Of a stretch of DNA of 64,000 nucleotides, positions 1 through 64,000 are shown in pieces. The stretch covers positions 1 to 64,000 of the forward strand of contig CACYQT010000024.1 of assembly GCA_902776645.1 (NCBI GenBank). The letters run 5' to 3'. Each line of letters opens with the position of its first letter. Position 1 is the stretch's first letter. The notes beneath the pieces are model-generated. The model was not told the origin of the DNA, made no database searches, and was given only the letters and a program-made list of their open reading frames with translations. The DNA is from an uncultured bacterium. GTDB lineage: Bacteria; Verrucomicrobiota; Lentisphaeria; Oligosphaerales; Oligosphaeraceae. Both the position numbers and the translations under genes were made by a program.

Positions 1-180
1 AGCTTAAAGCTTAAAGCTTAAAGCTTAAAGCAAATACTAAAACACTTAGCTAACAGCAGAAAGATTAAAGATTAAAGCAAATTCCAATCTCGCGTGGAGC
101 TTGAAGCCGAAAGCTTAAAAACGATCATGCACTTTTGCATTTCGCTTTAAGCTTTTGGCTTTTGGCTTTTAGCTCTTAAC
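1..180. repeat. Heptamer AGCTTAA array and degenerate flank
   Basis: Positions 1-31 are 4.4 perfect copies of the 7-mer AGCTTAA. The following 150 bases hold degenerate relatives (GATTAAA, GAAGCCGAAAGCTTAAAA), and at 143-177 the same word appears inverted (GCTTTAAGC, then GCTTTTG copies), so both strands carry it and a fold-back is possible. The array ends next to the stop codon of the rpiB-glyA gene on the minus strand. No coding potential is seen. The same word recurs at 46718-46740. Confidence 0.8.
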
Positions 181-181
181 A

Positions 182-1915
182 TCACGCCTTGAGCTGCGGC
201 ATCGGGAAGTGCGTCGTCAGTTCGTTGACTTCCGCCTTCACCTGCGCGATGACGGCGTCGTCGTTGATGTTTTCCGCGACTCGCGTGATGAAATCAGCGA
301 TCTTCACCATTTCGGGCTCCTTCAGGCCGCGTGTCGTCACGGCGGGCGTGCCGACGCGGACGCCGCTGGTGACCGTCGGCTTCGCAGGATCGAACGGGAT
401 CAGATTCATGTTGACGGTGATGTCCGCGCGGTCCAACGCCGTCGCGAGATCCTTTCCGCTGACGCCTTTCGGACGGAGGTCGACCAGCATCAGATGGTTG
501 TCCGTGCCGCCGCTGACGATGCGGAAGCCGCGTTCCGCCAACGCTTTGGCCAAACAGGCGGCGTTCGCCTTGATCTGCTTCTGGTAGGCCTTGAAATCGT
601 CGCTCATGGCTTCCTTGAAGCAGACGGCCTTGCCGGCGATGATGTGCATGAGCGGACCGCCCTGCATGCCGGGGAACACTTTGGAATTGACGGCTTTAAG
701 ATACTGCTGCCTGCAGAGGATCAAGCCGCCGCGCGGGCCGCGCAGCGTCTTGTGCGTCGTCGTCGTCACGATGTCGCAGTACGGCACGGGGCTCGGATGC
801 TCGCCCGTCGCGACAAGACCCGCGATGTGGGCCATGTCCACCATCAGATACGCGCCGACCTTGTCCGCGATGGCGCGAAGCCGTGGGAAGTCGATGATGC
901 GCGGATACGCGCTGGCGCCCGCCAGAATCAGCTTCGGCTTGTTGTCAATGGCCAGCTGTTCAATCGTATCGTAGTTCAGCATCTCCGTTTCGGGATCGAC
1001 GCCGTAGCCGACGAAATGGTACGTCGCACCGGAGAAATTCACCTTGTGGCCGTGCGTCAGATGGCCGCCGTGGTCGAGGCTCATCGCCAGAACCGTGTCG
1101 CCCGGCTGAAGCAACGCCATATAGGCCGCCATGTTCGCCTGGCTGCCGGAATGCGGCTGCACGTTCGCGGCCTCCGCTCCGAACAGCTGGCAGGCGCGGT
1201 CGATGGCCGCCTGTTCGATTTCATCCACATGGACGCAGCCGCTGTAGTAGCGCTTGCCCGGATAGCCTTCCGCATATTTATTGGTAAGGATGGAGCCGCA
1301 GGCCGCGCGGACGGCCGGCGACGCGAAGTTCTCGGACGCGATCAGTTCCAGTCCACGTTCCTGGCGGGAGCGCTCCCGCTCGATCATCCCGTAGATTTCC
1401 GGATCGGCATGGCGGAGAGCCGCCGTGTCATCGTAGGTCATTGTCTCGATCTTGTTCAGGCGGCGCGTATGGCGCTCCGCCTGGCTGTACGGCGTCGCCA
1501 TCCATGCTTCGACGACTTTCAGGAATTCGTCCTTCGACATGCCGTTGCCGCCGCTGACCAGAATGTTCGAATTGTTGTGTTCGCGGGAGAGCGCCGCGCG
1601 TTCGGGGGCGAACGCCAACGCCGCGCGAAGGCCGTGGAAACGGTTCGCCGCGATTGACATGCCGATGCCGCTCTTGCAAATCAAGACGCCGCACGTGATC
1701 TCGCCTTTCAGCATGGCCTTGGAAACCTTCACCGCGTAGTCCGTGTAGTCGTCTTCCGGATCCAACGTCAACGGCCCCATGTCGACGACATCGATGCCGC
1801 GGCCTTTCAGCCACGCAACCAGCGCCGCCTTCAGTTCCAAACCGCCATGATCACTGCCGACGCCGACAATGTACTTGCTCGAATCGGCCTGCCAATCGCA
1901 CATCCTACTACACAT
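182..1915 (-). CDS. rpiB-glyA: Fused ribose-5-phosphate isomerase B / serine hydroxymethyltransferase
   Basis: The 577-residue protein joins two complete cytosolic enzymes. Residues about 14-155 are RpiB (ribose-5-P to ribulose-5-P), with the N-terminal SDHGG motif, Cys80 in [15 protein letters not shown] and the REHNNSN stretch. From Met159 (MTYDDTAAL) to the end is GlyA, the PLP enzyme interconverting serine and glycine with tetrahydrofolate; the PLP lysine is about Lys389 in [10 protein letters not shown]. The GlyA part is about 419 residues, the usual length of the free enzyme, so neither partner is truncated. The frame is continuous with a short linker. The start used has a weak SD (AAAGGCGG) about 10 nt upstream; Met5 is an alternative. 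It is divergent from the oxidoreductase operon. Both identities are firm; the benefit of the fusion is not known from sequence. Confidence 0.95.
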
Positions 1916-2106
1916 AAGATTCTACCGCCTTTGCTGTATCGCTCTTTAATTCCTGTGACATGAAAATCCATGGACGCATGTCCATTTCTCAAATCTATTT
2001 AATGTAATCGCAATACCCGAAAAAACAACATTTCTTTACAAAGCATAAGATGACATTATATTAATTAGTTCTGTTTTCGTTCTCTTAACTAGAAGGAAGC
2101 ATTATC

Positions 2107-2331
2107 ATGGACAAAACAACACCATATCCCAAAATCAACGCGCTGGAATGCAAATCCTGCGGCCGTTGCGTCGATGCATGTCCGAAACAGTGCCTTGAAA
2201 TCGGCAATGAACTCAATGTCCGCGGCTACCGCCCCGTCGTCTACAAAGGCGAAGGCTGCATCGGCTGCGCGTCATGCTTCTACACATGCCCCGAACCGCA
2301 CGCCCTTGAAATCCACATTCCCAAGAAGTAG
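2107..2331 (+). CDS. 2-oxoacid:ferredoxin oxidoreductase delta (ferredoxin-like) subunit
   Basis: A 74-residue protein with two [4Fe-4S] motifs, CKSCGRCVDACPKQC (about residues 17-31) and CIGCASCFYTCP. It would carry electrons from the thiamine-diphosphate centre of the oxidoreductase to free ferredoxin. The next two genes encode the alpha and fused beta-gamma subunits, which is the usual delta-alpha-beta-gamma content of VorDABC/KorDABC enzymes. The start is preceded by AGAAGGA about 9 nt upstream. The substrate (branched-chain 2-oxoacid, 2-oxoglutarate or other) cannot be read from this subunit. Confidence 0.9.
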   Translation: MDKTTPYPKINALECKSCGRCVDACPKQCLEIGNELNVRGYRPVVYKGEGCIGCASCFYTCPEPHALEIHIPKK

Positions 2332-2380
2332 GCATCCCTCCCGTTCATCGTCAACATTATACATTAAATAATATACGATT

Positions 2381-3433
2381 ATGGCAACAACACTTCTAAA
2401 AGGCAACAAGGCCGTGGTCATCGGCGCCCTCTACGCCGGTTCGGACTGCTATTTCGGCTATCCCATCACCCCCGCTTCGGAAGTCCTCCATGAGGCTTCC
2501 AGCCTCTATCCCAAGCTCGGCAGGAAGTTCCTCCAGGCCGAATCGGAAGAGGCCTCCATCAACATGTGCTACGGTGCCGCGGCCGCCGGCCACCGCGTCT
2601 TCACCGCCTCCTCGGGCCCCGGCATCTCCCTCATGCAGGAAGGCATCTCCTACATGGCCGGCGCCGAACTGCCCGCCGTCATCGTCGACATCATGCGCGC
2701 AGGCCCGGGCCTCGGCAACATCGGCCCCGAACAGGGCGACTACAACCAAGTCGTCAAAGGCGGCGGCCACGGCAACTACAAGCCAATCGTCCTCGCCCCC
2801 AACTCCGTGCAGGAAATGTGCGACTTCACGATGCTCGCCTTCGAGCTCGCCTTCAAATGGCGCACCCCCACATACGTCCTCGCGGACGGCGTGCTCGGCC
2901 AGATGATCGAGCCCTTCACCTTCCCCGAAAAGGCCATCACCCCCGTCATCGACAATAAGAAGGCCGTCGCCGGAACGGCGGAGACGCGCGAAAATCTCGT
3001 CACCTCCATCTTCCTCAACTTCGACCAGCTCGGCAAGTTCAACGACTATCTCCAGGAGAAGTACGCGAAGATCGCCGCGGAGGAATCCCGCGTCGAAATG
3101 CAGAACTGCGACGACGCGGATGTCGTCCTCGTCGCCTACGGCATTTCCTCCCGTATCGCGAAGACCGCCATGGACCTCGCCCGCAAGGAAGGCCTGAAGG
3201 TCGGTCTCTTCCGTCCCATCACCCTCAACCCGTTCCCCGTGGAGCAGGCGAAGAAGCTCGCGAAGCATGACAAGATGACCTTCATCTCCGTCGAAATGAG
3301 CAACGGCCAGATGGCGGACGACCTCCGCCTCGCCATCGAGTGCGCCAAGCCCGTCAAGCTCGTCAACCGCCTGGGCGGCAATCTCATCGAACTCGACCAG
3401 GTCATGGACGCCATCCGCAAGGCCGCCAAATAA
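2381..3433 (+). CDS. vorB: 2-oxoacid:ferredoxin oxidoreductase alpha subunit (VorB/KorA-like)
   Basis: This 350-residue protein matches the alpha subunit of 2-oxoacid:ferredoxin oxidoreductases, which oxidatively decarboxylate a 2-oxoacid to acyl-CoA and reduce ferredoxin. The N-terminal pyrimidine-binding region has [15 protein letters not shown], followed by [30 protein letters not shown], typical of the family. The C-terminal third is the transketolase-C-like domain ([17 protein letters not shown]). There is no evident SD; the start lies 11 nt after an AT-rich CATTAAATAATATA stretch that may be a promoter, so a leaderless mRNA is possible. It is followed after 17 bp by the beta-gamma gene. 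The VorB name is the closest in style, but a KorA assignment is possible. Confidence 0.88.
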
Positions 3434-3450
3434 CAGGGGAGACTACTACA

Positions 3451-4875
3451 ATGGAAGAAAAAATCATCCGCACACAAGGCATCTACGCTGAATTCCCCCG
3501 CAAAGGACCGTCCGCCGCTCCGTCTGCCACGCACTACTGCCCGGGCTGCGGCCACGGCATCATCCATAAGCTGATCGCGGAAGCCCTGGCCGACTACGGC
3601 CTGCAGGACCGCGCCGTCGTCATCAGCCCCGTCGGCTGCGCCGTTTTCGCTTACTACTATTTTGACGCAGGCAACATCCAGGTCGCCCATGGCCGCGCTC
3701 CGGCCGTCGCGACAGGCGTCTCCCGCGCGCAGGACTGCGTCGTCGTCTCCTACCAGGGCGACGGCGACCTCGCGTCCATCGGCCTCAATGAAACGCTGCA
3801 GGCCGCCAACCGCGGCGAGAAGATCGCCGTCTTCTTCGTCAACAACACCGTCTATGGCATGACCGGCGGCCAGATGGCCCCCACCACGCTCATCGGCGAA
3901 AAGACCGTCACATGCCCGGACGGCCGCGACCCGCTCACGCAGGGCTATCCGACCCACATGTGCGAACTCATCAGCACGCTGAAGGCCCCCGTGTTCGTCG
4001 AACGCGTCGCCGTCTCCGACATCAAGAACATCCGCAACGCCCGCCGCGTCATCCGCAAGGCGATTGAAATCCAGAAGGAAGGCAAAGGCTACGCCTTCGT
4101 CGAAATCCTCTCCCCCTGCCCCACCAACCTCGGCAAGAGCTCCGTCGCCAACAACGAATGGATCAACACGGAAATGGTGAAGGAATTCCCGCTCGGGAAC
4201 TACCGCGACAACACCGCCACGGCCGAACCCATCGTCCGCGCCAAGAGCGATTTCACGACGGAATCCCTCGAGAAGCTGTTCGACATCGCGAACATCCCCG
4301 CCACCATCGAACACAAGGATCCGAACTTCAAGGAGTCGCAGGTGAAGATCTCCGGTTTCGGCGGTCAGGGCGTCCTCAGCCTCGGCACCATGCTGACGCA
4401 GGCCGCGCAGGCGGCCGGCAAGCAGGTCACGTGGTATCCGTCCTACGGCCCCGAACAGCGCGGCGGCACCTCCAACTGCTCCGTCATCATCTCCGAAGAC
4501 CGCATCGGCTCGCCCGTCGTCTATCATCCCGACCTGCTCGTCGCCATGAACCGCCCGTCGCTTGAAAAGTTCCAGAACGACGTCAAGCCCGGCGGCACGA
4601 TCATGTACGACGCGATCATCGGCGACGTGAAACTGCCCGAAGGCGTCCGCGGCGTCGCGGTTCCCGCGCAGGAGCTCGCCATCCAGGCCGGCAATCCGAA
4701 AGGCGCGAACACGATCATGTTCGGCGTCATCCTCGGCCTCGGCCTCACCGGCCTGCCGGACACAGCCTTCCAGAGCGCCCTCGCGGCCTCCTTCGCCAAG
4801 AAGCCGAAGCTCATCCCGATGAACCTCGAAGTCCTCGCCTTCGCCCAGAAGTGGGTCAAGGAAAACGTGAAGTAA
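3451..4875 (+). CDS. 2-oxoacid:ferredoxin oxidoreductase beta-gamma fusion
   Basis: This 474-residue protein carries two subunits in one chain. Residues 1 to about 285 are the thiamine-diphosphate beta subunit: [26 protein letters not shown] and [12 protein letters not shown]. From about residue 295 the gamma subunit begins ([15 protein letters not shown], then [14 protein letters not shown]), which in many organisms is a separate gene. The start at 3451 is preceded by AGGGGAG about 10 nt away and fits the beta N-terminus; in-frame upstream codons overlap the alpha gene and are not used. The stop codon TAA lies inside the first unit of a tandem repeat. Delta, alpha and beta-gamma form one operon. 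Confidence 0.93.
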
Positions 4876-4934
4876 CGACGGCCTCCCGTGGTAACGACGG
4901 CGTCCCGTGGTAACGACGGCGTCCCGCCGTCGGC
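4872..4934. repeat. Three-unit GTAACGACGGCGTCCCGTG array ending in a REP-like palindrome
   Basis: Units of 19 bp lie at 4872-4890, 4891-4909 and 4910-4934; the last ends in the perfect palindrome CGACGGCGTCCCGCCGTCG (4914-4932). The first unit supplies the TAA stop of the upstream oxidoreductase gene. The palindrome core is identical at 45550-45568 and 47994-48012, so this is a dispersed REP-like element. It has no U-tract typical of an intrinsic terminator. Confidence 0.85.
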
Positions 4935-5069
4935 AAAAATTCTTTCAAAAAGTTGATTTCCTAAAAAACAGAGTTATTTTAATAGTTTCTCTGTTTTCCG
5001 CGACATCCGTCAGGCCATCGGCCAGACGGATGCGCGATATCCCTAGACGCAAAGGAGGTGAATAAAAGC

Positions 5070-5231
5070 ATGCCGTCAGAAATCAAGTGCCGCAAAGGCG
5101 AACCCGTCGAAAGAGCTCTTCGCAAACTGAAGAAAAAGCTCGATAAGGAAGGTACGATGAAGGAACTCCGTAATCGTCGCCACTACGAAAAGCCGAGCGA
5201 AGTCAAGAGACGTGAAGCCAAGCATCACTAA
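5070..5231 (+). CDS. rpsU: 30S ribosomal protein bS21
   Basis: A 53-residue, very basic protein reads MPSEIKCRKGEPVERALRKL and continues KKKLDKEGTMKELRNRRHYEKPSE, the bS21 signature (hydrophobic-basic N-terminal helix, then RxRRxYEKPS). bS21 sits in the 30S platform near the anti-SD end of 16S rRNA. The SD AAAGGAGGTG at 5051-5060 is nearly perfect, in contrast to many SD-less genes in this window. The gene stands alone, 195 bp after the oxidoreductase operon, and is closed by a strong terminator. The length is a little short for bS21 but complete. Confidence 0.92.
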   Translation: MPSEIKCRKGEPVERALRKLKKKLDKEGTMKELRNRRHYEKPSEVKRREAKHH

Positions 5232-5250
5232 TCGCCTCCTGAAGACATGA

Positions 5251-5289
5251 AAACGCCGCCATGACACATCGTCACGGCGGCGTTTTTTT
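5251..5289 (+). terminator. Intrinsic terminator after rpsU
   Basis: AACGCCGCC at 5252-5260 pairs with GGCGGCGTT at 5277-5285 around a loop containing ATGACACATCGTCAC, followed by seven T. It closes rpsU, 20 bp after its stop. Confidence 0.85.
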
Positions 5290-5513
5290 GCATCCGCCCT
5301 TTGCGGCGGCGGAAGCAAACAGCGGCGTGAAAGGGCATCCATTCCAACGTTGAAGAACCTTCTTCATCCGCAAGAAAACGCATCCTGCCCTTTTTGCCTT
5401 CCAAAGCCCTTCTAATTTATCCTTTTGAATTGAAAATCCTTTCTTTGTCATTAAATTGTATAGTTAAGACTGTCTGTGTTTTTTCCATACCATAATTATA
5501 ACAGGAGCTCCAA

Positions 5514-6965
5514 ATGGCCAAGAAAGAAAAGAAAGAAGAAAAGAAGAAGCCGTCCGTCAACCTCTGGAAACGCGAACAGGGATGGGACAAGCTCGACAAG
5601 GACGAACTTGCCAAACTGGACGCCTATTGCGATGAATACATCGACTACATCTCCAACGCCAAGACGGAACGCCTCGCCCATGACATCGCCCTCCAGATGG
5701 CTGTCAAGAAAGGTTTCAAAAACTTCGACGAACTCGTGAAGGCCGGCAAGAAACTCAAGCCCGGCACGAAAGTCTACCGCTCCTGCTACGGCAAGACGCT
5801 CTTCCTCGCCGTCATCGGCAGTGAACCGCTTGAAAACGGCCTCAATCTCGTCGGCTCCCATATCGACTGCCCGCGCCTCGACCTCAAGCCGTCGCCGCTC
5901 TACGAAGACGACAAGCTCGTCCTTCTCGACACGCATTACTACGGCGGCATCAAGAAATACCAGTGGGTCACCCTCCCGCTCGCCCTCCATGGCGTCATCT
6001 TCAAGAAAGACGGCACGAAAATCCAGCTGGACATCGGCGAGAAGCCGGATGATCCCGTTCTGACCATCACCGACCTCCTCCCGCATCTTGGCCGCGACCA
6101 GGCCGGCAAGCCGCTCAGCACCGCCATCCCCGGCGAAGCCCTCAACGTGCTCATCGCCTCCCGTCCCATCGACAAGGAAAACGACGACAAGGAAGTCGGC
6201 GAAAAGACGAAGCTCCGCATCCTCAAACTGATGAAAAACACCTACGGCCTTGAGGAAGAGGATTTTGCATCCGCCGAAATCGAAATCACCCCCGCCGGCC
6301 CCGCCCGTCATCTCGGTCTGGACAAATCCATGGTTCTCGGTTACGGACAGGACGACCGCGTCTGCGCATTCGGCGCCGTCAAAGCCATTTTCGACCTGAA
6401 AGGCACGCCGTCCCGCACGGCTGCCGCCGTCATTTGCGACAAAGAAGAGATCGGTTCCGTCGGCCAGACAGGCATGGAATCCACCTTCATGGAAAACACC
6501 GTCGCCGAACTCGTCAATCTCACCGTCGACAAATATTCCGATCTGCTGACGCGCCGCGCCCTCGAACATTCCCAAATGCTCTCCGCCGATGTCTGCGCCC
6601 TCCACGACCCCGGCTTCGGCGATGTCTCCTCCCCCCACAACATGCCGAAGATCAACTGCGGCATCGCCCTCATGAAATACACGGGCGGCGGCGGCAAAGG
6701 CGGTTCTTCGGACGCGTCCGCCGAATTCATGTCCAAAGTCCGCACCATCTTCAACGACAACAAAGTCATCTGGCAGATGGGCGAACTCGGCAAGGTCGAT
6801 GTCGGCGGCGGCGGAACCATCGCCCACTTCCTCGCCCACTACGGCATGAACGTCGTCGATTGCGGCGTCGGGCTGTTCTCCATGCATGCCCCCTATGAAA
6901 CGGCCGGCAAACTGGATATCTACATGGGCTACAAGGCCTACAAGGCGTTCTTCGAATCAAAATAA
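5514..6965 (+). CDS. M18-family zinc aminopeptidase
   Basis: This 483-residue cytosolic aminopeptidase removes N-terminal, probably acidic, residues from peptides. It follows the M18 fold: GSHIDCPRLDLKPSPLYED (first metal histidine), LDTHYYGGIKKYQW, GYGQDDRVCAFGAVKAIF (bridging aspartate), ICDKEEIGSVGQTGMES (catalytic glutamates) and the C-terminal KYTGGGGKGGSSDAS and CGVGLFSMHAPYE. The N-terminus is an unusual Lys/Glu-rich stretch (KKEKKEEKKKP), not a signal peptide. The start has AGGAG about 8 nt upstream. It is monocistronic or precedes the Tat oxidoreductase by 36 bp. The length is typical. The preference for aspartyl or glutamyl residues is family knowledge only. Confidence 0.9.
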   Translation: MAKKEKKEEKKKPSVNLWKREQGWDKLDKDELAKLDAYCDEYIDYISNAKTERLAHDIALQMAVKKGFKNFDELVKAGKKLKPGTKVYRSCYGKTLFLAVIGSEPLENGLNLVGSHIDCPRLDLKPSPLYEDDKLVLLDTHYYGGIKKYQWVTLPLALHGVIFKKDGTKIQLDIGEKPDDPVLTITDLLPHLGRDQAGKPLSTAIPGEALNVLIASRPIDKENDDKEVGEKTKLRILKLMKNTYGLEEEDFASAEIEITPAGPARHLGLDKSMVLGYGQDDRVCAFGAVKAIFDLKGTPSRTAAAVICDKEEIGSVGQTGMESTFMENTVAELVNLTVDKYSDLLTRRALEHSQMLSADVCALHDPGFGDVSSPHNMPKINCGIALMKYTGGGGKGGSSDASAEFMSKVRTIFNDNKVIWQMGELGKVDVGGGGTIAHFLAHYGMNVVDCGVGLFSMHAPYETAGKLDIYMGYKAYKAFFESK

Positions 6966-7001
6966 TTAATATATCGGACAGCCAACAACAAGAGGTAAGA
7001 C

Positions 7002-8306
7002 ATGCCGAAAATGAACAGAAGAGATTTTTTGGCGACCAGCGCCGCAGCCGGCGCGGGCTTCACCATCATTCCGAGCAGCGTTCTTGCGGGGCCTGGCCGC
7101 CGCGGCGCCAATGACAAGATCAACCACGCCATCATCGGCGTCGGCGGCATGGGCAGCGGCCATGTCGGCTACGTGCTCAACGATCCGCAGGCCAGGCTTG
7201 TCGCCGTCTGCGATGTCCGCAAATCCCGCCGCGAAGCGCAGGCCGCCCGCGCCAGAAAGGCCGGCCACGACTGCAAAGCATATCTTGACTTCCGTGAAAT
7301 GATCGACAGCGAGGAGATCGACGTCGTCCACGTCGTCACGCCGCCGCATTGGCACGCCCTCCAGAATATTTACGCATTGAACGCTGGCTGCGACGTCTGG
7401 GCGGAAAAGCCCATGACGCGCACCATCGCCGAAGGCCAGGCCGTCGCCGACGCCGTCCGCCGCAACGGCCGTGTCTTCCGTTTGAACACGTGGTTCCGCC
7501 TCTACGGCGGCTTCTACGGCCTCGGTTCCACCGTCGATCCGCTCGCCCGTCTCATCCGCTCTGGCCTGCTCGGCTGGCCGCTGACCGTCCGCGTCTCCAT
7601 GCACACGGGCTTCCATTGGAAAGCCTCCATGTGGATGGGCAAGATCGGTCTGCCGCCGCAACCCGTTCCGGATGATCTCGACTACGACCTCTGGCTCGGC
7701 CCCGCCCCGTGGAAACCCTTCACGGATCATCGTACACAGGGCTCCTTCCGCGGCTATTGGGACTATGACGGCGGCGGTCTCGCCGACATGGGACAGCACT
7801 ATCTCGATCCCGTCCAGTACATGCTCGGCAAAGACGACACGAGCCCTGTCGAAATCGAAGCGACGGCGCCGTGGCCGCAGCATCCGGACGCGGTCGGCCT
7901 CTGGGGACAAGTCTATATGAAATACGCAGACGGCTGCAAGATCATCCTCGAATCCTGCGAATGGGGCGAACAGGAAACGAAGGGCAAGCCGTACATCGAA
8001 GGTCCTCTCGGAAAGGTCTATCCGGGCTTCCGCACGGAACCGGAATCGCTTGCGGCGCAAGTCAAATACCTGCCGGAGATGAAGCCCATGATCAAGGACT
8101 TCAACGTCTCCGTCCGTACCCGCCAGAAGTTCGGTCTGAACGAAATGAACGGCAACCGCTCCAACATTCTCGTCCACCTCGCGAACATCGCCATCCGCAC
8201 GGGCCGCAAGCTGCACTTCGACCCTGTGACCATGCGCTTCATCAACGATCCGGAGGCCAACCGCCTCGCGGAACAGCCCATGCGTTCCCCCTGGAGCCTG
8301 ATGTAA
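7002..8306 (+). CDS. Tat-exported Gfo/Idh/MocA-family oxidoreductase
   Basis: This is a 434-residue NAD(P)-dependent sugar or polyol dehydrogenase. The N-terminus NRRDFLATSAAAGAGF is a twin-arginine signal, so it is folded with its cofactor and exported. The Rossmann motif is AIIGVGGMGSGHVGYVL, and EKPMTRTIAEG is the family EKP motif. The C-terminal half has the GGGLADMGQHYLDP dehydrogenase-fold signature. It lies 39 bp before the HEAT/DUF1080 gene; both are preceded by AAGAGGTAA-type SDs and are likely co-transcribed. In related gut bacteria such oxidoreductases make 3-keto-glycosides that DUF1080 enzymes then cleave; that link is inference here. Confidence 0.9.
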   Translation: MPKMNRRDFLATSAAAGAGFTIIPSSVLAGPGRRGANDKINHAIIGVGGMGSGHVGYVLNDPQARLVAVCDVRKSRREAQAARARKAGHDCKAYLDFREMIDSEEIDVVHVVTPPHWHALQNIYALNAGCDVWAEKPMTRTIAEGQAVADAVRRNGRVFRLNTWFRLYGGFYGLGSTVDPLARLIRSGLLGWPLTVRVSMHTGFHWKASMWMGKIGLPPQPVPDDLDYDLWLGPAPWKPFTDHRTQGSFRGYWDYDGGGLADMGQHYLDPVQYMLGKDDTSPVEIEATAPWPQHPDAVGLWGQVYMKYADGCKIILESCEWGEQETKGKPYIEGPLGKVYPGFRTEPESLAAQVKYLPEMKPMIKDFNVSVRTRQKFGLNEMNGNRSNILVHLANIAIRTGRKLHFDPVTMRFINDPEANRLAEQPMRSPWSLM

Positions 8307-8345
8307 CTCCCTTCCGCCACGTCACAAACAAGAGGTAAAAACGAT

Positions 8346-11300
8346 ATGAAATCACTGCTTTTCGCTTTAGCCGCCAGCGCCGCTGCAGCCGTCTCCGCGC
8401 AAAGCGCCATGAAACTGGCCTCCCAGCTTGAATGGGCCAATCCCGCAGACGGAAAGAAAATCGTCGTCGAACTCCAGAAACTCGGCAAGGAAGGCGTCAA
8501 GGAACTCGTCGCCAACTTGAAGGAAGCCAATGACAAACCGGTCGTGCAGGCCTCCTTCGCCCTGGAGTCGCTCGTCCAGTATTCGTCCCGCCCGGGAGCG
8601 GACGCCGAACGCGCCGCCCTCGCGGCCGCCCTCGCGGAGAACATTCCCGCCGCCGTCGATGACGTCGCCAAAGGCGTCGTCGTGAAGGCATTGGAACTCT
8701 GCGGCTCCGACGCGCAGGTTCCCGCCATCGTCCCGATGCTCGACAATCCGAAGGTCCGTACATACGCCATTTTCACATTGGTCCAGATCAATTCCGAAAA
8801 CTCCCGCAAGGCGTTGCGTGACGCGGCCGCCAAGGCATCCCCCGAAGTCGCCCTCGAATACGCCCCCGCCTTCAACAAACTGAAAGACGCCGCGGCCGCC
8901 GACCTGCTCGTCAAGATGCTCGACGCCGCCAAGCCGCATCAGCGCTCCATCGTCTTCACGGCTCTCGCCAACATCGGTTACGCTCCCGCCGCCGATCTCA
9001 TGCTCGCCGAACTGAAGGCCAAGACCGCCTTCCAGCGTGCCGCCGCATCCGGCGCCCTGTCCCTTCTTATTAATAATGTAAAGGACAAGGCCGTCGCCAT
9101 CGATATCGCCAAGAAGTTCTATGACGCGCAGCCGGGCGAGGCCTCATTGACCGCCCTGCTGGATGCGCAAGGCCCCGAAGCCATGGTTGACAATCTGCTG
9201 GCGGCCGCCGCAAACGGCGACTTTGTCCGCCGCGAAGCCATGATGAAACTTCTGGAAGGACAGCCCAAGGCCATCGTCACCCCGAAGGCGATTGAAGCGG
9301 CCAAAACCGCCAAGCCGGAAGTCGCCGCCGCCATCGTCGGCATGCTCGGCAGAGCCGCCGATCCCGCCGCTCTTCCCTTTGTGACGGAATCCCTCGGCAA
9401 CGCCAACGCCGAAGTCCGTGCCGCCGCCGCCGAAGCCATTACGTCTTTCGGCGTTGACAACGGCGTCAAGGAACTCGTCGCAAAACTCGCCGCCGCAACG
9501 GACAAGGCGGACATCAACGTTCTGAAGAACGCCCTCAGCTGGCAGCAGTCCGACACCTTCGCCGCCACTGCGGCCGCAGCCATCCCGCAGGCCACGAAGC
9601 AAGGCAAGATCGCCTTGGCGGAAGTTCTCGCCTCCCGCAAGGCCGTCGCGCAGAGCGCTCCTGTTTTCGCCATGCTCGCCGGCGACGCGGATGAAGCCAA
9701 AGCCGCCCTCAAGGCTTTGGAAGTCCTTGCCGTTCCCGCTGATACGCAGAAAGTTCTCGATTTCATGCTGAAGACGGAAAGCTCCTCCCTCCGCAAAGGC
9801 GCGCAGACCGTTCTGACGCAGGTCGCCCGCGTGGATGAAAAGGCTGCGCAGACCGTCGTCGCCGCTCTGAAGGACGCCCCCATCGGCGCGAAAGTCATCC
9901 TTCTGCAGACCATGCCCAAGATCGGCAACGCCCCCGCGCTGGAAGCCGTCGTCGCCAATTTGGACGCGCAGGACGCCGACCTCAAGAACGCCGCCGTCCG
10001 CGCGTTGGCCGATTGGCCGAATTTCGCCGCCGCCCCCGCGTTGGAAAAGATCGCCGCGCAGAAGGACAACGCCGTCCATCGCGTTCTCGCCCTCCGCGCC
10101 CTCATCCGTGTCTCCGCGCTGAAAGAAGGCAAATCCCCCGCGCAGATCGTCGAAAATCTGAAGAAGGCGCAGGCCCTCTGCATCAACAACGACGAACAGA
10201 AACTCATCCTCTCCGCCATCGGCGACATTCGTTCGGACGAGGCGTTGAAGGACATTGTCATTCCCGCGTTTGAAAATCCGGAACTCGTCGCGGAGGCTTC
10301 CGTCGCCGCCACGAACATCGCCTGCTCGCGCAACAACAACGACCGCGGCCTCCTGACGATGCCCGCCCGCACCGCCTTGGAACAGGTTCTTGCCAAATCC
10401 GGCAATGACGACCTCAAGGCCAAAGCGCAGGCCCAGCTCGGCAAGTTCCCGCCCGCCGGCGTGAACGTCGCCTTCGGCAAGCCCGTCAAGACCTCCTGCC
10501 CGCAGCAAGGCAACCATTCGCCTGAAAAAGCCGTCGACGGCATCATCACCCGTGACGCCTCATGGTTCGGCAACCAATGGCCCAGCTGGATCACCGTCGA
10601 TCTCCTGCAGCCCGAAACCATCAATTTCATCAAGCCGACCTTCTACTGGGATGGCACGCGTTCCTACGCCTACACCATCGAAGTGTCCGATGACAACCAG
10701 AACTGGAAGAAAGTCGTCGACATGGCCGCCAACAAGGCGCCCGCGACGGAACAGGGCATCGCCCATGCGATCCTGCCCGCCGTCACCGCCCGCTACGTCC
10801 GCCTGAACATCCTGAAGAATTCCGTCAACGAGGCCGTCCATCTCGTTGAATTGGAAGTCTTTTCCCTGACCGGCAAGCAGCCGAAGGCCGCCGGTCCGAA
10901 CCTTCTCTTCCGCCAGCCCGTCACGGCCGGCTCACAGCAGGAGGAGCATTACTCGCCCGACCGCCTGACCGACGGCAAGATCGGCAAGACGGATGGATGG
11001 CACACCGACCAGTGCCCCACGTGGATCACCGTCGACATGCAGCAGGTCGCTGAAATCGATACCGCCCGCGTGATCTTCTACTGGGACGGCAACCGCACCT
11101 ACTCCTACAACATCGAAGTGTCCGAAGACAACCAGAAATGGACGAAAGTCGCGGATGTTCCGAACAACACCGTTCCGGCGGACGCGCAGGGCTTCGTTCA
11201 CAAATTCAAGCCCATCAAAGCGCAGTATGTCAAATTGAACGTCACGAAGGGCGTCGGCCCCGGCCCCAACGGCAAATACGTCCATGTTGTTGAATTGGAA

Positions 11301-12605
11301 GCTTATGCGGCTGGAAAGGCTCCCGCGCAGTTCCCTGCGGCCGAAAAGCCTGTCATCAAGGCTCCGCCGCTCCCGCCGGCTGACAAGGATGGGTTCATCA
11401 ACTTGTTCAACGGCAAGGACTTCACGGGCTGGATGGGCAGCGTCGGCGGCTACGGCATCGAAGACGGCGGCATCATGTTCTGCGACCCGAAGAAAGGCGG
11501 CAAGATCTTGACGCAGTGGCAGTTCTCCGATTTCGAGCTCCACTTCGACTTCCTGCTCAGCCTCGGTGCCAACAACGGTCTCGCCATCCGCGCCCCCGAA
11601 GAAGGCGATCCCGCCTACGTCGGCATGGAACTGCAGATCATCGACAACGACGGCTACAAGAAGCACAAGGGCGGCCTCGCTCCCTGGCAGCACCACGGCT
11701 CCATCTACGGCGTCGTGCCCGCCAAGCAAGGCGCTTTGAAGCCTGCCGGCGAATGGAACCATGAACACGTCATCGCCAAGGGAACGAAAATCAAAGTCAT
11801 CGTCAACGACCAAGTGATCGTTGACGCCGACATCGCGAACATCCAGCAGACGGCGGACGGCAAAGGCCGCGCACGGCATCCTGGCCTCGACCGCCGCACA
11901 GGCCATATCGGCTGGCTCGGCCATGGCGATCTCGTCAAATTCAAGAACATCCGCATCAAACCGATCATGCCGTACGAAGACGAACCGATCAACGTCGCCC
12001 CCGAAGGCTACGTCCCGCTCTTCAACGGACGCGATCTCACCGGCTGGAAAGGCCTCTTGAAAGGCCCCGCCGACAACCCCGAAGTCAGGGCGAAGATGAA
12101 CGCCGAACAGCTCGCAGCCGCCCAGAAGGAGGCTGACGAAGTGATGCGCGCCCACTGGAAGGTCGTCGACGGCGCCCTCCACTACGACGGCAAGGGCAGA
12201 AGCCTTTGCACCGTGAAGGACTACGCGGACTTCGACATGTACTGCGACTGGAAGATCACCGCCCACGGCGACTCCGGCCTCTACCTCCGTGGCGCGCCGC
12301 AGGTCCAGATCTGGGATCCGAACCAATGGAAGATCGGCTCGGGCGGCCTCTACAACAACCAGAAGAATCCGAGCAAGGCTCTCGTCATCGCCGACAATCC
12401 GATCGGACAATGGAACCGTTTCCGCATCAAGATGGTCGGAGAGCGTGTCTCCGTCTGGCTCAACGGCATTCTCGTCGTTGACAACACCGTCATGGAGAAC
12501 TACTGGAACCGCCGCATTCCGATCTACCCCAGCGGCCAGATCGAACTGCAGCACCACGGCAGCCATCTCGAATTCCGCAACATCTACATCAAAGAACTCA
12601 AATAA
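8346..12605 (+). CDS. Exported HEAT-repeat / F5-8 type C x2 / DUF1080 x2 protein
   Basis: The 1,419-residue mosaic begins with a signal peptide (LLFALAASAAAAVSAQS). Residues about 20-700 are Ala/Lys-rich HEAT-like helical repeats. Two discoidin (F5/8 type C) carbohydrate-binding domains follow at about 705-845 (NVAFGKPVKTSC, SWITVDL, YVRLNIL, LVELEVF) and 860-990 (WITVDMQQ, YVKLNV). Two DUF1080 (3-keto-disaccharide hydrolase) jelly rolls follow at about 1015-1215 (GFINLFNGKDFTGW) and 1220-1419 (GYVPLFNGRDLTGW). The DUF1080 copies diverge, the second with a longer insert after TGWKG. The likely site is periplasm or cell surface. Partnered with the Tat oxidoreductase, it probably binds and cleaves keto-glycosides. 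Domain calls are firm; the substrate is unknown. Confidence 0.9.
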   Translation: MKSLLFALAASAAAAVSAQSAMKLASQLEWANPADGKKIVVELQKLGKEGVKELVANLKEANDKPVVQASFALESLVQYSSRPGADAERAALAAALAENIPAAVDDVAKGVVVKALELCGSDAQVPAIVPMLDNPKVRTYAIFTLVQINSENSRKALRDAAAKASPEVALEYAPAFNKLKDAAAADLLVKMLDAAKPHQRSIVFTALANIGYAPAADLMLAELKAKTAFQRAAASGALSLLINNVKDKAVAIDIAKKFYDAQPGEASLTALLDAQGPEAMVDNLLAAAANGDFVRREAMMKLLEGQPKAIVTPKAIEAAKTAKPEVAAAIVGMLGRAADPAALPFVTESLGNANAEVRAAAAEAITSFGVDNGVKELVAKLAAATDKADINVLKNALSWQQSDTFAATAAAAIPQATKQGKIALAEVLASRKAVAQSAPVFAMLAGDADEAKAALKALEVLAVPADTQKVLDFMLKTESSSLRKGAQTVLTQVARVDEKAAQTVVAALKDAPIGAKVILLQTMPKIGNAPALEAVVANLDAQDADLKNAAVRALADWPNFAAAPALEKIAAQKDNAVHRVLALRALIRVSALKEGKSPAQIVENLKKAQALCINNDEQKLILSAIGDIRSDEALKDIVIPAFENPELVAEASVAATNIACSRNNNDRGLLTMPARTALEQVLAKSGNDDLKAKAQAQLGKFPPAGVNVAFGKPVKTSCPQQGNHSPEKAVDGIITRDASWFGNQWPSWITVDLLQPETINFIKPTFYWDGTRSYAYTIEVSDDNQNWKKVVDMAANKAPATEQGIAHAILPAVTARYVRLNILKNSVNEAVHLVELEVFSLTGKQPKAAGPNLLFRQPVTAGSQQEEHYSPDRLTDGKIGKTDGWHTDQCPTWITVDMQQVAEIDTARVIFYWDGNRTYSYNIEVSEDNQKWTKVADVPNNTVPADAQGFVHKFKPIKAQYVKLNVTKGVGPGPNGKYVHVVELEAYAAGKAPAQFPAAEKPVIKAPPLPPADKDGFINLFNGKDFTGWMGSVGGYGIEDGGIMFCDPKKGGKILTQWQFSDFELHFDFLLSLGANNGLAIRAPEEGDPAYVGMELQIIDNDGYKKHKGGLAPWQHHGSIYGVVPAKQGALKPAGEWNHEHVIAKGTKIKVIVNDQVIVDADIANIQQTADGKGRARHPGLDRRTGHIGWLGHGDLVKFKNIRIKPIMPYEDEPINVAPEGYVPLFNGRDLTGWKGLLKGPADNPEVRAKMNAEQLAAAQKEADEVMRAHWKVVDGALHYDGKGRSLCTVKDYADFDMYCDWKITAHGDSGLYLRGAPQVQIWDPNQWKIGSGGLYNNQKNPSKALVIADNPIGQWNRFRIKMVGERVSVWLNGILVVDNTVMENYWNRRIPIYPSGQIELQHHGSHLEFRNIYIKELK

Positions 12606-12620
12606 CCGATAATCATAACA

Positions 12621-12640
12621 GGGCGGCGGAAACGCCGCCC
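12621..12640 (+). terminator. GC hairpin with GAAA tetraloop between the DUF1080 gene and hisD
   Basis: GGGCGGCG-GAAA-CGCCGCCC is a perfect 8-bp stem with a GNRA loop, 15 nt after the DUF1080 gene stop and 12 nt before hisD. The downstream tract is GCTATTTG rather than poly-T, so termination may be weak; it could also stabilise the upstream mRNA end. Confidence 0.5.
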
Positions 12641-12652
12641 GCTATTTGAAAA

Positions 12653-13933
12653 ATGCGCATCATACTCCAAGACTCATCCGATTTCCAAGAGCAACTGAAA
12701 CCGTTGCTCAACCGCTCCGCCTTCGATCCGCAAATCGACAAAAGCGTCGCGCAGATTCTCGCCGACGTCAAAGCCAACGGCGACGCCGCGCTCGTCGAAT
12801 ACGCCAAACGGTTCGACCATGTCGATCTGACGCCCGAAACCTTCCGCGTCAGCCTGGACAGCGTTCCCGCCATCGACGACGAGACGATCCAGGCCATCAA
12901 GACGGCCGTGGACCATGTCTCCGCCTTCTCGCGGCAGCGCATCCCGCAGGCGTGGTCGTTCTCGCCACGCGAAGGCGTTACGCTTGGCGAGCAGTTCGCC
13001 CCGCTGGACCGCGTCGGTTGCTACATTCCGGGCGGCACCGCGCCGTTGATTTCGACGGTCGTCCATACGGTCGCCATCGCGAAAGCCGCCGGCGTGAAGG
13101 AAATCGTTGTGGTCACGCCACCTGCGAAAGACGGCAACATCAATCCCGCCGTTCTGAACGCCTGCAAAATCGCGGGCGCGACGGAAGTCTACAAGCTCGG
13201 CGGCGTCTATGCCGTCGCCGCCTTGGGGTATGGTACGCAGACCATCCGCAAAGTTCAAAAAATCGTCGGTCCGGGCAACGCCTACGTGACGGCGGCGAAG
13301 CGCCAGCTCTACGGCGAAGTCGCTCTCGATCTCGTCGCCGGCCCGTCTGAAATCATGGTTCTGGCAGACAAGACGGCCAATCCGGCCTATGTCGTGGCGG
13401 ACGTCCTGTCGCAGGCGGAACATGGCTCAGGCCGTGAACAGGCCGTCTTGATTTCGACGGACAAGGAACTTATCACGAAAGTCCAGGCGGAGATCGCCGA
13501 ACAGGCCGCAAAACTTTCCCGCGCGGAATGCGTCCAAAAAGTTTTGGCGAACGGCGTCTTCCTTATCGAGGCGAAATCGCGTGAGCAAGCCGCCGAACTC
13601 GCCAATTTCTACGCGCCCGAACATCTTGAAATCGATATGGAGAATCCAGAGGAAATCGCCAAAAAGATCACTTCCTGCGGCGCCATCTTCCTTGGTCCAT
13701 GGACGCCTGAGCCCGTCGGCGATTTCGTCGCGGGGCCGTCCCACGTCCTGCCCACTGGCGGCTCGGGCCGTTTCTTCTCCGGTCTGACGGTCGAGACATT
13801 CTTCCGCCGCATGAGCGTCGTGAAATACGACCGCCCTGCCCTGATGCGCGATCTGCCTTATATCAAGACATTTGCGCGTAATGAAGGCCTCGACGCCCAC
13901 GGCAATTCCGCCGCCATCCGCGAAACACGATAA
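12653..13933 (+). CDS. hisD: Histidinol dehydrogenase
   Basis: A 426-residue zinc enzyme performing the last two oxidations of histidine synthesis (L-histidinol to L-histidine, 2 NAD+). Family signatures run in order: GCYIPGGTAPLISTVVHTVAIAKAAG, KIVGPGNAYVTAAKR, AGPSEIMVLADKTANPAYVVAD, SQAEHGSGREQAVL, GPSHVLPTGGSGRF and EGLDAHGNSAAIR. The length is normal. There is no SD; ATG follows CTATTTGAAAA directly. No other his gene is nearby, so it is not in a his operon here. It is followed by a GTGAGAC word array. Confidence 0.96.
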   Translation: MRIILQDSSDFQEQLKPLLNRSAFDPQIDKSVAQILADVKANGDAALVEYAKRFDHVDLTPETFRVSLDSVPAIDDETIQAIKTAVDHVSAFSRQRIPQAWSFSPREGVTLGEQFAPLDRVGCYIPGGTAPLISTVVHTVAIAKAAGVKEIVVVTPPAKDGNINPAVLNACKIAGATEVYKLGGVYAVAALGYGTQTIRKVQKIVGPGNAYVTAAKRQLYGEVALDLVAGPSEIMVLADKTANPAYVVADVLSQAEHGSGREQAVLISTDKELITKVQAEIAEQAAKLSRAECVQKVLANGVFLIEAKSREQAAELANFYAPEHLEIDMENPEEIAKKITSCGAIFLGPWTPEPVGDFVAGPSHVLPTGGSGRFFSGLTVETFFRRMSVVKYDRPALMRDLPYIKTFARNEGLDAHGNSAAIRETR

Positions 13934-13946
13934 TTTCTTCTCATCC

Positions 13947-13994
13947 CATGTCTCAGGTCTAAGATTTGACGTGAGACATGAGACGTGAGACGTG
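13947..13994. repeat. GTGAGAC heptamer array with inverted arm
   Basis: CATGTCTCA (13947-13955) is the exact reverse complement of TGAGACATG (13972-13980), and the right arm runs on as 7-bp units GTGAGAC, ATGAGAC, GTGAGAC (13971-13991) plus GTG. It sits 14 bp after the hisD stop. It has the same design as the other word arrays of the window: tandem 7-mers with the word also inverted, at a gene 3' end. Confidence 0.75.
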
Positions 13995-14034
13995 CAAAAA
14001 CTTTTCATTTCAACAAATTGCATCCATTAAATTT

Positions 14035-15813
14035 ATGAATCTCCGTTTTGCCAAAGACCTGTCAGATTTCCTTTCACAGAAATACTCCGTCGCCAATCTG
14101 TCTATCGCTCCCGAGCTCTGCCCCGCGAATTTCGACGGCGATTTGACCATCAACTGCTTCATTCTCGCCAAACAGCTGAAGCAGAATCCGATGGCGATTG
14201 CCGCGGAAGTCCAGAAATATCTGGCGGAGCATCCGGACATTGAAAAGGCGGAACTCGTGAAGGCGTTCGTCAACGTCACACTCAACGCCGCCGCCCTTAT
14301 GCGCGACACAGTCCAGACAGACGGCCAGATTCTGGCGGATGTGAAACTGCCCGAAGCGGAACGCCGCAGGATTCTCATCGAATTCTCCGCACCGAACACG
14401 AACAAGCCGCAGCATTTAGGCCATGTCCGCAACAACTGCGTCGGCATGGCGACGGCGTCCATTCTGGAGGCGGCAGGCCATGAAGTCGTCCGCATCAATC
14501 TCGTCAACGACCGCGGTATCCACATCTGCAAATCCATGATCGCCTACCAGCGTTTCGGCAACGGAACCACGCCCGAACAAGCAGGCAAGAAAGGCGACCA
14601 TCTCGTCGGCGATTTCTATGTCGCGTATGACAAAGAGTACCGCAAGCAGTTGAAGGAACTGCGCGAAGCACATCCCGAACTGGCGGAAAAAGACGACGAC
14701 GAACTGTTCCTCCAGACGGAAATCGGCCGCGCCGCGCAGGACATGCTCGTCAAATGGGAAGCCAATGATCCGGAAGTCCGCAAACTCTGGAACATGATGA
14801 ACCAGTGGGTCTTCGACGGTTTCGCGGAAACCTACAAACGCATGGGCGTCGCCTTCAAACATACCTATCTTGAAAGCCAGACCTACAAACTTGGAAAGGA
14901 CATCATCCAGAACGGTCTTGAACGCGGCGTGTTCAAGAAACGCGATGACGGCGCCATTATCATCGAATTCGCCGATCCGTCCCTTGGCACGAAGGTCGTC
15001 CTCCGCAGCGACGGTACGTCCGTCTATGTCACGCAGGATATTGGCACGACGTTGCTTAAGCAGAAGGATTTCAATCCGGACCAGCAGATCTGGGTTGTCG
15101 GAGACGAGCAGATCCGCCATTTCAAAGTCCTTTTCGCCATTCTGAAGGCTCTCGGCTACCAGTGGGCGGACAAACTTGTCCACATGGCCTACGGCATGGT
15201 CAACCTCCCCTCCGGCAAGATGAAATCACGCGAAGGAACGGTCGTTGACGCAGATGATCTGATGGACGAAATGGAAGATCTCGCCCGCCAGGCGACGCTG
15301 GAAAAGGCCGGCGAAACGCCGCCCGACAATTTGGACGAACGCGCCCATGTCATTTCGCTGGCGGCCCTCAAGTTCATGTTGCTGAAGGTCAATCCAAAGA
15401 CCACCATCATGTTCGATCCGCAGGCCTCCATCAAATTCGAAGGCGACACGGGACCGTATGTCCTCTACGCCTATGCACGAATATCCTCCATGCTCCGCAA
15501 GGCGGCGGACATCGAACTGCCCGCTCCTGATTGGTCAAAACTCACGGATGCCGCCGAACGCAAGCTCGCCATTCGCTGCGCGACCTTCCCCGAAGCCATC
15601 CAGAAGGCCGCCCGCGAACTCGACAGCTCGACGGTCGCCTCCTATCTGCTCGATTTGGCGAAAGACTTTTCCACGTTCTATCGCAACTGCCCTGTTCTCA
15701 ACGCCGAAGAGCCTTCGCTGAAAGCAGCCCGCCTACAGTTGTCCGCTCGCGTTCGCGACATCCTCCGCGCGGGGCTTTCCGCTCTCACCATCAACACGCT
15801 AGAATCCATGTGA
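14035..15813 (+). CDS. argS: Arginyl-tRNA synthetase
   Basis: This 592-residue class I synthetase charges tRNA-Arg. It contains the N-terminal Arg-S additional domain, the HIGH box as PNTNKPQHLGHVRNN, the KMSKS-like MKSREGTVVDADDL after MVNLPSGK, and the C-terminal anticodon-binding DALR domain (YARISSMLRKA). ATG 14035 gives the expected N-terminus (MNLRFAKDLSDF) and follows CATTAAATTT directly without an SD. The upstream in-frame ATG at 13978 lies inside the word array and is rejected. It ends in TGA, showing that TGA is a normal stop in this genome. Confidence 0.95.
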   Translation: MNLRFAKDLSDFLSQKYSVANLSIAPELCPANFDGDLTINCFILAKQLKQNPMAIAAEVQKYLAEHPDIEKAELVKAFVNVTLNAAALMRDTVQTDGQILADVKLPEAERRRILIEFSAPNTNKPQHLGHVRNNCVGMATASILEAAGHEVVRINLVNDRGIHICKSMIAYQRFGNGTTPEQAGKKGDHLVGDFYVAYDKEYRKQLKELREAHPELAEKDDDELFLQTEIGRAAQDMLVKWEANDPEVRKLWNMMNQWVFDGFAETYKRMGVAFKHTYLESQTYKLGKDIIQNGLERGVFKKRDDGAIIIEFADPSLGTKVVLRSDGTSVYVTQDIGTTLLKQKDFNPDQQIWVVGDEQIRHFKVLFAILKALGYQWADKLVHMAYGMVNLPSGKMKSREGTVVDADDLMDEMEDLARQATLEKAGETPPDNLDERAHVISLAALKFMLLKVNPKTTIMFDPQASIKFEGDTGPYVLYAYARISSMLRKAADIELPAPDWSKLTDAAERKLAIRCATFPEAIQKAARELDSSTVASYLLDLAKDFSTFYRNCPVLNAEEPSLKAARLQLSARVRDILRAGLSALTINTLESM

Positions 15814-15855
15814 TACGCAACGGGAAGGGCCGCTCCTACAGGATCGAAATATCGC

Positions 15856-15876
15856 GGACACGCGAGAGCGTGCTCC
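15856..15876. repeat. Small palindrome GGACACGC-GAGA-GCGTGCTCC
   Basis: CACGC pairs with GCGTG around a GAGA loop, flanked by GCTCCT words, 43 bp after argS. It looks like one more dispersed intergenic hairpin. There is no T-tract. Confidence 0.45.
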
Positions 15877-15938
15877 TCCCCATGCAACTGCAATCCGTTA
15901 TGTTCATTCCATACCACAACCAACCGACGGAGATGACA

Positions 15939-16805
15939 ATGATTTCTTGTAGGAAGATCCATGCTCTTGTACGAGCCATTGCCAGAAAGCTCCATGCTTT
16001 TATGCGGGTGACGACATTGTTTGCGGTTGCAACGATTCACGCTGAAGAGCAGTCTGAAGTCACACCTGATATCTCCACACCAGAAAAAGACGCCATTTCC
16101 AAATCTGAGAAAAGCCATGTTTCCATACCTGAATGGCTATATAGTTATAACCTTGGCATTATGAGACTTGGCTTCTATAATACAAAGCCAGGAGGATTGC
16201 TTGAAATCGGCCTATACAACAATGCGTCTTCCCATCATCATCCTCATGACTTTTTCATTCTTCCAGATACGTTGTTTCAATTAGGTGTCGTAAACGGCGG
16301 TAATAATCTAACTTCTTTCCGCGTCGGTATTGTGAATCTGCATGGAAATGTCTCGCATTCAGGTATTGACCTTGGGATTTACAACCACAATACCTGGGGA
16401 TGGCAAATTGGCCTTCTGGGATCTGCACAATCACGTAATTTGCAAACCAATCTTATCAATTATGGCGCTAATGGTCATGAAGGCATTCAAATCGGAGCGC
16501 TCAATATCAGTCAAAAGGCGAGACACGATTCTCCTCAATTGGGCCTTATCAATATTGCCCCCGGTTCGTCAGAAGGCCAATGCGGTCTTTTGAACATAGC
16601 ATATTCGAAAAGTGCTAATAGTGATACGACTCAAATCGGCTTAATCAACATTGGCATATATAAAAGCGATTATCAATTTGGACTAATCAATATCAGTACC
16701 AAATGGACAAGAAGCTTCGGCCTTCTGAATTTCAGAAATCGTTTTCCCTTTGTCACTCCCATATTTGGGCCCTGGAATATTCGTTCAATTGATCAATGGT
16801 TTTAG
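15939..16805 (+). CDS. Exported G-x-x-N repeat protein of low GC
   Basis: This 288-residue protein has an N-terminal signal-like segment ending TLFAVATIHAEEQ. The C-terminal two thirds hold short hydrophobic repeats of the form (Q/S)xGL(I/L)N(I/F): QIGALNIS, QLGLINIAPGS, QCGLLNIAYS, QIGLINIGIY, QFGLINISTK, SFGLLNFRNR. Such repeats resemble the LA_2272-type surface repeats and suggest a beta-helical or beta-sheet surface protein. The start at 15939 was chosen because CGGAG lies 6 nt upstream; ATGs at 15900 and 15933 are alternatives. Base composition is clearly AT-richer than argS and lnt on either side, which suggests later arrival. Function is unknown. Confidence 0.7.
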   Translation: MISCRKIHALVRAIARKLHAFMRVTTLFAVATIHAEEQSEVTPDISTPEKDAISKSEKSHVSIPEWLYSYNLGIMRLGFYNTKPGGLLEIGLYNNASSHHHPHDFFILPDTLFQLGVVNGGNNLTSFRVGIVNLHGNVSHSGIDLGIYNHNTWGWQIGLLGSAQSRNLQTNLINYGANGHEGIQIGALNISQKARHDSPQLGLINIAPGSSEGQCGLLNIAYSKSANSDTTQIGLINIGIYKSDYQFGLINISTKWTRSFGLLNFRNRFPFVTPIFGPWNIRSIDQWF

Positions 16806-16879
16806 TTTTCTGTAAATCGACAGCCATTTATCAGTCCATGCCTTTTGATGGTGACAAGGATGTCATCTTTTTACGCTAA

Positions 16880-18637
16880 ATGTTATCCAAACTCGAAAAC
16901 AATCTGGCATACGCGGTGGGCACATTGCTCTTCTGGCGGATCGTGGCGGCGGTCATCTCCGGCACTCTGCTGGCGTTGGCGTTTCCGCCGCTGAACTGCA
17001 GCATTGCCGCCTGGTTCGCCATGGTGCCGATCATTTTCGCGCCGCAGCCGCGCTCCATCCGCCAGCGGCTGTTTGTGGGCTATGTCTTCGGCTACGTCCA
17101 TTTCGCCATCAGCCTTTTCTGGCTGAATGAAGTCGGTTTCGGAGCAGGCTTTCTGCTGTCCATCTGGTGCGCCCTTTTCCCGATGGCATGGTATTGCCTG
17201 CTTTGCAGCCTGCTTGTCGCATTGAAGGATCCCAAAGCCGCCAAAATTCCGGGCGAATCCATCCTGTTTATCCGTCCAAACCGCACGCTGGCAATTCTTT
17301 CCATCACCGGAGCGGCTTCATGGACGGCCCTTGAATGGATACGCTCATGGCTGTTGACCGGATTTTCATGGAACCAGTTGGGAATCAGCCAGTTCAAGCG
17401 TTATGGCCTCATCCAGACCGCCGCCTGGACAGGCCCCTATGGCGCGTCATTTCTCATCGTTCTTGTCAACATGGTTCTCGCCGCGGAACTCGCGCAAATC
17501 GCGTGGATGATTCTTGCGCACCGCCGTCGAAACTTTCCATGGCATTTCGCCACGTTATTCGTCTTTCTCATTCCCGTCTGCATCGTCGCCAATCTGCCGG
17601 AAAAACTGGTCGAGCCCAACACGCCGGCTCTGGACACGCTAGTCGTCCAGCCTGATCTTCCGCAGGCCCGCATCTGGACGGAGGAGGACTATCTTCACGC
17701 CATGGATGTCCTCCAGAAACTGACGGAAAGCGCCTTGAAATCAACGGAAAAGCAACCGGACGTCGTCATGTGGCCGGAATGCGCCGTGCCCGCCCCGCTG
17801 AACTATCCGGACTACCGCTTCCGCCGCAACAACTTCCTGAAGCAATTCAATTCATTGTTTCTGATCGGCGCGACCCATCTTCGCCAGCCATCCCGTGACG
17901 TCAAGGAGCCGAACGTCTTCAACTGCGCCTTCCTCATCGATCCGCAAGCGGATTACATGAAAACCGTCTTCGATCCGGCGGACCATGTCGTCGACTACTA
18001 CGACAAAATCCACCGCGTCCCATTCGGCGAATTCACGCCATTCGGCAAATACCTCCCATGGCTCGTCGAACTCATCGGCATGGGACGCGATCTGACGCCT
18101 GGCAAATCCTTCCATATCATTGACTTGCCGAACGGCGCCCATGCCGGCGTCAACATCTGCTTCGAAGACGCCTTCCCCTACATCAGCCGCGAATTCGTGA
18201 AAAATGGCGCCAACATGCTGATGACCATCACAAACGACTCGTGGTACAACCGCTCCTGCGGCGCGCAGCAGCACATGGCGCATGTCGTCTTCCGCGCCGT
18301 CGAAAACCGCCGTCCGTTCCTGCGTTGAGGCTCCAACAGCCACTCCTGCCTCATTTCACCGAACGGCCGCATCCATGGCATGCTGCGCGACGACGCCAAC
18401 AATTCCGATTTCATCGCCGCCACACGTTTCTACAACGTTCCCGTCAAAGACTGGGGGACGACATTCTACACGCGTCATGGCGACATTTTCGCGCGGTTGA
18501 ACGCGCTGATCGCCCTCTCCGCCGTCGTCTGGCTTTCGCATGGATGGTTGCAGATTAAAAAAGCCCGCCTCAAAGCGGTGGAACCCAATACGAAGGCCTC
18601 GCCAAACGTTACGAATAAACGTTCCAAGAAATCCTGA
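16880..18637 (+). pseudogene. lnt: Apolipoprotein N-acyltransferase with an in-frame TGA
   Basis: Lnt adds the third acyl chain to lipoproteins in the inner membrane. The N-terminal part has several membrane helices (RIVAAVISGTLLALAFPPL and following). The nitrilase-like domain carries the catalytic triad as WPECAVPAP (Glu), YDKIHRVPFGEF (Lys) and GVNICFEDAFP (Cys). The frame meets TGA at 18326-18328 right after ENRRPFLR, then continues in the same frame for 102 codons (GSNSHSCLISPNGRIHG) and ends with the expected last membrane helix (LNALIALSAVVWLSHGW) at 18637. Homologues usually have a small residue or Cys at this point. The cause may be a sequencing error, a nonsense mutation or recoding. 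The catalytic part is intact. Confidence 0.85.
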
Positions 18638-18678
18638 AACAACCATCCAATACGCTGCAAAAGCGACTTTCACGAACC

Positions 18679-19455
18679 ATGTCAGAAAAAAGCGGCTTCC
18701 TGCCAGTCAACAACCGATTCATCTACGGCACGGCATTCCTTCCTGAACAGCCCGCGCAAGCGGCCTTGCTCATCATCGATCCACTAGCGGAGGAAAAACG
18801 GGCGGCGTACCGCATGTTCGTCAGGCTCGCCAGAACGCTCGTCGACAAACAAATCGCCTCCTTCAAATTCGATTTGTCCGGCATGGGGGACAGCTCCGGC
18901 AGTCACGGAGAAGCCACATGGGAACAGTGGCTGGAAGATTCCAAGACAGCGGCGGAATCGCTGATGGAAGATTCTGGAACGCAGAATCTTGTCATTCTTG
19001 GTGCGCGCGCGGGCGCCCTTTTGGCGGCGCAAGTCGCCGCCGAATTGAAGGCGAAGCGGCTCATTCTCGCCGAACCGATCGTCTCCGGCGAAGATTTTCT
19101 CCGCGATCTTGAACGCCGCCAGGCCATCAAAGACATGGCCGCAGGCGTCACCGCCCAGACGGAAGACGCCCAGACCCGCTGGTCCAAAGGCGAGACCGTT
19201 GATTTCGCGGGATTTACATTCAACGCCAAACTGGCCGAATCCATCAAAAGCGTCAAGCTGGGAGAACTGGTCGAACAGCTCAAATCCGCCGGATGCGTCG
19301 TCAAAGGAATCCGCGTCTCCGCCTCCAAGAAACTGCCGCCCGCCTGGGCGCCGTTCGCGGACGATACGGTCGTCGTCGCGGACAAGCCTTTCTGGGGGCA
19401 GCTCGACTACTATGAATCCGATTTCGTCAACAACGCCATCATCGAGGCGATGTAA
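18679..19455 (+). CDS. Alpha/beta-hydrolase-like protein lacking the nucleophile
   Basis: This 258-residue protein has the alpha/beta-hydrolase layout: ALLIIDPLAEEKRAAYRMFVRLARTL, KFDLSGMGDSSG and the elbow LGARAGALLAAQ. The elbow reads G-A-R-A-G instead of G-x-S-x-G, so no serine nucleophile is present. This resembles the exosortase-associated 'hydrolase 2' family, where an Arg also occupies this place, but no exosortase gene is in the window. It is the first of three consecutive hydrolase-fold genes. There is no clear SD. It may be a non-catalytic or binding member; substrate unknown. Confidence 0.6.
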   Translation: MSEKSGFLPVNNRFIYGTAFLPEQPAQAALLIIDPLAEEKRAAYRMFVRLARTLVDKQIASFKFDLSGMGDSSGSHGEATWEQWLEDSKTAAESLMEDSGTQNLVILGARAGALLAAQVAAELKAKRLILAEPIVSGEDFLRDLERRQAIKDMAAGVTAQTEDAQTRWSKGETVDFAGFTFNAKLAESIKSVKLGELVEQLKSAGCVVKGIRVSASKKLPPAWAPFADDTVVVADKPFWGQLDYYESDFVNNAIIEAM

Positions 19456-19493
19456 TTCCCTGTCCATCCACCTACACCATAATATATAAAGCC

Positions 19494-20699
19494 ATGCGCC
19501 TTCTAAAATATTTTTTCATTGTCATCGCAGCCGTCGTTTTCGCCGGCGATACCATCCGTCCAGGCCTGGAGCCGACGGAAAACGAATACCGCATCGAAAA
19601 CGCCGTCGAGGAGAAACTCGTCAACGCCATCAAGCAGCCGCTGCTGGACGGCTTGGACGTAAAAGACGCCTTGCAGGACTGGTTTGACGGACGGCTTCTG
19701 GATTCGCAGGACAAAACTGCGGCGGCCGTGAAAAAATGGCAGGAAGGCCTCACGAAACTGAAGGACCTCAAGCCGTTGCCGATTCCGCAGTGGAAGCCCA
19801 TACCGGACGCCAATCTCAAAAAGCTCCAGAAATTCAAAATCACAGGCCATTCGGATGTCACGATGTTCGTCGTCCAGTGGGAGGTCGACAAGCTCACGCA
19901 ATACGGCATTCTCATGTATCCAACGACGATGGAGGACGGCGCGGAATATCCGTTGATCCTCTATTGCCACGGCGCAGCCTTCGGCGTTCCCGTCAACTTC
20001 TGCGGATGGCTGGCCGAAATCGCCAAACGCGGCTACGTCATTATCGGCCCCGCCATGCGCGGCGAACCGCTCTTCCAGATGGACATTCCTGTCAAAGGCG
20101 AAGTCCGCACATGCGAAGGCGATATCGAAAATCTTGACGGCGAAGTCAACGACTGCCTGTCCATGGTCGCCGCCGCATGGAAGCTCCCGTTCGTCAAAAA
20201 GAACGAATTCGCGATGATCGGCCACAGTTTCGGTTCAGGCGTCGGCCTGCTGGCCGCCGCCCGCGCAAACGAACAGTGCAAGGCGGTCGTCAGTTATGAC
20301 GCATGGCTTGTCAATCCGCAGCGTTTCTACTGGGACCGCATGGCTCGCCGCGCCAACAACTGGCTGTCATGGGCGGACTTCTGCAACCATCCCGTCGAAG
20401 AGCAGCTCGCGGGCCTCATGACGCGCAGCATCGTCCACAACGCCCAGAAGCTGAAATCACCGTTGCTGTTCTTCATCGGCGGCGCCTATCAAGGCAGCGT
20501 CTTCCATCAAAGCCATGACGACCTGCACAAACGCCTCAAAGCGTTCAACATCCCCTACACATACGAAATCGTGCCAGACGGCAGCCACAACTTCGTCCTC
20601 TACGAAGGCACCGCCCCCGCCCTCCACGCCTTGAAAATCCAGACGGAATTCCTCAACAAGCATTATCCTCCCCTCAACACAAAGAAGGAGGACAAATAA
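19494..20699 (+). CDS. Exported alpha/beta hydrolase (dienelactone-hydrolase-like)
   Basis: The 401-residue protein starts with a signal-like segment (LLKYFFIVIAAVVFAGD) and then a helical N-terminal region of about 110 residues. The hydrolase fold follows: LILYCHGAAFGVP (oxyanion), IIGPAMRGE, MIGHSFGSGVGLLAAA (Ser nucleophile), LFFIGGAYQGSVF and VPDGSHNFV (His). The C-terminus is KKEDK. It ends one base before the ATG of the next hydrolase, and the SD AAGGAGGACAAATAAC lies at its end, so the pair is translationally linked. The own start follows an AT-rich CCATAATATATAAA stretch at 3 bp distance and has no SD. Probably a periplasmic esterase; substrate unknown. Confidence 0.75.
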   Translation: MRLLKYFFIVIAAVVFAGDTIRPGLEPTENEYRIENAVEEKLVNAIKQPLLDGLDVKDALQDWFDGRLLDSQDKTAAAVKKWQEGLTKLKDLKPLPIPQWKPIPDANLKKLQKFKITGHSDVTMFVVQWEVDKLTQYGILMYPTTMEDGAEYPLILYCHGAAFGVPVNFCGWLAEIAKRGYVIIGPAMRGEPLFQMDIPVKGEVRTCEGDIENLDGEVNDCLSMVAAAWKLPFVKKNEFAMIGHSFGSGVGLLAAARANEQCKAVVSYDAWLVNPQRFYWDRMARRANNWLSWADFCNHPVEEQLAGLMTRSIVHNAQKLKSPLLFFIGGAYQGSVFHQSHDDLHKRLKAFNIPYTYEIVPDGSHNFVLYEGTAPALHALKIQTEFLNKHYPPLNTKKEDK

Positions 20700-20700
20700 C

Positions 20701-21666
20701 ATGTCCAAGCTATCTTCAGAAGCAATCGTCGCCGCAGGCGTCCGTGAAAAGGCCGTTGCATTCGCCGTTGACGGACAGCAGATCAACGGCATCCTCTCGA
20801 CGCCGGATAACGGCTCGCCGAAAGGCGTCATCGTCTTCTCCCACGGTTGGAGCGGCTTCCGGGCCGGTCCGGCCGACCTGTTGACCAATCTCGCGCGGAC
20901 GTTCGCCGCCAACGGCTACGCCTCCATCCGCTTCGACTACCGCGGCCGCGGCGAAAGCCAAGGCGACGGCCTGAACGCGTCGCTTGTCACGATGGCGGAC
21001 GATCTCGTCGCCGCCGTCGCCGCCGCCAAGGCCGAGACCGGTTTCGACAAGCCGATCCTCTGCGGACTCTGTTCGGGCGGCAACGTCGTCGTCGGGACGC
21101 TGAAACGCATTCCGCAGACGAAAGCGCTCCTTCTCATGTCCGTCTATCCGTTCTCAGACGGCGACGCATTCGGACGCGACATCCACCGCACATTCCATTA
21201 TCTGGCGGTCTACTGGCAGAAACTCTGGCGGAAAGACACGTGGTCGCGCTTCTTCAAAGGCGACGTCTCGTTGAAATCCGTCTGCAATGTCATTTTCGGA
21301 CATTTTCTCAAACGCGGCGCCAACAAGAAAAAAGAGGAAGGCGCCGCCGCTCAGACAACAGAAGACGGGAAGAACAAGCTCCCCAAGGCGGCGAAGGCCG
21401 CCGCCGTCGAAAGCCGTTCGCAGGGCAAGGAGCCGCCGAAAAAACATCTGGCGAACTTCCGCCCCGATCTGCCCGGCATCATGCTCTACGGCCTCGCCGA
21501 TCCGGATGCGGCCGCCGCCATGAAATACTTCGGCGACTACATCAACGAACACAAACTACCCATCCAGACACACACCATCGAAGGGGCGAACCACAACTTC
21601 TCCTCCGCCGAATGGCGTCAGACCATCGAGCAGAAAATGCTCTCCTTCCTTGCGGAACTCCCCTGA
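20701..21666 (+). CDS. Alpha/beta hydrolase with Cys nucleophile
   Basis: A 321-residue cytosolic hydrolase: IVFSHGWSGFRAGPADLLTNLARTFA, RFDYRGRGESQGDG, elbow LCGLCSGGNVVVG and the C-terminal EGANHNF histidine. The elbow places Cys at the nucleophile position (G-L-C-S-G), as in dienelactone hydrolase and exosortase-associated 'hydrolase 1' proteins. A Lys/Ala/Glu-rich insertion of about 50 residues (KKKEEGAAAQTTEDGKNK) precedes the last strand. Strong SD AAGGAGGACAAATAAC. It is part of the three-gene hydrolase set; substrate unknown. Confidence 0.75.
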   Translation: MSKLSSEAIVAAGVREKAVAFAVDGQQINGILSTPDNGSPKGVIVFSHGWSGFRAGPADLLTNLARTFAANGYASIRFDYRGRGESQGDGLNASLVTMADDLVAAVAAAKAETGFDKPILCGLCSGGNVVVGTLKRIPQTKALLLMSVYPFSDGDAFGRDIHRTFHYLAVYWQKLWRKDTWSRFFKGDVSLKSVCNVIFGHFLKRGANKKKEEGAAAQTTEDGKNKLPKAAKAAAVESRSQGKEPPKKHLANFRPDLPGIMLYGLADPDAAAAMKYFGDYINEHKLPIQTHTIEGANHNFSSAEWRQTIEQKMLSFLAELP

Positions 21667-21690
21667 AGCGCACGAAACCAAACGGTCCCG

Positions 21691-22050
21691 TCACTTCAAG
21701 GCGTCCTCCATCTCCTTGTTCTTCCGCTGCTGGATGTTCTGAATCTTGTTCTGCATGTTCTGCTTCGCCTTCAGCTGCGTCGCGCCGATGCCGTAGTTCA
21801 CGACGGAATTCACGTCATCGGCCACAGTACGCCTCTGCGGCTGTTGCTGCGGCTGCGGCTGAGGCTTCTGCTGCACGACCTGCGGTTTCGCAGGCTGAGG
21901 CTTCTGCACCGTCTTCGTCTGCTGCGGTTTCGGAGAGGAGTCTTTCTTCGACTGCGCGTTTTCAGACGGCTGCAACGACAAATCGCAGCCCGTCCCGCAG
22001 ACAACCGCCGCCAGCATCAGGCATAAAATCTTCTTTTTGCTGTTCTTCAT
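21691..22050 (-). CDS. Small Gln/Pro/Lys-rich lipoprotein
   Basis: The 119-residue protein has a lipoprotein signal: basic KNSKKK, hydrophobic ILCLMLAAVV and lipobox CGTGC with the lipidated Cys about residue 22. The middle is a low-complexity linker of Pro/Gln/Lys repeats (KPQPQPQQQPQ) that could span periplasm or peptidoglycan, and the C-terminal 40 residues are predicted helical (NMQNKIQNIQQRKNKEM). It has no recognised domain. It is convergent with the hydrolase genes and separated upstream by a long hairpin with a T-tract on its own strand. It would be a substrate of the Lnt pathway. Confidence 0.75.
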   Translation of the reverse strand: MKNSKKKILCLMLAAVVCGTGCDLSLQPSENAQSKKDSSPKPQQTKTVQKPQPAKPQVVQQKPQPQPQQQPQRRTVADDVNSVVNYGIGATQLKAKQNMQNKIQNIQQRKNKEMEDALK

Positions 22051-22080
22051 TGTAGAAACCTTTCAGTTTGTAGTTATAAT

Positions 22081-22148
22081 AAAAAAGCCCGGCACGCCAA
22101 CTTGATTAAGGAGAGAGAAAGGGTATGATTGACATTGGCGTGCCGGGC
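22081..22148 (-). terminator. 14-bp-stem hairpin with T-tract upstream of the lipoprotein gene
   Basis: GCCCGGCACGCCAA (22087-22100) and TTGGCGTGCCGGGC (22135-22148) are perfect complements around a 34-nt loop. On the minus strand it is followed by TTTTTTATTATAAC, the form of an intrinsic terminator, about 31 nt before the lipoprotein start. It may end an unannotated upstream transcript or act as an attenuator in the lipoprotein leader. On the plus strand the loop contains AAGGAG and an ATG (22125) opening a 15-codon frame ending at 22172. Confidence 0.6.
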
Positions 22149-22291
22149 AAATCCTTTGATTTCTCGACATGAAACGCCAAATGTCTAAATATATTTTACA
22201 AAAATACATTTTTTTCATAATATTTTATAACATTTGGCTCATTTTTCCAGACTTTTTTTGATTTTTTCTTCGATATTTAACAAAACACCCT

Positions 22292-23254
22292 ATGCAAACA
22301 GCCCTCGTCATCACAGGTCCGACCGCCACCGGCAAGACAAAACTCGCCGTCCATCTCGCCAGACGCTTCGGCGGGGAGATCATCAGCGCGGATTCCAGGC
22401 AGGTCTACCGCCACATGGATCTCGGCACGGGAAAGGATCTGGACGAATACGGCGACGGAGCGGACCGCATCCCATGCCACCTGCTCGACGTCGTCGATCC
22501 GCAGGAGGATTTCCATCTCAAGAAATTCATCGAACTCGCGCTGGCGGCCATGGACGGCATCCGTTCACGCAACCGCCTGCCTGTCATCGCGGGCGGCACG
22601 CCTCTCTACGTCAACGCTCTCATCCGCGGCTACGACCTCCCCGGCGGCGAACCGGATCCGCATTTGCGCGAAGAACTGCAATCGCTTTCCCATGAACAGC
22701 TAATGGCACGCCTCCAAGCCGTCGCCACGCCGGAGTTTCTCAAACGCGTCGACATCACGCAGGATAAACGCATCATCCGCGCCATCGAAATCGCCCTTTC
22801 GCCACAAGCGGAGCCAATCCATGCCGAACCGCTTGACAATCCGCTCGTCATCGCCCCCTACTATCCGCGCAAGACAGTGCGCGAACGCATCGAAATCCGT
22901 CTGGACGAACGCCTTAAGCTCGGTCTCGTGGAAGAAGTCCGGATGCTTCACCAAAATGGCGTTTCATGGGAGAAACTCGATTGGTTCGGTCTTGAATACC
23001 GATATGTTTCACGCTATCTGAAAAATGAATTGACATTTGATCAAATGCGCACCGAGCTTCTCGCCAAAATCCGCCATTTCTGCAAAAGCCAGGACATCTG
23101 GTTCCGCAAAATGGAGCGGGAAGGCATTGCAATCCACTGGATTCCGGAAGGCGATACGGCGACGGCGGAATCGCTTGTCGCACGCTGGCTCGCCCATGAA
23201 CCGCTGCCGAAGCCATTCATCCGCCTTGCGGACATCACCTATTCCACAAAATAA
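22292..23254 (+). CDS. miaA: tRNA dimethylallyltransferase
   Basis: This 320-residue enzyme adds the dimethylallyl group to A37 of UNN-reading tRNAs. The Walker-type P-loop is ITGPTATGKTKLA, followed by GGEIISADSRQVYRHMDLGTGK, DVVDPQEDF and VIAGGTPLYVNALIRG, all MiaA signatures; the C-terminus has WEKLDWFGLEYRYVSRYL. The length is normal. There is no SD; the start follows an AT-rich leader (ATATTTAACAAAACACCCT). It lies 79 bp before rimO, so tRNA and ribosomal modification genes sit together. Confidence 0.96.
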   Translation: MQTALVITGPTATGKTKLAVHLARRFGGEIISADSRQVYRHMDLGTGKDLDEYGDGADRIPCHLLDVVDPQEDFHLKKFIELALAAMDGIRSRNRLPVIAGGTPLYVNALIRGYDLPGGEPDPHLREELQSLSHEQLMARLQAVATPEFLKRVDITQDKRIIRAIEIALSPQAEPIHAEPLDNPLVIAPYYPRKTVRERIEIRLDERLKLGLVEEVRMLHQNGVSWEKLDWFGLEYRYVSRYLKNELTFDQMRTELLAKIRHFCKSQDIWFRKMEREGIAIHWIPEGDTATAESLVARWLAHEPLPKPFIRLADITYSTK

Positions 23255-23333
23255 TTAGCACTTTGCCTTTTCTGCATTAAATTAAATAGTTTGTCTGTAT
23301 TCCACCAATCCCATCTTGTAAAGATTTGCCAAC

Positions 23334-24683
23334 ATGCCCATCATTGCGTACATCGTCAGCCTCGGCTGCGCTAAAAACCTAGTCGATACGGAAGTCATGT
23401 GCGGCGCTCTCGTCGCCAATGGCTGCCTGCTTGCCGAAAATGAAAATGACGCGAACGTCATGCTCATCAACACCTGCAGCTTCATTCTGGACGCGCGGAA
23501 GGAAGCGCAGGAGACCATCGAGGCCGCGCTGAAATGGAAACGGCGCGCGCGGAAATCACGCCGCATGGTCGTCGTCGCGGGATGCCTTGTCCAACGCAAC
23601 CCGAAGGAGACCAAAGAGCGCTTTCCGGACGTCGATCTGTTCATCGGACTGGATGACGTGCCCAACGCGGCCAAGCTCATCATGGCCGCCTTCGACAAGC
23701 CGGAGACAACGCAACCGCTTCCGCAAGGAGGACTTCCGACATACCTTTATGATCATACGGCCCCCCGTCTGACCGTCACGCCGGAGGCGTTCGCATATAT
23801 CAAAATCGCCGAAGGCTGCGACCACCGCTGCGCCTTCTGCGCCATTCCGACGTTTCGCGGCCGCCAGCGCAGCCGCCAGCCGGAATCCGTCGTCGAAGAG
23901 TGCAAACAGCTTCTCGCGCAAGGCGTCAAGGAAATCAATTTCATCGCGCAGGATTCATCCCGCTACGGCACGGACCACGCCAATGGAGACTCCCTCGCCA
24001 AGCTTCTGCAATTATGCGATGAACTGGAAGGCGATTTCTGGATCCGCGTGCTCTACACGCATCCGCTGTACGTCACGGACGAACTCTTCCAGACGCTCGC
24101 GCATTCACGGCATGTGGTCCCCTATCTGGACATGCCCATCCAGCATGTCGCCACATCCGTGCTGCAAGGCATGCGCCGCGGCATGACAGGCCCGCAGACG
24201 CAGGAGCTACTGCGCCATATCCGCAAGGACTTTCCGGAACTCACCCTCCGCACGACCGTTCTCGTCGGCTTCCCCGGCGAAACCGAGCAGGACTTCCAGG
24301 AGCTTCTGGATTTCATCACGGAATTCCAGTTCGACCGTCTCGGCGCCTTCGCCTTCTCGCCGGAAGCCAATACGCCGGCGGCGGAAATGAAAGACGGGCT
24401 CGTTCCGCCGGAAATCGCGGAAAAACGCAAGCAGCTCATTCTGGAAACGCAGCGAGGCATCTCGCTAAAACGCAACAACACGTTGATCGGGAAAGAAATA
24501 CGCGTCCTTCTCGAGCAACAGGAATCCGCCGCCAATTGGCTTGCGAGAAGCGTGGCGGACGCACCGGACGTGGACGATGTCATCCATGTCTCCGTCAAAA
24601 ACAGAAAATCGGCCAGACCGCGTTTCACGACCGTCCGCATCACAAATGCCGGCGACTATGAATGCGAGGGGAAGGAAGTCTGA
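23334..24683 (+). CDS. rimO: Ribosomal protein uS12 methylthiotransferase RimO
   Basis: A 449-residue radical-SAM enzyme that methylthiolates the conserved aspartate of ribosomal protein uS12. The N-terminal UPF0004 domain has YIVSLGCAKNLVDTEVM, NTCSFI and VVAGCLVQR; the radical-SAM cluster is CDHRCAFCAIP; PYLDMPIQH and the C-terminal TRAM region follow. SLGCAKN and the CAFCAIP form favour RimO over MiaB. The length is normal. There is no SD. An AT-rich CATTAAATTAAATAGT stretch 45 nt upstream may be part of a promoter. Confidence 0.93.
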   Translation: MPIIAYIVSLGCAKNLVDTEVMCGALVANGCLLAENENDANVMLINTCSFILDARKEAQETIEAALKWKRRARKSRRMVVVAGCLVQRNPKETKERFPDVDLFIGLDDVPNAAKLIMAAFDKPETTQPLPQGGLPTYLYDHTAPRLTVTPEAFAYIKIAEGCDHRCAFCAIPTFRGRQRSRQPESVVEECKQLLAQGVKEINFIAQDSSRYGTDHANGDSLAKLLQLCDELEGDFWIRVLYTHPLYVTDELFQTLAHSRHVVPYLDMPIQHVATSVLQGMRRGMTGPQTQELLRHIRKDFPELTLRTTVLVGFPGETEQDFQELLDFITEFQFDRLGAFAFSPEANTPAAEMKDGLVPPEIAEKRKQLILETQRGISLKRNNTLIGKEIRVLLEQQESAANWLARSVADAPDVDDVIHVSVKNRKSARPRFTTVRITNAGDYECEGKEV

Positions 24684-24734
24684 CATGACAGCCCTTTATA
24701 TACCATATAAAAAGAACCACAGGAGGAGAGAAAA

Positions 24735-25640
24735 ATGATGCTTCGCACGACAACAAACAAGCCGTCTCAAAACAAAAAGAGCGTGAGTATTCCAAACGAC
24801 AAGGGAAAAGGACGGGCCATCGTCGGCCTGTTGATCATTCTCGCGCTGCTCATCGCCGCACTGGCCTACAGCATGCGCGTCTGCTGGAGAAAATTCTACA
24901 TAGAAAACCCTGAACTCAACGTGCAGGAAATCATCGTCACCGAAACGCAGAACTACTCCGGACCGAAAGTGGACGGAAAAGTATCCATCCATACCATTCT
25001 TTCCGAACTCGGCGTGGAAACGGATCTGAACAACAACATCATCGATCTGGACATCCGGCAGATCCGCGAACGCCTCGAACAGGAACCGATCCTCAAAAAC
25101 ATCGAAGTCCGCAAGATCATGCCCCATACGCTGTCCATCAGCTTTGATGAACGCACGCCGCAGGCAGTCGTCTTCTGCGGACGGAAAAGCTGTTACATCG
25201 ACCAGGACGCCATCGTCCTCCCGCTGCGCCACAACGACGACACGCAGATGAAATACGACACGACGGGCCTCCCGATCATCACCGCCGTCCAGAATCCGGA
25301 CGCGTTGACGCCCGGCCATCATGTGACGGACAAATTCATAGACGCATCGTTGGACCTGCTGCGCAAAATCCAGACGCATCCCGGAAACAAATATTTAAAA
25401 ATCAAACAGATACAAATATCTTCACAGGACGAGCTCCTCATCACCACCGTCACCCCCCTTCCCGCCTCGAACGTCTTCGCGCCAAACGCCACCGTCATCT
25501 TCCCCGTATTCGGCATGAACGACGCCGTCGCGCGACTCTTCCATATCGCGTCCAAATACAACAAGCAGTCGCCCATCCAGAAACTGGACGTCTCCTATAA
25601 AATCAATATTCCGTTGAAAACACTGGACAACCAGCAATAA
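24735..25640 (+). CDS. FtsQ/DivIB-like cell-division protein
   Basis: This 301-residue bitopic inner-membrane protein has a basic cytoplasmic N-terminus (about 28 residues), one helix (IVGLLIILALLIAALAY) and then a periplasmic part. A POTRA-like region is suggested by VQEIIVTE, IRQIRERLEQEPILKNIEVRKIMPHTLSISFDERTPQAVV and the following DQDAIVLPL, which match the FtsQ pattern (first strand, helix, IKxVxVxxxxPxTLxIxxxER). FtsQ scaffolds the divisome. SD AGGAGGAG lies 6-7 nt upstream. No other dcw gene is adjacent, unlike the classical cluster. The assignment rests on architecture only. Confidence 0.55.
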   Translation: MMLRTTTNKPSQNKKSVSIPNDKGKGRAIVGLLIILALLIAALAYSMRVCWRKFYIENPELNVQEIIVTETQNYSGPKVDGKVSIHTILSELGVETDLNNNIIDLDIRQIRERLEQEPILKNIEVRKIMPHTLSISFDERTPQAVVFCGRKSCYIDQDAIVLPLRHNDDTQMKYDTTGLPIITAVQNPDALTPGHHVTDKFIDASLDLLRKIQTHPGNKYLKIKQIQISSQDELLITTVTPLPASNVFAPNATVIFPVFGMNDAVARLFHIASKYNKQSPIQKLDVSYKINIPLKTLDNQQ

Positions 25641-25664
25641 TACCACCCCAGCAAGAGACACGCC

Positions 25665-27077
25665 ATGACGACACTCTCATTCCACAACTCCCTGACACAC
25701 CGCGTTCAAGAGTTCAAGCCAATTGAAAACGACCATATCGGCCTGTACACATGCGGCCCCACCGTCTATAATTTCGCCCACATCGGCAACTTCAGATGCT
25801 ACGCCTTCGAAGACATCCTCAAAAGGACTCTTCGCTTCTTCAATTTCAACGTCAAGCATGTCATGAATCTGACGGATGTCGACGACAAGACCATCCGCGG
25901 CTCCCGCGCCGCCCACATCCCGCTCAACGACTTCACGCAGAAATACAAGGACGCCTTCTTCCAGGATATCAAGACGCTCCGCATCGTCCCCGCGGACGTC
26001 TATCCCGCCGCGACGGCCCATATTCCGGAGATGATTGAAATCATCAAGGCCTTGTTTGAAAAAGGCATCGCCTATCAGGCGGAAGACAAGTCCATCTATT
26101 TCTCCATCGCCAAATGGCCCCGCTACGGGCAGCTCGTCCATATCGACCATGACCAGATGAAGGTCGGCGCCCGCGTCTCCATGGACGAATACGCCAAGGA
26201 GTCCGTCGCGGATTTCGCCCTGTGGAAAGCCTATGACGAAGCCGACGGCGACGTCGCGTGGGATTCGCCGTGGGGCAAGGGACGCCCGGGCTGGCATATC
26301 GAATGCTCCGCCATGTCGTCCAAATATCTGGGCAAGACGTTCGACATCCATTGCGGCGGCATCGACAACATGTTCCCGCACCACGAAGATGAAATCGCGC
26401 AGTCCGAAGCCGCGAACGGCGTGAAATTCGTCAACTACTGGCTCCATTGCGCGCATCTGATGGTCGATGGGCAGAAGATGTCCAAATCCCTTGGCAATTT
26501 CTACACGCTGCGCGACATTCTGGACAAAGGCTACACGGGCCGTGAAATCCGCTGGGTTCTCATCGGCACGCATTACCGCCAGTCTCTCAACTTCTCCTTC
26601 AAGGCTTTGGATGACGCGCGCGTATCCCTCCAGCGGCTGGACGCGCTCCGTTCGCGTCTGCTCGAAAACGCGGCCGTCGCCGACGACAAGCAGGACGCGC
26701 AGGTGGACGAACTGCTCAAAAACGCCATTGACGCCTTCGGCGCCGCCCTCGCGGACGATCTGAACATCTCCGCCGCTCTCGCCGCCGTCTTCGACCTCCT
26801 CCGTGAACTCAACAAGCTGATGGACGAAAAACGCTGCCTCGGCGTCAACGCCAAAAACGCCTTGGAGACCATCAAGAAGATCGACACCGTTCTCGCCGTC
26901 TTCGAGCCGGACCAGGACGATTCCGTTCCCCCCGAAATCCAGAAGATGGCCGAAGACCGCCAGGCCGCCCGCAAGGCGAAGGATTTCGCCACGGCCGACG
27001 CCCTCCGTAAACAGCTGGACGAACTCGGCTGGGTCGTCGAAGACACGCCCAAAGGTCCGCGCGTCAAACGGAAATAA
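25665..27077 (+). CDS. cysS: Cysteinyl-tRNA synthetase
   Basis: A 470-residue class I synthetase charging tRNA-Cys. Motifs: [17 protein letters not shown] (HIGH as HIGN, with the zinc Cys), [41 protein letters not shown] (zinc and Cys recognition), KMSKSLGN and the C-terminal DALR-like region with [22 protein letters not shown]. The length is normal. The start is preceded by CAAGAGA, a weak SD. Confidence 0.97.
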
Positions 27078-27133
27078 CCAACTGCTTTGCCAAGTTAAAA
27101 TCTAAATAAATAATTCAATATTTTCTAAAACAT

Positions 27134-27173
27134 CTAGAAATTCTAGAGCATCTAGCGCTTCTAGAAAATCTAG
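27134..27173. repeat. 9-bp-period TCTAG array
   Basis: CTAG occurs at 27134, 27143, 27152, 27161 and 27170, an exact 9-bp period, in units such as TCTAGAAAT, TCTAGAGCA and TCTAGCGCT. It lies between cysS and an RNA methyltransferase gene. The same period and core recur at 47876-47925. CTAG is often rare in bacterial genomes, so the density is notable. Confidence 0.75.
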
Positions 27174-27185
27174 TAAAAAACAAAC

Positions 27186-28157
27186 ATGCTTTTCTACGCG
27201 ACGTTCATCTCCGGCTTCGATCCATTGGTTGCAAAACTGATGCATCGTGACGGGATGGACGTCGTTCGCTTGATGGACGGCGCCGTGGAGTTCGAATCGA
27301 AAACGATTCCAGCAGACATCCCCTACCTTAATAATATATTCATCGTCCTCCGCCGTCTTTCACATACCAATCTGAACAAGCTCGCACAGGATGTCATCGC
27401 GAATCAGACTGAACGCATTCCGTTCAAGCCCAAAAACTTCCGCGTATTCGTCTCGCAGGAGAACGAACTTGTCTCCCTGCCGGGCGGTCTCATGCACGAC
27501 GTGGTCGAGACCTTCACGCGAATCTCCCGTTCGCCATTCTCGCCGCGGCAGGCCGAAGCGGAATTCTGGCTTCTCGCACGCAGCGAAGGCGTCTCCTACT
27601 GTCTCTACCGCCTGACATCCGTCAAAAAGCATTGCGCAAAAGGCGAACTCCGCCCGGAGCTCGCCACGCTGCTCTGCGAATGCAGCGATCCGAAAGACGA
27701 CGACATCATGCTCGACCCGTTTGCCGGATCTGGCTCCATCCCGTTCGCGCGCAGCCGTTTAAGGGCATCCTTCCATGGCATTTTCGCTTCCGAGATCAAT
27801 GCGGAGCTTGTGGAAGCCATCAAACGGAAGGCGCGTAAAATCCCAAACGGCAAAATGCAGCGGTCCTTTTTCGTCCGCCAGCAGGATTTTCTCTCCAACA
27901 CGTTCCAGCCGGACTACTTCTCCGCCATTGTCACGGATCCGCCATGGGGCATCTACGAGCCTGTCCCCCATGACTTCTATCCATCTGTCCTCAAGGAATT
28001 TGCACGTATTCTCAAGCCGAATGGACGCCTTGTCATGCTGACCGCCTATCCAGACGTCTCCAGCATGATGCCGCCGTCGTTCAAACCGGTATCGGAATAC
28101 CATATTCTAGTCTCCGGCCAGAAAGCGACCGTTTTTTCATGGAGAAAGTCACCTTGA
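27186..28157 (+). CDS. TRM11/UPF0020-type RNA guanine-N2 methyltransferase
   Basis: A 323-residue SAM-dependent methyltransferase. The N-terminal about 130 residues are divergent, possibly a reduced RNA-binding domain. The catalytic part has LDPFAGSGSIPFARSRL (SAM motif I), FASEINAELVEAIKRKA and the motif IV VTDPPWGIYEP, where DPPWG is typical of N2-guanine methyltransferases acting on tRNA or rRNA (Trm11/TrmG10/RlmL-like). The substrate cannot be assigned. ATG lies 12 nt after the CTAG array with no SD. Confidence 0.7.
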   Translation: MLFYATFISGFDPLVAKLMHRDGMDVVRLMDGAVEFESKTIPADIPYLNNIFIVLRRLSHTNLNKLAQDVIANQTERIPFKPKNFRVFVSQENELVSLPGGLMHDVVETFTRISRSPFSPRQAEAEFWLLARSEGVSYCLYRLTSVKKHCAKGELRPELATLLCECSDPKDDDIMLDPFAGSGSIPFARSRLRASFHGIFASEINAELVEAIKRKARKIPNGKMQRSFFVRQQDFLSNTFQPDYFSAIVTDPPWGIYEPVPHDFYPSVLKEFARILKPNGRLVMLTAYPDVSSMMPPSFKPVSEYHILVSGQKATVFSWRKSP

Positions 28158-28263
28158 ATCAAAATATTTTCATTCAAACCACCGGAATAAATTTATGACG
28201 AACCTTTTTACATATATATTATCTATTTTTGCATTTCTCCACCCACAAGATAAAGAAACGACG

Positions 28264-29871
28264 ATGAAATTCCCTGAAAACATCAAAAACATCGGCATCA
28301 CCTCCCTTTCCGGCATACCGAACAAAGAACGCCTGGCCATCGGCTGCGAACGCCTCAAAGCGTTGGGATTGAATCCAATCCAGGCAACGGTCCAAGCTCC
28401 GCCACAGCGTTATCTGGCCGCTCCGGACGAAGAGCGCATCCGCCAGTTCCATGAACTGCTCGCCAATCAGGACATGGACGCCATCATCATGGCCTGCGGC
28501 GGCTACGGCTCCTCCCGCATCGTCAATTCACTGAATTGGGAGTTGATCCGTTCACGCAACATTCCCATCGTCGGCTATTCGGATGTCTCAGGACTCCATC
28601 TGGCCGCTCTTAAGCATGGCTGCCGCAACCATGTCCACGGCCCCATGGTATCCGCCGGAATCGGCGCAAAGCTCGACACGCCAGAACGTAAGGCCGCCTA
28701 TGAGAAGACGATGCAATCCCTCTGTAACGTGCTTTCAGGCGAGAAAAACCTTCTTCCGCCGGACGCCAAACTGACCGTCATGAAGCCCGGCAAGGCCACG
28801 GGGCCGCTCGTCCCCACGAACCTTTCCCTCCTCCATGATCTGATCGGCACGCCGTCCATGCCGGATCTCTCCGGAGCGATTCTCGCTATTGAAGACGTCA
28901 ACGAACCGGCCTACAAAATCGACCGCTATCTGACCAAGCTGAAGGTCTCCGGCCATCTGGGCCGTATCAGAGGCCTTATCTACGGCGCTTTCACGGATAC
29001 GGTGGATGAAGAATACCTGCCGGACGTTCTCGCGGAATTCGCCGCGCAGATCAACGGCCCAGTCGTCTCCGGCCTGGAATTCGGCCATGTCTTCCCGACG
29101 CTGAGCCTCCCTGTCGGAAAGGAAGTCACATTGGATGCGTCTACGGACACGCCCACGCTGTTTCTTGCACCCATATCCGACTACGAATCATGCATTTACC
29201 AAGCAAAAGGCTTCACGCTCGGCTATCGTTTCCTGTCGCCGAAAACCATTGAGGCCGACAAGAAATATCCGCTCGTCGTCTTCCTCCACGGCGCAGGAGA
29301 ACGCGGCATGGACAACCATGTCCAGCTCGTCCATGTCCTGCCGAAATTCGTGCAGAACGACATCCGCGAGCAATTCCCCTGCTTCGTCGCCGCCCCGCAA
29401 TGCCCTGAAGGGCAGCAATGGGTCAACACGCCATGGGGCCTCAAACAGCATGACATGCCGCAGACGATGTCCGACTCCCTTGCCGCCGTCAGCGGACTGA
29501 TCGACGACCTCCTGCTGGACTATCCCATCGACGCCTCCCGCATCTACGTGATGGGCATCTCCATGGGCGGCTACGGCACATGGGATCTCGTCATGCGCTT
29601 CCCGAAGCGTTTCGCTGCAGCCGTTCCGATCTGCGGCGGGGCCGACATCAAGCAAGCCGCTCTGATCAAGGATCTTCCGATATGGGCCTTCCATGGCGAC
29701 TCCGACACGGCCGTCCCCACCTACCGTTCGCAGTCCATGGTCGCGGCATTGAAGGAAGCTGGCGGCGATCCGAAATACACGGAATTTCCGAACTGCGGCC
29801 ACAACGCATGGGGCCCCGCCATCGAGACGCCCGAACTCCTTCCATGGCTGTTTTCACAACGCCTAAAATAA
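28264..29871 (+). CDS. LD-carboxypeptidase (S66) fused to alpha/beta hydrolase
   Basis: This 535-residue fusion begins with an S66-family LD-carboxypeptidase (about residues 1-300) that would cleave the L,D bond of recycled murein peptides: MACGGYGSSRIVN, nucleophile Ser in VGYSDVSGLH, Glu in LAIEDVNEPAYKIDRYL, His in LEFGHVFPTLSLP. From about residue 309 follows a complete esterase-type alpha/beta hydrolase: VVFLHGAGERG, Ser in VMGISMGGYGTWD, Asp in HGDSDTAVP, His in NCGHNAWG. Both triads look intact. Start 28264 gives the normal S66 N-terminus; an in-frame ATG at 28195 would add a poorly conserved hydrophobic lead. Likely cytosolic. How the two activities combine is unknown. Confidence 0.85.
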   Translation: MKFPENIKNIGITSLSGIPNKERLAIGCERLKALGLNPIQATVQAPPQRYLAAPDEERIRQFHELLANQDMDAIIMACGGYGSSRIVNSLNWELIRSRNIPIVGYSDVSGLHLAALKHGCRNHVHGPMVSAGIGAKLDTPERKAAYEKTMQSLCNVLSGEKNLLPPDAKLTVMKPGKATGPLVPTNLSLLHDLIGTPSMPDLSGAILAIEDVNEPAYKIDRYLTKLKVSGHLGRIRGLIYGAFTDTVDEEYLPDVLAEFAAQINGPVVSGLEFGHVFPTLSLPVGKEVTLDASTDTPTLFLAPISDYESCIYQAKGFTLGYRFLSPKTIEADKKYPLVVFLHGAGERGMDNHVQLVHVLPKFVQNDIREQFPCFVAAPQCPEGQQWVNTPWGLKQHDMPQTMSDSLAAVSGLIDDLLLDYPIDASRIYVMGISMGGYGTWDLVMRFPKRFAAAVPICGGADIKQAALIKDLPIWAFHGDSDTAVPTYRSQSMVAALKEAGGDPKYTEFPNCGHNAWGPAIETPELLPWLFSQRLK

Positions 29872-29880
29872 TGAAAAGGA

Positions 29881-29908
29881 TTGCTTTATTGATTAAAAGC
29901 ATTATATT
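29881..29908 (+). promoter_or_regulatory. Putative sigma70 promoter for the RNB exoribonuclease gene
   Basis: TTGCTT (29881-29886), a 16-nt spacer and TATATT (29903-29908) lie about 57 nt before the ATG at 29965. This is a visual match only. Confidence 0.4.
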
Positions 29909-29964
29909 AAGCCGTTTATATGTGACTTATCGTAGTCGTGCCTGAACAGGCCACACACCGCAAA

Positions 29965-31944
29965 ATGGATTTTCTCGTCAATACAATCATAGACTACTTC
30001 GCCAGCAACAACGAAATGTCATTAGCTTTCGTCGTCAAGCCTGGCGTGGAACGTCTGCAGGTCCAAAGCGCCGTCAAGACGGAGAAAATCACGCCCCGCC
30101 AGATACTTGTATCGCATGGCGTGGCGAACGGCGTCAACCTGTCCAAGCTATCGGAAATCCTGAACGCCGTCAATGAGGCCAAGAAGGAAATCGAGATTGA
30201 TTTTCTTTGGGAGAACCTTCTGGAAAAGAACGGGCAGCTATCCGTCGAAGATATTTGCAAGGAGTATTTTGGAGACACGAATCCGGTCAACATATCCGCT
30301 CTCGCCCGCGTCATGCTGGAGGACACGGTCCATTTCAAACGCGTCCAGAATCAATTCACGGTGAACAGCCGTGAGGAGGCGGAGAAAATCGAAGAGCTGA
30401 GACGCCAGCGGGCCGAAAAGGCCGCCTTGCGCGAACGGACGGTGAAATGGCTCGCGGACACGCTCGCCGCCAAGCCCTCCGAACCTCCCCAACCTGTTCC
30501 GGAAGAACAGGAACTGTTCATCTCGCAGGTGATTGACTTCCTCCTCCGCGGCGCCAACAATGAAGCGGTCAATCTGCTCTCATCCGCCAGCGTGAAGCTC
30601 AATGTACGCGAAGTCGCCATCCGCATGCTCCGCAACTGCGGCAGATTTCCGGAAGAGGCGGACGAATTCCTCCTCGCCAACGGCATCCATGCAGGTTTCT
30701 CCAGAACCGTCTTGGAGGAGACGGACAAGCTTGAAGCGTTCCCCGAGGACGCACAACGGCTTGATTTGACGCACCTTGAGGTGTTTTCCATCGATGACGA
30801 GGAGACCATGGAGATCGACGACGCCCTCTCCTGCCGGACGGAAGGCGACAAGACAATCGTCGGAATCCATATCGCGGATCCAGCCTATTTCGTGAAAAAG
30901 GACACGCCGATCGATCTCGCCGCGGAAGACCGCCCGCTCTCCCTCTATCTTCCGACCACCTTCGTCCCGATGTTTCCGGAACGTCTCAGCCATGATCTCG
31001 CCAGCCTTGTGCAGGACAAGGTGCGCCCTTCCCTGACATTCACCGTCACGTTCGACGTGAACGGCGATATCGATGACTGGTCTATCTGCTCCGCAAAGGT
31101 GAAAGTCACGAAACGGCTGACCTACGTCGAAGCGGATAGAATGCTGGAATCCGGAAACGACTCCATCTCGGACGCCATGCGCAAGCTGGAGGCCGTTTCG
31201 CGGAAGCTCCACCAATATCGTGAAGAGGACGGTGCCGTCTCCCTCAACCGCCCGGAAATGAAAATCCGCGTGCGCGGCGAACAGATCACCGTCGAACACG
31301 TCGACCAGGAGACGCCGTCCCACCAGATGGTCGGCGAATTCATGATTCTCGCCAACAATCTCGCCGCCAAATACGCGCTTGTCCATGACATACCCGTCAT
31401 CTACCGCGCGCAGGAGGAACCGTCCGAACCCGTCCATCCCATCCGGCGGTACGAACCATGTCTCTTCGACCAGATGATCCGCCGCATGCGCCGTACCCAT
31501 CTCTCCACATATCCCGCCCCGCATTTCGGCCTTGGGCTGGACCTGTATGTACAGGTCAGCTCCCCCCTGCGCCGCTATGCGGATCTTGTCATCCTCCGGC
31601 AGCTCTCCGCGCACTTCGCCAACCAGCCCCTCCCCTACCGGCAGGAGGAGCTCTTCTCCATTCTCGACAACGTGGACAGCACGGCCAGCCAGAACAAATC
31701 CCTCGAACGGGAGGCGAACAAGTTCTGGATGCTCGAATACATCGCGAGAAACTGCATCGGAAAGGAATTCGACGCAATCGTCGTCAGGCAGGAAGGCAAT
31801 CTCGTTCTGGCGGAAATCGACAAACTCTTCGAACGCGGCGTCGTCTACACCCGCGACCATGTCAAATTCGGTGAACGAATTCGCGTCCGGATAAAAGATT
31901 CTTCGCCGAAAAATGGACGACTCGCCATGGAGATGCTAAATTAA
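29965..31944 (+). CDS. RNB-domain (RNase II/R family) exoribonuclease
   Basis: This 659-residue protein has a divergent N-terminal region of about 280 residues (with DFLWENLLEKNGQ and a Glu/Arg-rich helix). The RNB catalytic domain follows: SIDDEETMEIDDALSC (metal-binding aspartates), VGIHIADPAYFVKKDTPID, TFVPMFPERLSHDLASL, GEFMILANNLAAK, PLRRYADLVILRQL and a C-terminal OB/S1-like segment. It would degrade RNA 3' to 5', processively if RNase II-like. ATG 29965 was preferred over GTG 29938; neither has a strong SD. It is shorter than E. coli RNase R, and cold-shock domains are not evident. Confidence 0.82.
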   Translation: MDFLVNTIIDYFASNNEMSLAFVVKPGVERLQVQSAVKTEKITPRQILVSHGVANGVNLSKLSEILNAVNEAKKEIEIDFLWENLLEKNGQLSVEDICKEYFGDTNPVNISALARVMLEDTVHFKRVQNQFTVNSREEAEKIEELRRQRAEKAALRERTVKWLADTLAAKPSEPPQPVPEEQELFISQVIDFLLRGANNEAVNLLSSASVKLNVREVAIRMLRNCGRFPEEADEFLLANGIHAGFSRTVLEETDKLEAFPEDAQRLDLTHLEVFSIDDEETMEIDDALSCRTEGDKTIVGIHIADPAYFVKKDTPIDLAAEDRPLSLYLPTTFVPMFPERLSHDLASLVQDKVRPSLTFTVTFDVNGDIDDWSICSAKVKVTKRLTYVEADRMLESGNDSISDAMRKLEAVSRKLHQYREEDGAVSLNRPEMKIRVRGEQITVEHVDQETPSHQMVGEFMILANNLAAKYALVHDIPVIYRAQEEPSEPVHPIRRYEPCLFDQMIRRMRRTHLSTYPAPHFGLGLDLYVQVSSPLRRYADLVILRQLSAHFANQPLPYRQEELFSILDNVDSTASQNKSLEREANKFWMLEYIARNCIGKEFDAIVVRQEGNLVLAEIDKLFERGVVYTRDHVKFGERIRVRIKDSSPKNGRLAMEMLN

Positions 31945-32007
31945 GGAAACATACTTTTTAAATATCTTTTTTCCGAACAACCACCCACAGAAGACAACGC
32001 ACGCCCA

Positions 32008-33309
32008 ATGAATGATCTAATCTTAAAGGATTTCGTCGATCGCAAGGCTCTGGAGAAGATCCAGCTGGCCCGTCTGCAGGACACCGTCACAAGACTCTAT
32101 GAGAATGTCGAGTTCTACCACAAGGCTTTTGACGAAAAGGGCGTCAAGCCGCGCGATCTCGTCACGCTCGCGGATCTTGCGAAATTTCCGACGACCATCA
32201 AGACGGATCTCCGCGACCACTATCCCTTCGGCCTGCTCGCCGTCCCCCAGAAGGACATCGTCCGAATCCATGCCTCCAGCGGAACCACCGGCAAGCCGAC
32301 CGTCGTCTGCTACACGAAAAAGGACATCGAAATCTGGGCGGAGACCATGGCCCGCGCCCTCATCTGCGGCGGCGCGACGGAAGACGACATCATCCAGGTC
32401 GGCTACGGCTACGGCCTCTTCACGGGCGGCCTCGGCGCGCATTACGGCGCGGAACGCCTCGGCGCGTCCGTCATCCCGATGGGCGGCGGCTCCACGGAAA
32501 AGCAGCTGATGCTCATCCGCGACTTCGGCACGACCGTCATCTGCTGCACGCCTTCCTTCTTCATCCATCTGATTGAAGAAGCGGAGAAAATCGGCCTCGA
32601 TCTCCATGACACCAAACTGCGCATCGGCGTCTTCGGCGCTGAGCCGTGGACGGAAGGCATGCGCGACTTGATCCAGCAGAAGACCGGCATCAAGGCGCAT
32701 GACGTGTTCGGCCTTTCCGAAATCATGGGCCCCGGCGTCGCCATGGACTGCGAAGCCCACGACGGCCTCCATATCTTCGAAGACCACTACTATCCGGAAA
32801 TCCTCAACCCCGACACAGGCGAAGTCATGCCTCCCGGAGAGGAAGGCGAATTGACGCTGACCACCATCACGAAGGAAGGAATGCCGCTCCTCCGCTACCG
32901 CACCCATGACATCTCCCGCCTCATCTACGAGAAGTGCTCCTGCGGCCGCACGCTCGTCCGTATGGAGAAGGTCCGCCGCCGCAGCGACGACATGCTCATC
33001 ATCCGCGGCGTCAACCTCTTCCCGTCGCAGGTCGAAAGCGTCCTGCTCACCGTCAAAGGCGTCGAACCGCACTACCAGCTGGTCGTCACCCGCACGAAGG
33101 CGATGGACGAACTGGAGATCAAGGTGGAGGTCCAGCCCGCCATGTTCCAGGACGCCGTCAAAGGCCTCGAACAGCTGCGCGCCGAAATCGGCAACCACAT
33201 CAAGCAGATCATCGGCCTGAACGCCAAGATCACGCTCGTCGAGCCCGGAACCATCGAACGCTCCTCCGGCAAGGCCAAACGCGTCATCGACCTCCGCAAC
33301 CAGAAATAA
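32008..33309 (+). CDS. paaK: Phenylacetate-CoA ligase-type acyl-CoA ligase
   Basis: A 433-residue AMP-forming ligase. Family features: [18 protein letters not shown], the AMP motif [57 protein letters not shown] and the C-terminal [19 protein letters not shown]. It makes aryl-acetyl-CoA from the acid with ATP, or runs in reverse with aryl-CoA to gain ATP. In anaerobes such ligases accompany indolepyruvate/phenylpyruvate ferredoxin oxidoreductases, so together with the operon at 2.1-4.9 kb it may serve aromatic amino-acid fermentation (inference; the genes are 27 kb apart). There is no clear SD. Confidence 0.9.
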
Positions 33310-33333
33310 CCCTGCAACCCATTGAATACCAAT

Positions 33334-34086
33334 ATGATCAAAGTCACCATCTGGAACGAATTCATCCACGAAAACACACAGGAAGCCGCCAAGAAGATGT
33401 ATCCGGGCGGACTCCATCTCGCCATCGGCAAAGGCATCGCCTGCGACGATTTCGCCATTAAATACGCGACGCTCGAACAGGACGAAAACCATGGCCTCTC
33501 CGAAGAGGTGCTCGCCGACACGGACGTCCTCCTCTGGTGGGGCCATTGCGCACATGACAAAGTGAAGGACGAAGTCGTGGACCGCGTCATGAACAACGTC
33601 TGGAACGGCATGGGTCTCATCTGCCTCCATTCCGCCCATATGTCCAAAGTCTTCCGCCGCCTCAACGGTACCTCCGGCAAGCTGATTTGGCGCGAGGCCA
33701 ACGAACGCGAACGCATCTGGTGCACCAATCCGGGCCACCCCATCGCGCAGGGCCTTCCGGAATCCTTCGTGCTCGACTACGAAGAGATGTACGGCGAACC
33801 CTTCATGGTTGCCCCGGATGCGCAACCCGTTTTCATCTCGTGGTTTGAAGGTGGAAACGTCTTCCGTAGCGGCGTCACGCTGCAGCGCGGCAACGGCCGT
33901 ATCTTCTACTTCCGCCCCGGGCACGAAACCTTCCCGACGTACTACAACCAAAACGTGCTGAAGGTCATCTCCAACGGCGTCCGCTGGTGCGCCCCCACCG
34001 TCCGTTTCCCGTATCCGCCGACACATCGCCCGAACGCGGATGAACAGATTTCGCCGAAAGTTCGCCAGACGTCCCCTGAAGCCTAA
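33334..34086 (+). CDS. ThuA-like (trehalose utilisation) domain protein
   Basis: A 250-residue cytosolic protein with the class-I glutamine-amidotransferase-like ThuA fold: VTIWNEFIHE, LADTDVLLWWGHCAHDKVKDEVVDRV, GMGLICLHSAH, WREANERERIWCTNPGHPIAQGLP, YGEPF and RIFYFRPGHETFPTYYN. ThuA-like proteins are linked to disaccharide and keto-sugar metabolism. ATG 33334 is preferred over an in-frame TTG at 33322. The stop abuts the ATG of the HD gene (TAA-ATG), so both are one transcription unit with paaK, 24 bp upstream. Confidence 0.85.
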   Translation: MIKVTIWNEFIHENTQEAAKKMYPGGLHLAIGKGIACDDFAIKYATLEQDENHGLSEEVLADTDVLLWWGHCAHDKVKDEVVDRVMNNVWNGMGLICLHSAHMSKVFRRLNGTSGKLIWREANERERIWCTNPGHPIAQGLPESFVLDYEEMYGEPFMVAPDAQPVFISWFEGGNVFRSGVTLQRGNGRIFYFRPGHETFPTYYNQNVLKVISNGVRWCAPTVRFPYPPTHRPNADEQISPKVRQTSPEA

Positions 34087-34635
34087 ATGGACGCGATTTC
34101 CATCATCGAACACTTCTATCCGGCGGATGATGACTTCCGGAATTTGTTGCTATTGCACAGCAACCAAGTGAAAGACAAGGCGCTTCAAATCCTGTCCAAT
34201 TGCGGTCTGCAATTGGACAGGACCATCGTCGAAAACGGCGCCCTTCTGCATGACATCGGCATCGGCCGATGCCATGCGCCGTCGATTCTGTGCAACGGCA
34301 CGGAACCGTATCTGGCCCATGGGATCATCGGCGCGGCGATGCTACGCGAATTGGATCCGTCCCTTGAACCGTATGCGCGAATTTGCGAACGCCATACGGG
34401 AACCGGCATCACCGCTGCCGAAATCGCGGCGCAAAAGCTTCCGATTCCAGTCAAAGACTATCTTCCCGAAACAGCCGAGGAAAAGCTTATCTGCCTCGCG
34501 GACAAATTCTTCTCGAAATCCGGAGACCTGCAGGAGAAAAGCCTTTCGGACATCCGCCGCTCCCTTTCACGTTTCGGCTCCGACACGCTTGCCCGTCTCG
34601 ACGAAATGTGCGCCCTCTTTTCTTTGAAGGCATGA
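34087..34635 (+). CDS. HD-domain phosphohydrolase
   Basis: A 182-residue protein with the HD metal-binding motif: LLHSNQVKDKALQIL (first His), NGALLHDIGIGRC (HD), LAHGIIGAAMLREL and CERHTGTGI. It matches small HDIG/YfbR-like metal-dependent phosphohydrolases acting on nucleotides or related phosphates. The start directly follows the ThuA stop. The substrate is not inferable. The C-terminus (KFFSKSGDLQEKSLSDIRRSLSRFG) is helical. Confidence 0.85.
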   Translation: MDAISIIEHFYPADDDFRNLLLLHSNQVKDKALQILSNCGLQLDRTIVENGALLHDIGIGRCHAPSILCNGTEPYLAHGIIGAAMLRELDPSLEPYARICERHTGTGITAAEIAAQKLPIPVKDYLPETAEEKLICLADKFFSKSGDLQEKSLSDIRRSLSRFGSDTLARLDEMCALFSLKA

Positions 34636-34901
34636 TTCCTTGCCTTCTGGTGCCGCGGCTCCCCTCTTTTACCATAATATATAAATAAAAGAGCAGGAAG
34701 ATTCACCGCGTTTCCCTCCAAACCGTTACTTTTTGCCGTTCCTGTTTGCTTTTATTCATAATCGCATTACATTATTCAAGATTATCAAAAAGGCCTTTTT
34801 TCCATATTAGATATTTTTTTATACAAGCGTTGTTTTAATAGTGTTGCCGCGTAAAAAACGGCAAAGGCAAAGGACTCACCCCAAAAGTCAAAGGTACAAA
34901 C
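34636..34901. other. AT-rich leader region of the hydrogenase operon
   Basis: This 266-bp stretch has no gene. It contains ACCATAATATATAAA (34671-34685), a 5+5 imperfect inverted repeat TTCAA-GATT-ATCAA near 34775, the palindrome AAAAAGGCCTTTTT and strongly AT-rich DNA. The hydrogenase promoter probably lies here, but no sigma70 pair is convincing. Confidence 0.4.
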
Positions 34902-35417
34902 ATGTGTGAATGCAAGTTGTCAGAAGGCGCGAAGGCAAAATTTGCCGAACTGGACGCCTTCATCGATGGTCTTGGCATCAACGCCAAAGACGATCGCAGG
35001 CGTGGATACCTCATCCAGGTTCTGCACAAGGCTCAGGACATCTTCGGTTATCTCCCCCGCGAAGTGCAGAAGCACGTGGCGGACAAGCTGGTTCTCACGG
35101 AAGCGCAGGTTTCCGGCGTCGTCAGCTTCTACAACTACTTCACAACCGACCCCAAGGGCAAATACTGCGTCAACGTCTGCCTGGGTACGGCATGCTATGT
35201 AAAAGGCTCGGAGAAAGTTCTCTCTGAAATCGAGCGCGTTCTCGGCGTCAAGGCCGACACGGTCCCCACGGCAGATGGTCTCTTCTCCATCTCCGCCCTC
35301 CGTTGCGTCGGTGCCTGCGGCCTGGCTCCCGTCATGGTCGTCAACGGCAAGGTCTACGGCAAGGTCACTCCCGCGAAAGCCGTCGAAATCATCAACGAAT
35401 ACAAGGCAAAGGGCTGA
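34902..35417 (+). CDS. hydC: Hydrogenase gamma subunit, NuoE-like [2Fe-2S] protein
   Basis: A 171-residue thioredoxin-like [2Fe-2S] protein. NuoE features: LIQVLHKAQDIFGYLPREVQKHVADKL, VSGVVSFYNYFTTDPKGKY, and the cluster cysteines in CLGTACYVKG and RCVGACGLAPVMVVN. It is the smallest subunit of trimeric electron-bifurcating [FeFe] hydrogenase HydABC. It is followed by hydB at 6 bp and hydA at 13 bp, giving gene order CBA. No strong SD; upstream is CAAAGGTACAAAC. Confidence 0.93.
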   Translation: MCECKLSEGAKAKFAELDAFIDGLGINAKDDRRRGYLIQVLHKAQDIFGYLPREVQKHVADKLVLTEAQVSGVVSFYNYFTTDPKGKYCVNVCLGTACYVKGSEKVLSEIERVLGVKADTVPTADGLFSISALRCVGACGLAPVMVVNGKVYGKVTPAKAVEIINEYKAKG

Positions 35418-35423
35418 TATAAA

Positions 35424-37355
35424 ATGAACAAAATTACGTCTCAACAAGATTTGCTCGCTGCCTTCAACGCCAGCAAGAACGCTCTGGCCTTGCGTTGCGT
35501 CAGCGAACACGACATCAACTCCAAGAAGAAAGACATCCTCTGCTGCGGCGGTACCGGCTGCCATGCCTCCAACTCCAATGTGATGATGGACAACCTCCGC
35601 CAGCTCATCAAGGAGCACGGCCTTGAGAACGACGTCCGCGTCGTCCAGACCGGCTGCTTCGGTTTCTGCGCCCAGGGCCCGATCGTCAAGATCATGCCGG
35701 ACAACGTCTTCTACGTCCAGGTCCAGCCCGAAGACGCGAAGGACATCGTCGAACAGCACATCGTCAACCACCAGCTGGTCGAACGCCTCCTCTACGTCGA
35801 ACCCATGATCAAGGAACGCATCCATGACTATGCCAAGATGTCGTTCTACGCCAAGCAGGAACGCATCGCCCTCCGCAACTGCGGCCTCCTCGATCCTGAA
35901 GACATCTCCGAATACATCGCGGCGGAAGGCTACCAGGCCCTCGCCAAGTGCCTCTTCGACATGAAGCCCGCCGACGTCGTCCAGGAAGTTCTGAACTCCG
36001 GCATCTGCGGCCGTGGCGGCGCGGGATTCCCCACCGGCATGAAGTGGAAGATCGCCGCCGGCGTCCAGGCGGACGAGAAGTACATCGTCTGCAACGCCGA
36101 CGAAGGCGACCCCGGCGCGTTCATGGACCGCTCCATCATGGAAGGCGACCCGAACTCCATCATCGAAGCCATGGCCATCGGCGGCTACGCCATCGGCGCC
36201 CAGCATGGTCTCGTCTACATCCGCGCGGAATACCCGCTCGCCGTCAACCGTCTGCAGCTGGCCATCAACCAGGCCCGCGAAGTCGGCCTCCTCGGCAAGA
36301 ACATCATGGGCACGAACTTCAGCTTCGACATCGACATCAAGCTCGGCGCCGGCGCATTCGTCTGCGGCGAAGAGACGGCCCTGATCCACTCCATGGAAGG
36401 TATGCGCGGCGAACCCACCACCAAACCGCCATTCCCCGCGAACATCGGCGGCGGCTACTGGGGCTGCTCCACCAACGTCAACAACGTTGAAACCTACGCC
36501 TCCATCCCGGTCATCATCCGCAAAGGCGCCAAATGGTATGCCAAGATCGGCAACTGGAAGCCCGAACTCGATGAAAACGGCAACTTCGTCAAGACCATCA
36601 GCGGCAACGCCGGAACGAAGGTCTTCGCCCTCGCCGGCCAGATCAACAACGTCGGCCTCGTCGAAGTCCCCATGGGCACGACGCTCCGCGAAATCATCTA
36701 CGACATCGGCGGCGGCATCGCCGGCGGCCGTGAATTCAAGGCTGTCCAGACCGGCGGCCCCTCCGGCGGCTGCATCACCAAGGAAAACCTCGACACGCCT
36801 ATCGACTACGGCTCACTCGCCAAGATCGGTTCCATGATGGGTTCCGGCGGTATGATCGTCCTCTCCGACAAGGACTGCATGCCCGCCATGGCCAAATTCT
36901 ACCTCGGTTTCACGAAGGACGAGTCCTGCGGCAAGTGCACGCCCTGCCGTATCGGTACGCGCCGCATGCTTGAAATGCTTGAGAAGATCTGCGACGGCAC
37001 CGCCACGGAAGAAACGCTCGTCGAGCTCGAAAAACTCGCGAACACCATCCGCGACACCGCCCTTTGCGGCCTCGGCCAGACGGCCCCGAACCCCATCCTC
37101 TCGACGCTCCGTTATTTCAAGGACGAATACATCGCCCACGTCCGCGACAAGAAGTGCCCCGCCGGCACCTGCTCCAAGCTCTACACGCTGAAGATCACCG
37201 ACGCCTGCAAGGGCTGCACCAAGTGCGCCCGCAACTGCCCCGTCGGCGCCATCACCGGCGAAAAGAAGCAGAAGCATGTCATCGACGTCAACAAGTGCAT
37301 CAAGTGCGGCGCCTGCATCGACGGCTGCCCGTTCAAAGCCATTGTCAAGGAATGA
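35424..37355 (+). CDS. hydB: Hydrogenase beta subunit, NuoF-like flavoprotein
   Basis: This 643-residue subunit binds FMN, NAD(H) and several clusters. N-terminal thioredoxin-like [2Fe-2S] region: CCGGTGCHAS and QTGCFGFCAQGP. The NuoF core follows: CGRGGAGFPTGMKWKI (FMN), NADEGDPGAFMDRSIMEGDP (NADH) and ESCGKCTPCRIGTRRM ([4Fe-4S]). The C-terminal 2[4Fe-4S] ferredoxin domain has CKGCTKCARNCPVGAI and CIKCGACIDGCPFKAI. This build is that of confurcating/bifurcating HydB, coupling NADH and reduced ferredoxin oxidation to H2 formation. Soluble, cytosolic. Full length. Confidence 0.95.
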   Translation: MNKITSQQDLLAAFNASKNALALRCVSEHDINSKKKDILCCGGTGCHASNSNVMMDNLRQLIKEHGLENDVRVVQTGCFGFCAQGPIVKIMPDNVFYVQVQPEDAKDIVEQHIVNHQLVERLLYVEPMIKERIHDYAKMSFYAKQERIALRNCGLLDPEDISEYIAAEGYQALAKCLFDMKPADVVQEVLNSGICGRGGAGFPTGMKWKIAAGVQADEKYIVCNADEGDPGAFMDRSIMEGDPNSIIEAMAIGGYAIGAQHGLVYIRAEYPLAVNRLQLAINQAREVGLLGKNIMGTNFSFDIDIKLGAGAFVCGEETALIHSMEGMRGEPTTKPPFPANIGGGYWGCSTNVNNVETYASIPVIIRKGAKWYAKIGNWKPELDENGNFVKTISGNAGTKVFALAGQINNVGLVEVPMGTTLREIIYDIGGGIAGGREFKAVQTGGPSGGCITKENLDTPIDYGSLAKIGSMMGSGGMIVLSDKDCMPAMAKFYLGFTKDESCGKCTPCRIGTRRMLEMLEKICDGTATEETLVELEKLANTIRDTALCGLGQTAPNPILSTLRYFKDEYIAHVRDKKCPAGTCSKLYTLKITDACKGCTKCARNCPVGAITGEKKQKHVIDVNKCIKCGACIDGCPFKAIVKE

Positions 37356-37368
37356 GGAGGGACTAAAA

Positions 37369-39123
37369 ATGAGTGACGTAACAGTAAAAATCAACGGCAA
37401 GCAAGTTTCCGTTCCCTCCGGCTCCACCATTCTGGAAGCCGCCCAGAAGCTGAACATCAACATCCCGACCCTCTGCTACTGCAAGGATCTCGGCTGCGGC
37501 GTCTCCAACAAGCCCGCGTCCTGCCGCATATGCCTCGTCGAAGCCGCCGGCATCCGTCCGCGCCCCGTGCTCGTGCCCGCCTGCGCGACTCCTATCACCA
37601 ACGACCGCGTCGAAGTCTGGACCAATTCGCAGCGCGCCCTCAACGCCCGCCGCACGGTTCTCGAACTGATGCTCTCCGACCACCCGAAAAACTGCCTGAC
37701 CTGCCCCAAGAACCAGGACTGCGAACTCCAGAAGCTCGCCGCCGAATTCGGCATCAGCGACATTGAATTCAAGGGCGAAGTCAACCACTTCCCGATCGAC
37801 GACTCCAGCGAAGCCATCATGCGCGACCTCTCCAAGTGCATCATGTGCCGCCGTTGCGAAACCGTCTGCAATAAGGTCCAGACCGTCGGCACCCTGACGG
37901 GCGTCGGCCGCGGCTTCTCCGCGAAGGTCGGTACCGCCAGCATGATCCCGCTCGCCGACACGTCCTGCACGTTCTGCGGTCAGTGCGTCAACGCCTGCCC
38001 CGTCGGCGCCATCACCGGCATCAGCTATGTCAAGAAGGTCTGGAACGCCATCAACGACCCGACCAAGACCGTCATCGTCAGCACGGCTCCCGCCGTCCGC
38101 GTCGCCGTCGGACAGGAATTCGGCTTCGAGCCCGGCACGCCTATCACGGGCAAGCTGGTCGCCGGCCTCCGCGCCCTCGGCTTCGACAAGGTGTTCGACA
38201 CCGATTTCGCCGCCGACCTTACCATCATGGAAGAAGGCACGGAGCTTCTCGGCCGTCTGAAGTCCGGCAAGAACCTGCCGATCCTGACGTCCTGCTGCCC
38301 CGGCTGGATCAATTTCATCGAGCACAACTTCCCGGATCTGCTCCACATCCCGTCCTCCTGCAAGTCCCCGCAGCAGATGTTCGGCGCCATCGCCAAGAGC
38401 TACTACGCGGAAAAGATGGGCATCGCCCCGAAGGACCTCATCGTCGTCTCCGTCATGCCCTGCCAGGCGAAGAAGTACGAGGCCGCGCGCCCCGAATTCT
38501 CGCATGACGGCGTTCGCGACATCGACTACGTCGTCACCACCCGCGAACTCTGCAAGATGTTCCGCGAAGCCGGCGTCAACCTCGCCAACATGAATGACGA
38601 AGAATACGACAACCCGCTCGGCGAATCCACCGGCGCGGCCGTTATCTTCGGTGTCACGGGCGGCGTTCTCGAAGCGGCCCTCCGTACTGTCAAGTCCATC
38701 GTCACGGGCAAGGATCTGGTGGCCGACGCCATCAACTTCCGCGCTGTCCGCGGTCTCGACGGCGTGAAGGAAGCGACGGTCGAAATCACGCCCGACGTGA
38801 AGGTCAACGTCGCCGTCGCCTCCGGCCTCGGCAACGCCCGCAAGGTTCTTGAAATGGTCCGCGAAGACCCCAACCGCTTCCAGGCCATCGAAATCATGGC
38901 CTGCCCCGGCGGCTGCATCAACGGCGGCGGTCAGCCCTACCTCCATGGTCATCGCGACCTGCTGGACAAGCGTATGGCCGGCCTCTATCTCGAAGACGCC
39001 AACAAGCCGCGCCGTATGTCCCACCAGAATCCGGACATCAAGAAACTCTACGACGAGTATCTTGGCCAGCCCGGCTCCGAGAAGGCACACCACCTCCTCC
39101 ACACGCACTATCATCAGAAGTAA
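37369..39123 (+). CDS. hydA: [FeFe]-hydrogenase catalytic subunit
   Basis: This 584-residue catalytic subunit has an N-terminal [2Fe-2S] plant-type domain (YCKDLGCGVSNKPASCRICLVEA), a His-ligated [4Fe-4S] region (HPKNCLTCPKNQDCELQ) and two [4Fe-4S] clusters (CIMCRRCETVC, CTFCGQCVNACPVGAI). The H-cluster motifs are L1 TSCCPGWINF, L2 VMPCQAKKYEA and L3 MACPGGCINGGGQPY. Group A, NAD-linked trimeric type. Start 37369 has SD GAGGAGG about 9 nt upstream; upstream in-frame codons lie inside hydB and are not used. HydEFG maturation genes are not in the window. H2 production balances fermentative redox. Confidence 0.97.
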   Translation: MSDVTVKINGKQVSVPSGSTILEAAQKLNINIPTLCYCKDLGCGVSNKPASCRICLVEAAGIRPRPVLVPACATPITNDRVEVWTNSQRALNARRTVLELMLSDHPKNCLTCPKNQDCELQKLAAEFGISDIEFKGEVNHFPIDDSSEAIMRDLSKCIMCRRCETVCNKVQTVGTLTGVGRGFSAKVGTASMIPLADTSCTFCGQCVNACPVGAITGISYVKKVWNAINDPTKTVIVSTAPAVRVAVGQEFGFEPGTPITGKLVAGLRALGFDKVFDTDFAADLTIMEEGTELLGRLKSGKNLPILTSCCPGWINFIEHNFPDLLHIPSSCKSPQQMFGAIAKSYYAEKMGIAPKDLIVVSVMPCQAKKYEAARPEFSHDGVRDIDYVVTTRELCKMFREAGVNLANMNDEEYDNPLGESTGAAVIFGVTGGVLEAALRTVKSIVTGKDLVADAINFRAVRGLDGVKEATVEITPDVKVNVAVASGLGNARKVLEMVREDPNRFQAIEIMACPGGCINGGGQPYLHGHRDLLDKRMAGLYLEDANKPRRMSHQNPDIKKLYDEYLGQPGSEKAHHLLHTHYHQK

Positions 39124-39148
39124 GCCACTGATGATCAGCTGATTCCCC

Positions 39149-39184
39149 AAACTCCCGTCTCCCTTTCGAGGCGGGAGTTTTTTT
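39149..39184 (+). terminator. Intrinsic terminator of the hydrogenase operon
   Basis: AACTCCCG (39150-39157) pairs with CGGGAGTT (39172-39179) around TCTCCCTTTCGAGG, followed by seven T in all. It lies 25 bp after hydA. Confidence 0.9.
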
Positions 39185-39212
39185 GTCTAGCCATCCAGGC
39201 AATTTTATTTTT

Positions 39213-39276
39213 TTGATTTTTCATGCAACTGCTTGCATATTGCAAATCAGGCGATAAATTCATGCAAGTAGTTGCA
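39213..39276 (+). promoter_or_regulatory. Promoter with paired LacI-type operators upstream of the lacI-family gene
   Basis: Two palindromes share half-sites: TGCAA-CTGC-TTGCA (39224-39237) and TGCAA-GTAG-TTGCA (39263-39276), centres 39 bp apart. A promoter-like pair TTGATT (39213-39218), 17 nt, CATATT (39236-39241) has the first operator between its boxes. This layout fits autorepression by the downstream regulator. No further copy of the palindrome was noticed upstream of nagB. Confidence 0.6.
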
Positions 39277-39304
39277 CAAAATCATTTGATTCAACGGCAA
39301 TTTC

Positions 39305-40351
39305 ATGAAGAGACCTCTGACCATAGACGGCATCGCCAAGCTCGCGGGCGTCAACCGCTCGACGGTCTCCCGCGCCCTGAATCCGGAGACTGCCTCTCTC
39401 ATCAGCGAAGAGGTGCGCAAGCGGATTCTCGCCATCTGCGATGAACACAACTACCGTCCGCGCGCCTCCGCCCGCGCTTTCGCCAGCGGCAAGACGCAGA
39501 AAATCGCCTTGATCTCCAGCACGCTTATCCATGACTGCTCGCTGGCGACCTACGCGGAATATCTGCAGGCTCTTACAGTCGCCATTCAAAACAAAGGCTA
39601 CACACTGACGACGTTCGTCCTCTCACTGGAGAATACGGAGGACAAGGAGGGCCTGCTGGCCGACTACCTTCTGTCGCGGCAGGCAGATGGCTATTTCATC
39701 AGCAGTTCGTTGTTGTCCGCCCGCATCGCGAAAGTCATCCACGGCATGGACCGCCCTGTCATCGCCATGAGCATCCCCCCGTCGCCGCGATTATTCAATA
39801 TTCCGACCATCCAGAAGAACAACATCCCCGCCTATATGGAGCTCTTCCGCCGCATTCCCATGGACTTTGCTGGCAAGGTCCTCTATGTCGGGCACGTCAA
39901 TTCCGCTGAAAGCCGCATCAAATACGAAGAAATCTGCCATACGCTTGAAATGATGGGCCGTCCATTGGATTTCATCGTCCATGACTTCATGGAAACGCCC
40001 TACAACAGTCCGTTGGTTGACCGCCATCACGGCATGTGCTATGCAGAGGAGAATCTGGAAAAACTGCTCCAATACAAGTTGATCATTTCGACGGATCTGA
40101 CGGCCCTCGGCATCTGCGACGCCTTGCGTCGCAACGGCATAACACCAGGCGAAGACATCTTTCTGGCCGGAATCGACAATCTGGAAGGCATCTGCCACAC
40201 GCCCGATCCGTTCCTCACGACCATCGACCAGGGCTACGGCCAGCTCGGCACATCCGCCGGCAACGGCATGATCGCCGCCATTTCCACGGGAACCATTCCC
40301 GAACACGAACTCATCAACCAAGCCACCTTCATCAGGAGAAAAAGCTTCTGA
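39305..40351 (+). CDS. LacI-family transcriptional regulator
   Basis: A 348-residue repressor. N-terminal helix-turn-helix LTIDGIAKLAGVNRSTVSRALN plus hinge YRPRASARAFASGKT, then a periplasmic-binding-like effector domain (IALISSTLIHDCSLATYAEYLQAL, LSRQADGYFIS, DIFLAGIDNLEGICHTPDPFLTTIDQGY). The two TGCAA-N4-TTGCA sites in front suggest autoregulation. It lies upstream of nagB-nagA, so an amino-sugar or glycan effector is plausible but not shown. No SD is evident. Confidence 0.9.
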   Translation: MKRPLTIDGIAKLAGVNRSTVSRALNPETASLISEEVRKRILAICDEHNYRPRASARAFASGKTQKIALISSTLIHDCSLATYAEYLQALTVAIQNKGYTLTTFVLSLENTEDKEGLLADYLLSRQADGYFISSSLLSARIAKVIHGMDRPVIAMSIPPSPRLFNIPTIQKNNIPAYMELFRRIPMDFAGKVLYVGHVNSAESRIKYEEICHTLEMMGRPLDFIVHDFMETPYNSPLVDRHHGMCYAEENLEKLLQYKLIISTDLTALGICDALRRNGITPGEDIFLAGIDNLEGICHTPDPFLTTIDQGYGQLGTSAGNGMIAAISTGTIPEHELINQATFIRRKSF

Positions 40352-40499
40352 AATATAATGTCCACTCTGCAAAACAATCCCCTACGCGAAGCGCATTGAA
40401 ACCGCCGAGCCGCCGGAAACCATCCGGATCATCAGCAATCGATCCTGCCATGTCTGCTTAAAATCATCAGCATAAAGGTCGACGGCGGCGAGGCATTCG

Positions 40500-40523
40500 A
40501 GTCCATCAGTGTCCATTCGTGAT
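40500..40523. repeat. GTCCAT word pair
   Basis: GTCCATCAGT and GTCCATTCGT are consecutive 10-bp units (40501-40520), the third type of GTCCAT/GTCCCAT-like word in the window. It lies just upstream of nagB. Weak on its own with two units; listed because it matches the style of the longer arrays. Confidence 0.4.
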
Positions 40524-40550
40524 TCTAAATCAATAAACAAGGAGTCGTAC

Positions 40551-41318
40551 ATGAGTCTGTCCATCTACAAGACCAAGCAGGAAAGCGGCGTCGCCGCCGC
40601 GAAATTCGGAGCCGCCAAAATCCGCGTCGCCCTCGCGGAAAAGAACGAATGCCGCATCATCGTCGCCACGGGCGCCAGCCAGTTCGAAATGCTCACGCAG
40701 CTCGCGCAGGAGCCGGACATCAACTGGTCGAAAGTCACTCTGTTCCATCTGGACGAATACGTCGGCCTGCCGGAGACGCATCCCGCCTCCTTCCGCAAGT
40801 ACATCAAGGAACGCTTCATAGCGAAATTGCCACGCCCCTTGCAGGAGGCCAATTTCGTTCCAGGTGACGCCCCCGACCTACAGGCCGCCATCGACAAATT
40901 AGGCGCCCATCTGCAGGAAAAAGTCGTCGATGTCTGCTTCATCGGCATCGGTGAAAACGGCCATATCGCCTTCAACGACCCGCCGGCGGATTTCGACACG
41001 GAAAAGCCCTACATCATCGTCAATCTCGACGACGTCTGCCGCAACCAGCAGCTTGGCGAAGGATGGTTCCCCACATTTGACGACGTGCCCAAACAGGCCG
41101 TCTCCATGACCGTCCGCCAGATTCTCAAGAGCCGCTGCATCGTCAACACCGTGCCAGACTCCCGCAAGGCCTACGCCATGCAGATCACCTTCGAAGGCGA
41201 ACTGTCGCCCATGCATCCCGCATCGGTCATCCGCCTCCATCCGGACTGCGCCACGTTCTGCGACGAACCGGCCGCCGCGAAGCTCTGCAAGCTGACAAGG
41301 GAGTTCTGCGCAAAATGA
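40551..41318 (+). CDS. nagB: Glucosamine-6-phosphate deaminase
   Basis: This 255-residue enzyme converts GlcN-6-P to Fru-6-P and ammonia. Motifs: IVATGASQFEML, LFHLDEYVGLPETHPASFRKYI (catalytic Asp), FIGIGENGHIAFNDPPADF (catalytic His and Glu region) and VSMTVRQIL. Start 40551 has SD AAGGAG 8 nt upstream. The stop codon overlaps the nagA start in ATGA, so translation is coupled. Classical Nag pathway context. Confidence 0.93.
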   Translation: MSLSIYKTKQESGVAAAKFGAAKIRVALAEKNECRIIVATGASQFEMLTQLAQEPDINWSKVTLFHLDEYVGLPETHPASFRKYIKERFIAKLPRPLQEANFVPGDAPDLQAAIDKLGAHLQEKVVDVCFIGIGENGHIAFNDPPADFDTEKPYIIVNLDDVCRNQQLGEGWFPTFDDVPKQAVSMTVRQILKSRCIVNTVPDSRKAYAMQITFEGELSPMHPASVIRLHPDCATFCDEPAAAKLCKLTREFCAK

Positions 41319-42097
41319 AATGCTTCGACCTACAGGTCAACGGCGCCTTCGGAACGGATTTCGCTGATCCGAACATCACGGAGGACGCCTTCCTCCGTTG
41401 CGTTGAGAAGATTCTCGCCAAAGGCGTCACGCGCTTTCTGCCGACGTTTTTTTTTTAATGATACGGCGACCACCGCAATCCCGCATGGGTCCTCCCACCG
41501 GACATCGCCACATTGGACGAATTGATCGCTCTCGCCAACGGCCATGTCTCCATCCTGACCGTCGCCGCAGAACTGCCTGGCATCCATGAGCTTATCCGTC
41601 ATGCCCATGCCAAAGGCATCTGCGTCTCGCTCGGCCATGAACTCGCCACGGAAGATGACATCAACCAGTCGGGAGCCGACACGATGACGCATCTCGGCAA
41701 CGGTCTGCCGAATCTCATCGACCGCCATCACAATCCCATCTGGACGGGACTTTCGAAAGACGACATGACCATCATGGCCATCACGGATGGTCATCATCTG
41801 CCCGTCAACGTCCTGAAATGCTATCTGCGCTGCAAAGGCGTGGATAAATTCATCGCCGTTTCGGACGCCTGTCTCGTGGCCGGCCTTCCGCCCGGCCGCT
41901 ACACCGTCAACACGAACGAAGGCGTTTTGGAGCCCAACGGCAAATTCCACAATCCCGTGAAAAAATGCCTCATCGGCGCCTCCATGCTCCTTCCGGAATG
42001 CGCCGCCCTGCTCAAACGCGAGAATCTGCTTTCTGACGCTGACATCGAACGCGTCTGCTGGCTGAATCCGCACGCCCTCCTCCACATGTCTGTTTGA
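41315..42097 (+). pseudogene. nagA: N-acetylglucosamine-6-phosphate deacetylase, interrupted by an assembly artefact
   Basis: NagA deacetylates GlcNAc-6-P before NagB. The N-terminal 44 codons (MKCFDLQVNGAFGTDF to RFLPT) are normal and then run into ten T, a TAA stop (41456-41458) and an adapter-like 19-mer. From 41462 the original frame type resumes as YGDHRNPAWVLPPDIATL and continues through VSLGHELATEDD, MTHLGNG and AVSDACLVAGLPPG to the end. The missing middle should hold the His-x-Glu-Gly-Pro metal motif. The natural gene is probably intact; the gap looks like an assembly error rather than decay. Confidence 0.88.
41447..41475. other. Poly-T plus Illumina P5 adapter fragment (artefact)
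   Basis: Ten T (41447-41456) are followed by AATGATACGGCGACCACCG (41457-41475), identical to the first 19 bases of the Illumina P5 flow-cell adapter. Read on the minus strand this is adapter end followed by poly-A, the usual product of read-through past the end of a short fragment. Confidence 0.92.
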
Positions 42098-42142
42098 AAA
42101 AAGTCATGTGATTACAGCTACAAAAAGGCCTTGCCACAAACT

Positions 42143-42194
42143 GGGTAGCAAGGCCGTCTCGGCCTTGTCAAGGGCGGGGACGCCCTTGCTACCC
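42143..42194. repeat. BIME-like double hairpin between convergent genes
   Basis: Outer arms GGGTAGCAAGG (42143-42153) and CCTTGCTACCC (42184-42194) enclose two tandem hairpins, CAAGGCCG-TCT-CGGCCTTG (42149-42167) and CAAGGGCG-GGGA-CGCCCTTG (42169-42188). A further AAGGCCTTG word precedes at 42125. It abuts the stop of the tannase-like gene (TAA at 42196) and follows nagA. The structure is like REP/BIME elements. Confidence 0.75.
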
Positions 42195-42195
42195 C

Positions 42196-43776
42196 TTATT
42201 TTGCAAACAGGAAAAATTCGTCCGGTTCGGCCAATTTGATCGGCTCGCTCTTCACGCGCTTCAGACCGTCTTTCAAATCGCCGGCCATCTTGTCCGGATA
42301 CGGCGCGACAGGCACGATCGTGCCGTCTTTCATCTTGCCGTCCAGAACTTCCGGAGCGATTCCTTTTTCACGCCAGTCGCGAATGACTTTCTGCAGATTC
42401 ACGAGGCTCTGGACACCGTTGCCGCCGCCATGGGCACGGCCGGGCAGCAGATAAAAACGACAGAACGGCGACAATTTGTCCCATCCGCCAAGCAGTTTCG
42501 CCGCACGTCCAAGATAGCCGGCCGCAACATGATACGGGCAGATCGGATCTTCCGTTCCAGCATAGACGATGATCTTTCCGCCATGGGCTTCGAATGGACG
42601 CATGTCATAGTCCCGCGCGTTGAAGTCGTTCGCAAACGCCTTGACGAATTCCGTCAGCTGGTCGTCCGTCAGTTTCATGAAATCCGCATCGTTGCCGAAA
42701 TACCAGTTCAGACACCAGATGCCGCGATCCGCCATCGTCTTGATGCTCGCCGTGAACGGAATGCCGTTCAAAACACGTTTCCCGTTCAAGAATGGTCCTT
42801 CCAACATCTTCGCGACACGCGCCTTCTGGTCGTCGTTCATCTTCGGCTCCATCGCCGCCGCGCGTTCGACGATCGCATCCGCCGCTTCCTTCGAATATTC
42901 CGGATTCGTGATGAACCTGCCCGCCGCATACGGCTCTTCTCGCGCGGCTAGATATTCGACAGCCGCCTTGCTGACGTTGTCCATCTGCTCCGCAGTGAAC
43001 ACAAGCTTGCCGTCCATGTCATGCGTGCAACGGCGCAAGTGCAGGAAATACAGGAAGTTCGGGATGCGCCACAACGCGGGCACGCCGCAGAGCACGCCGT
43101 CGAAATCCTCCGGATAGCGCTGCACTTCCATCATCGCCTGGCCGCCGCCCGTCGAACTGCCCGTAAAATAAGAATAGGATGGCTTCCGTCCATAGAACGC
43201 TTCCACAAACTGCTTGGCCACAACCGTCATCAGATGCGTCGAACGCCATCCGAAATCCTTCCAGACCTCCGGATTGGAAACGTTTTTGGACGAACCCATG
43301 TCCGTCGTCACGGACGCGTCATAGGTACGGATCTGCGACCGCAGGAAGCCTTCGGGCACATTTCCCGCGCGGCCGCCGTTGCCGCCGGCCCACAAGTTGC
43401 CCGTCCATTTCTCCGCCTTCGGCAGCCACAATTCGCAGCGGATGTAAGATTCCGCCGTGGGCCGCAGCACATACTGGACGGCGACGAAATTCGGCAGATG
43501 CGGCTCCGGATGGCCGTCGCTGGAGACATACGCGCCGTTCGGAACGAACTCAAGCCCCGTGATTTCACAGTACTCCGCCTTCACCTGCCGAATCCGCTCC
43601 ATGCCGGCCTTCATTTCCGCCGCCAGTTTTTCGTCTATCTTGATGTTCTCCGTCATGATCCGTTCCTTTATAGGCTTGATACCGACTCGCTTCCGCCGCG
43701 CGGGCGCCTTTTTTGTCTGGGCGGCCGCCGTCATCGCGCATACGCATACCAATATAATCCACAACCATCTTTTCAT
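42196..43776 (-). CDS. Exported tannase/feruloyl-esterase-like hydrolase
   Basis: This 526-residue exported esterase begins with a signal peptide (RWLWIILVCVCAMTAAAQ). The tannase-family body has NLWAGGNGGRAGNVPEGFL, TTDMGSSKN, the nucleophile elbow YFTGSSTGGGQAMMEVQRYPEDFDGV (Ser), YAGTEDPICPYHVAAGY (Asp) and LLPGRAHGGGNGVQSL (His). It would cleave aromatic acyl esters of plant material or similar esters in the periplasm or outside. Start 43776 was chosen because AAAGGTGA lies 5-8 nt upstream and the signal peptide begins there; the 14 codons upstream are unlikely. Substrate unknown. Confidence 0.85.
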   Translation of the reverse strand: MKRWLWIILVCVCAMTAAAQTKKAPARRKRVGIKPIKERIMTENIKIDEKLAAEMKAGMERIRQVKAEYCEITGLEFVPNGAYVSSDGHPEPHLPNFVAVQYVLRPTAESYIRCELWLPKAEKWTGNLWAGGNGGRAGNVPEGFLRSQIRTYDASVTTDMGSSKNVSNPEVWKDFGWRSTHLMTVVAKQFVEAFYGRKPSYSYFTGSSTGGGQAMMEVQRYPEDFDGVLCGVPALWRIPNFLYFLHLRRCTHDMDGKLVFTAEQMDNVSKAAVEYLAAREEPYAAGRFITNPEYSKEAADAIVERAAAMEPKMNDDQKARVAKMLEGPFLNGKRVLNGIPFTASIKTMADRGIWCLNWYFGNDADFMKLTDDQLTEFVKAFANDFNARDYDMRPFEAHGGKIIVYAGTEDPICPYHVAAGYLGRAAKLLGGWDKLSPFCRFYLLPGRAHGGGNGVQSLVNLQKVIRDWREKGIAPEVLDGKMKDGTIVPVAPYPDKMAGDLKDGLKRVKSEPIKLAEPDEFFLFAK

Positions 43777-43828
43777 AAAATCACCTTTGCTTCTTTTCAT
43801 GATGTAACACCAATACACATAACTTTTT

Positions 43829-43913
43829 CATGGGACAACCGGGATTTCTAAGACTTATGGGACAGTGTTATTTTCATGCCCCTTTCGTCCCATTCATCCC
43901 ATTCGTCCCTTTC
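43829..43913. repeat. GTCCCAT 9-bp array with inverted GGGAC words
   Basis: Units TTCGTCCCA, TTCATCCCA and TTCGTCCCT (43884-43910) have a 9-bp period. The reverse-complement word ATGGGACA occurs upstream at 43830 and 43857. It lies between the divergent tannase-like and phosphatase genes. Same design as the other arrays: a tandem word plus its inverse. Confidence 0.7.
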
Positions 43914-43991
43914 CCCCCGGATGTTCCATTGCCGTCGACAGGCATGGAGCCACTTTTCACCATTTTTAAATATATTTTACATTCCCATGAA

Positions 43992-44019
43992 TTGCTAAAA
44001 ATCAAAGTTGAATTATAGT
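43992..44019 (+). promoter_or_regulatory. Putative sigma70 promoter of the alkaline phosphatase gene
   Basis: TTGCTA (43992-43997), 16-nt spacer, TATAGT (44014-44019), about 48 nt before the start codon at 44067. Confidence 0.5.
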
Positions 44020-44066
44020 CAATAAATTGTTGTTTATCGTATCAACCATGAAAAAAGAGGAAAAAA

Positions 44067-45446
44067 ATGCGTAAAAAACTCATTGCCGTACTAAGTTTCT
44101 TATTCGTCTTCAGCCTGATGGCTGATAATCCGAAGTATGTGTTCCTGTTCATCGGCGACGGTATGTCCTCCCCGCAGCGCTCCATGACGGAGGCCTTCCT
44201 GAAGAAGACCAAAGGCGAAACGCTGCTCATCAACCATTTCCCCGTCAACGCCGCGACCAGAACCAGTTCCGCCAACGCGCTCGTCACGGATTCCGCCGCG
44301 TCCGGAACCGCCATCGCCTGCGGTGAAAAGACCAACAACGGCCGTATCGGCATGTCCGCGGACAACACCCGCAAGATCTATTCCAGCGCCTACGAAGCGA
44401 AGCAGGCCGGCAAGAAGGTCGGTATCATCACGTCCGTGACCATCAACCACGCCACGCCCGCCTCCTTCTACGGCCATCGCGCCAGCCGCAACGAATACTA
44501 TGAAATCGGCCTCGATCTGGTCGATTCCGGCTATGACTATTTCGCCGGCGGCGCCGTCGCCCAGCCGAACAACGAGAAGTCCCCCGCCTACAAGGGCGAC
44601 ATCTACGAACTCGCCGCGAAGGCCGGCTACAAAGTCGTCAAGACGCGCGAAGACTTCCGCGCCCTTTCCCGCGAAAACGACGCCAACAACAAAGTCATCG
44701 CCTGCGGCATCGAAGGCCCCGGCTACATGCCCAACTACATCGACAACCATGACGGCCTCCTCCTGACGGATTTCGTCAAGAAGGGCATTGAGCTGCTCGA
44801 CAACCCGAAGGGCTTCTTCATGATGTGCGAAGGCGGCGCCATCGACGTCAACTGCCACGCCAACGACGCGGCGACCGTCATCTTCGAGACGCTCGCCTTC
44901 AACGACGCCGTCAAAGTCGCCTACGAATTCGCCCAGAAGCATCCGCAGGAAACGCTTATCGTCATCACCGGCGACCATGAGACCGGCGCCCTGACGCTCG
45001 GTTTCGCCAACACCGGTTTCCGTGAAAACATCGACAAGCTCGCCCTCCAGAAGAGCTCCTTCGGCGTCATCAAAGACAAGCTGAAAGCTCTCGGCAAGAA
45101 CAAGCAGGATCTGGTGTTCGACGATGTCAAACCCATCCTCACGGATTCCTTCAGCTTCAAATTCGACGGCCCCGCCAATGATCCGATGACCATCACCTCC
45201 GCGGAACTCGACCAGCTCAAAGCCGCGTTCGATCTGCAGTACAAGTCCGAGAAGAAGAACGGCAACGCCGTCCAGGTCACCGCTCTGAAGATCTTCAATG
45301 CGAAGGTCGGCATCGCGTGGCATTCCGGCGGCCACAGCGCCCTGCCCGTCATCACGAGCGCATGGGGCAACGGCTCCGAACGCTTCAACATGGGCGAATA
45401 TGAAAACACCTTCATCTCCCATACCATGAAGGAACTCGTGAAGTAA
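44067..45446 (+). CDS. Alkaline phosphatase, exported
   Basis: A 459-residue PhoA-superfamily phosphatase with a signal peptide (KLIAVLSFLFVFSLMA). Metal and catalytic motifs: VFLFIGDGMSSPQ (Asp), VTDSAASGTAIACGEKT (phospho-Ser), INHATPASFYGHR, MMCEGGAIDVNCHANDA, ITGDHETGALTLG and WHSGGHSALPV. All ligands appear present. Periplasmic release of phosphate from organic esters. SD AGAGGA 7 nt upstream. It ends with a strong terminator. No PHO box was recognised. Confidence 0.93.
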   Translation: MRKKLIAVLSFLFVFSLMADNPKYVFLFIGDGMSSPQRSMTEAFLKKTKGETLLINHFPVNAATRTSSANALVTDSAASGTAIACGEKTNNGRIGMSADNTRKIYSSAYEAKQAGKKVGIITSVTINHATPASFYGHRASRNEYYEIGLDLVDSGYDYFAGGAVAQPNNEKSPAYKGDIYELAAKAGYKVVKTREDFRALSRENDANNKVIACGIEGPGYMPNYIDNHDGLLLTDFVKKGIELLDNPKGFFMMCEGGAIDVNCHANDAATVIFETLAFNDAVKVAYEFAQKHPQETLIVITGDHETGALTLGFANTGFRENIDKLALQKSSFGVIKDKLKALGKNKQDLVFDDVKPILTDSFSFKFDGPANDPMTITSAELDQLKAAFDLQYKSEKKNGNAVQVTALKIFNAKVGIAWHSGGHSALPVITSAWGNGSERFNMGEYENTFISHTMKELVK

Positions 45447-45472
45447 ACAGGACTTCCGTTCCGCTTTCATCG

Positions 45473-45495
45473 ACCATGCGCGGATTGCCGCGCAT
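45473..45495 (+). terminator. Intrinsic terminator after the alkaline phosphatase gene
   Basis: ACCATGCGCGG (45473-45483) pairs with CCGCGCATGGT around ATTG, then TTTTTG. It lies 26 bp after the stop. Confidence 0.88.
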
Positions 45496-45509
45496 GGTTT
45501 TTGTTTAAA

Positions 45510-45570
45510 GTAACGACGGCGTCCAATGCAACGACGGCGTCCAATGCAACGACGGCGTCCCGCCGTCGTC
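45510..45570. repeat. Three-unit GCAACGACGGCGTCCAAT array ending in the REP-like core
   Basis: Units of 18 bp at 45510-45527 and 45528-45545 are followed by a third ending in CGACGGCGTCCCGCCGTCG (45550-45568). It is the sister of the array at 4872-4934, with a different linker (CCAATGCA instead of CCCGTGGT). Position: between phosphatase terminator and YibE/F gene. Confidence 0.85.
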
Positions 45571-45594
45571 AAATCAACCATTCCATTTCCATTT

Positions 45595-46731
45595 ATGCAT
45601 CCAGCCCTTCAATTTATAAAGGAAAAGAAAACGGATCTGATCACCATCGTGGTCTTTCTGCTTGTCTGCTGGGGGTTGACGTTCTTCAACCTGCATCCGA
45701 AAACCGACCCCGAGCCGGGCACGAAGGAACGCGCGCGCGTCATTTCCGTCGACAATTCCGAAATCATGGACATCGGCCTTCTCAAGACAGGTCCGCAAAA
45801 TCTCGAAATCGAAATTCTCAGCGGAAAGCACAAAGGCGAACGGTATCCCGCCAACAACCAGCTCCGTTCGCAGATGGAGCTGGACAAGATGTTCGAAGTC
45901 GGCGACACGATTCTCGTCGGCCTGCTCCATGACGCCGTGCCAGGCGTCACCGTCTTGAACGCGCAGGACTACTACCGCATCGGATGGACCGCCCTGCTCT
46001 TCGGGCTGTTCTGCCTCCTCTTGCTTTGCTTCGCGGGGCTGACGGGCCTCAAGGCATTGGTTTCCTTCGTCTTCAGCTGTCTCGCCGTTTGGAAACTCGT
46101 CGTCCCGCTCTGCCTCAACGGCGTCTCGCCGATTCTGGCCACCGTCGTCTGCGTTTTCTTCCTGACGCTCGTCATCATGTTTCTCGTGGCGGGCTGGTCG
46201 CGGAAATTCGTCGTCTCCTGCACAGGCTCCATGCTCGGCGTCATTTCAGGCTGCGTCCTTTCCAGTATCTTCACGCATCTGTTCCATGTCAACGGCGCCA
46301 TCATGCCCTACTCGCAGGCACTCTATTATTCCGGTTACCAATATCTTAGCTTGCAGAACATCTTCATCGGCGCCATCATCCTCGCATCGTCGGGAGCCGT
46401 CATGGATCTCGGCATGGACGTCGCCGCCGGCATGGAGGAAATCGTCTACCACAAGCCAGACATTCCGCGAAATGAACTGATCCGTTCAGGCATCCGCATC
46501 GGCCAAAGCGTCGTCGGAACCATGACAACGACATTGCTTCTCGCCTATTCAGGCGGTTATCTGACGTTGATGATGACGTTCGCCGCGCAAGGCACGAGCC
46601 CCGTCGATTTCATCAACAACCCGTATGTCGCCTCCGAAGCCGTCAAAACGCTTATCGGAAGCTTCGCTCTCGTTCTCGTCGCGCCGTTCACCGCCATCGC
46701 GGGCGGAATCATTTATAAGCTTAAAGCCTAA
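45595..46731 (+). CDS. YibE/F-family membrane protein
   Basis: This 378-residue inner-membrane protein has an N-terminal helix (LITIVVFLLVCWGLTFF), an extracytoplasmic beta-rich domain of about 100 residues (RARVISVDNSEI, VGDTILVGLLHD) and then about seven helices including ALLFGLFCLLLLCFAGLTGLKAL, ILATVVCVFFLTLVIMFLVAGW, LQNIFIGAIILASSGAVMDLGMDVAAGMEEI and SFALVLVAPFTAIAGGIIY. The AVMDLGMDVAAG stretch is typical of YibE/F. Transport function is presumed, substrate unknown. Start 45595 is chosen because earlier in-frame codons lie in the repeat array. The last codons and stop (KLKA, TAA) are encoded by the AAGCTTAAAGC repeat. Confidence 0.82.
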   Translation: MHPALQFIKEKKTDLITIVVFLLVCWGLTFFNLHPKTDPEPGTKERARVISVDNSEIMDIGLLKTGPQNLEIEILSGKHKGERYPANNQLRSQMELDKMFEVGDTILVGLLHDAVPGVTVLNAQDYYRIGWTALLFGLFCLLLLCFAGLTGLKALVSFVFSCLAVWKLVVPLCLNGVSPILATVVCVFFLTLVIMFLVAGWSRKFVVSCTGSMLGVISGCVLSSIFTHLFHVNGAIMPYSQALYYSGYQYLSLQNIFIGAIILASSGAVMDLGMDVAAGMEEIVYHKPDIPRNELIRSGIRIGQSVVGTMTTTLLLAYSGGYLTLMMTFAAQGTSPVDFINNPYVASEAVKTLIGSFALVLVAPFTAIAGGIIYKLKA

Positions 46732-46740
46732 AGCTTAAAG
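46718..46740. repeat. AAGCTTAAAGC word repeat at the yibE/F stop
   Basis: Two AAGCTTAAAGC words separated by CT, continuing CGAATA. It is the same word as the array at 1-180, 46 kb away, and it supplies the last sense codons and the stop of the YibE/F gene. Confidence 0.75.
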
Positions 46741-46853
46741 CGAATACCACGCAGCGTTTTCCGTGCGACCGCCGCGCAATGGCGCGTCAATTTCATCAAT
46801 CCTGTCTTTCCAGAATATCCAGTTCTTCCATCAACACACAAAAGGAGCCCCAC

Positions 46854-47858
46854 ATGAAAACATTGGCACTCGTCGGCTGCGGCCACATCCACACCCCTAA
46901 TTTCGTCCAGCGGATGGCCGCCCGCCAGGACATTAAAGTCGCGAAAGTCTGGGACCACAACGCGGATCGCGCAAAAGTGACCGCCGACAAGCTCGGCGCC
47001 GCCGTCGCGGAATTCCCGAAAGACATCTGGAACGACGCCGCAATCGACGCCGTCGTCATCTGCTCCGAAACGAACCGCCACGAGGAACTCGTCCTGCAGG
47101 CCGTCGCCGCCAAGAAGCACCTCTATGTCGAAAAACCCCTCGGCTATTCCGCCGCGGACGCGTGGAAGATGGCCCATGCCATTGAGAAGGAAGGACTTAT
47201 CTTCCAGACTGGTTATTTCATGCGCGGCCAGTCCATCCACATGTTCCTCAAACAGCAGGTCGCCAACGGCGCGTTCGGCAAGATCTCGCGCATCCGCCAC
47301 GTCAACTGCCATTCCGGCTCCCTCGGCGGCTGGTTTGACAAGGAATGGCGCTGGATGGCCGATCCCGCCATCGCCGGCTGCGGTGCTTTCGGCGATCTCG
47401 GAACGCACTCCCTCGACATCCTTCTGTGGCTCATCGACCAAGTTCCCGAAGCCGCCACCGCCTCCATCAAAACCGTCACGAACCGCTATCCGGGCTGCGA
47501 CGAGACCGGCGAAGGCATCATCAGCTTCCCCGACGGAACCATCGCCACCGTCGCCGCCGGCTGGGTCGACATCGACCAGCCCGTCCAGCTCGAAATCTCC
47601 GGAACGGAAGGCTTTGCCGCCGTTATCAACGGACAGCTCTTCTTCACCAGCAAGCATGTCGCCAGCGCCGACGGCAAGAAGCCGTGGACCGAACTGCCCG
47701 CCCAATTGCCGCACGCCTTCGAGCTCTTCCTCGACGCCGTCAACGGCAAGAAAGTTCCGCTCGTCTCCGCGAAGGAGGCGGCCCTCCGCTCCGCCGTCAT
47801 GGAAGCCATGTACAAAGGTGCCAAATCCGGCGTCTGGGTGAAGCCGGAAGTGCTTTGA
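46854..47858 (+). CDS. Gfo/Idh/MocA-family oxidoreductase, cytosolic
   Basis: A 334-residue NAD(P)-dependent dehydrogenase without signal peptide, unlike the Tat-exported one at 7.0 kb. Rossmann motif LALVGCGHIHTPNF, EKPLGYSAADAWKMA (EKP motif), GCGAFGDLGTHSLDILLWL in the C-terminal fold. The N-terminus GCGHIH is an odd variant of GxGxxG, the last Gly replaced by His. SD AAGGAG 9 nt upstream at 46854; upstream in-frame codons are not used. Probably acts on a sugar or inositol-like substrate. Confidence 0.85.
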   Translation: MKTLALVGCGHIHTPNFVQRMAARQDIKVAKVWDHNADRAKVTADKLGAAVAEFPKDIWNDAAIDAVVICSETNRHEELVLQAVAAKKHLYVEKPLGYSAADAWKMAHAIEKEGLIFQTGYFMRGQSIHMFLKQQVANGAFGKISRIRHVNCHSGSLGGWFDKEWRWMADPAIAGCGAFGDLGTHSLDILLWLIDQVPEAATASIKTVTNRYPGCDETGEGIISFPDGTIATVAAGWVDIDQPVQLEISGTEGFAAVINGQLFFTSKHVASADGKKPWTELPAQLPHAFELFLDAVNGKKVPLVSAKEAALRSAVMEAMYKGAKSGVWVKPEVL

Positions 47859-47873
47859 TATAAGCTATTGTCT

Positions 47874-47927
47874 TTCTAGCGGTTCTAGCGGTTCTAGCGG
47901 TTCTAGAGTCTCTAGAATTCGCTAGAA
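47874..47927. repeat. 9-bp-period TTCTAGCGG array
   Basis: CTAG at 47876, 47885, 47894, 47903 and 47912 (9-bp period) and at 47922 (10 bp). Units TTCTAGCGG x3, then degenerate. Same core and period as 27134-27173. It follows the Gfo/Idh gene by 16 bp. Confidence 0.8.
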
Positions 47928-47942
47928 AATTTCAAGAACACA

Positions 47943-48014
47943 TACAAAAAAAGGGCTGTTGCTTTTTTGGCAACAGCCCTTTTTGTATAGTGTCGACGGC
48001 GTCCCGCCGTCGAC
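47943..48014 (+). repeat. Left island-boundary hairpin element with REP-like core
   Basis: GGGCTGTTGC (47953-47962) pairs with GCAACAGCCC (47970-47979) around TTTTTTG; the A-tract before and T-tract after extend the stem, giving a bidirectional terminator. It continues as TGTATAGTGTCG into the palindrome CGACGGCGTCCCGCCGTCG (47994-48012). Nearly the same sequence is present inverted at 56353-56415. Confidence 0.85.
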
Positions 48015-48225
48015 TGGGCTGTACGCGCTCCTGCTCGTCCAGCAGCGCGAAGCACACCACAAAGCCGCATCGCGGCGAAAGTATCCCAGCCGTGGGTGAA
48101 GTGCGCAACGCGCACGTAACCCACAGGAAATGCGATATTAACATTAGAACCGTGTAGCGGTGGCAGGATTCCAACCATGGGTGCAACCCCACAGCATTAT
48201 GAATTACAAATTATGAATTTTGCAT
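48015..48225. repeat. GC-rich REP-type region and ATTATGAATT words
   Basis: No credible gene lies between 47859 and 48210. After the boundary hairpin there are several small palindromes (for example GTGCG-CAACG-CGCAC near 48101) and the motif GGTGGCAGGATTCCAACCAT. The end has two ATTATGAATT words 14 bp apart (48196, 48210); the second encodes the end and TAA stop of the RhuM-like gene. The region looks like a composite of dispersed repeats. Confidence 0.55.
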
Positions 48226-49176
48226 TGAAAAAGCCCTTACCTTTAGATTCGATATTTCTGATGAGTCCAGTTGTGTGAACGCAAAGCATTTTCGTCCAAG
48301 ATCCTTCAACGATGCACCGACAAGATAGAGTGTCTTGTCATCAATGATAAGAAAGCTGTCATGGAAGTTTGCGCTTTCATGGATTGTCAGTCTACCGTAT
48401 TGCATGTTGAAGTTGTCTATATCGCTTGTGCTCAACTTGTTGCCATTTCGTGACGTCACAATCTCCAATGTCACGCCTTTCGACTTCTTCGATAATATAT
48501 CCAGCGTGATGACATCAACCCAATTGTCTATGAGAAAAATCGACTGTTTAGCTGAAAGAATAAGCCGTGTAGCGAACACACGGGCGTCGAAGACCTGTCC
48601 GTCGTAGAATACGCCTTGTATTGGTGGTAGCGATGTCTGGACAAAGAAATCCACTTTCTCCTTCAATTCACCGATATCCTGTTCATGTTCCGCCAACCGC
48701 CTGTCAACTTTGTCTTCCAATTGGTTCAAGCGGGAATTGATTGAAAAGCCACGTAGAAGATAATCTTTTAGCACTGCATTGGCCCAACGTCGAAATACAA
48801 TGCCTTGTGAAGATTTGACCCTATAGCCAACAGATAAAACAACATCCAAATTGTAATATTCAACCTGATAGACCTTGCCATCTGCGGCAGTTGTCGCAAA
48901 TTTTGCGACAACTGGAACACGTCCATCTTGAACTGGCGCAAATTTTGCGACAGTTGGACTTGTCATCATGCGTTCCATTTTGGAACGCATGCTTGTTTCA
49001 GCAAGCTCTTCGACAAGTGCATTGGCGATGTGCTTACCTATTGTCTTGACATCACGTCCAAATAATTGGGCCATCTGCTGACGATTAAGCCACACCATCT
49101 CATCTTCCAGGCGCACTTCCAGTCGGATTGTTTCATCTGGTTGATAGACGACAATTTCATTCTTTGTCTTGTTCAT
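48211..49176 (-). CDS. RhuM-family protein with PLD-like C-terminal region
   Basis: The 321-residue protein has the RhuM/DNA-binding N-terminus (VWLNRQQMAQLFGRDVKTIGKHIANAL, a helix-turn-helix-like segment), the repeat VAKFAPVQDGRVPVVAKFATT, then YYNLDVVLSVGYRVKSSQGIVFRRWANAVLKDYLLRGF. A coiled-coil segment (about 145-180) leads to a C-terminal domain with FHDSFLIIDDKTLYLVGASLKDLG, like a degenerate phospholipase D (HxK) motif. RhuM proteins occur in pathogenicity and defence islands; their activity is not established. Its ATG overlaps the stop of a truncated upstream copy. It is the first gene of the AT-richer island. Confidence 0.8.
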   Translation of the reverse strand: MNKTKNEIVVYQPDETIRLEVRLEDEMVWLNRQQMAQLFGRDVKTIGKHIANALVEELAETSMRSKMERMMTSPTVAKFAPVQDGRVPVVAKFATTAADGKVYQVEYYNLDVVLSVGYRVKSSQGIVFRRWANAVLKDYLLRGFSINSRLNQLEDKVDRRLAEHEQDIGELKEKVDFFVQTSLPPIQGVFYDGQVFDARVFATRLILSAKQSIFLIDNWVDVITLDILSKKSKGVTLEIVTSRNGNKLSTSDIDNFNMQYGRLTIHESANFHDSFLIIDDKTLYLVGASLKDLGRKCFAFTQLDSSEISNLKVRAFSMQNS

Positions 49177-49472
49177 GAGAAGTTCTCCAGAAAAGCAGTT
49201 GTCGCAAATTTTGCGACAACTGGAACACGTCCATCCTGAACTGTCACAAATTTTGCGACTGTTGGACTCATCATCATGCGTTCCATTTTGGAACGCATGC
49301 TTGTTTCAGCAAGCTCTTCGGCAAGTGCATTGGCGATGTGCTTACCTATTGTCTTGACATCACGTCCAAATAATTGAGCCATCTGATGACGATTAAGTCA
49401 CACCGTCTCATCTTCCAGACGAATTGTCTCATCTGGCTGATAGACGACGATTTCATTCTTTGTCTTGTTCAT
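49173..49472 (-). pseudogene. Truncated tandem copy of the RhuM-like gene
   Basis: Starts MNKTKNEIVVYQPDETIRLEDETV, then TGA where the full copy has Trp, then LNRHQMAQLFGRDVKTIGKHIANALAEELAETSMRSKMERMM and ends AKFATTAFLENFS. It matches the first 96 or so codons of the downstream gene but lacks four codons (VRLE) and has several substitutions. The two reading frames meet in ATGA at 49173-49176. It arose by a tandem duplication of the 5' part and then decayed. The only clear promoter lies in front of this copy. Confidence 0.85.
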
Positions 49473-49523
49473 TACAATATTCTCAATTGGCCATAAAGTT
49501 ACAAGTAAATTTGTTTTATGAAT

Positions 49524-49551
49524 ATTATAACATGCTAATAAAGAATATCAA
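49524..49551 (-). promoter_or_regulatory. Sigma70 promoter for the RhuM region
   Basis: On the minus strand TTGATA (49546-49551), 16-nt spacer, TATAAT (49524-49529), about 52 nt before the ATG of the truncated copy. It is the best sigma70 match in the window together with the one at 56195. Confidence 0.65.
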
Positions 49552-49570
49552 GACATTATATAAAATTTCT

Positions 49571-49680
49571 TAAAATATCAAATTATATCATAAAAATCAT
49601 CTCAAATCATACAAAATCATAGAGATTATCAAAGAATCATAAAATGTCATAATAAATGATAATAATTGATATTAAATCAA
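49571..49680. repeat. 10-bp-phased ATCAT / A-tract array upstream of the RhuM promoter
   Basis: ATCA(T) ends recur at 49580, 49590, 49600, 49610, 49620, 49630, 49640 and (as GTCAT) 49650, then ATGAT at 49660 and TTGAT at 49670, an exact 10-bp period, each preceded by an A-run. The array lies directly upstream of the RhuM promoter on its strand. Helically phased A-tracts bend DNA and can stimulate promoters. The rest of 49473-49902 holds no gene that can be supported. Confidence 0.65.
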
Positions 49681-49902
49681 GGTTATAAAAGGCCTGAAAT
49701 TAGGTTTGATAAATAACTTTCACATCTGACAATGACCTAAAAAACGTGAAGTGGCACCTGCCCTCAGAACGCCACTGTCTGAAGGAAGAGACTTGTTTTG
49801 CTGTATCCATCATCTCTGAAATGTGCCCGAAGTCATTGAAAGTTATAAAACATATACTAAATTACATTAGGATTCTTTATGACATTTGGCACATTGTCAT
49901 AA

Positions 49903-50174
49903 GGCAGATTTTATCATGGTCAATCCGCCGTTCTTTCTATCCGTTTGGAGGTGCTTGAGACTGCGTGGAGGATTATGCCTATTATACGTTGCTGGAGAAG
50001 CTTGCGAATAAACATGACGATGCCGCTGCGAAGAAGATTCTGGAGAACGTGAAGGCGTTGGTTTTCATTCCGAACGCAGGAGAACGGAAGTCAGAACATC
50101 TGTTGCCGCAGCCGGAACGGCTCACCTACCTACGTTGGCTGGTAGTTGAAGCGATCGTACGGTTGATGCGATAG
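49903..50174 (+). pseudogene. DUF4091-domain C-terminal relic, frameshifted
   Basis: GRFYHGQSAVLSIRLEVL (from 49903), then after a one-base loss near 49957, DCVEDYAYYTLLEKLANKHDD and LENVKALVFIPNAGERKSE to a stop at 50174. The joined sequence fits the end of DUF4091 domains, typically (Y)PG..G.vPSIRLE.LRDGIEDYEYL. DUF4091 caps many glycoside-hydrolase-like proteins of this phylum. Only the last about 90 residues remain; no upstream body is found. An insertion or deletion event at the island may have cut it off. Confidence 0.55.
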
Positions 50175-50234
50175 CGGCCTATGCGTCCCGCCTGCACCGT
50201 GGGATGTGGCACAGGCGGAACGTACAACCAGACT

Positions 50235-51041
50235 TCAATAGATAATTTGACAATGGTAATGTACTTTTTTCATTTTGATTGGTTGCGACAGTATCAGCAC
50301 AGGCTTGAACTGGACTTTTATTTGAACCAAGTAGAAACCACCAAACGGCGAAAAAACGCAGTATTCCACGACTGCTGCGTCATTTCCCATTGTCACTCTG
50401 GGGGCCGGTTGCCATGACAACAGCTCTTTCCTTTCATTCTCCGTTAGATATTTTATATCAAACAGTTCATGTTCATATTGGGTGAAATCGTTGCCAAAAT
50501 ACTTTCCCGTAAAGAATTCCTCCATATCATAGATGATTTTTATTTCATTATATCCTGCATGTCTCACGAGATTGAATTGGTCTCCGAGTTCCATAAGCAG
50601 GATTAACTCCCATGCTCCTTCTGGCGTGAAATCGGGGCGGACATTGTCGAGGATGTCGATGTCTTTCGGCATCAAGTCACCAAGACACGTTGGGGAATTG
50701 TTCGGTAATCGCGGATCTGTTGATTTCCTGACATAAAGTGTCGGATATGAACTGAAATCATCGCCCGATTGATAGTAGTCAAGACAAGAACCTTTGGGAA
50801 AATGAAGATGAGGAAGGGCTTCCATCATTGTGGCGAGTGGAGTGGAATGCCTCCAGAAACAGAACAATCTACAGCACTTCCAGTAGAGTCGCTTGACATG
50901 AAGGACAACCGAATAGTCTTCAAAAATATCGATCTCGTTAAGCGTTTTCTTCCTTAGGTTGCGAATCGTCTTCCAGAACACCTTTAGTCTTGCAATGAGA
51001 CGTTCTGATTCGCCATCTCGTTCAAATGTTTCATTTGTCAT
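50235..51041 (-). CDS. Hypothetical protein of the accessory island
   Basis: The 268-residue protein is not recognised. The start at 51041 has AGGAAA about 8 nt upstream (an ATG at 51113 is less likely). N-terminal 60 residues are basic and helical (RLIARLKVFWKTIRNLRKKTLNEIDIFEDY); a Cys/Trp-rich stretch KCCRLFCFWRH follows; the remainder is acidic and aromatic with LRLP-like and WELILLMELGDQFNLV segments. No signal peptide. AT-rich composition and isolation between the relic and mcrBC suggest accessory cargo. An immunity or small regulatory role is possible but unsupported. Confidence 0.5.
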   Translation of the reverse strand: MTNETFERDGESERLIARLKVFWKTIRNLRKKTLNEIDIFEDYSVVLHVKRLYWKCCRLFCFWRHSTPLATMMEALPHLHFPKGSCLDYYQSGDDFSSYPTLYVRKSTDPRLPNNSPTCLGDLMPKDIDILDNVRPDFTPEGAWELILLMELGDQFNLVRHAGYNEIKIIYDMEEFFTGKYFGNDFTQYEHELFDIKYLTENERKELLSWQPAPRVTMGNDAAVVEYCVFSPFGGFYLVQIKVQFKPVLILSQPIKMKKVHYHCQIIY

Positions 51042-51594
51042 ATCAAAGTTTCCTGGGGCATTCCAAGGATGAAACCAATGATTCTGGATGATATAAATAC
51101 TATAAGATAACATATATTATAAAAACTGCTTTTCAAACATGAAAGATTGTTCTTGGTCCGTGCATGATGATTTTTCTATCATGAGAGTTGATTTTTTTTA
51201 TTTTTTGAAAATAATCATATGGTGGTTGTAAATTTTTCAAGATTCTGGAATTTTCTCAAGTTTTTGAACTATTTCATATAAGCCAACATTGGATTCCCAT
51301 CCTAAAGGGTAATATTGTACACATGTAGGATTCAGGTTGATAGTTATTCCTGATAATATGGCGGATTTCCATGAACCTCTTCTCAAAGCAAGAATTTGTA
51401 AATATGAAAATACATACTATTGTATTCACGATATACTTAGTTGGAATTCTCAATGGTGACAATACCTGAACAGGATGGGCCCAAGTAGTGAAAATAATGC
51501 TTCTGAAACAAGATAAATAATCAGAAATTAGGGTGCAAGGGCAAAAACAGTACTACATTCTTGATCTAAAGTAACAACAATAAGGAAGAGTAAT
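51042..51594. other. AT-rich non-coding stretch before mcrBC
   Basis: This 553-bp region has only short chance frames. It contains T- and A-runs and no strong hairpin. SD AGGAAG lies at its end before mcrB, and the mcrBC promoter must be here, but no sigma70 pair is convincing. Confidence 0.5.
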
Positions 51595-53814
51595 ATGGAT
51601 AATCAATTTAAGTGGGTAAACTTTTATATAGAGTTTGCAACAAAATTATTGGAATACAAAAATGATAGAAGTTCTCTAATCAGCAAGATAAAGAATGTGT
51701 ATTCTGATATCCAGACGAAACTTCCAACACTCGAATATGACAATAATATGTTAAAGGATATTGATCCTTTTACAATATTTGCGTTATTTAATAAGGGAAT
51801 AAGTGATAAAAATCGTCTTTCAATCATTGGTGGAATAAAGAAAGAATTTGAAGTAGTTTCTGATTTACCTGATACCTTGTATGGTATTCCTTGTGTAAAT
51901 AATATGATGGCAACATTCTATGCCTTTGAAGGAAGCAAAGAAAGAAAAGATGATGATATCAACAATCTATGGGAAATGTATGAGGTTGCTATAACTCTTT
52001 CTGAAAAAGATACAAATGCAAACAGAGCATCATTCAGCATTGTATATGATCAAGTTAGAATGCAATATGCAATTCGTTGGAATCTGACAATGGGGCTGTA
52101 TTGGATTCGACCTTATTCATTTATAACTCTTGATTCTTTTTCCAGAGGTTTCATGAGCAATCCTGACAATGTTTCTGATGATGTGGTTGAGGAAATCAAA
52201 AAATTGAAGCCATATGACCTTCCAACAGCCGAAAAATATCTTTCTATTTGTGACAAGTGCCACTCTGTCATTGCAACAGGGAAATATGGATATTCATCTT
52301 TTCCAGAATTTTGTTATAATGCTTGGACAAAATCTGTAAAAGAAAATGGTAAAACAAAAGAAAACGGTGAGCAAGTTTCTGAAATTGATAAGCCTGTTGA
52401 AACGGATAATCTTACTCAAGAAAAAAACAATAATGCTCTTGGCGATGCTGATGTAAAAACAGTTCGTTATTGGGTTTATGCGCCAGGGGAAAAAGGTTAC
52501 TTATGGGAGGATTTTTATGATGCTGCTATCATGGCAATTGGTTGGTCTGAATTAGGGGATTTGAAAACTTATACTAGCAAGTCTGAAATGGTTCAGAAAC
52601 TTCAGGAAGCATGGGGAGGAAATTCAACATATTCGAATACAGCATTAGCTGCATGGCAATTTGTCAAAGATATTAAACCAGGTGATGTTGTCTTTGCCAA
52701 AAAAGGAGTTACCGAGATTCTAGGTCGCGGAATTGTTGAATCTGACTATGTGTATGATGAAGATGGTATAGGTGGTTATCCTCACATTCGCAAGGTAAGA
52801 TGGACGCATAAAGGCTGTTGGCAAATTGATGGGTTACCCCAGAAGACATTGACGGATATAACCAATTACACAGATTTTGTAAAAACAATAACTAAGTTCT
52901 TCGATGAAGATACTGATTCAGAGATAGAAGACACAACGATAAATGCTTATCCAGAATATTCAAAGAAAGATTTTCTTGATGAAGTCTATATGGATGAGAA
53001 AACATATAACAAGCTTGCAGGAGTGCTAAACAATAAGAAGAACATCATCTTGCAGGGAGCTCCTGGCGTTGGTAAGACGTTTGTTGCCAAACGACTAGCG
53101 TATTCTATTATGGGCGTAAAGGATGTTAATCGCGTCATGATGGTTCAATTTCACCAGAGCTATTCCTATGAAGACTTTATCATGGGGTTCAGACCATCGA
53201 AAAATGGTTTTGAAATAAAGACTGGTGCTTTCTATAACTTTTGCAAAAAAGCTGAACAAGATAGCGAAAATAAGTACTTTTTTATAATTGATGAGATAAA
53301 TCGTGGAAATTTGAGCAAGATTTTTGGTGAACTATTCATGTTGGTTGAAAATGACAAACGTGGGGAAAAGAATACATTACAATTGTTATATCGTGATGAA
53401 AAGTTTTATGTGCCAAGAAATGTTTATATTATTGGAATGATGAATACGGCGGATCGAAGCCTTGCCATGCTTGATTATGCACTTCGTAGAAGATTTGCAT
53501 TCTTTGATTTAAAGCCAGGCTTTACTACTGATGGATTTAAAGAATACAAGAACGCATTGAATAACAAGAAGTTTGATAAGTTGATCGAATGTGTTCAAAG
53601 TCTTAATGAACAGATTGCAATTGATGAATCTTTAGGTGAAGGATTCTGTATAGGCCATAGCTTTTTCTCCAATCTGCCAGCAGATGAAATAATGGATGAC
53701 AAGCTTCAGGAGATTGTGGAATATGAGCTGATTCCTTTATTGAAAGAGTATTGGTTTGATGAATCATCAAAAGTGAAAGATTGGAGCGAAAAGTTAAGGA
53801 GTTCTGTTAAGTGA
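51595..53814 (+). CDS. mcrB: McrB-type GTPase of a modification-dependent restriction system
   Basis: This 739-residue protein is the McrB motor and reader. N-terminal about 260 residues are a variable recognition region. At about 295-440 an EVE/YTH-like modified-base-reading domain is suggested by RYWVYAPGEKGYLWEDFYDAAIMAIGWSELGDL and GDVVFAKKGVTEILGRGIV. The AAA+ module has Walker A LQGAPGVGKT, Walker B FFIIDEINRGNLSKIFGE and the McrB GTPase signature MNTADRSLAMLDYALRRRF. It overlaps mcrC by 4 bp. SD AGGAAG. Strongly AT-rich compared with the host genes, a sign of transfer. It likely restricts DNA with modified bases from phages. Confidence 0.92.
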   Translation: MDNQFKWVNFYIEFATKLLEYKNDRSSLISKIKNVYSDIQTKLPTLEYDNNMLKDIDPFTIFALFNKGISDKNRLSIIGGIKKEFEVVSDLPDTLYGIPCVNNMMATFYAFEGSKERKDDDINNLWEMYEVAITLSEKDTNANRASFSIVYDQVRMQYAIRWNLTMGLYWIRPYSFITLDSFSRGFMSNPDNVSDDVVEEIKKLKPYDLPTAEKYLSICDKCHSVIATGKYGYSSFPEFCYNAWTKSVKENGKTKENGEQVSEIDKPVETDNLTQEKNNNALGDADVKTVRYWVYAPGEKGYLWEDFYDAAIMAIGWSELGDLKTYTSKSEMVQKLQEAWGGNSTYSNTALAAWQFVKDIKPGDVVFAKKGVTEILGRGIVESDYVYDEDGIGGYPHIRKVRWTHKGCWQIDGLPQKTLTDITNYTDFVKTITKFFDEDTDSEIEDTTINAYPEYSKKDFLDEVYMDEKTYNKLAGVLNNKKNIILQGAPGVGKTFVAKRLAYSIMGVKDVNRVMMVQFHQSYSYEDFIMGFRPSKNGFEIKTGAFYNFCKKAEQDSENKYFFIIDEINRGNLSKIFGELFMLVENDKRGEKNTLQLLYRDEKFYVPRNVYIIGMMNTADRSLAMLDYALRRRFAFFDLKPGFTTDGFKEYKNALNNKKFDKLIECVQSLNEQIAIDESLGEGFCIGHSFFSNLPADEIMDDKLQEIVEYELIPLLKEYWFDESSKVKDWSEKLRSSVK

Positions 53815-54848
53815 TCAGGATTCAAAACATCTACTATATGCTCGCCTACGCTTTTGATGTGTTGAATGCGCAGGGATACAAGAATGTAGCCACAGAAGAA
53901 TTTGAAAATGTAGCTGAACTTTGTGCTGCAATTCTTGTAGTAGGCATTTGTTCACTGATTAAGAAAGGTCTGGGAAAAGAGTATATTTCAGAGACAGAAG
54001 CATTGTCAACATTACGTGGCAAATTGGATATTTCAGAATCCATTAAAACACAAACTTTTCTGAAAAAGCAAATGATTTGTTCATATGATGATTTTTCTGT
54101 CAATTCTTTTATGAATCGGATTATAAAATCTACGGTTCTTGTCTTATTGAAAGGTAATATCTCAAAATCCCGAAAGAAAGAATTGAGAAAAATCATGGTT
54201 TTCTTTATGGATGTAGATGTAATTGATCTACACTCTATCAATTGGAATATACAATACAATAGAAATAATCAAACATATAGAATGATAGTTTCTATATGCT
54301 ATTTGATATTCAAAGGTTTATTGCAGACTCAATCAGATGGTACAACGAAACTGATGGATTTCTTGGATGAACGAAGAATGAACAAATTGTATGAAAAGTT
54401 CATTTTAGAATATTACAAGAAGGAACATCCAGAACTGACAGCTAATGCTTCACAAATTTCATGGCAATTAGATGATAATAATTGTGACATGCTACCAGTC
54501 ATGCAGTCCGATATTATGTTGACACAAAATGGAAATGTATTGATTATCGATGCAAAGTACTATTCCCATACCACCCAGAAGCAATATGACAAATATACAG
54601 TTCATTCAAACAATCTCTATCAGATATTCACGTATGTCAAAAACAAAGAAGCTGAATTAGCGATGCAATATCCGCATAAAGTTTCAGGTATGTTGTTATA
54701 CGCTAGAACAGATGAAGAAATATATCCTGAAAATGAATATCAAATGAGCGGTAATCAAATCGCAGTCAAGACATTAAATCTTGATTGTAATTTTGATATG
54801 ATAAAAAGTCAGCTTGATACAATTGCAGATAAATATTTTAAAGTTTAA
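53811..54848 (+). CDS. mcrC: McrC-type nuclease subunit
   Basis: The 345-residue McrC partner begins with GTG in the GTGA overlap with mcrB. N-terminal IQNIYYMLAYAFDVL is typical for the McrC N-terminus. The PD-(D/E)xK nuclease core is visible as MQSDIMLTQNGNVLIIDAKYY (Asp, Asp-Ala-Lys). It would be translocated by the GTPase ring and cut near modified sites. Complete length. Its last 11 bases overlap the 3' end of the convergent ATPase gene. Confidence 0.92.
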   Translation: MIRIQNIYYMLAYAFDVLNAQGYKNVATEEFENVAELCAAILVVGICSLIKKGLGKEYISETEALSTLRGKLDISESIKTQTFLKKQMICSYDDFSVNSFMNRIIKSTVLVLLKGNISKSRKKELRKIMVFFMDVDVIDLHSINWNIQYNRNNQTYRMIVSICYLIFKGLLQTQSDGTTKLMDFLDERRMNKLYEKFILEYYKKEHPELTANASQISWQLDDNNCDMLPVMQSDIMLTQNGNVLIIDAKYYSHTTQKQYDKYTVHSNNLYQIFTYVKNKEAELAMQYPHKVSGMLLYARTDEEIYPENEYQMSGNQIAVKTLNLDCNFDMIKSQLDTIADKYFKV

Positions 54849-56169
54849 AAGGCCTTGAAGGGCTTTTATCCCTTCTTACACTCACTGTGTTTTCTGAAAG
54901 AGCACATGCCTCGTAGAGGGAATTGAAAAGATCTGGCTTGGGAAGCGCACCAAGCACCCCTCTTTTGTATTTTTCAATCAAATCCGTGGTTTCACGAATA
55001 CCGTCCTCCGCGGCGCTGAATTCGCCAAGAGAGTAGAGATAGGCATGTTTGGTATCCTTGTGTGAAAACCATATCTGCTCTTTCCGGAAAAGCGTACGAC
55101 AGTCCAGAAGCGAGACGTCATGGACGGTGGCGATCAGTTGCGCCCTTTGATTCATTTCGTTGTTGAACATCGCGATGATTTCGCGGGTCAGCTTGAAATG
55201 CAGGCTGTTGTCCAACTCGTCCACGACAAGAATCCGCCCCTGTTCCAAAGCATTCAAAACATAACTCGCCAAGGCTGCAATCTTCTTGGTTCCAGTGGAA
55301 TCGAACAGGATGCTCGGAACTTGGACTCCCTTGTAAACGGAAGCCAGATGCAGTTTGTCCATGAATGCGTCGCCGAAACGAATTGAGGCTTCCTGTACGC
55401 CGTTTTTGTCAGGCTGCTTCTGCAACATATCAAAATTAAATGCTGTGCCAAACTCTTCTTCCGAAAGATATTTATAATCATTAAGGAATAAATCAGCGTT
55501 TTTGACGAAATCGGCGATCTTCTTCCGCTGTTCAGAAGAGGCTTTCATCATCTCGACTGTTTTATTAAGAGGAATGTTATTCATGTCAATGACATCGATG
55601 CTTGAGGCGAAAGCGACGAGGAGGCTCTTCATGTGATCCAATATCGGAAAACGGGATGTGTCAAGAACATGCATGAGCAGATTGCCTTTGGAGGCCAGTT
55701 CCATCATGTCCGCAAGTTTCCCATCTTCGCTTTCATTCTTGTTTTCATGGCAATTGCGGAGCAGCCAGACCTTCTCCTTGCGGTTGCCATACTTGTCCCG
55801 CTGGACTTCCGCAAAACGTTCATAAACGTATTCGGAACTGCCAGTGTTGTATTTGATTGAATACAAGTATTCAAGGCCATTCGCCGAGAATGTGACGGCT
55901 AGGCTGCATGTCGAATCGGAGGAGAAGAGATTCTTCTCAAGTTTGGATTGCGTATTGAGAATGATTCCTTTCAGTGTCGCCATAATTTTGACGAGATTGG
56001 TCTTGCCGGAGTTGTTCGGGCCGATGACGATGGCGGATTTTACGACATGGATTTTCCCGGCGGGCACAATGTTCTGGGCAAAGCGTTTACTCTGCAAATT
56101 GGCCTGAAGTGAAAATTCCGTCTCTGTGTCGTAGATGAGGCAGTTGTTTATGGAAAGAGAAATCAGCAT
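54838..56169 (-). CDS. ABC-type AAA ATPase (RloA/AbiEii-like, AAA_15/AAA_21)
   Basis: The 443-residue ATPase has Walker A AIVIGPNNSGKTNLVKIM near residue 50, a middle helical insertion, an ABC-like signature region (FDSTGTKKIAALASYVLNALEQ), Walker B RILVVDELDNSLHFKL and the H-loop LIATVHDVSLLD. Such OLD/RloA-type ATPases are common in phage-defence loci, often with a nuclease partner; none is adjacent except McrBC. The gene has its own promoter and SD AAGGAG. It is closer to host GC than mcrBC, so the two may have arrived separately. Confidence 0.82.
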   Translation of the reverse strand: MLISLSINNCLIYDTETEFSLQANLQSKRFAQNIVPAGKIHVVKSAIVIGPNNSGKTNLVKIMATLKGIILNTQSKLEKNLFSSDSTCSLAVTFSANGLEYLYSIKYNTGSSEYVYERFAEVQRDKYGNRKEKVWLLRNCHENKNESEDGKLADMMELASKGNLLMHVLDTSRFPILDHMKSLLVAFASSIDVIDMNNIPLNKTVEMMKASSEQRKKIADFVKNADLFLNDYKYLSEEEFGTAFNFDMLQKQPDKNGVQEASIRFGDAFMDKLHLASVYKGVQVPSILFDSTGTKKIAALASYVLNALEQGRILVVDELDNSLHFKLTREIIAMFNNEMNQRAQLIATVHDVSLLDCRTLFRKEQIWFSHKDTKHAYLYSLGEFSAAEDGIRETTDLIEKYKRGVLGALPKPDLFNSLYEACALSENTVSVRRDKSPSRPFKL

Positions 56170-56194
56170 GGCGGCTCCTTGTTATGGAGTCACT

Positions 56195-56222
56195 ATTATA
56201 GCATGTATTATTTTACATGCAA
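56195..56222 (-). promoter_or_regulatory. Sigma70 promoter with internal palindrome for the AAA ATPase
   Basis: On the minus strand TTGCAT (56217-56222), 16-nt spacer, TATAAT (56195-56200). The palindrome GCATGTA-AAATAA-TACATGC spans the end of the -35 box and the spacer, a typical repressor-site position. No regulator gene is next to it. Confidence 0.65.
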
Positions 56223-56319
56223 ATAAATAGCATGAAAAATAAACACAAAAAAAAAATGGCAATGGGGCGCCGTCATTACCTCAATAACGGGACGGTGCGC
56301 AGCAAATCCGAGACCGCAG

Positions 56320-56415
56320 GGGGGACGCACAGCGGCACACACAAAGCCGCAGGCGGGACGCCCAGCGGCACTACACAAAAAGGGCTGTTGCCAAAAAGCA
56401 ACAGCCCTTTTCATG
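56320..56415 (-). repeat. Right island-boundary hairpin element, inverted
   Basis: GGGCTGTTGC (56382-56391) and GCAACAGCCC (56398-56407) form the same hairpin as at 47953-47979. Read on the minus strand it is followed by CCCTTTTTGTGTAGTGCCG and GGGCGTCCCGCC, closely matching the left element (CCCTTTTTGTATAGTGTCG, GGCGTCCCGCC). It doubles as a terminator for the ferredoxin gene at 56431. A second GC palindrome block of the same type lies at 56320-56350. Confidence 0.82.
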
Positions 56416-56430
56416 TTTTTTGCGCTATGC

Positions 56431-56607
56431 TCAGTCTTTGATTTCGATGGCTTCGCTCGGGCAGGCTTCCTTGCAGGCGCCGCAGCTCACGCAATCATCT
56501 TTCTTGACAGTGGCGACACCGTCAACGACTTTGATGGCTTCAACGGGGCATTCGCCTTCGCAGGAACCGCAACCAACGCATTTCTCTTTGTCAACTTCAG
56601 CAGGCAT
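56431..56607 (-). CDS. 2[4Fe-4S] ferredoxin
   Basis: A 58-residue clostridial-type ferredoxin with CVGCGSCEGECPVEAIK and CVSCGACKEACPSEAIE. It would accept electrons from the 2-oxoacid oxidoreductase and feed HydABC. Start 56607 (MPAEVDKEKC) has GGAG 9 nt upstream; upstream in-frame codons are not ferredoxin-like. It ends at the boundary hairpin of the island. Confidence 0.95.
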   Translation of the reverse strand: MPAEVDKEKCVGCGSCEGECPVEAIKVVDGVATVKKDDCVSCGACKEACPSEAIEIKD

Positions 56608-56715
56608 GGTCTTCTCCAATGTGTTTTCTGTTCTCTGTCCGACTGCGGACCGTGCCGCGACACCGTCAGGCAATTCTACAATTTAATAAGTCTATCCAGA
56701 TAGTCAAACTTTTTT

Positions 56716-57291
56716 TCAGAACTTTGTTCCGACGCGGCCAAGAAACTTGCCCGTACGCGTGTCGATTCGGACGACTTCGCCCTGCTCCATGTATTCCGGC
56801 ACCTGGATTTCCAGACCGGTCTGCGTCTTGGCGGATTTGCCGCGATTCGTCGCGCTCTGGCCTTTGATGGCGGGATCGCATTCCACCAGTTCCAGTTCAA
56901 CGACATCCGGCAGGCGGATGCCGACGATGCGGTCTTCCAGAATCAACGCGCTGATGCCTTCCATGTCTTCGACGAGATAGTATTTGTCGTCGCCGATGAT
57001 TTCAGCGGCGAGCGGGAACTGCTCGAACGACTCCACGTCCATGAAGACATAGTCGTTGCCTTCCTTATATAAATACTGCACTTCCTGCTGGCGGAAGTCC
57101 GGTTCGTCATAGCTGTCTTCGCCTTTGCAGGAAAGATCGGTCTTCATCTGCGTCAGAAGATTCCGGCAGCGGACTTTGTAGATGGTCGCCGCGCCGCGGG
57201 CGGACGGCGTGTGCTTTTCGACGGATTCGATGATGTGCGGAGCGCCGTTGACCGTGATCACGCCGCCGCTGGCAAATTGTTTTACGAGCAT
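56716..57291 (-). CDS. efpL: Elongation factor P-like protein, EfpL/YeiP type
   Basis: The 191-residue three-domain EF-P paralogue. The domain-I loop reads KHTPSARGAATIYKVRCRNL, matching the YeiP/EfpL form (SPTARGAATLYK) and not the classical EF-P loop with Lys (PGKGQA); the tip residue is therefore Arg, needing no beta-lysylation. The C-terminus LEIQVPEYMEQGEVVRIDTRTGKFLGR also matches YeiP. It relieves ribosome stalling at proline and some other motifs. It lies between pheT and the ferredoxin. No epmA/earP partner seen in the window. Confidence 0.88.
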   Translation of the reverse strand: MLVKQFASGGVITVNGAPHIIESVEKHTPSARGAATIYKVRCRNLLTQMKTDLSCKGEDSYDEPDFRQQEVQYLYKEGNDYVFMDVESFEQFPLAAEIIGDDKYYLVEDMEGISALILEDRIVGIRLPDVVELELVECDPAIKGQSATNRGKSAKTQTGLEIQVPEYMEQGEVVRIDTRTGKFLGRVGTKF

Positions 57292-57311
57292 GTTCCTTTC
57301 CTTATTTATTA

Positions 57312-57402
57312 TAGTGATTAGTGATTAGTGATTAGTGATTAGGGGTTAGGGGTTAGGGGTTAGTGATTAGTGGCTAGTGATTAGTGGTCAGTGGCCAGTG
57401 AA
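57312..57402. repeat. Thirteen exact-frame TAGTGAT heptamers
   Basis: The 91 bases are precisely 13 units of 7: TAGTGAT x4, TAGGGGT x3, then TAGTGAT, TAGTGGC, TAGTGAT, TAGTGGT, CAGTGGC, CAGTGAA. It starts 21 bp before the efpL start and ends directly against the pheT stop. It is the longest word array in the window. Unit variants cluster, suggesting slippage or unit conversion. Confidence 0.9.
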
Positions 57403-59759
57403 TCAACGGAGCTCGACATTGAGCTTCGTCGCCAGTTCCTGACGGATCTTCTCCTGGATCTTGTTGACTTCGTCATCCGTCAGCGTCCGTTCGGGATGGC
57501 GGTACATGATCGTGTAGGCCATGCTGCGGCGGTCTTTGCCCAGCACCTTTTCGTCTTCATAGATATCGAACAGATCGATCTTCTCGACGTTCGGAAGCTT
57601 CATGGCCTTCACGGTGTCGATGACCTGCTGGTTCGTCAGGCCGGCGGGAGCGACGAAGGAAATATCCCGCGCCGTTCCAGGGAACTGCGGCAGAGGCTGA
57701 TAGGCGATCGCCGCGCCGTGCAGCTGCTTCAACGCATCGAAATCGATCAACGCCACGAACAGCGGGTTGCGCATGCGCATACCTTTCACGAGTTCGTCCG
57801 CAACCTGCCCGAAGATGATCACATTGTTCTTGCGGATGGTCCACGCCGCGCATGCACCACGCTTGAACGCGGGATGTTCGGCGGCCGTCCATTCGTATTT
57901 CGTCAGGCGGCGCATCTCCAGCCAGCTCTCCAGCAGGCCTTTCATGTCGTAGAAATCAAGCCGTTCGGCCTCTTCCGCGCCATAGCGGCCAAGCTGACGA
58001 TGGCCCGTCAGCAGAATGGCGATCTGCGTGGCTTCGCAAAGCTCCTCGCCCTTCTTCTGGAAGACGCGGCCCGTCTCGAACATGCGCAGGTCATGCTCAT
58101 TGCGGGAAACATTGTGGTTGACGACCTGCAGGATGCCCGGCAGCATCGTCGGCCGCATGTAGGCGAGATCCGCGCTGATCGGATTCGAGACCTTCACCAG
58201 CTGCTCCTCCGTCAGGCCGGAGCCCAAAAGGCACTGCTGCTGGGAGAACATCGTGTAGTTCAGAATTTCATCAAGCCCCAACGAAAGCAGTTGCGCGCGA
58301 GTCTCTTCCATCGGAATGAACTTGTCGTCTTTGATGTTTCCGACCAATTTCGCGGCGACGGGGGCTTCCGGAATCTTGTCCAGCCCCTGCATCTGCGCGA
58401 CTTCCTCCCAGAGGTCGTATTCATGCAGCAGGTCGAAACGCCAACCGGGCGTATGGACGGAGACTTTTTCGTCATCAATGGCTGTCACCGTGATGCCGCG
58501 GCGTTTGAAGCAGTCCGCAATCTCCGCAGCCGTCAGCTTGAGTCCGAGAACGTTGTTGCAGCGCGCCACGTTGCAGTTCAGATCATATTCCGCGAAGGGC
58601 TTGCCGTAGCGGTCGATGACGCCGGAGACCTGCTTCGCGCCGCAGAGTTCGCAAAGCAGCGACGCCGCGCGGGCGCTGGCGTAGGCGGTCGTTTCAGGGC
58701 TGACGCCGCGTTCGTAGCGGTAGGACGAATCGGAGGAGATGTTCAACTTGCGGCTGCTGATGCGGATGTTCGAGCGGTCGAACGTCGCGGCCTCCAGAAG
58801 AACCGTCGTCGTGTTGTCGGTGATCATGCTGTTTTCACCGCCCATGATACCGGCCAGCGCGACGCCTTTTTCGGCATCCGCGATGAGCAGGTTGTCATGC
58901 ATCAGCTTGGACTTCGTGCCGTCCAGCGTGACGATTTCCTCTCCGTCCGCCGCACGGCGGACGATGATCTTGTGCCCCGCAAGCGTCGTCAAATCGAACG
59001 CATGCAACGGGTTGCCGTATTCCAGCATGACGAAGTTCGTGATGTCGACCACGTTGTTGATGGAACGCAGGCCGACGGCCGTCAGCCGTTTCACCAGCCA
59101 TTCGGGCGACGGGCCGACTTTCACACCCGTGAACACGCGGGCGATGTACCGCGGGCAGAGTTCCGGTTCGCGGACTTCGACGGACGCGAAATCTTCGATC
59201 TTCGCGTTTTCGCGCCCGTCTGGGCGGCGGCCTCGCGGGCGATGCCGATGTGGGACAGCCAGTCCGGACGGTTCGGCGTGACTTCCCAATCGATCACGCT
59301 GTCGCTTTCATACAAATCGGTCAGCGGAGCGCCAAGCGGAGCGTCGTCCGGCAGGATGAGCAGGCCGGTATGGTCGTTGCTCAGGCCCAATTCACGGGCG
59401 GAGCAAAGCATGCCGTTGGATTCGACGCCGCGCAGTTTCGCCTTTTTGATTTTGAAATCGCCGAAAACCGTGCCGATGGTCGCGCAAGGGACGCGCTTTC
59501 CGGCGTCGCAATTCGGTGCGCCGCAGACGATTTGCAACGGTTCGCCACTGCCGATGTTCACTTTGCAGACGCTCATGTGGTCCGAATCCGGATGCGGCTC
59601 GCGAGAGAGAATCTCCGCCACGACGACGCCTTTCGGAATCGTGCCAGACTCTTCGATGCCTTCGACTTCCAGTCCCGCGCCCGTCAGACGCGACGCCAGT
59701 TCCTTGGCGTCCCATGGGATGTCAACGTAATCCTTCAACCATTGCAATGATGTTTTCAT
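57403..59759 (-). CDS. pheT: Phenylalanyl-tRNA synthetase beta subunit, with one-base frameshift
   Basis: PheT is the large subunit of the (alpha-beta)2 synthetase. N-terminal part (frame 1): [16 protein letters not shown], the tRNA-binding EMAP-like domain ([21 protein letters not shown]), [24 protein letters not shown]. After the shift near 59210-59218 the second frame gives [26 protein letters not shown], then [21 protein letters not shown], the B5 domain and the C-terminal anticodon-like domain. The span of 2,357 bp is one base short of 786 codons. An essential gene in this state points to a sequencing or assembly error. pheS is not in the window. Confidence 0.93.
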
Positions 59760-59803
59760 GACGAATCCTTTTTATTTTTAAATAGTTAGTAATAAGCAAA
59801 GTG

Positions 59804-61906
59804 TTATCGCGGGAACCATCTGTAGATCTTCGGCGTCTCCCCTGTGTTCAGATAATAGATAAAGCCGACGATCATGAAAATGACCGCGCTGAGCAATTCA
59901 CCGGCAATGACGCCGACCATGAACGGCTTCAGTTTCCGCACCAGTTTCATGCTGCCGAAGCGGATGGCGCAGACTTTGATCAAATACCCGCAGAAAAACG
60001 CATGGCAGGTCTGCTCCATCGGATACGTCGCCCACAGGAGGAACATGACCGGATGCAACGGCCACCATGGAACGCGCAACCGCAGGAAACTGAAAAACCA
60101 AACCACCACGATGCCGAAAACAAACGCGCCGACGAAATTCTCACGCGGCATGATGCGCGACATCCGCTGCCACCATGGCAAGGTGTCCGCCTCCTCTAGG
60201 GAACCGACCGCCTCCAATTGCAGAATTTCAGGCAGCGCCGTGCGGAAAGCCATGGTGGGCAGACGCTTGTAGCTCCAATCCATGTTCTGCGGCGCCCCCC
60301 AAGTATAAACGGCGATGAGCAGGACGGCGACGGCGATCGTCATCGCGATGATATACATCGCCAGCGTGGACCAGCCGTATTTCTTCGTCGAGACTTTCGT
60401 GCGTTCGCAGAGCTTCAGACCGTTTGTGACATAGGGCATCAAGGCCTGGCATTGGTCGATGCTCAGGAAGATGCAGACAAGACCGCAGATGATCTGTGCT
60501 CTCGGCGGGAAAGCGAAACTGCCGAGACCGGCCGTCAACAGGCCGAAGATGGTCCAACGCGGCTGGATGAAAAAGAGCCCTGTCTCCGCGCTGATTCGTG
60601 AGACAATGACAAATGTCATCATCATCAACGCCACTGTGATCAAGGCGAACGGCCATTCGAGGCCAAGCCGTGTAATCAGCACCACCATCGCGATGAGCGC
60701 CATGATGAGCAATCGCATCGGCCATGCATTCTCCGCGCCGTCTTTCATGCTCTCCCCCCTGCGGATGCCCAAGGCGTTCAGCAGCACATGCCAGTAGTAG
60801 TGGCGCCCCGTGTAGAGCAGGAAGAAGAACATCATGATGCAGGCGCCCGCACGCTGCCATCCCTGCCAGCCGCCGACCCAGTCCGTGTTCAAATTCATGC
60901 CGACCGTCACCATCGGGAACGCGCAGAAAACCCAGCAGATCTGTGAAACCGCCAATGTCAGCGAGATTTCAGAGCTCAGGAAGAAGGCGAACGCCACGAC
61001 CAGCGGGAAGAAACGGAACACCAGCAGGCTGCTGCCATATGGCACGCGGAACAAGTTCGGCCAGACTTTCGAGAACGGGGCCAGACTCCATGCCAGCTGG
61101 ACGGGAATGTAATAGTCCGGATACCAGACATATAGTCCATTGTTCACGCGAATGAACAGCAGAATCAGCAGGCCCACCCAGAACATGCGGTTGCGGCAAA
61201 TGGCGGGATACAGCTTGCCTTCTTCCCGTTCGATGAGCGTGGCGTTGAAATCGGCGATCGGGAAGCTAAGATATTCATGCGCAGACCATTGGCGATACGT
61301 GATCAACGCCAGGCAGACGGAGGCCAGCGCGCTGAGGAAGACGAGCGGCATCCACGTCGTCAACGGCGCACGCCAGTCCGCCCATGGCACGCGGTGCACG
61401 GCGTCTTTGAAAGAGCGCCACATCGGGCGGTCGCCTTCCGCGGCTTTCTGCGCTCCGATGAGATACGCCGTCACCGTCCGTTCATACACTTCCGTGTGCA
61501 GATCAGGCTCCGTCTTCTCGTCCGGCATGACGATCAGCGCGCCTTTCGGGGCATATTGCAGGACATGCTTCTGCTTCCAGCCGGGCGTCACGCGCTCCCA
61601 ATGGTACGGCATGACCATCGTATGCGTGAACTGCTCCAGCATGCCGCGCCCCGGAATGCTGCACGCCGCGCAGCTAACCGCCACGATCAACGCCAGTTCG
61701 CCGCCCTTCAGCTGAAGTTTCTTGCTGGCCAGCCCAAGCAGCGGATTGAAGACCATGACGAACAACGCCAGCGTCCCGATGACGATGATGGGCAGCAGGG
61801 ATCCGTTCGTAAAGGATTCCAGATACAATACGGCGTCATTGATATAACCGCATGCCGCGATGAATATCGCGCATACAAAAGCCAGAATGATGCTACGGAC
61901 TGTCAT
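59804..61906 (-). CDS. Large polytopic membrane protein (DUF6785/DUF6784-like)
   Basis: The 700-residue protein has about 14 hydrophobic segments (for example ILAFVCAIFIAACGYI, LLPIIVIGTLALFVMVF, LVFLSALASVCLALIT, FVGAFVFGIVVVWFFSFL). Charged loops include QWSAHEYLSFPIADFNATLIEREEG and MNLNTDWVGGW. This layout matches the DUF6785/6784 family known from Lentisphaerota and Planctomycetota and resembles oligopeptide-transporter-type permeases. The function is unproven, probably transport. It is divergent in sequence from YibE/F. No signal peptide besides helix 1. Confidence 0.7.
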   Translation of the reverse strand: MTVRSIILAFVCAIFIAACGYINDAVLYLESFTNGSLLPIIVIGTLALFVMVFNPLLGLASKKLQLKGGELALIVAVSCAACSIPGRGMLEQFTHTMVMPYHWERVTPGWKQKHVLQYAPKGALIVMPDEKTEPDLHTEVYERTVTAYLIGAQKAAEGDRPMWRSFKDAVHRVPWADWRAPLTTWMPLVFLSALASVCLALITYRQWSAHEYLSFPIADFNATLIEREEGKLYPAICRNRMFWVGLLILLFIRVNNGLYVWYPDYYIPVQLAWSLAPFSKVWPNLFRVPYGSSLLVFRFFPLVVAFAFFLSSEISLTLAVSQICWVFCAFPMVTVGMNLNTDWVGGWQGWQRAGACIMMFFFLLYTGRHYYWHVLLNALGIRRGESMKDGAENAWPMRLLIMALIAMVVLITRLGLEWPFALITVALMMMTFVIVSRISAETGLFFIQPRWTIFGLLTAGLGSFAFPPRAQIICGLVCIFLSIDQCQALMPYVTNGLKLCERTKVSTKKYGWSTLAMYIIAMTIAVAVLLIAVYTWGAPQNMDWSYKRLPTMAFRTALPEILQLEAVGSLEEADTLPWWQRMSRIMPRENFVGAFVFGIVVVWFFSFLRLRVPWWPLHPVMFLLWATYPMEQTCHAFFCGYLIKVCAIRFGSMKLVRKLKPFMVGVIAGELLSAVIFMIVGFIYYLNTGETPKIYRWFPR

Positions 61907-62021
61907 GGTTTGTCTTGCCTATACTAAAATGAGATATATCTTGAAGAAACTAATAAGATAATAGTCATTGATAGTTTAGGCAAGAAAACCCATGAAAAAA
62001 ACGCTGTGTTCGACTATTGCG

Positions 62022-63032
62022 TCACGACTTCAGCGCTTCCGCGAAAAGATCGATGCCGTGATTGACGTAGGCAAGATTGTCCTCCGTGTCGCAGGACGCC
62101 CATGGCGCCATCATGAAGCCCTTCAGCGTCGCGGCGCCTAAATCGCGGCGGCACGTCCTGACAAGCTTTCCAATGACGTCGTCCGCTCCGACCTTGACTT
62201 CGCGGCGTTTCCAGCCGGACCAGTTCGTTCCGCACGGAACCTGTTCGAAACCAGCCTTTTCCAGATCATAGAAGCCCTTCAGCCGCTTGTGGTCGGCCGT
62301 CTTGTTCTCCGCCAGTTCGAATCCGCCGTAGCATTCATCGTAGTACCAGTTGCTCATCAGGACGCTCTTCGGCGTCCATTCATAGAAGTCCTGATGGTCC
62401 CAACCATAGTCGCTCCACGCCCATGGACGCATGCCGTTCTTCTCGACCGTGCCGACGATGTGGAGGAAATCATGCTTCCATAATTCACCTTTTCTGACAC
62501 AGATGAACTGATGGAAACTGTTATCCTGATGATGGGCGGTCTCTTCGTCATAGCCGATGTGGAAGAAGCGCGGCGTGCCGAAGATTTCGCCTGTGTCACG
62601 AATGACGTCTTCGCAGACGCGATAATACTCTTTTGTCGAAACCATGCGGCGGTAATGCTTCAGCCAGCCGTTGTGCGTCGTTGAGAAATTCAGTTTCGGA
62701 ATTGCTTCAATACCAAGGTCTTTCAAACGGCGGATTTCCTCCTGCATCTTCTCAGGCGTCCAGCTGCCTTCGATGGCGAGTTCCGGATGGCTCGGATAAA
62801 TCAGCGCTTCGCCGATGTCGATGACCAGCATGTTCATTTTCTGTTCCACCATGCGATCGATGGCGCGCCGCCAAAGTTCTTCCTTGCTACGCAAAACAAT
62901 GTCTGGCTTGCCGTAAGGCAGCTGCTGATTGTCCATGTCTTCGGGCATGTAATCACACCACATGTTGTGCCCAAGATGGAGCAGCACGGCTTTGATTTCA
63001 CTGGAACCGTTCATGCTTTTGATTTGACTCAT
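62022..63032 (-). CDS. GH20-like TIM-barrel protein
   Basis: The 336-residue protein reads as a (beta/alpha)8 barrel: MNMLVIDIGEALIYPSHPELAIEGSW, LKDLGIEAIPKLNFSTTHNGWL, PRFFHIGYDEETAHHQ (position of the GH20 Asp-Glu pair, IGxDE), MRPWAWSDYGWDH and KGFMMAPWASCDTEDNLAYVNHGI. It has no signal peptide. It could be a beta-hexosaminidase-type enzyme, although catalytic GH20 normally reads GGDE, so activity is uncertain. Start 63032 has GGGAG 9 nt upstream. It lies beside the partial hairpin-glycosidase-like gene, likely a glycan unit. Confidence 0.65.
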   Translation of the reverse strand: MSQIKSMNGSSEIKAVLLHLGHNMWCDYMPEDMDNQQLPYGKPDIVLRSKEELWRRAIDRMVEQKMNMLVIDIGEALIYPSHPELAIEGSWTPEKMQEEIRRLKDLGIEAIPKLNFSTTHNGWLKHYRRMVSTKEYYRVCEDVIRDTGEIFGTPRFFHIGYDEETAHHQDNSFHQFICVRKGELWKHDFLHIVGTVEKNGMRPWAWSDYGWDHQDFYEWTPKSVLMSNWYYDECYGGFELAENKTADHKRLKGFYDLEKAGFEQVPCGTNWSGWKRREVKVGADDVIGKLVRTCRRDLGAATLKGFMMAPWASCDTEDNLAYVNHGIDLFAEALKS

Positions 63033-63084
63033 TCGTTTTCTCCCATAAGTTATCATTTATTTTGCGAACAATGCATATCTCTGA

Positions 63085-64000
63085 CTAGAATTTTAAATAA
63101 ACTTCACTGCTCGAATTTTTAGATCTATAATATTGTTTTTGATATATAAATGTTTGGTTTGGTGGAATACGCTTTTCCATCTTGATTTCAATCTCCTTCA
63201 TTCCAATCGCAATATCAGTCTTCCCGAAACGCGTGTGGATGCCGATCACCCTCGGCTCGTACTGCCGGTCGGATTCATTGAAACCGCCGCCGACAATGAT
63301 GGGGCCGCTCGGCAGTTCATACCAGAAACGGCTCAGCTCCATCTCGATGAAACGGCCGTTGTTGCTGCCGTTCGGCTGCCATGCCGTGAAGCCGATGTCA
63401 TTGGCGGAATAGCGCTCCGCCGTCAGATGGACGTCCGGCGTGAGCACAAACCGCCTGAACACAAACGCCGCGATCCACGCCTTCTTCCATTCCTCCTGTT
63501 CCAGATACATTTTCATGCACGTCAGCTCGTTGTTGCCGACATAGTAGATGCCAGGCGTCACCTCCGAGCAGAACAGCCACTTGAAAGCGTTCTCCTCCAA
63601 CCACTTCAGATAGTTTGTCATACGCGGTTCTTTGGCGGACGACACGCCCGCCGCCACGCAGTCGAGGCACGTATCCGTGAAACGGAACTCATTGCAGACG
63701 TGTGAATCGTCGCCGAACGACCGCGAAATGAAACCGTCGGGCGTGGAGACGCGATCCAACACGGCGTCGAAATCATGCTTGTATTGACGGCACTCGTCCG
63801 CAAACTCCACGTAATCAGGATGATTCAGCAACTTCAGCACATCGCGCAGACGTTGCAAACTGCCCAGCAGCCAGCAGTCCGTGAACACGACCTGCCCATA
63901 ATCGCCGTCGGACGCGCAGCATTCCGGCATGATGCCGTAGTTCGGATTCCCTTTCGTACGTGTGGCGCGGATTTCGCCAATGATCCAGCGGCCCGCCTGC
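63085..64000 (-). CDS. Six-hairpin-glycosidase-like protein, partial at window edge
   Basis: The C-terminal about 305 residues of a gene that continues past the window. It is helix-rich with LLGSLQRLRDVLKLLNHPDYVEFADECRQYKHDFDAVL, ENAFKWLFCSEVTPGIYYVG and KAWIAAFVFRRFVLTPD, the pattern of an alpha/alpha-barrel glycosidase, followed by a short beta segment (GKTDIAIGMKEIEIKMEKR). The upstream frame at the edge reads GRWIIGEIRATRTKGNPNYG. The family is unassigned; glycan degradation is likely from context. Confidence 0.55.
   Translation of the reverse strand, partial: QAGRWIIGEIRATRTKGNPNYGIMPECCASDGDYGQVVFTDCWLLGSLQRLRDVLKLLNHPDYVEFADECRQYKHDFDAVLDRVSTPDGFISRSFGDDSHVCNEFRFTDTCLDCVAAGVSSAKEPRMTNYLKWLEENAFKWLFCSEVTPGIYYVGNNELTCMKMYLEQEEWKKAWIAAFVFRRFVLTPDVHLTAERYSANDIGFTAWQPNGSNNGRFIEMELSRFWYELPSGPIIVGGGFNESDRQYEPRVIGIHTRFGKTDIAIGMKEIEIKMEKRIPPNQTFIYQKQYYRSKNSSSEVYLKF

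Follow-up and report, generated by a model that had tools for sequence, protein, structure and literature searches.

Apolipoprotein N-acyltransferase (Lnt) has as its closest described example the E. coli protein (PDB 8q2p/5n6h), whose nitrilase domain extends to residue 478, with the last membrane helix, TM8, coming after it and present in the structure (PMC5500890). Across Gram-negative bacteria, lipoprotein modification is described as essential (PMC6828757). An lnt gene interrupted by an in-frame TGA, as described below, invites comparison with two further kinds of sequence. In bacterial selenoproteins with a Sec/Cys pair, a TGA stands where near relatives have Cys; bacterial SECIS elements carry a small apical loop holding a guanosine, and a TGA seen in one sequence only is a mere candidate that may reflect a sequencing error (PMC1088965). 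In isolated nonsense changes or base errors of metagenome-assembled genes, a single substitution interrupts a gene whose remainder and whose relatives are intact. The locus shares with the first kind a TGA opposite the Cys of its near relatives, but it occurs once, at a non-catalytic position, and in company with neither Sec machinery nor SECIS features; from the second kind it differs in nothing notable. We regard its TGA as an ordinary event, and as a caution that an in-frame TGA opposite Cys, next to a hairpin, can mimic a new selenoprotein even in a genome that lacks the machinery and at a site whose hairpin is due to chance.

The window, by which we mean the whole stretch of 64,000 nucleotides that was analysed, belongs to a 5.01-Mb assembly in 164 contigs (89% complete); the named genomes nearest to it are those of Victivallales from the ruminant gut. 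Its lnt frame (Table 1) would encode 585 aa if the TGA were read through, and this translation matches NCBIfam TIGR00546 (275 bits against a cut-off of 133) as well as Pfam LNT_N and CN_hydrolase; it thus combines the membrane domain of Lnt with a hydrolase domain bearing the Cys of the catalytic triad. The domain order is that of the E. coli enzyme, and the catalytic Cys residues of the two align. The TGA, which lies in the context CTG CGT TGA GGC TCC (18320-18334), is the sole break in the frame, and no second lnt copy was found in a search of the genome carrying the window. The locus departs from E. coli Lnt in having a stop at the position of residue 443, so that the open frame ends before TM8; because the E. 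coli nitrilase domain continues to residue 478 with TM8 after it, a protein terminated after codon 482 would be without the end of the nitrilase domain as well as the last membrane helix. A sequence-only reading had held that the TGA breaks an otherwise intact lnt, that the 102 codons open after it encode the expected end of the enzyme, and that the position is not catalytic, all of which agrees with the profile matches, the translation and the alignment. It had further supposed that a real TGA would leave Lnt without its last membrane helix or dependent on read-through; the former stands, extended to the nitrilase end, and the latter is unsupported.

Table 1. Features of the interrupted lnt gene, in window coordinates.
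Feature	Position	Strand	Basis
lnt (apolipoprotein N-acyltransferase) frame, taken through the TGA to its natural end	16880..18637	+	TIGR00546, LNT_N, CN_hydrolase; alignment to E. coli Lnt
482-aa ORF (table 11) that covers the membrane part at the N-terminus and, with catalytic Cys427, most of the nitrilase domain	16880..18328	+	Alignment to E. coli Lnt (C427 = C387)
In-frame TGA, codon 483; TGC (Cys) in 4 same-genus genomes, Ser/Ala further off; opposite E. coli residue 443	18326..18328	+	Alignments of relatives
Tail under purifying selection, 102 codons and natural TGA stop: last nitrilase part and C-terminal membrane helix	18329..18637	+	Translation, omega
6-bp inverted repeat TGAGGC/GCCTCA, 16-nt loop; chance-level hairpin from the C-to-A change	18326..18353	+	Folding, counts in the window

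All four same-genus genomes, two of them at 87% protein identity and the other two at 68%, have TGC at codon 483 in a frame without interruption; more distant relatives have mostly Ser there, and some have Ala. Among the 26 family genomes with the region around this codon, a stop within it occurs in the window alone, so that the TGA is confined to one homologue, where a selenoprotein would be recognized by TGA in more than one. The comparison of related Lnt proteins had been proposed from the sequence alone as a check, and the sense codon found in all relatives lends recoding no support; the decay of the tail that was also mentioned there was not seen. Stops in the lnt of loci L051 and L062 were rejected as shared interruptions, both being at the natural end, as were those of L041 and L042, which lie beyond the aligned part and near the end. 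In a different genome of the order (G035:C69, locus L064), lnt carries an in-frame TGA opposite Trp at approximately residue 104 of the window Lnt; sitting at another residue, it was rejected as a shared TGA and is comparable to the isolated changes or base errors named above.

The tail is under purifying selection and is not decaying. Along the window branch it has a dN of 0.039, a dS of 0.42 and an omega of 0.09 (bootstrap 0.03-0.20), and lnt upstream of the TGA has an omega of 0.18 on the same branch. In a tail that had long gone untranslated, omega would approach 1. The stop is therefore either very recent or absent from living cells. Relaxed selection specific to lnt was rejected, as its window-branch omega is 2.4 times the between-sister value but the nearby gene for histidinol dehydrogenase (12653-13933) gives a similar ratio (2.9).

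Stops of this kind are rare in the surveyed stretches of the genome. Over the part of the window that two sister genomes also have (about 5.5-44 kb), the shared genes contain no interior stop or frameshift other than the lnt TGA, and the earlier suggestion that other genes here carry assembly errors finds no support over that range. A codon-usage survey of 854 kb of the source genome returned nine candidates for split genes, two of them TGA; the second of these (C4:156293) proved to be a plain gene boundary, and the lnt TGA is the only clear gene-splitting stop found. General recoding of UGA has left no sign in this genome.

We consider it very probable that the locus carries an isolated change from TGC (Cys) to the stop TGA in the otherwise normal, single-copy lnt of one genome, and that this TGA acts as an ordinary stop, with the caveat that Cys-to-TGA is also the pattern expected of a new selenoprotein. 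One C-to-A base change would be enough to turn the one codon into the other. Were the TGA present in cells, RF2 would presumably end translation there, and the resulting 482-aa Lnt, deprived of the last part of its nitrilase domain and of its C-terminal membrane helix, would almost certainly be inactive. As to the origin of the change, it seems somewhat probable that the assembled consensus contains a base error or the allele of a minority strain, and a real nonsense mutation that this strain acquired very recently is a substantial possibility that falls short of even; this division is a judgement, in which the single copy of lnt and the essential nature of lipoprotein modification were weighed against how seldom such stops occur in the genome. 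The apparent rarity of base errors in the stretches surveyed tips the balance slightly from an assembly error towards a real mutation. A real stop would mean that a Victivallales bacterium of the gut had recently lost a lipoprotein enzyme that is normally essential.

A much older truncation, with the 482-aa form a long-established functional or dispensable Lnt in this lineage, is very unlikely. Local rearrangement has occurred, since lnt lies just downstream of a stretch of about 1 kb (15814-16879) that is not in the sister genomes, but an old truncation predicts a neutral tail, against which stand the upper bound of 0.20 on the window-branch omega and the intact frame, and the part that would have been lost covers the nitrilase end and TM8, both present in the E. 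coli structure (PMC5500890).

Full-length Lnt could alternatively arise if a near-cognate or suppressor tRNA read the TGA often enough, perhaps in a regulatory manner. Continued purifying selection on the tail would fit such read-through, as would a single-copy gene in a process described as essential (PMC6828757), yet a recent change or an error accounts for the conserved tail equally well. Moreover, RF2 is present in the source genome (496 bits against a cut-off of 370), its tRNA-Trp has a CCA anticodon only, and no UCA-anticodon tRNA was found among 43 tRNA matches, nearly all of which could be typed and all typed ones of which have normal anticodons; UGA is therefore expected to terminate. 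The sequence-only reading was right in taking TGA as an ordinary stop elsewhere. Reassignment of UGA to sense was rejected, as none of its marks (a UCA tRNA, absence of RF2, many in-frame TGAs) was found and there is no excess of TGA-split genes. Given also that the TGA is conserved in no relative and that no other gene in the survey is split by TGA, we hold read-through to be highly improbable, and think equally little of the proposition that the TGA is real and fixed in the species, with full-length Lnt made by SelB-independent read-through. Were the latter true, an enzyme of lipoprotein maturation would depend on stop-codon suppression.

The TGA also opens a perfect inverted repeat, as had been described from the sequence alone: TGAGGC (18326-18331) and GCCTCA (18348-18353) are exact reverse complements. 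Perfect 6-bp hairpins with loops of 3-30 nt begin at 793 positions of the window (1.2%), and 16 of its 937 TGA triplets (1.7%) open one. With its flanks, the site folds no better than shuffled sequence (z -0.33 over 45 nt, z +0.12 over 81 nt), and a z of -2.3 is reached only by a 31-nt cut around the arms. The closest relative has TGCGGC...GCCTCA at the same site, one mismatch short of the repeat; a single C-to-A change therefore creates both the stop and the perfect repeat. An Rfam scan of the site gave no SECIS match, only two sub-threshold chance matches, and where a bacterial SECIS element would have a stem-loop immediately downstream of the UGA, its small apical loop bearing a G, there is a 6-bp stem closing an open loop. 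The hairpin is a coincidence that arose with this one base change and has no function, and its hinted tie to recoding is not borne out.

The search for selenocysteine machinery that had been proposed alongside the original observation gave the outcome named there as refuting: no genuine match to SelA, SelB, SelD or tRNA-Sec was found in the source genome, where, at 89% completeness, missing genes are not absolute proof of absence. SelA had no match above its cut-off; the best SelB match (190 bits against 242) is EF-Tu, the best SelD match reached 21 bits against 125, and those matches to the tRNA-Sec model that were typed are tRNA-Ser, -Trp, -Gly, -Arg and -Met. SelA is absent from all 25 family genomes searched (the source genome and 24 others), and its only match above cut-off lies in another family of the order. 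Insertion of selenocysteine at this codon, the hairpin serving as its bacterial SECIS element, could draw on the Cys of the nearest relatives, the open conserved tail and the hairpin that begins at the TGA, but it is largely refuted already and has a negligible probability, given the missing machinery, the 16-nt open loop, the non-catalytic and mostly Ser-bearing site and the occurrence of the TGA in one sequence only (PMC1088965). Taken together, recoding and read-through retain a very small probability. What endures of the earlier interpretation is the interrupted intact lnt, the non-catalytic site and the ordinary TGA; the link to hairpin, selenocysteine or read-through, which it had thought conceivable, does not.

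Several other features of the window merit mention. The stretch at 15814-16879, between argS and lnt, is missing from the two closest sister genomes, in which these genes are about 45 bp apart; the protein that it encodes carries repeats of the LINI/GLIN type and matches no Pfam family. A RhuM-family gene at 48211-50235 (-), with a partial PF13310 match and repeated SPTVAKF...VPVVAKFATT peptides, has ahead of it a partial and diverged duplicate of its 5' part and lies near an McrBC pair (51595-54848). At 182-1915 (-), a single frame of 577 aa fuses an RpiB/LacAB-type isomerase domain to serine hydroxymethyltransferase, and what looks like an NADH-dependent [FeFe]-hydrogenase has adjoining subunits at 35424-37355 and 37276-39123 (Complex1_51K, Fe_hyd_lg_C).
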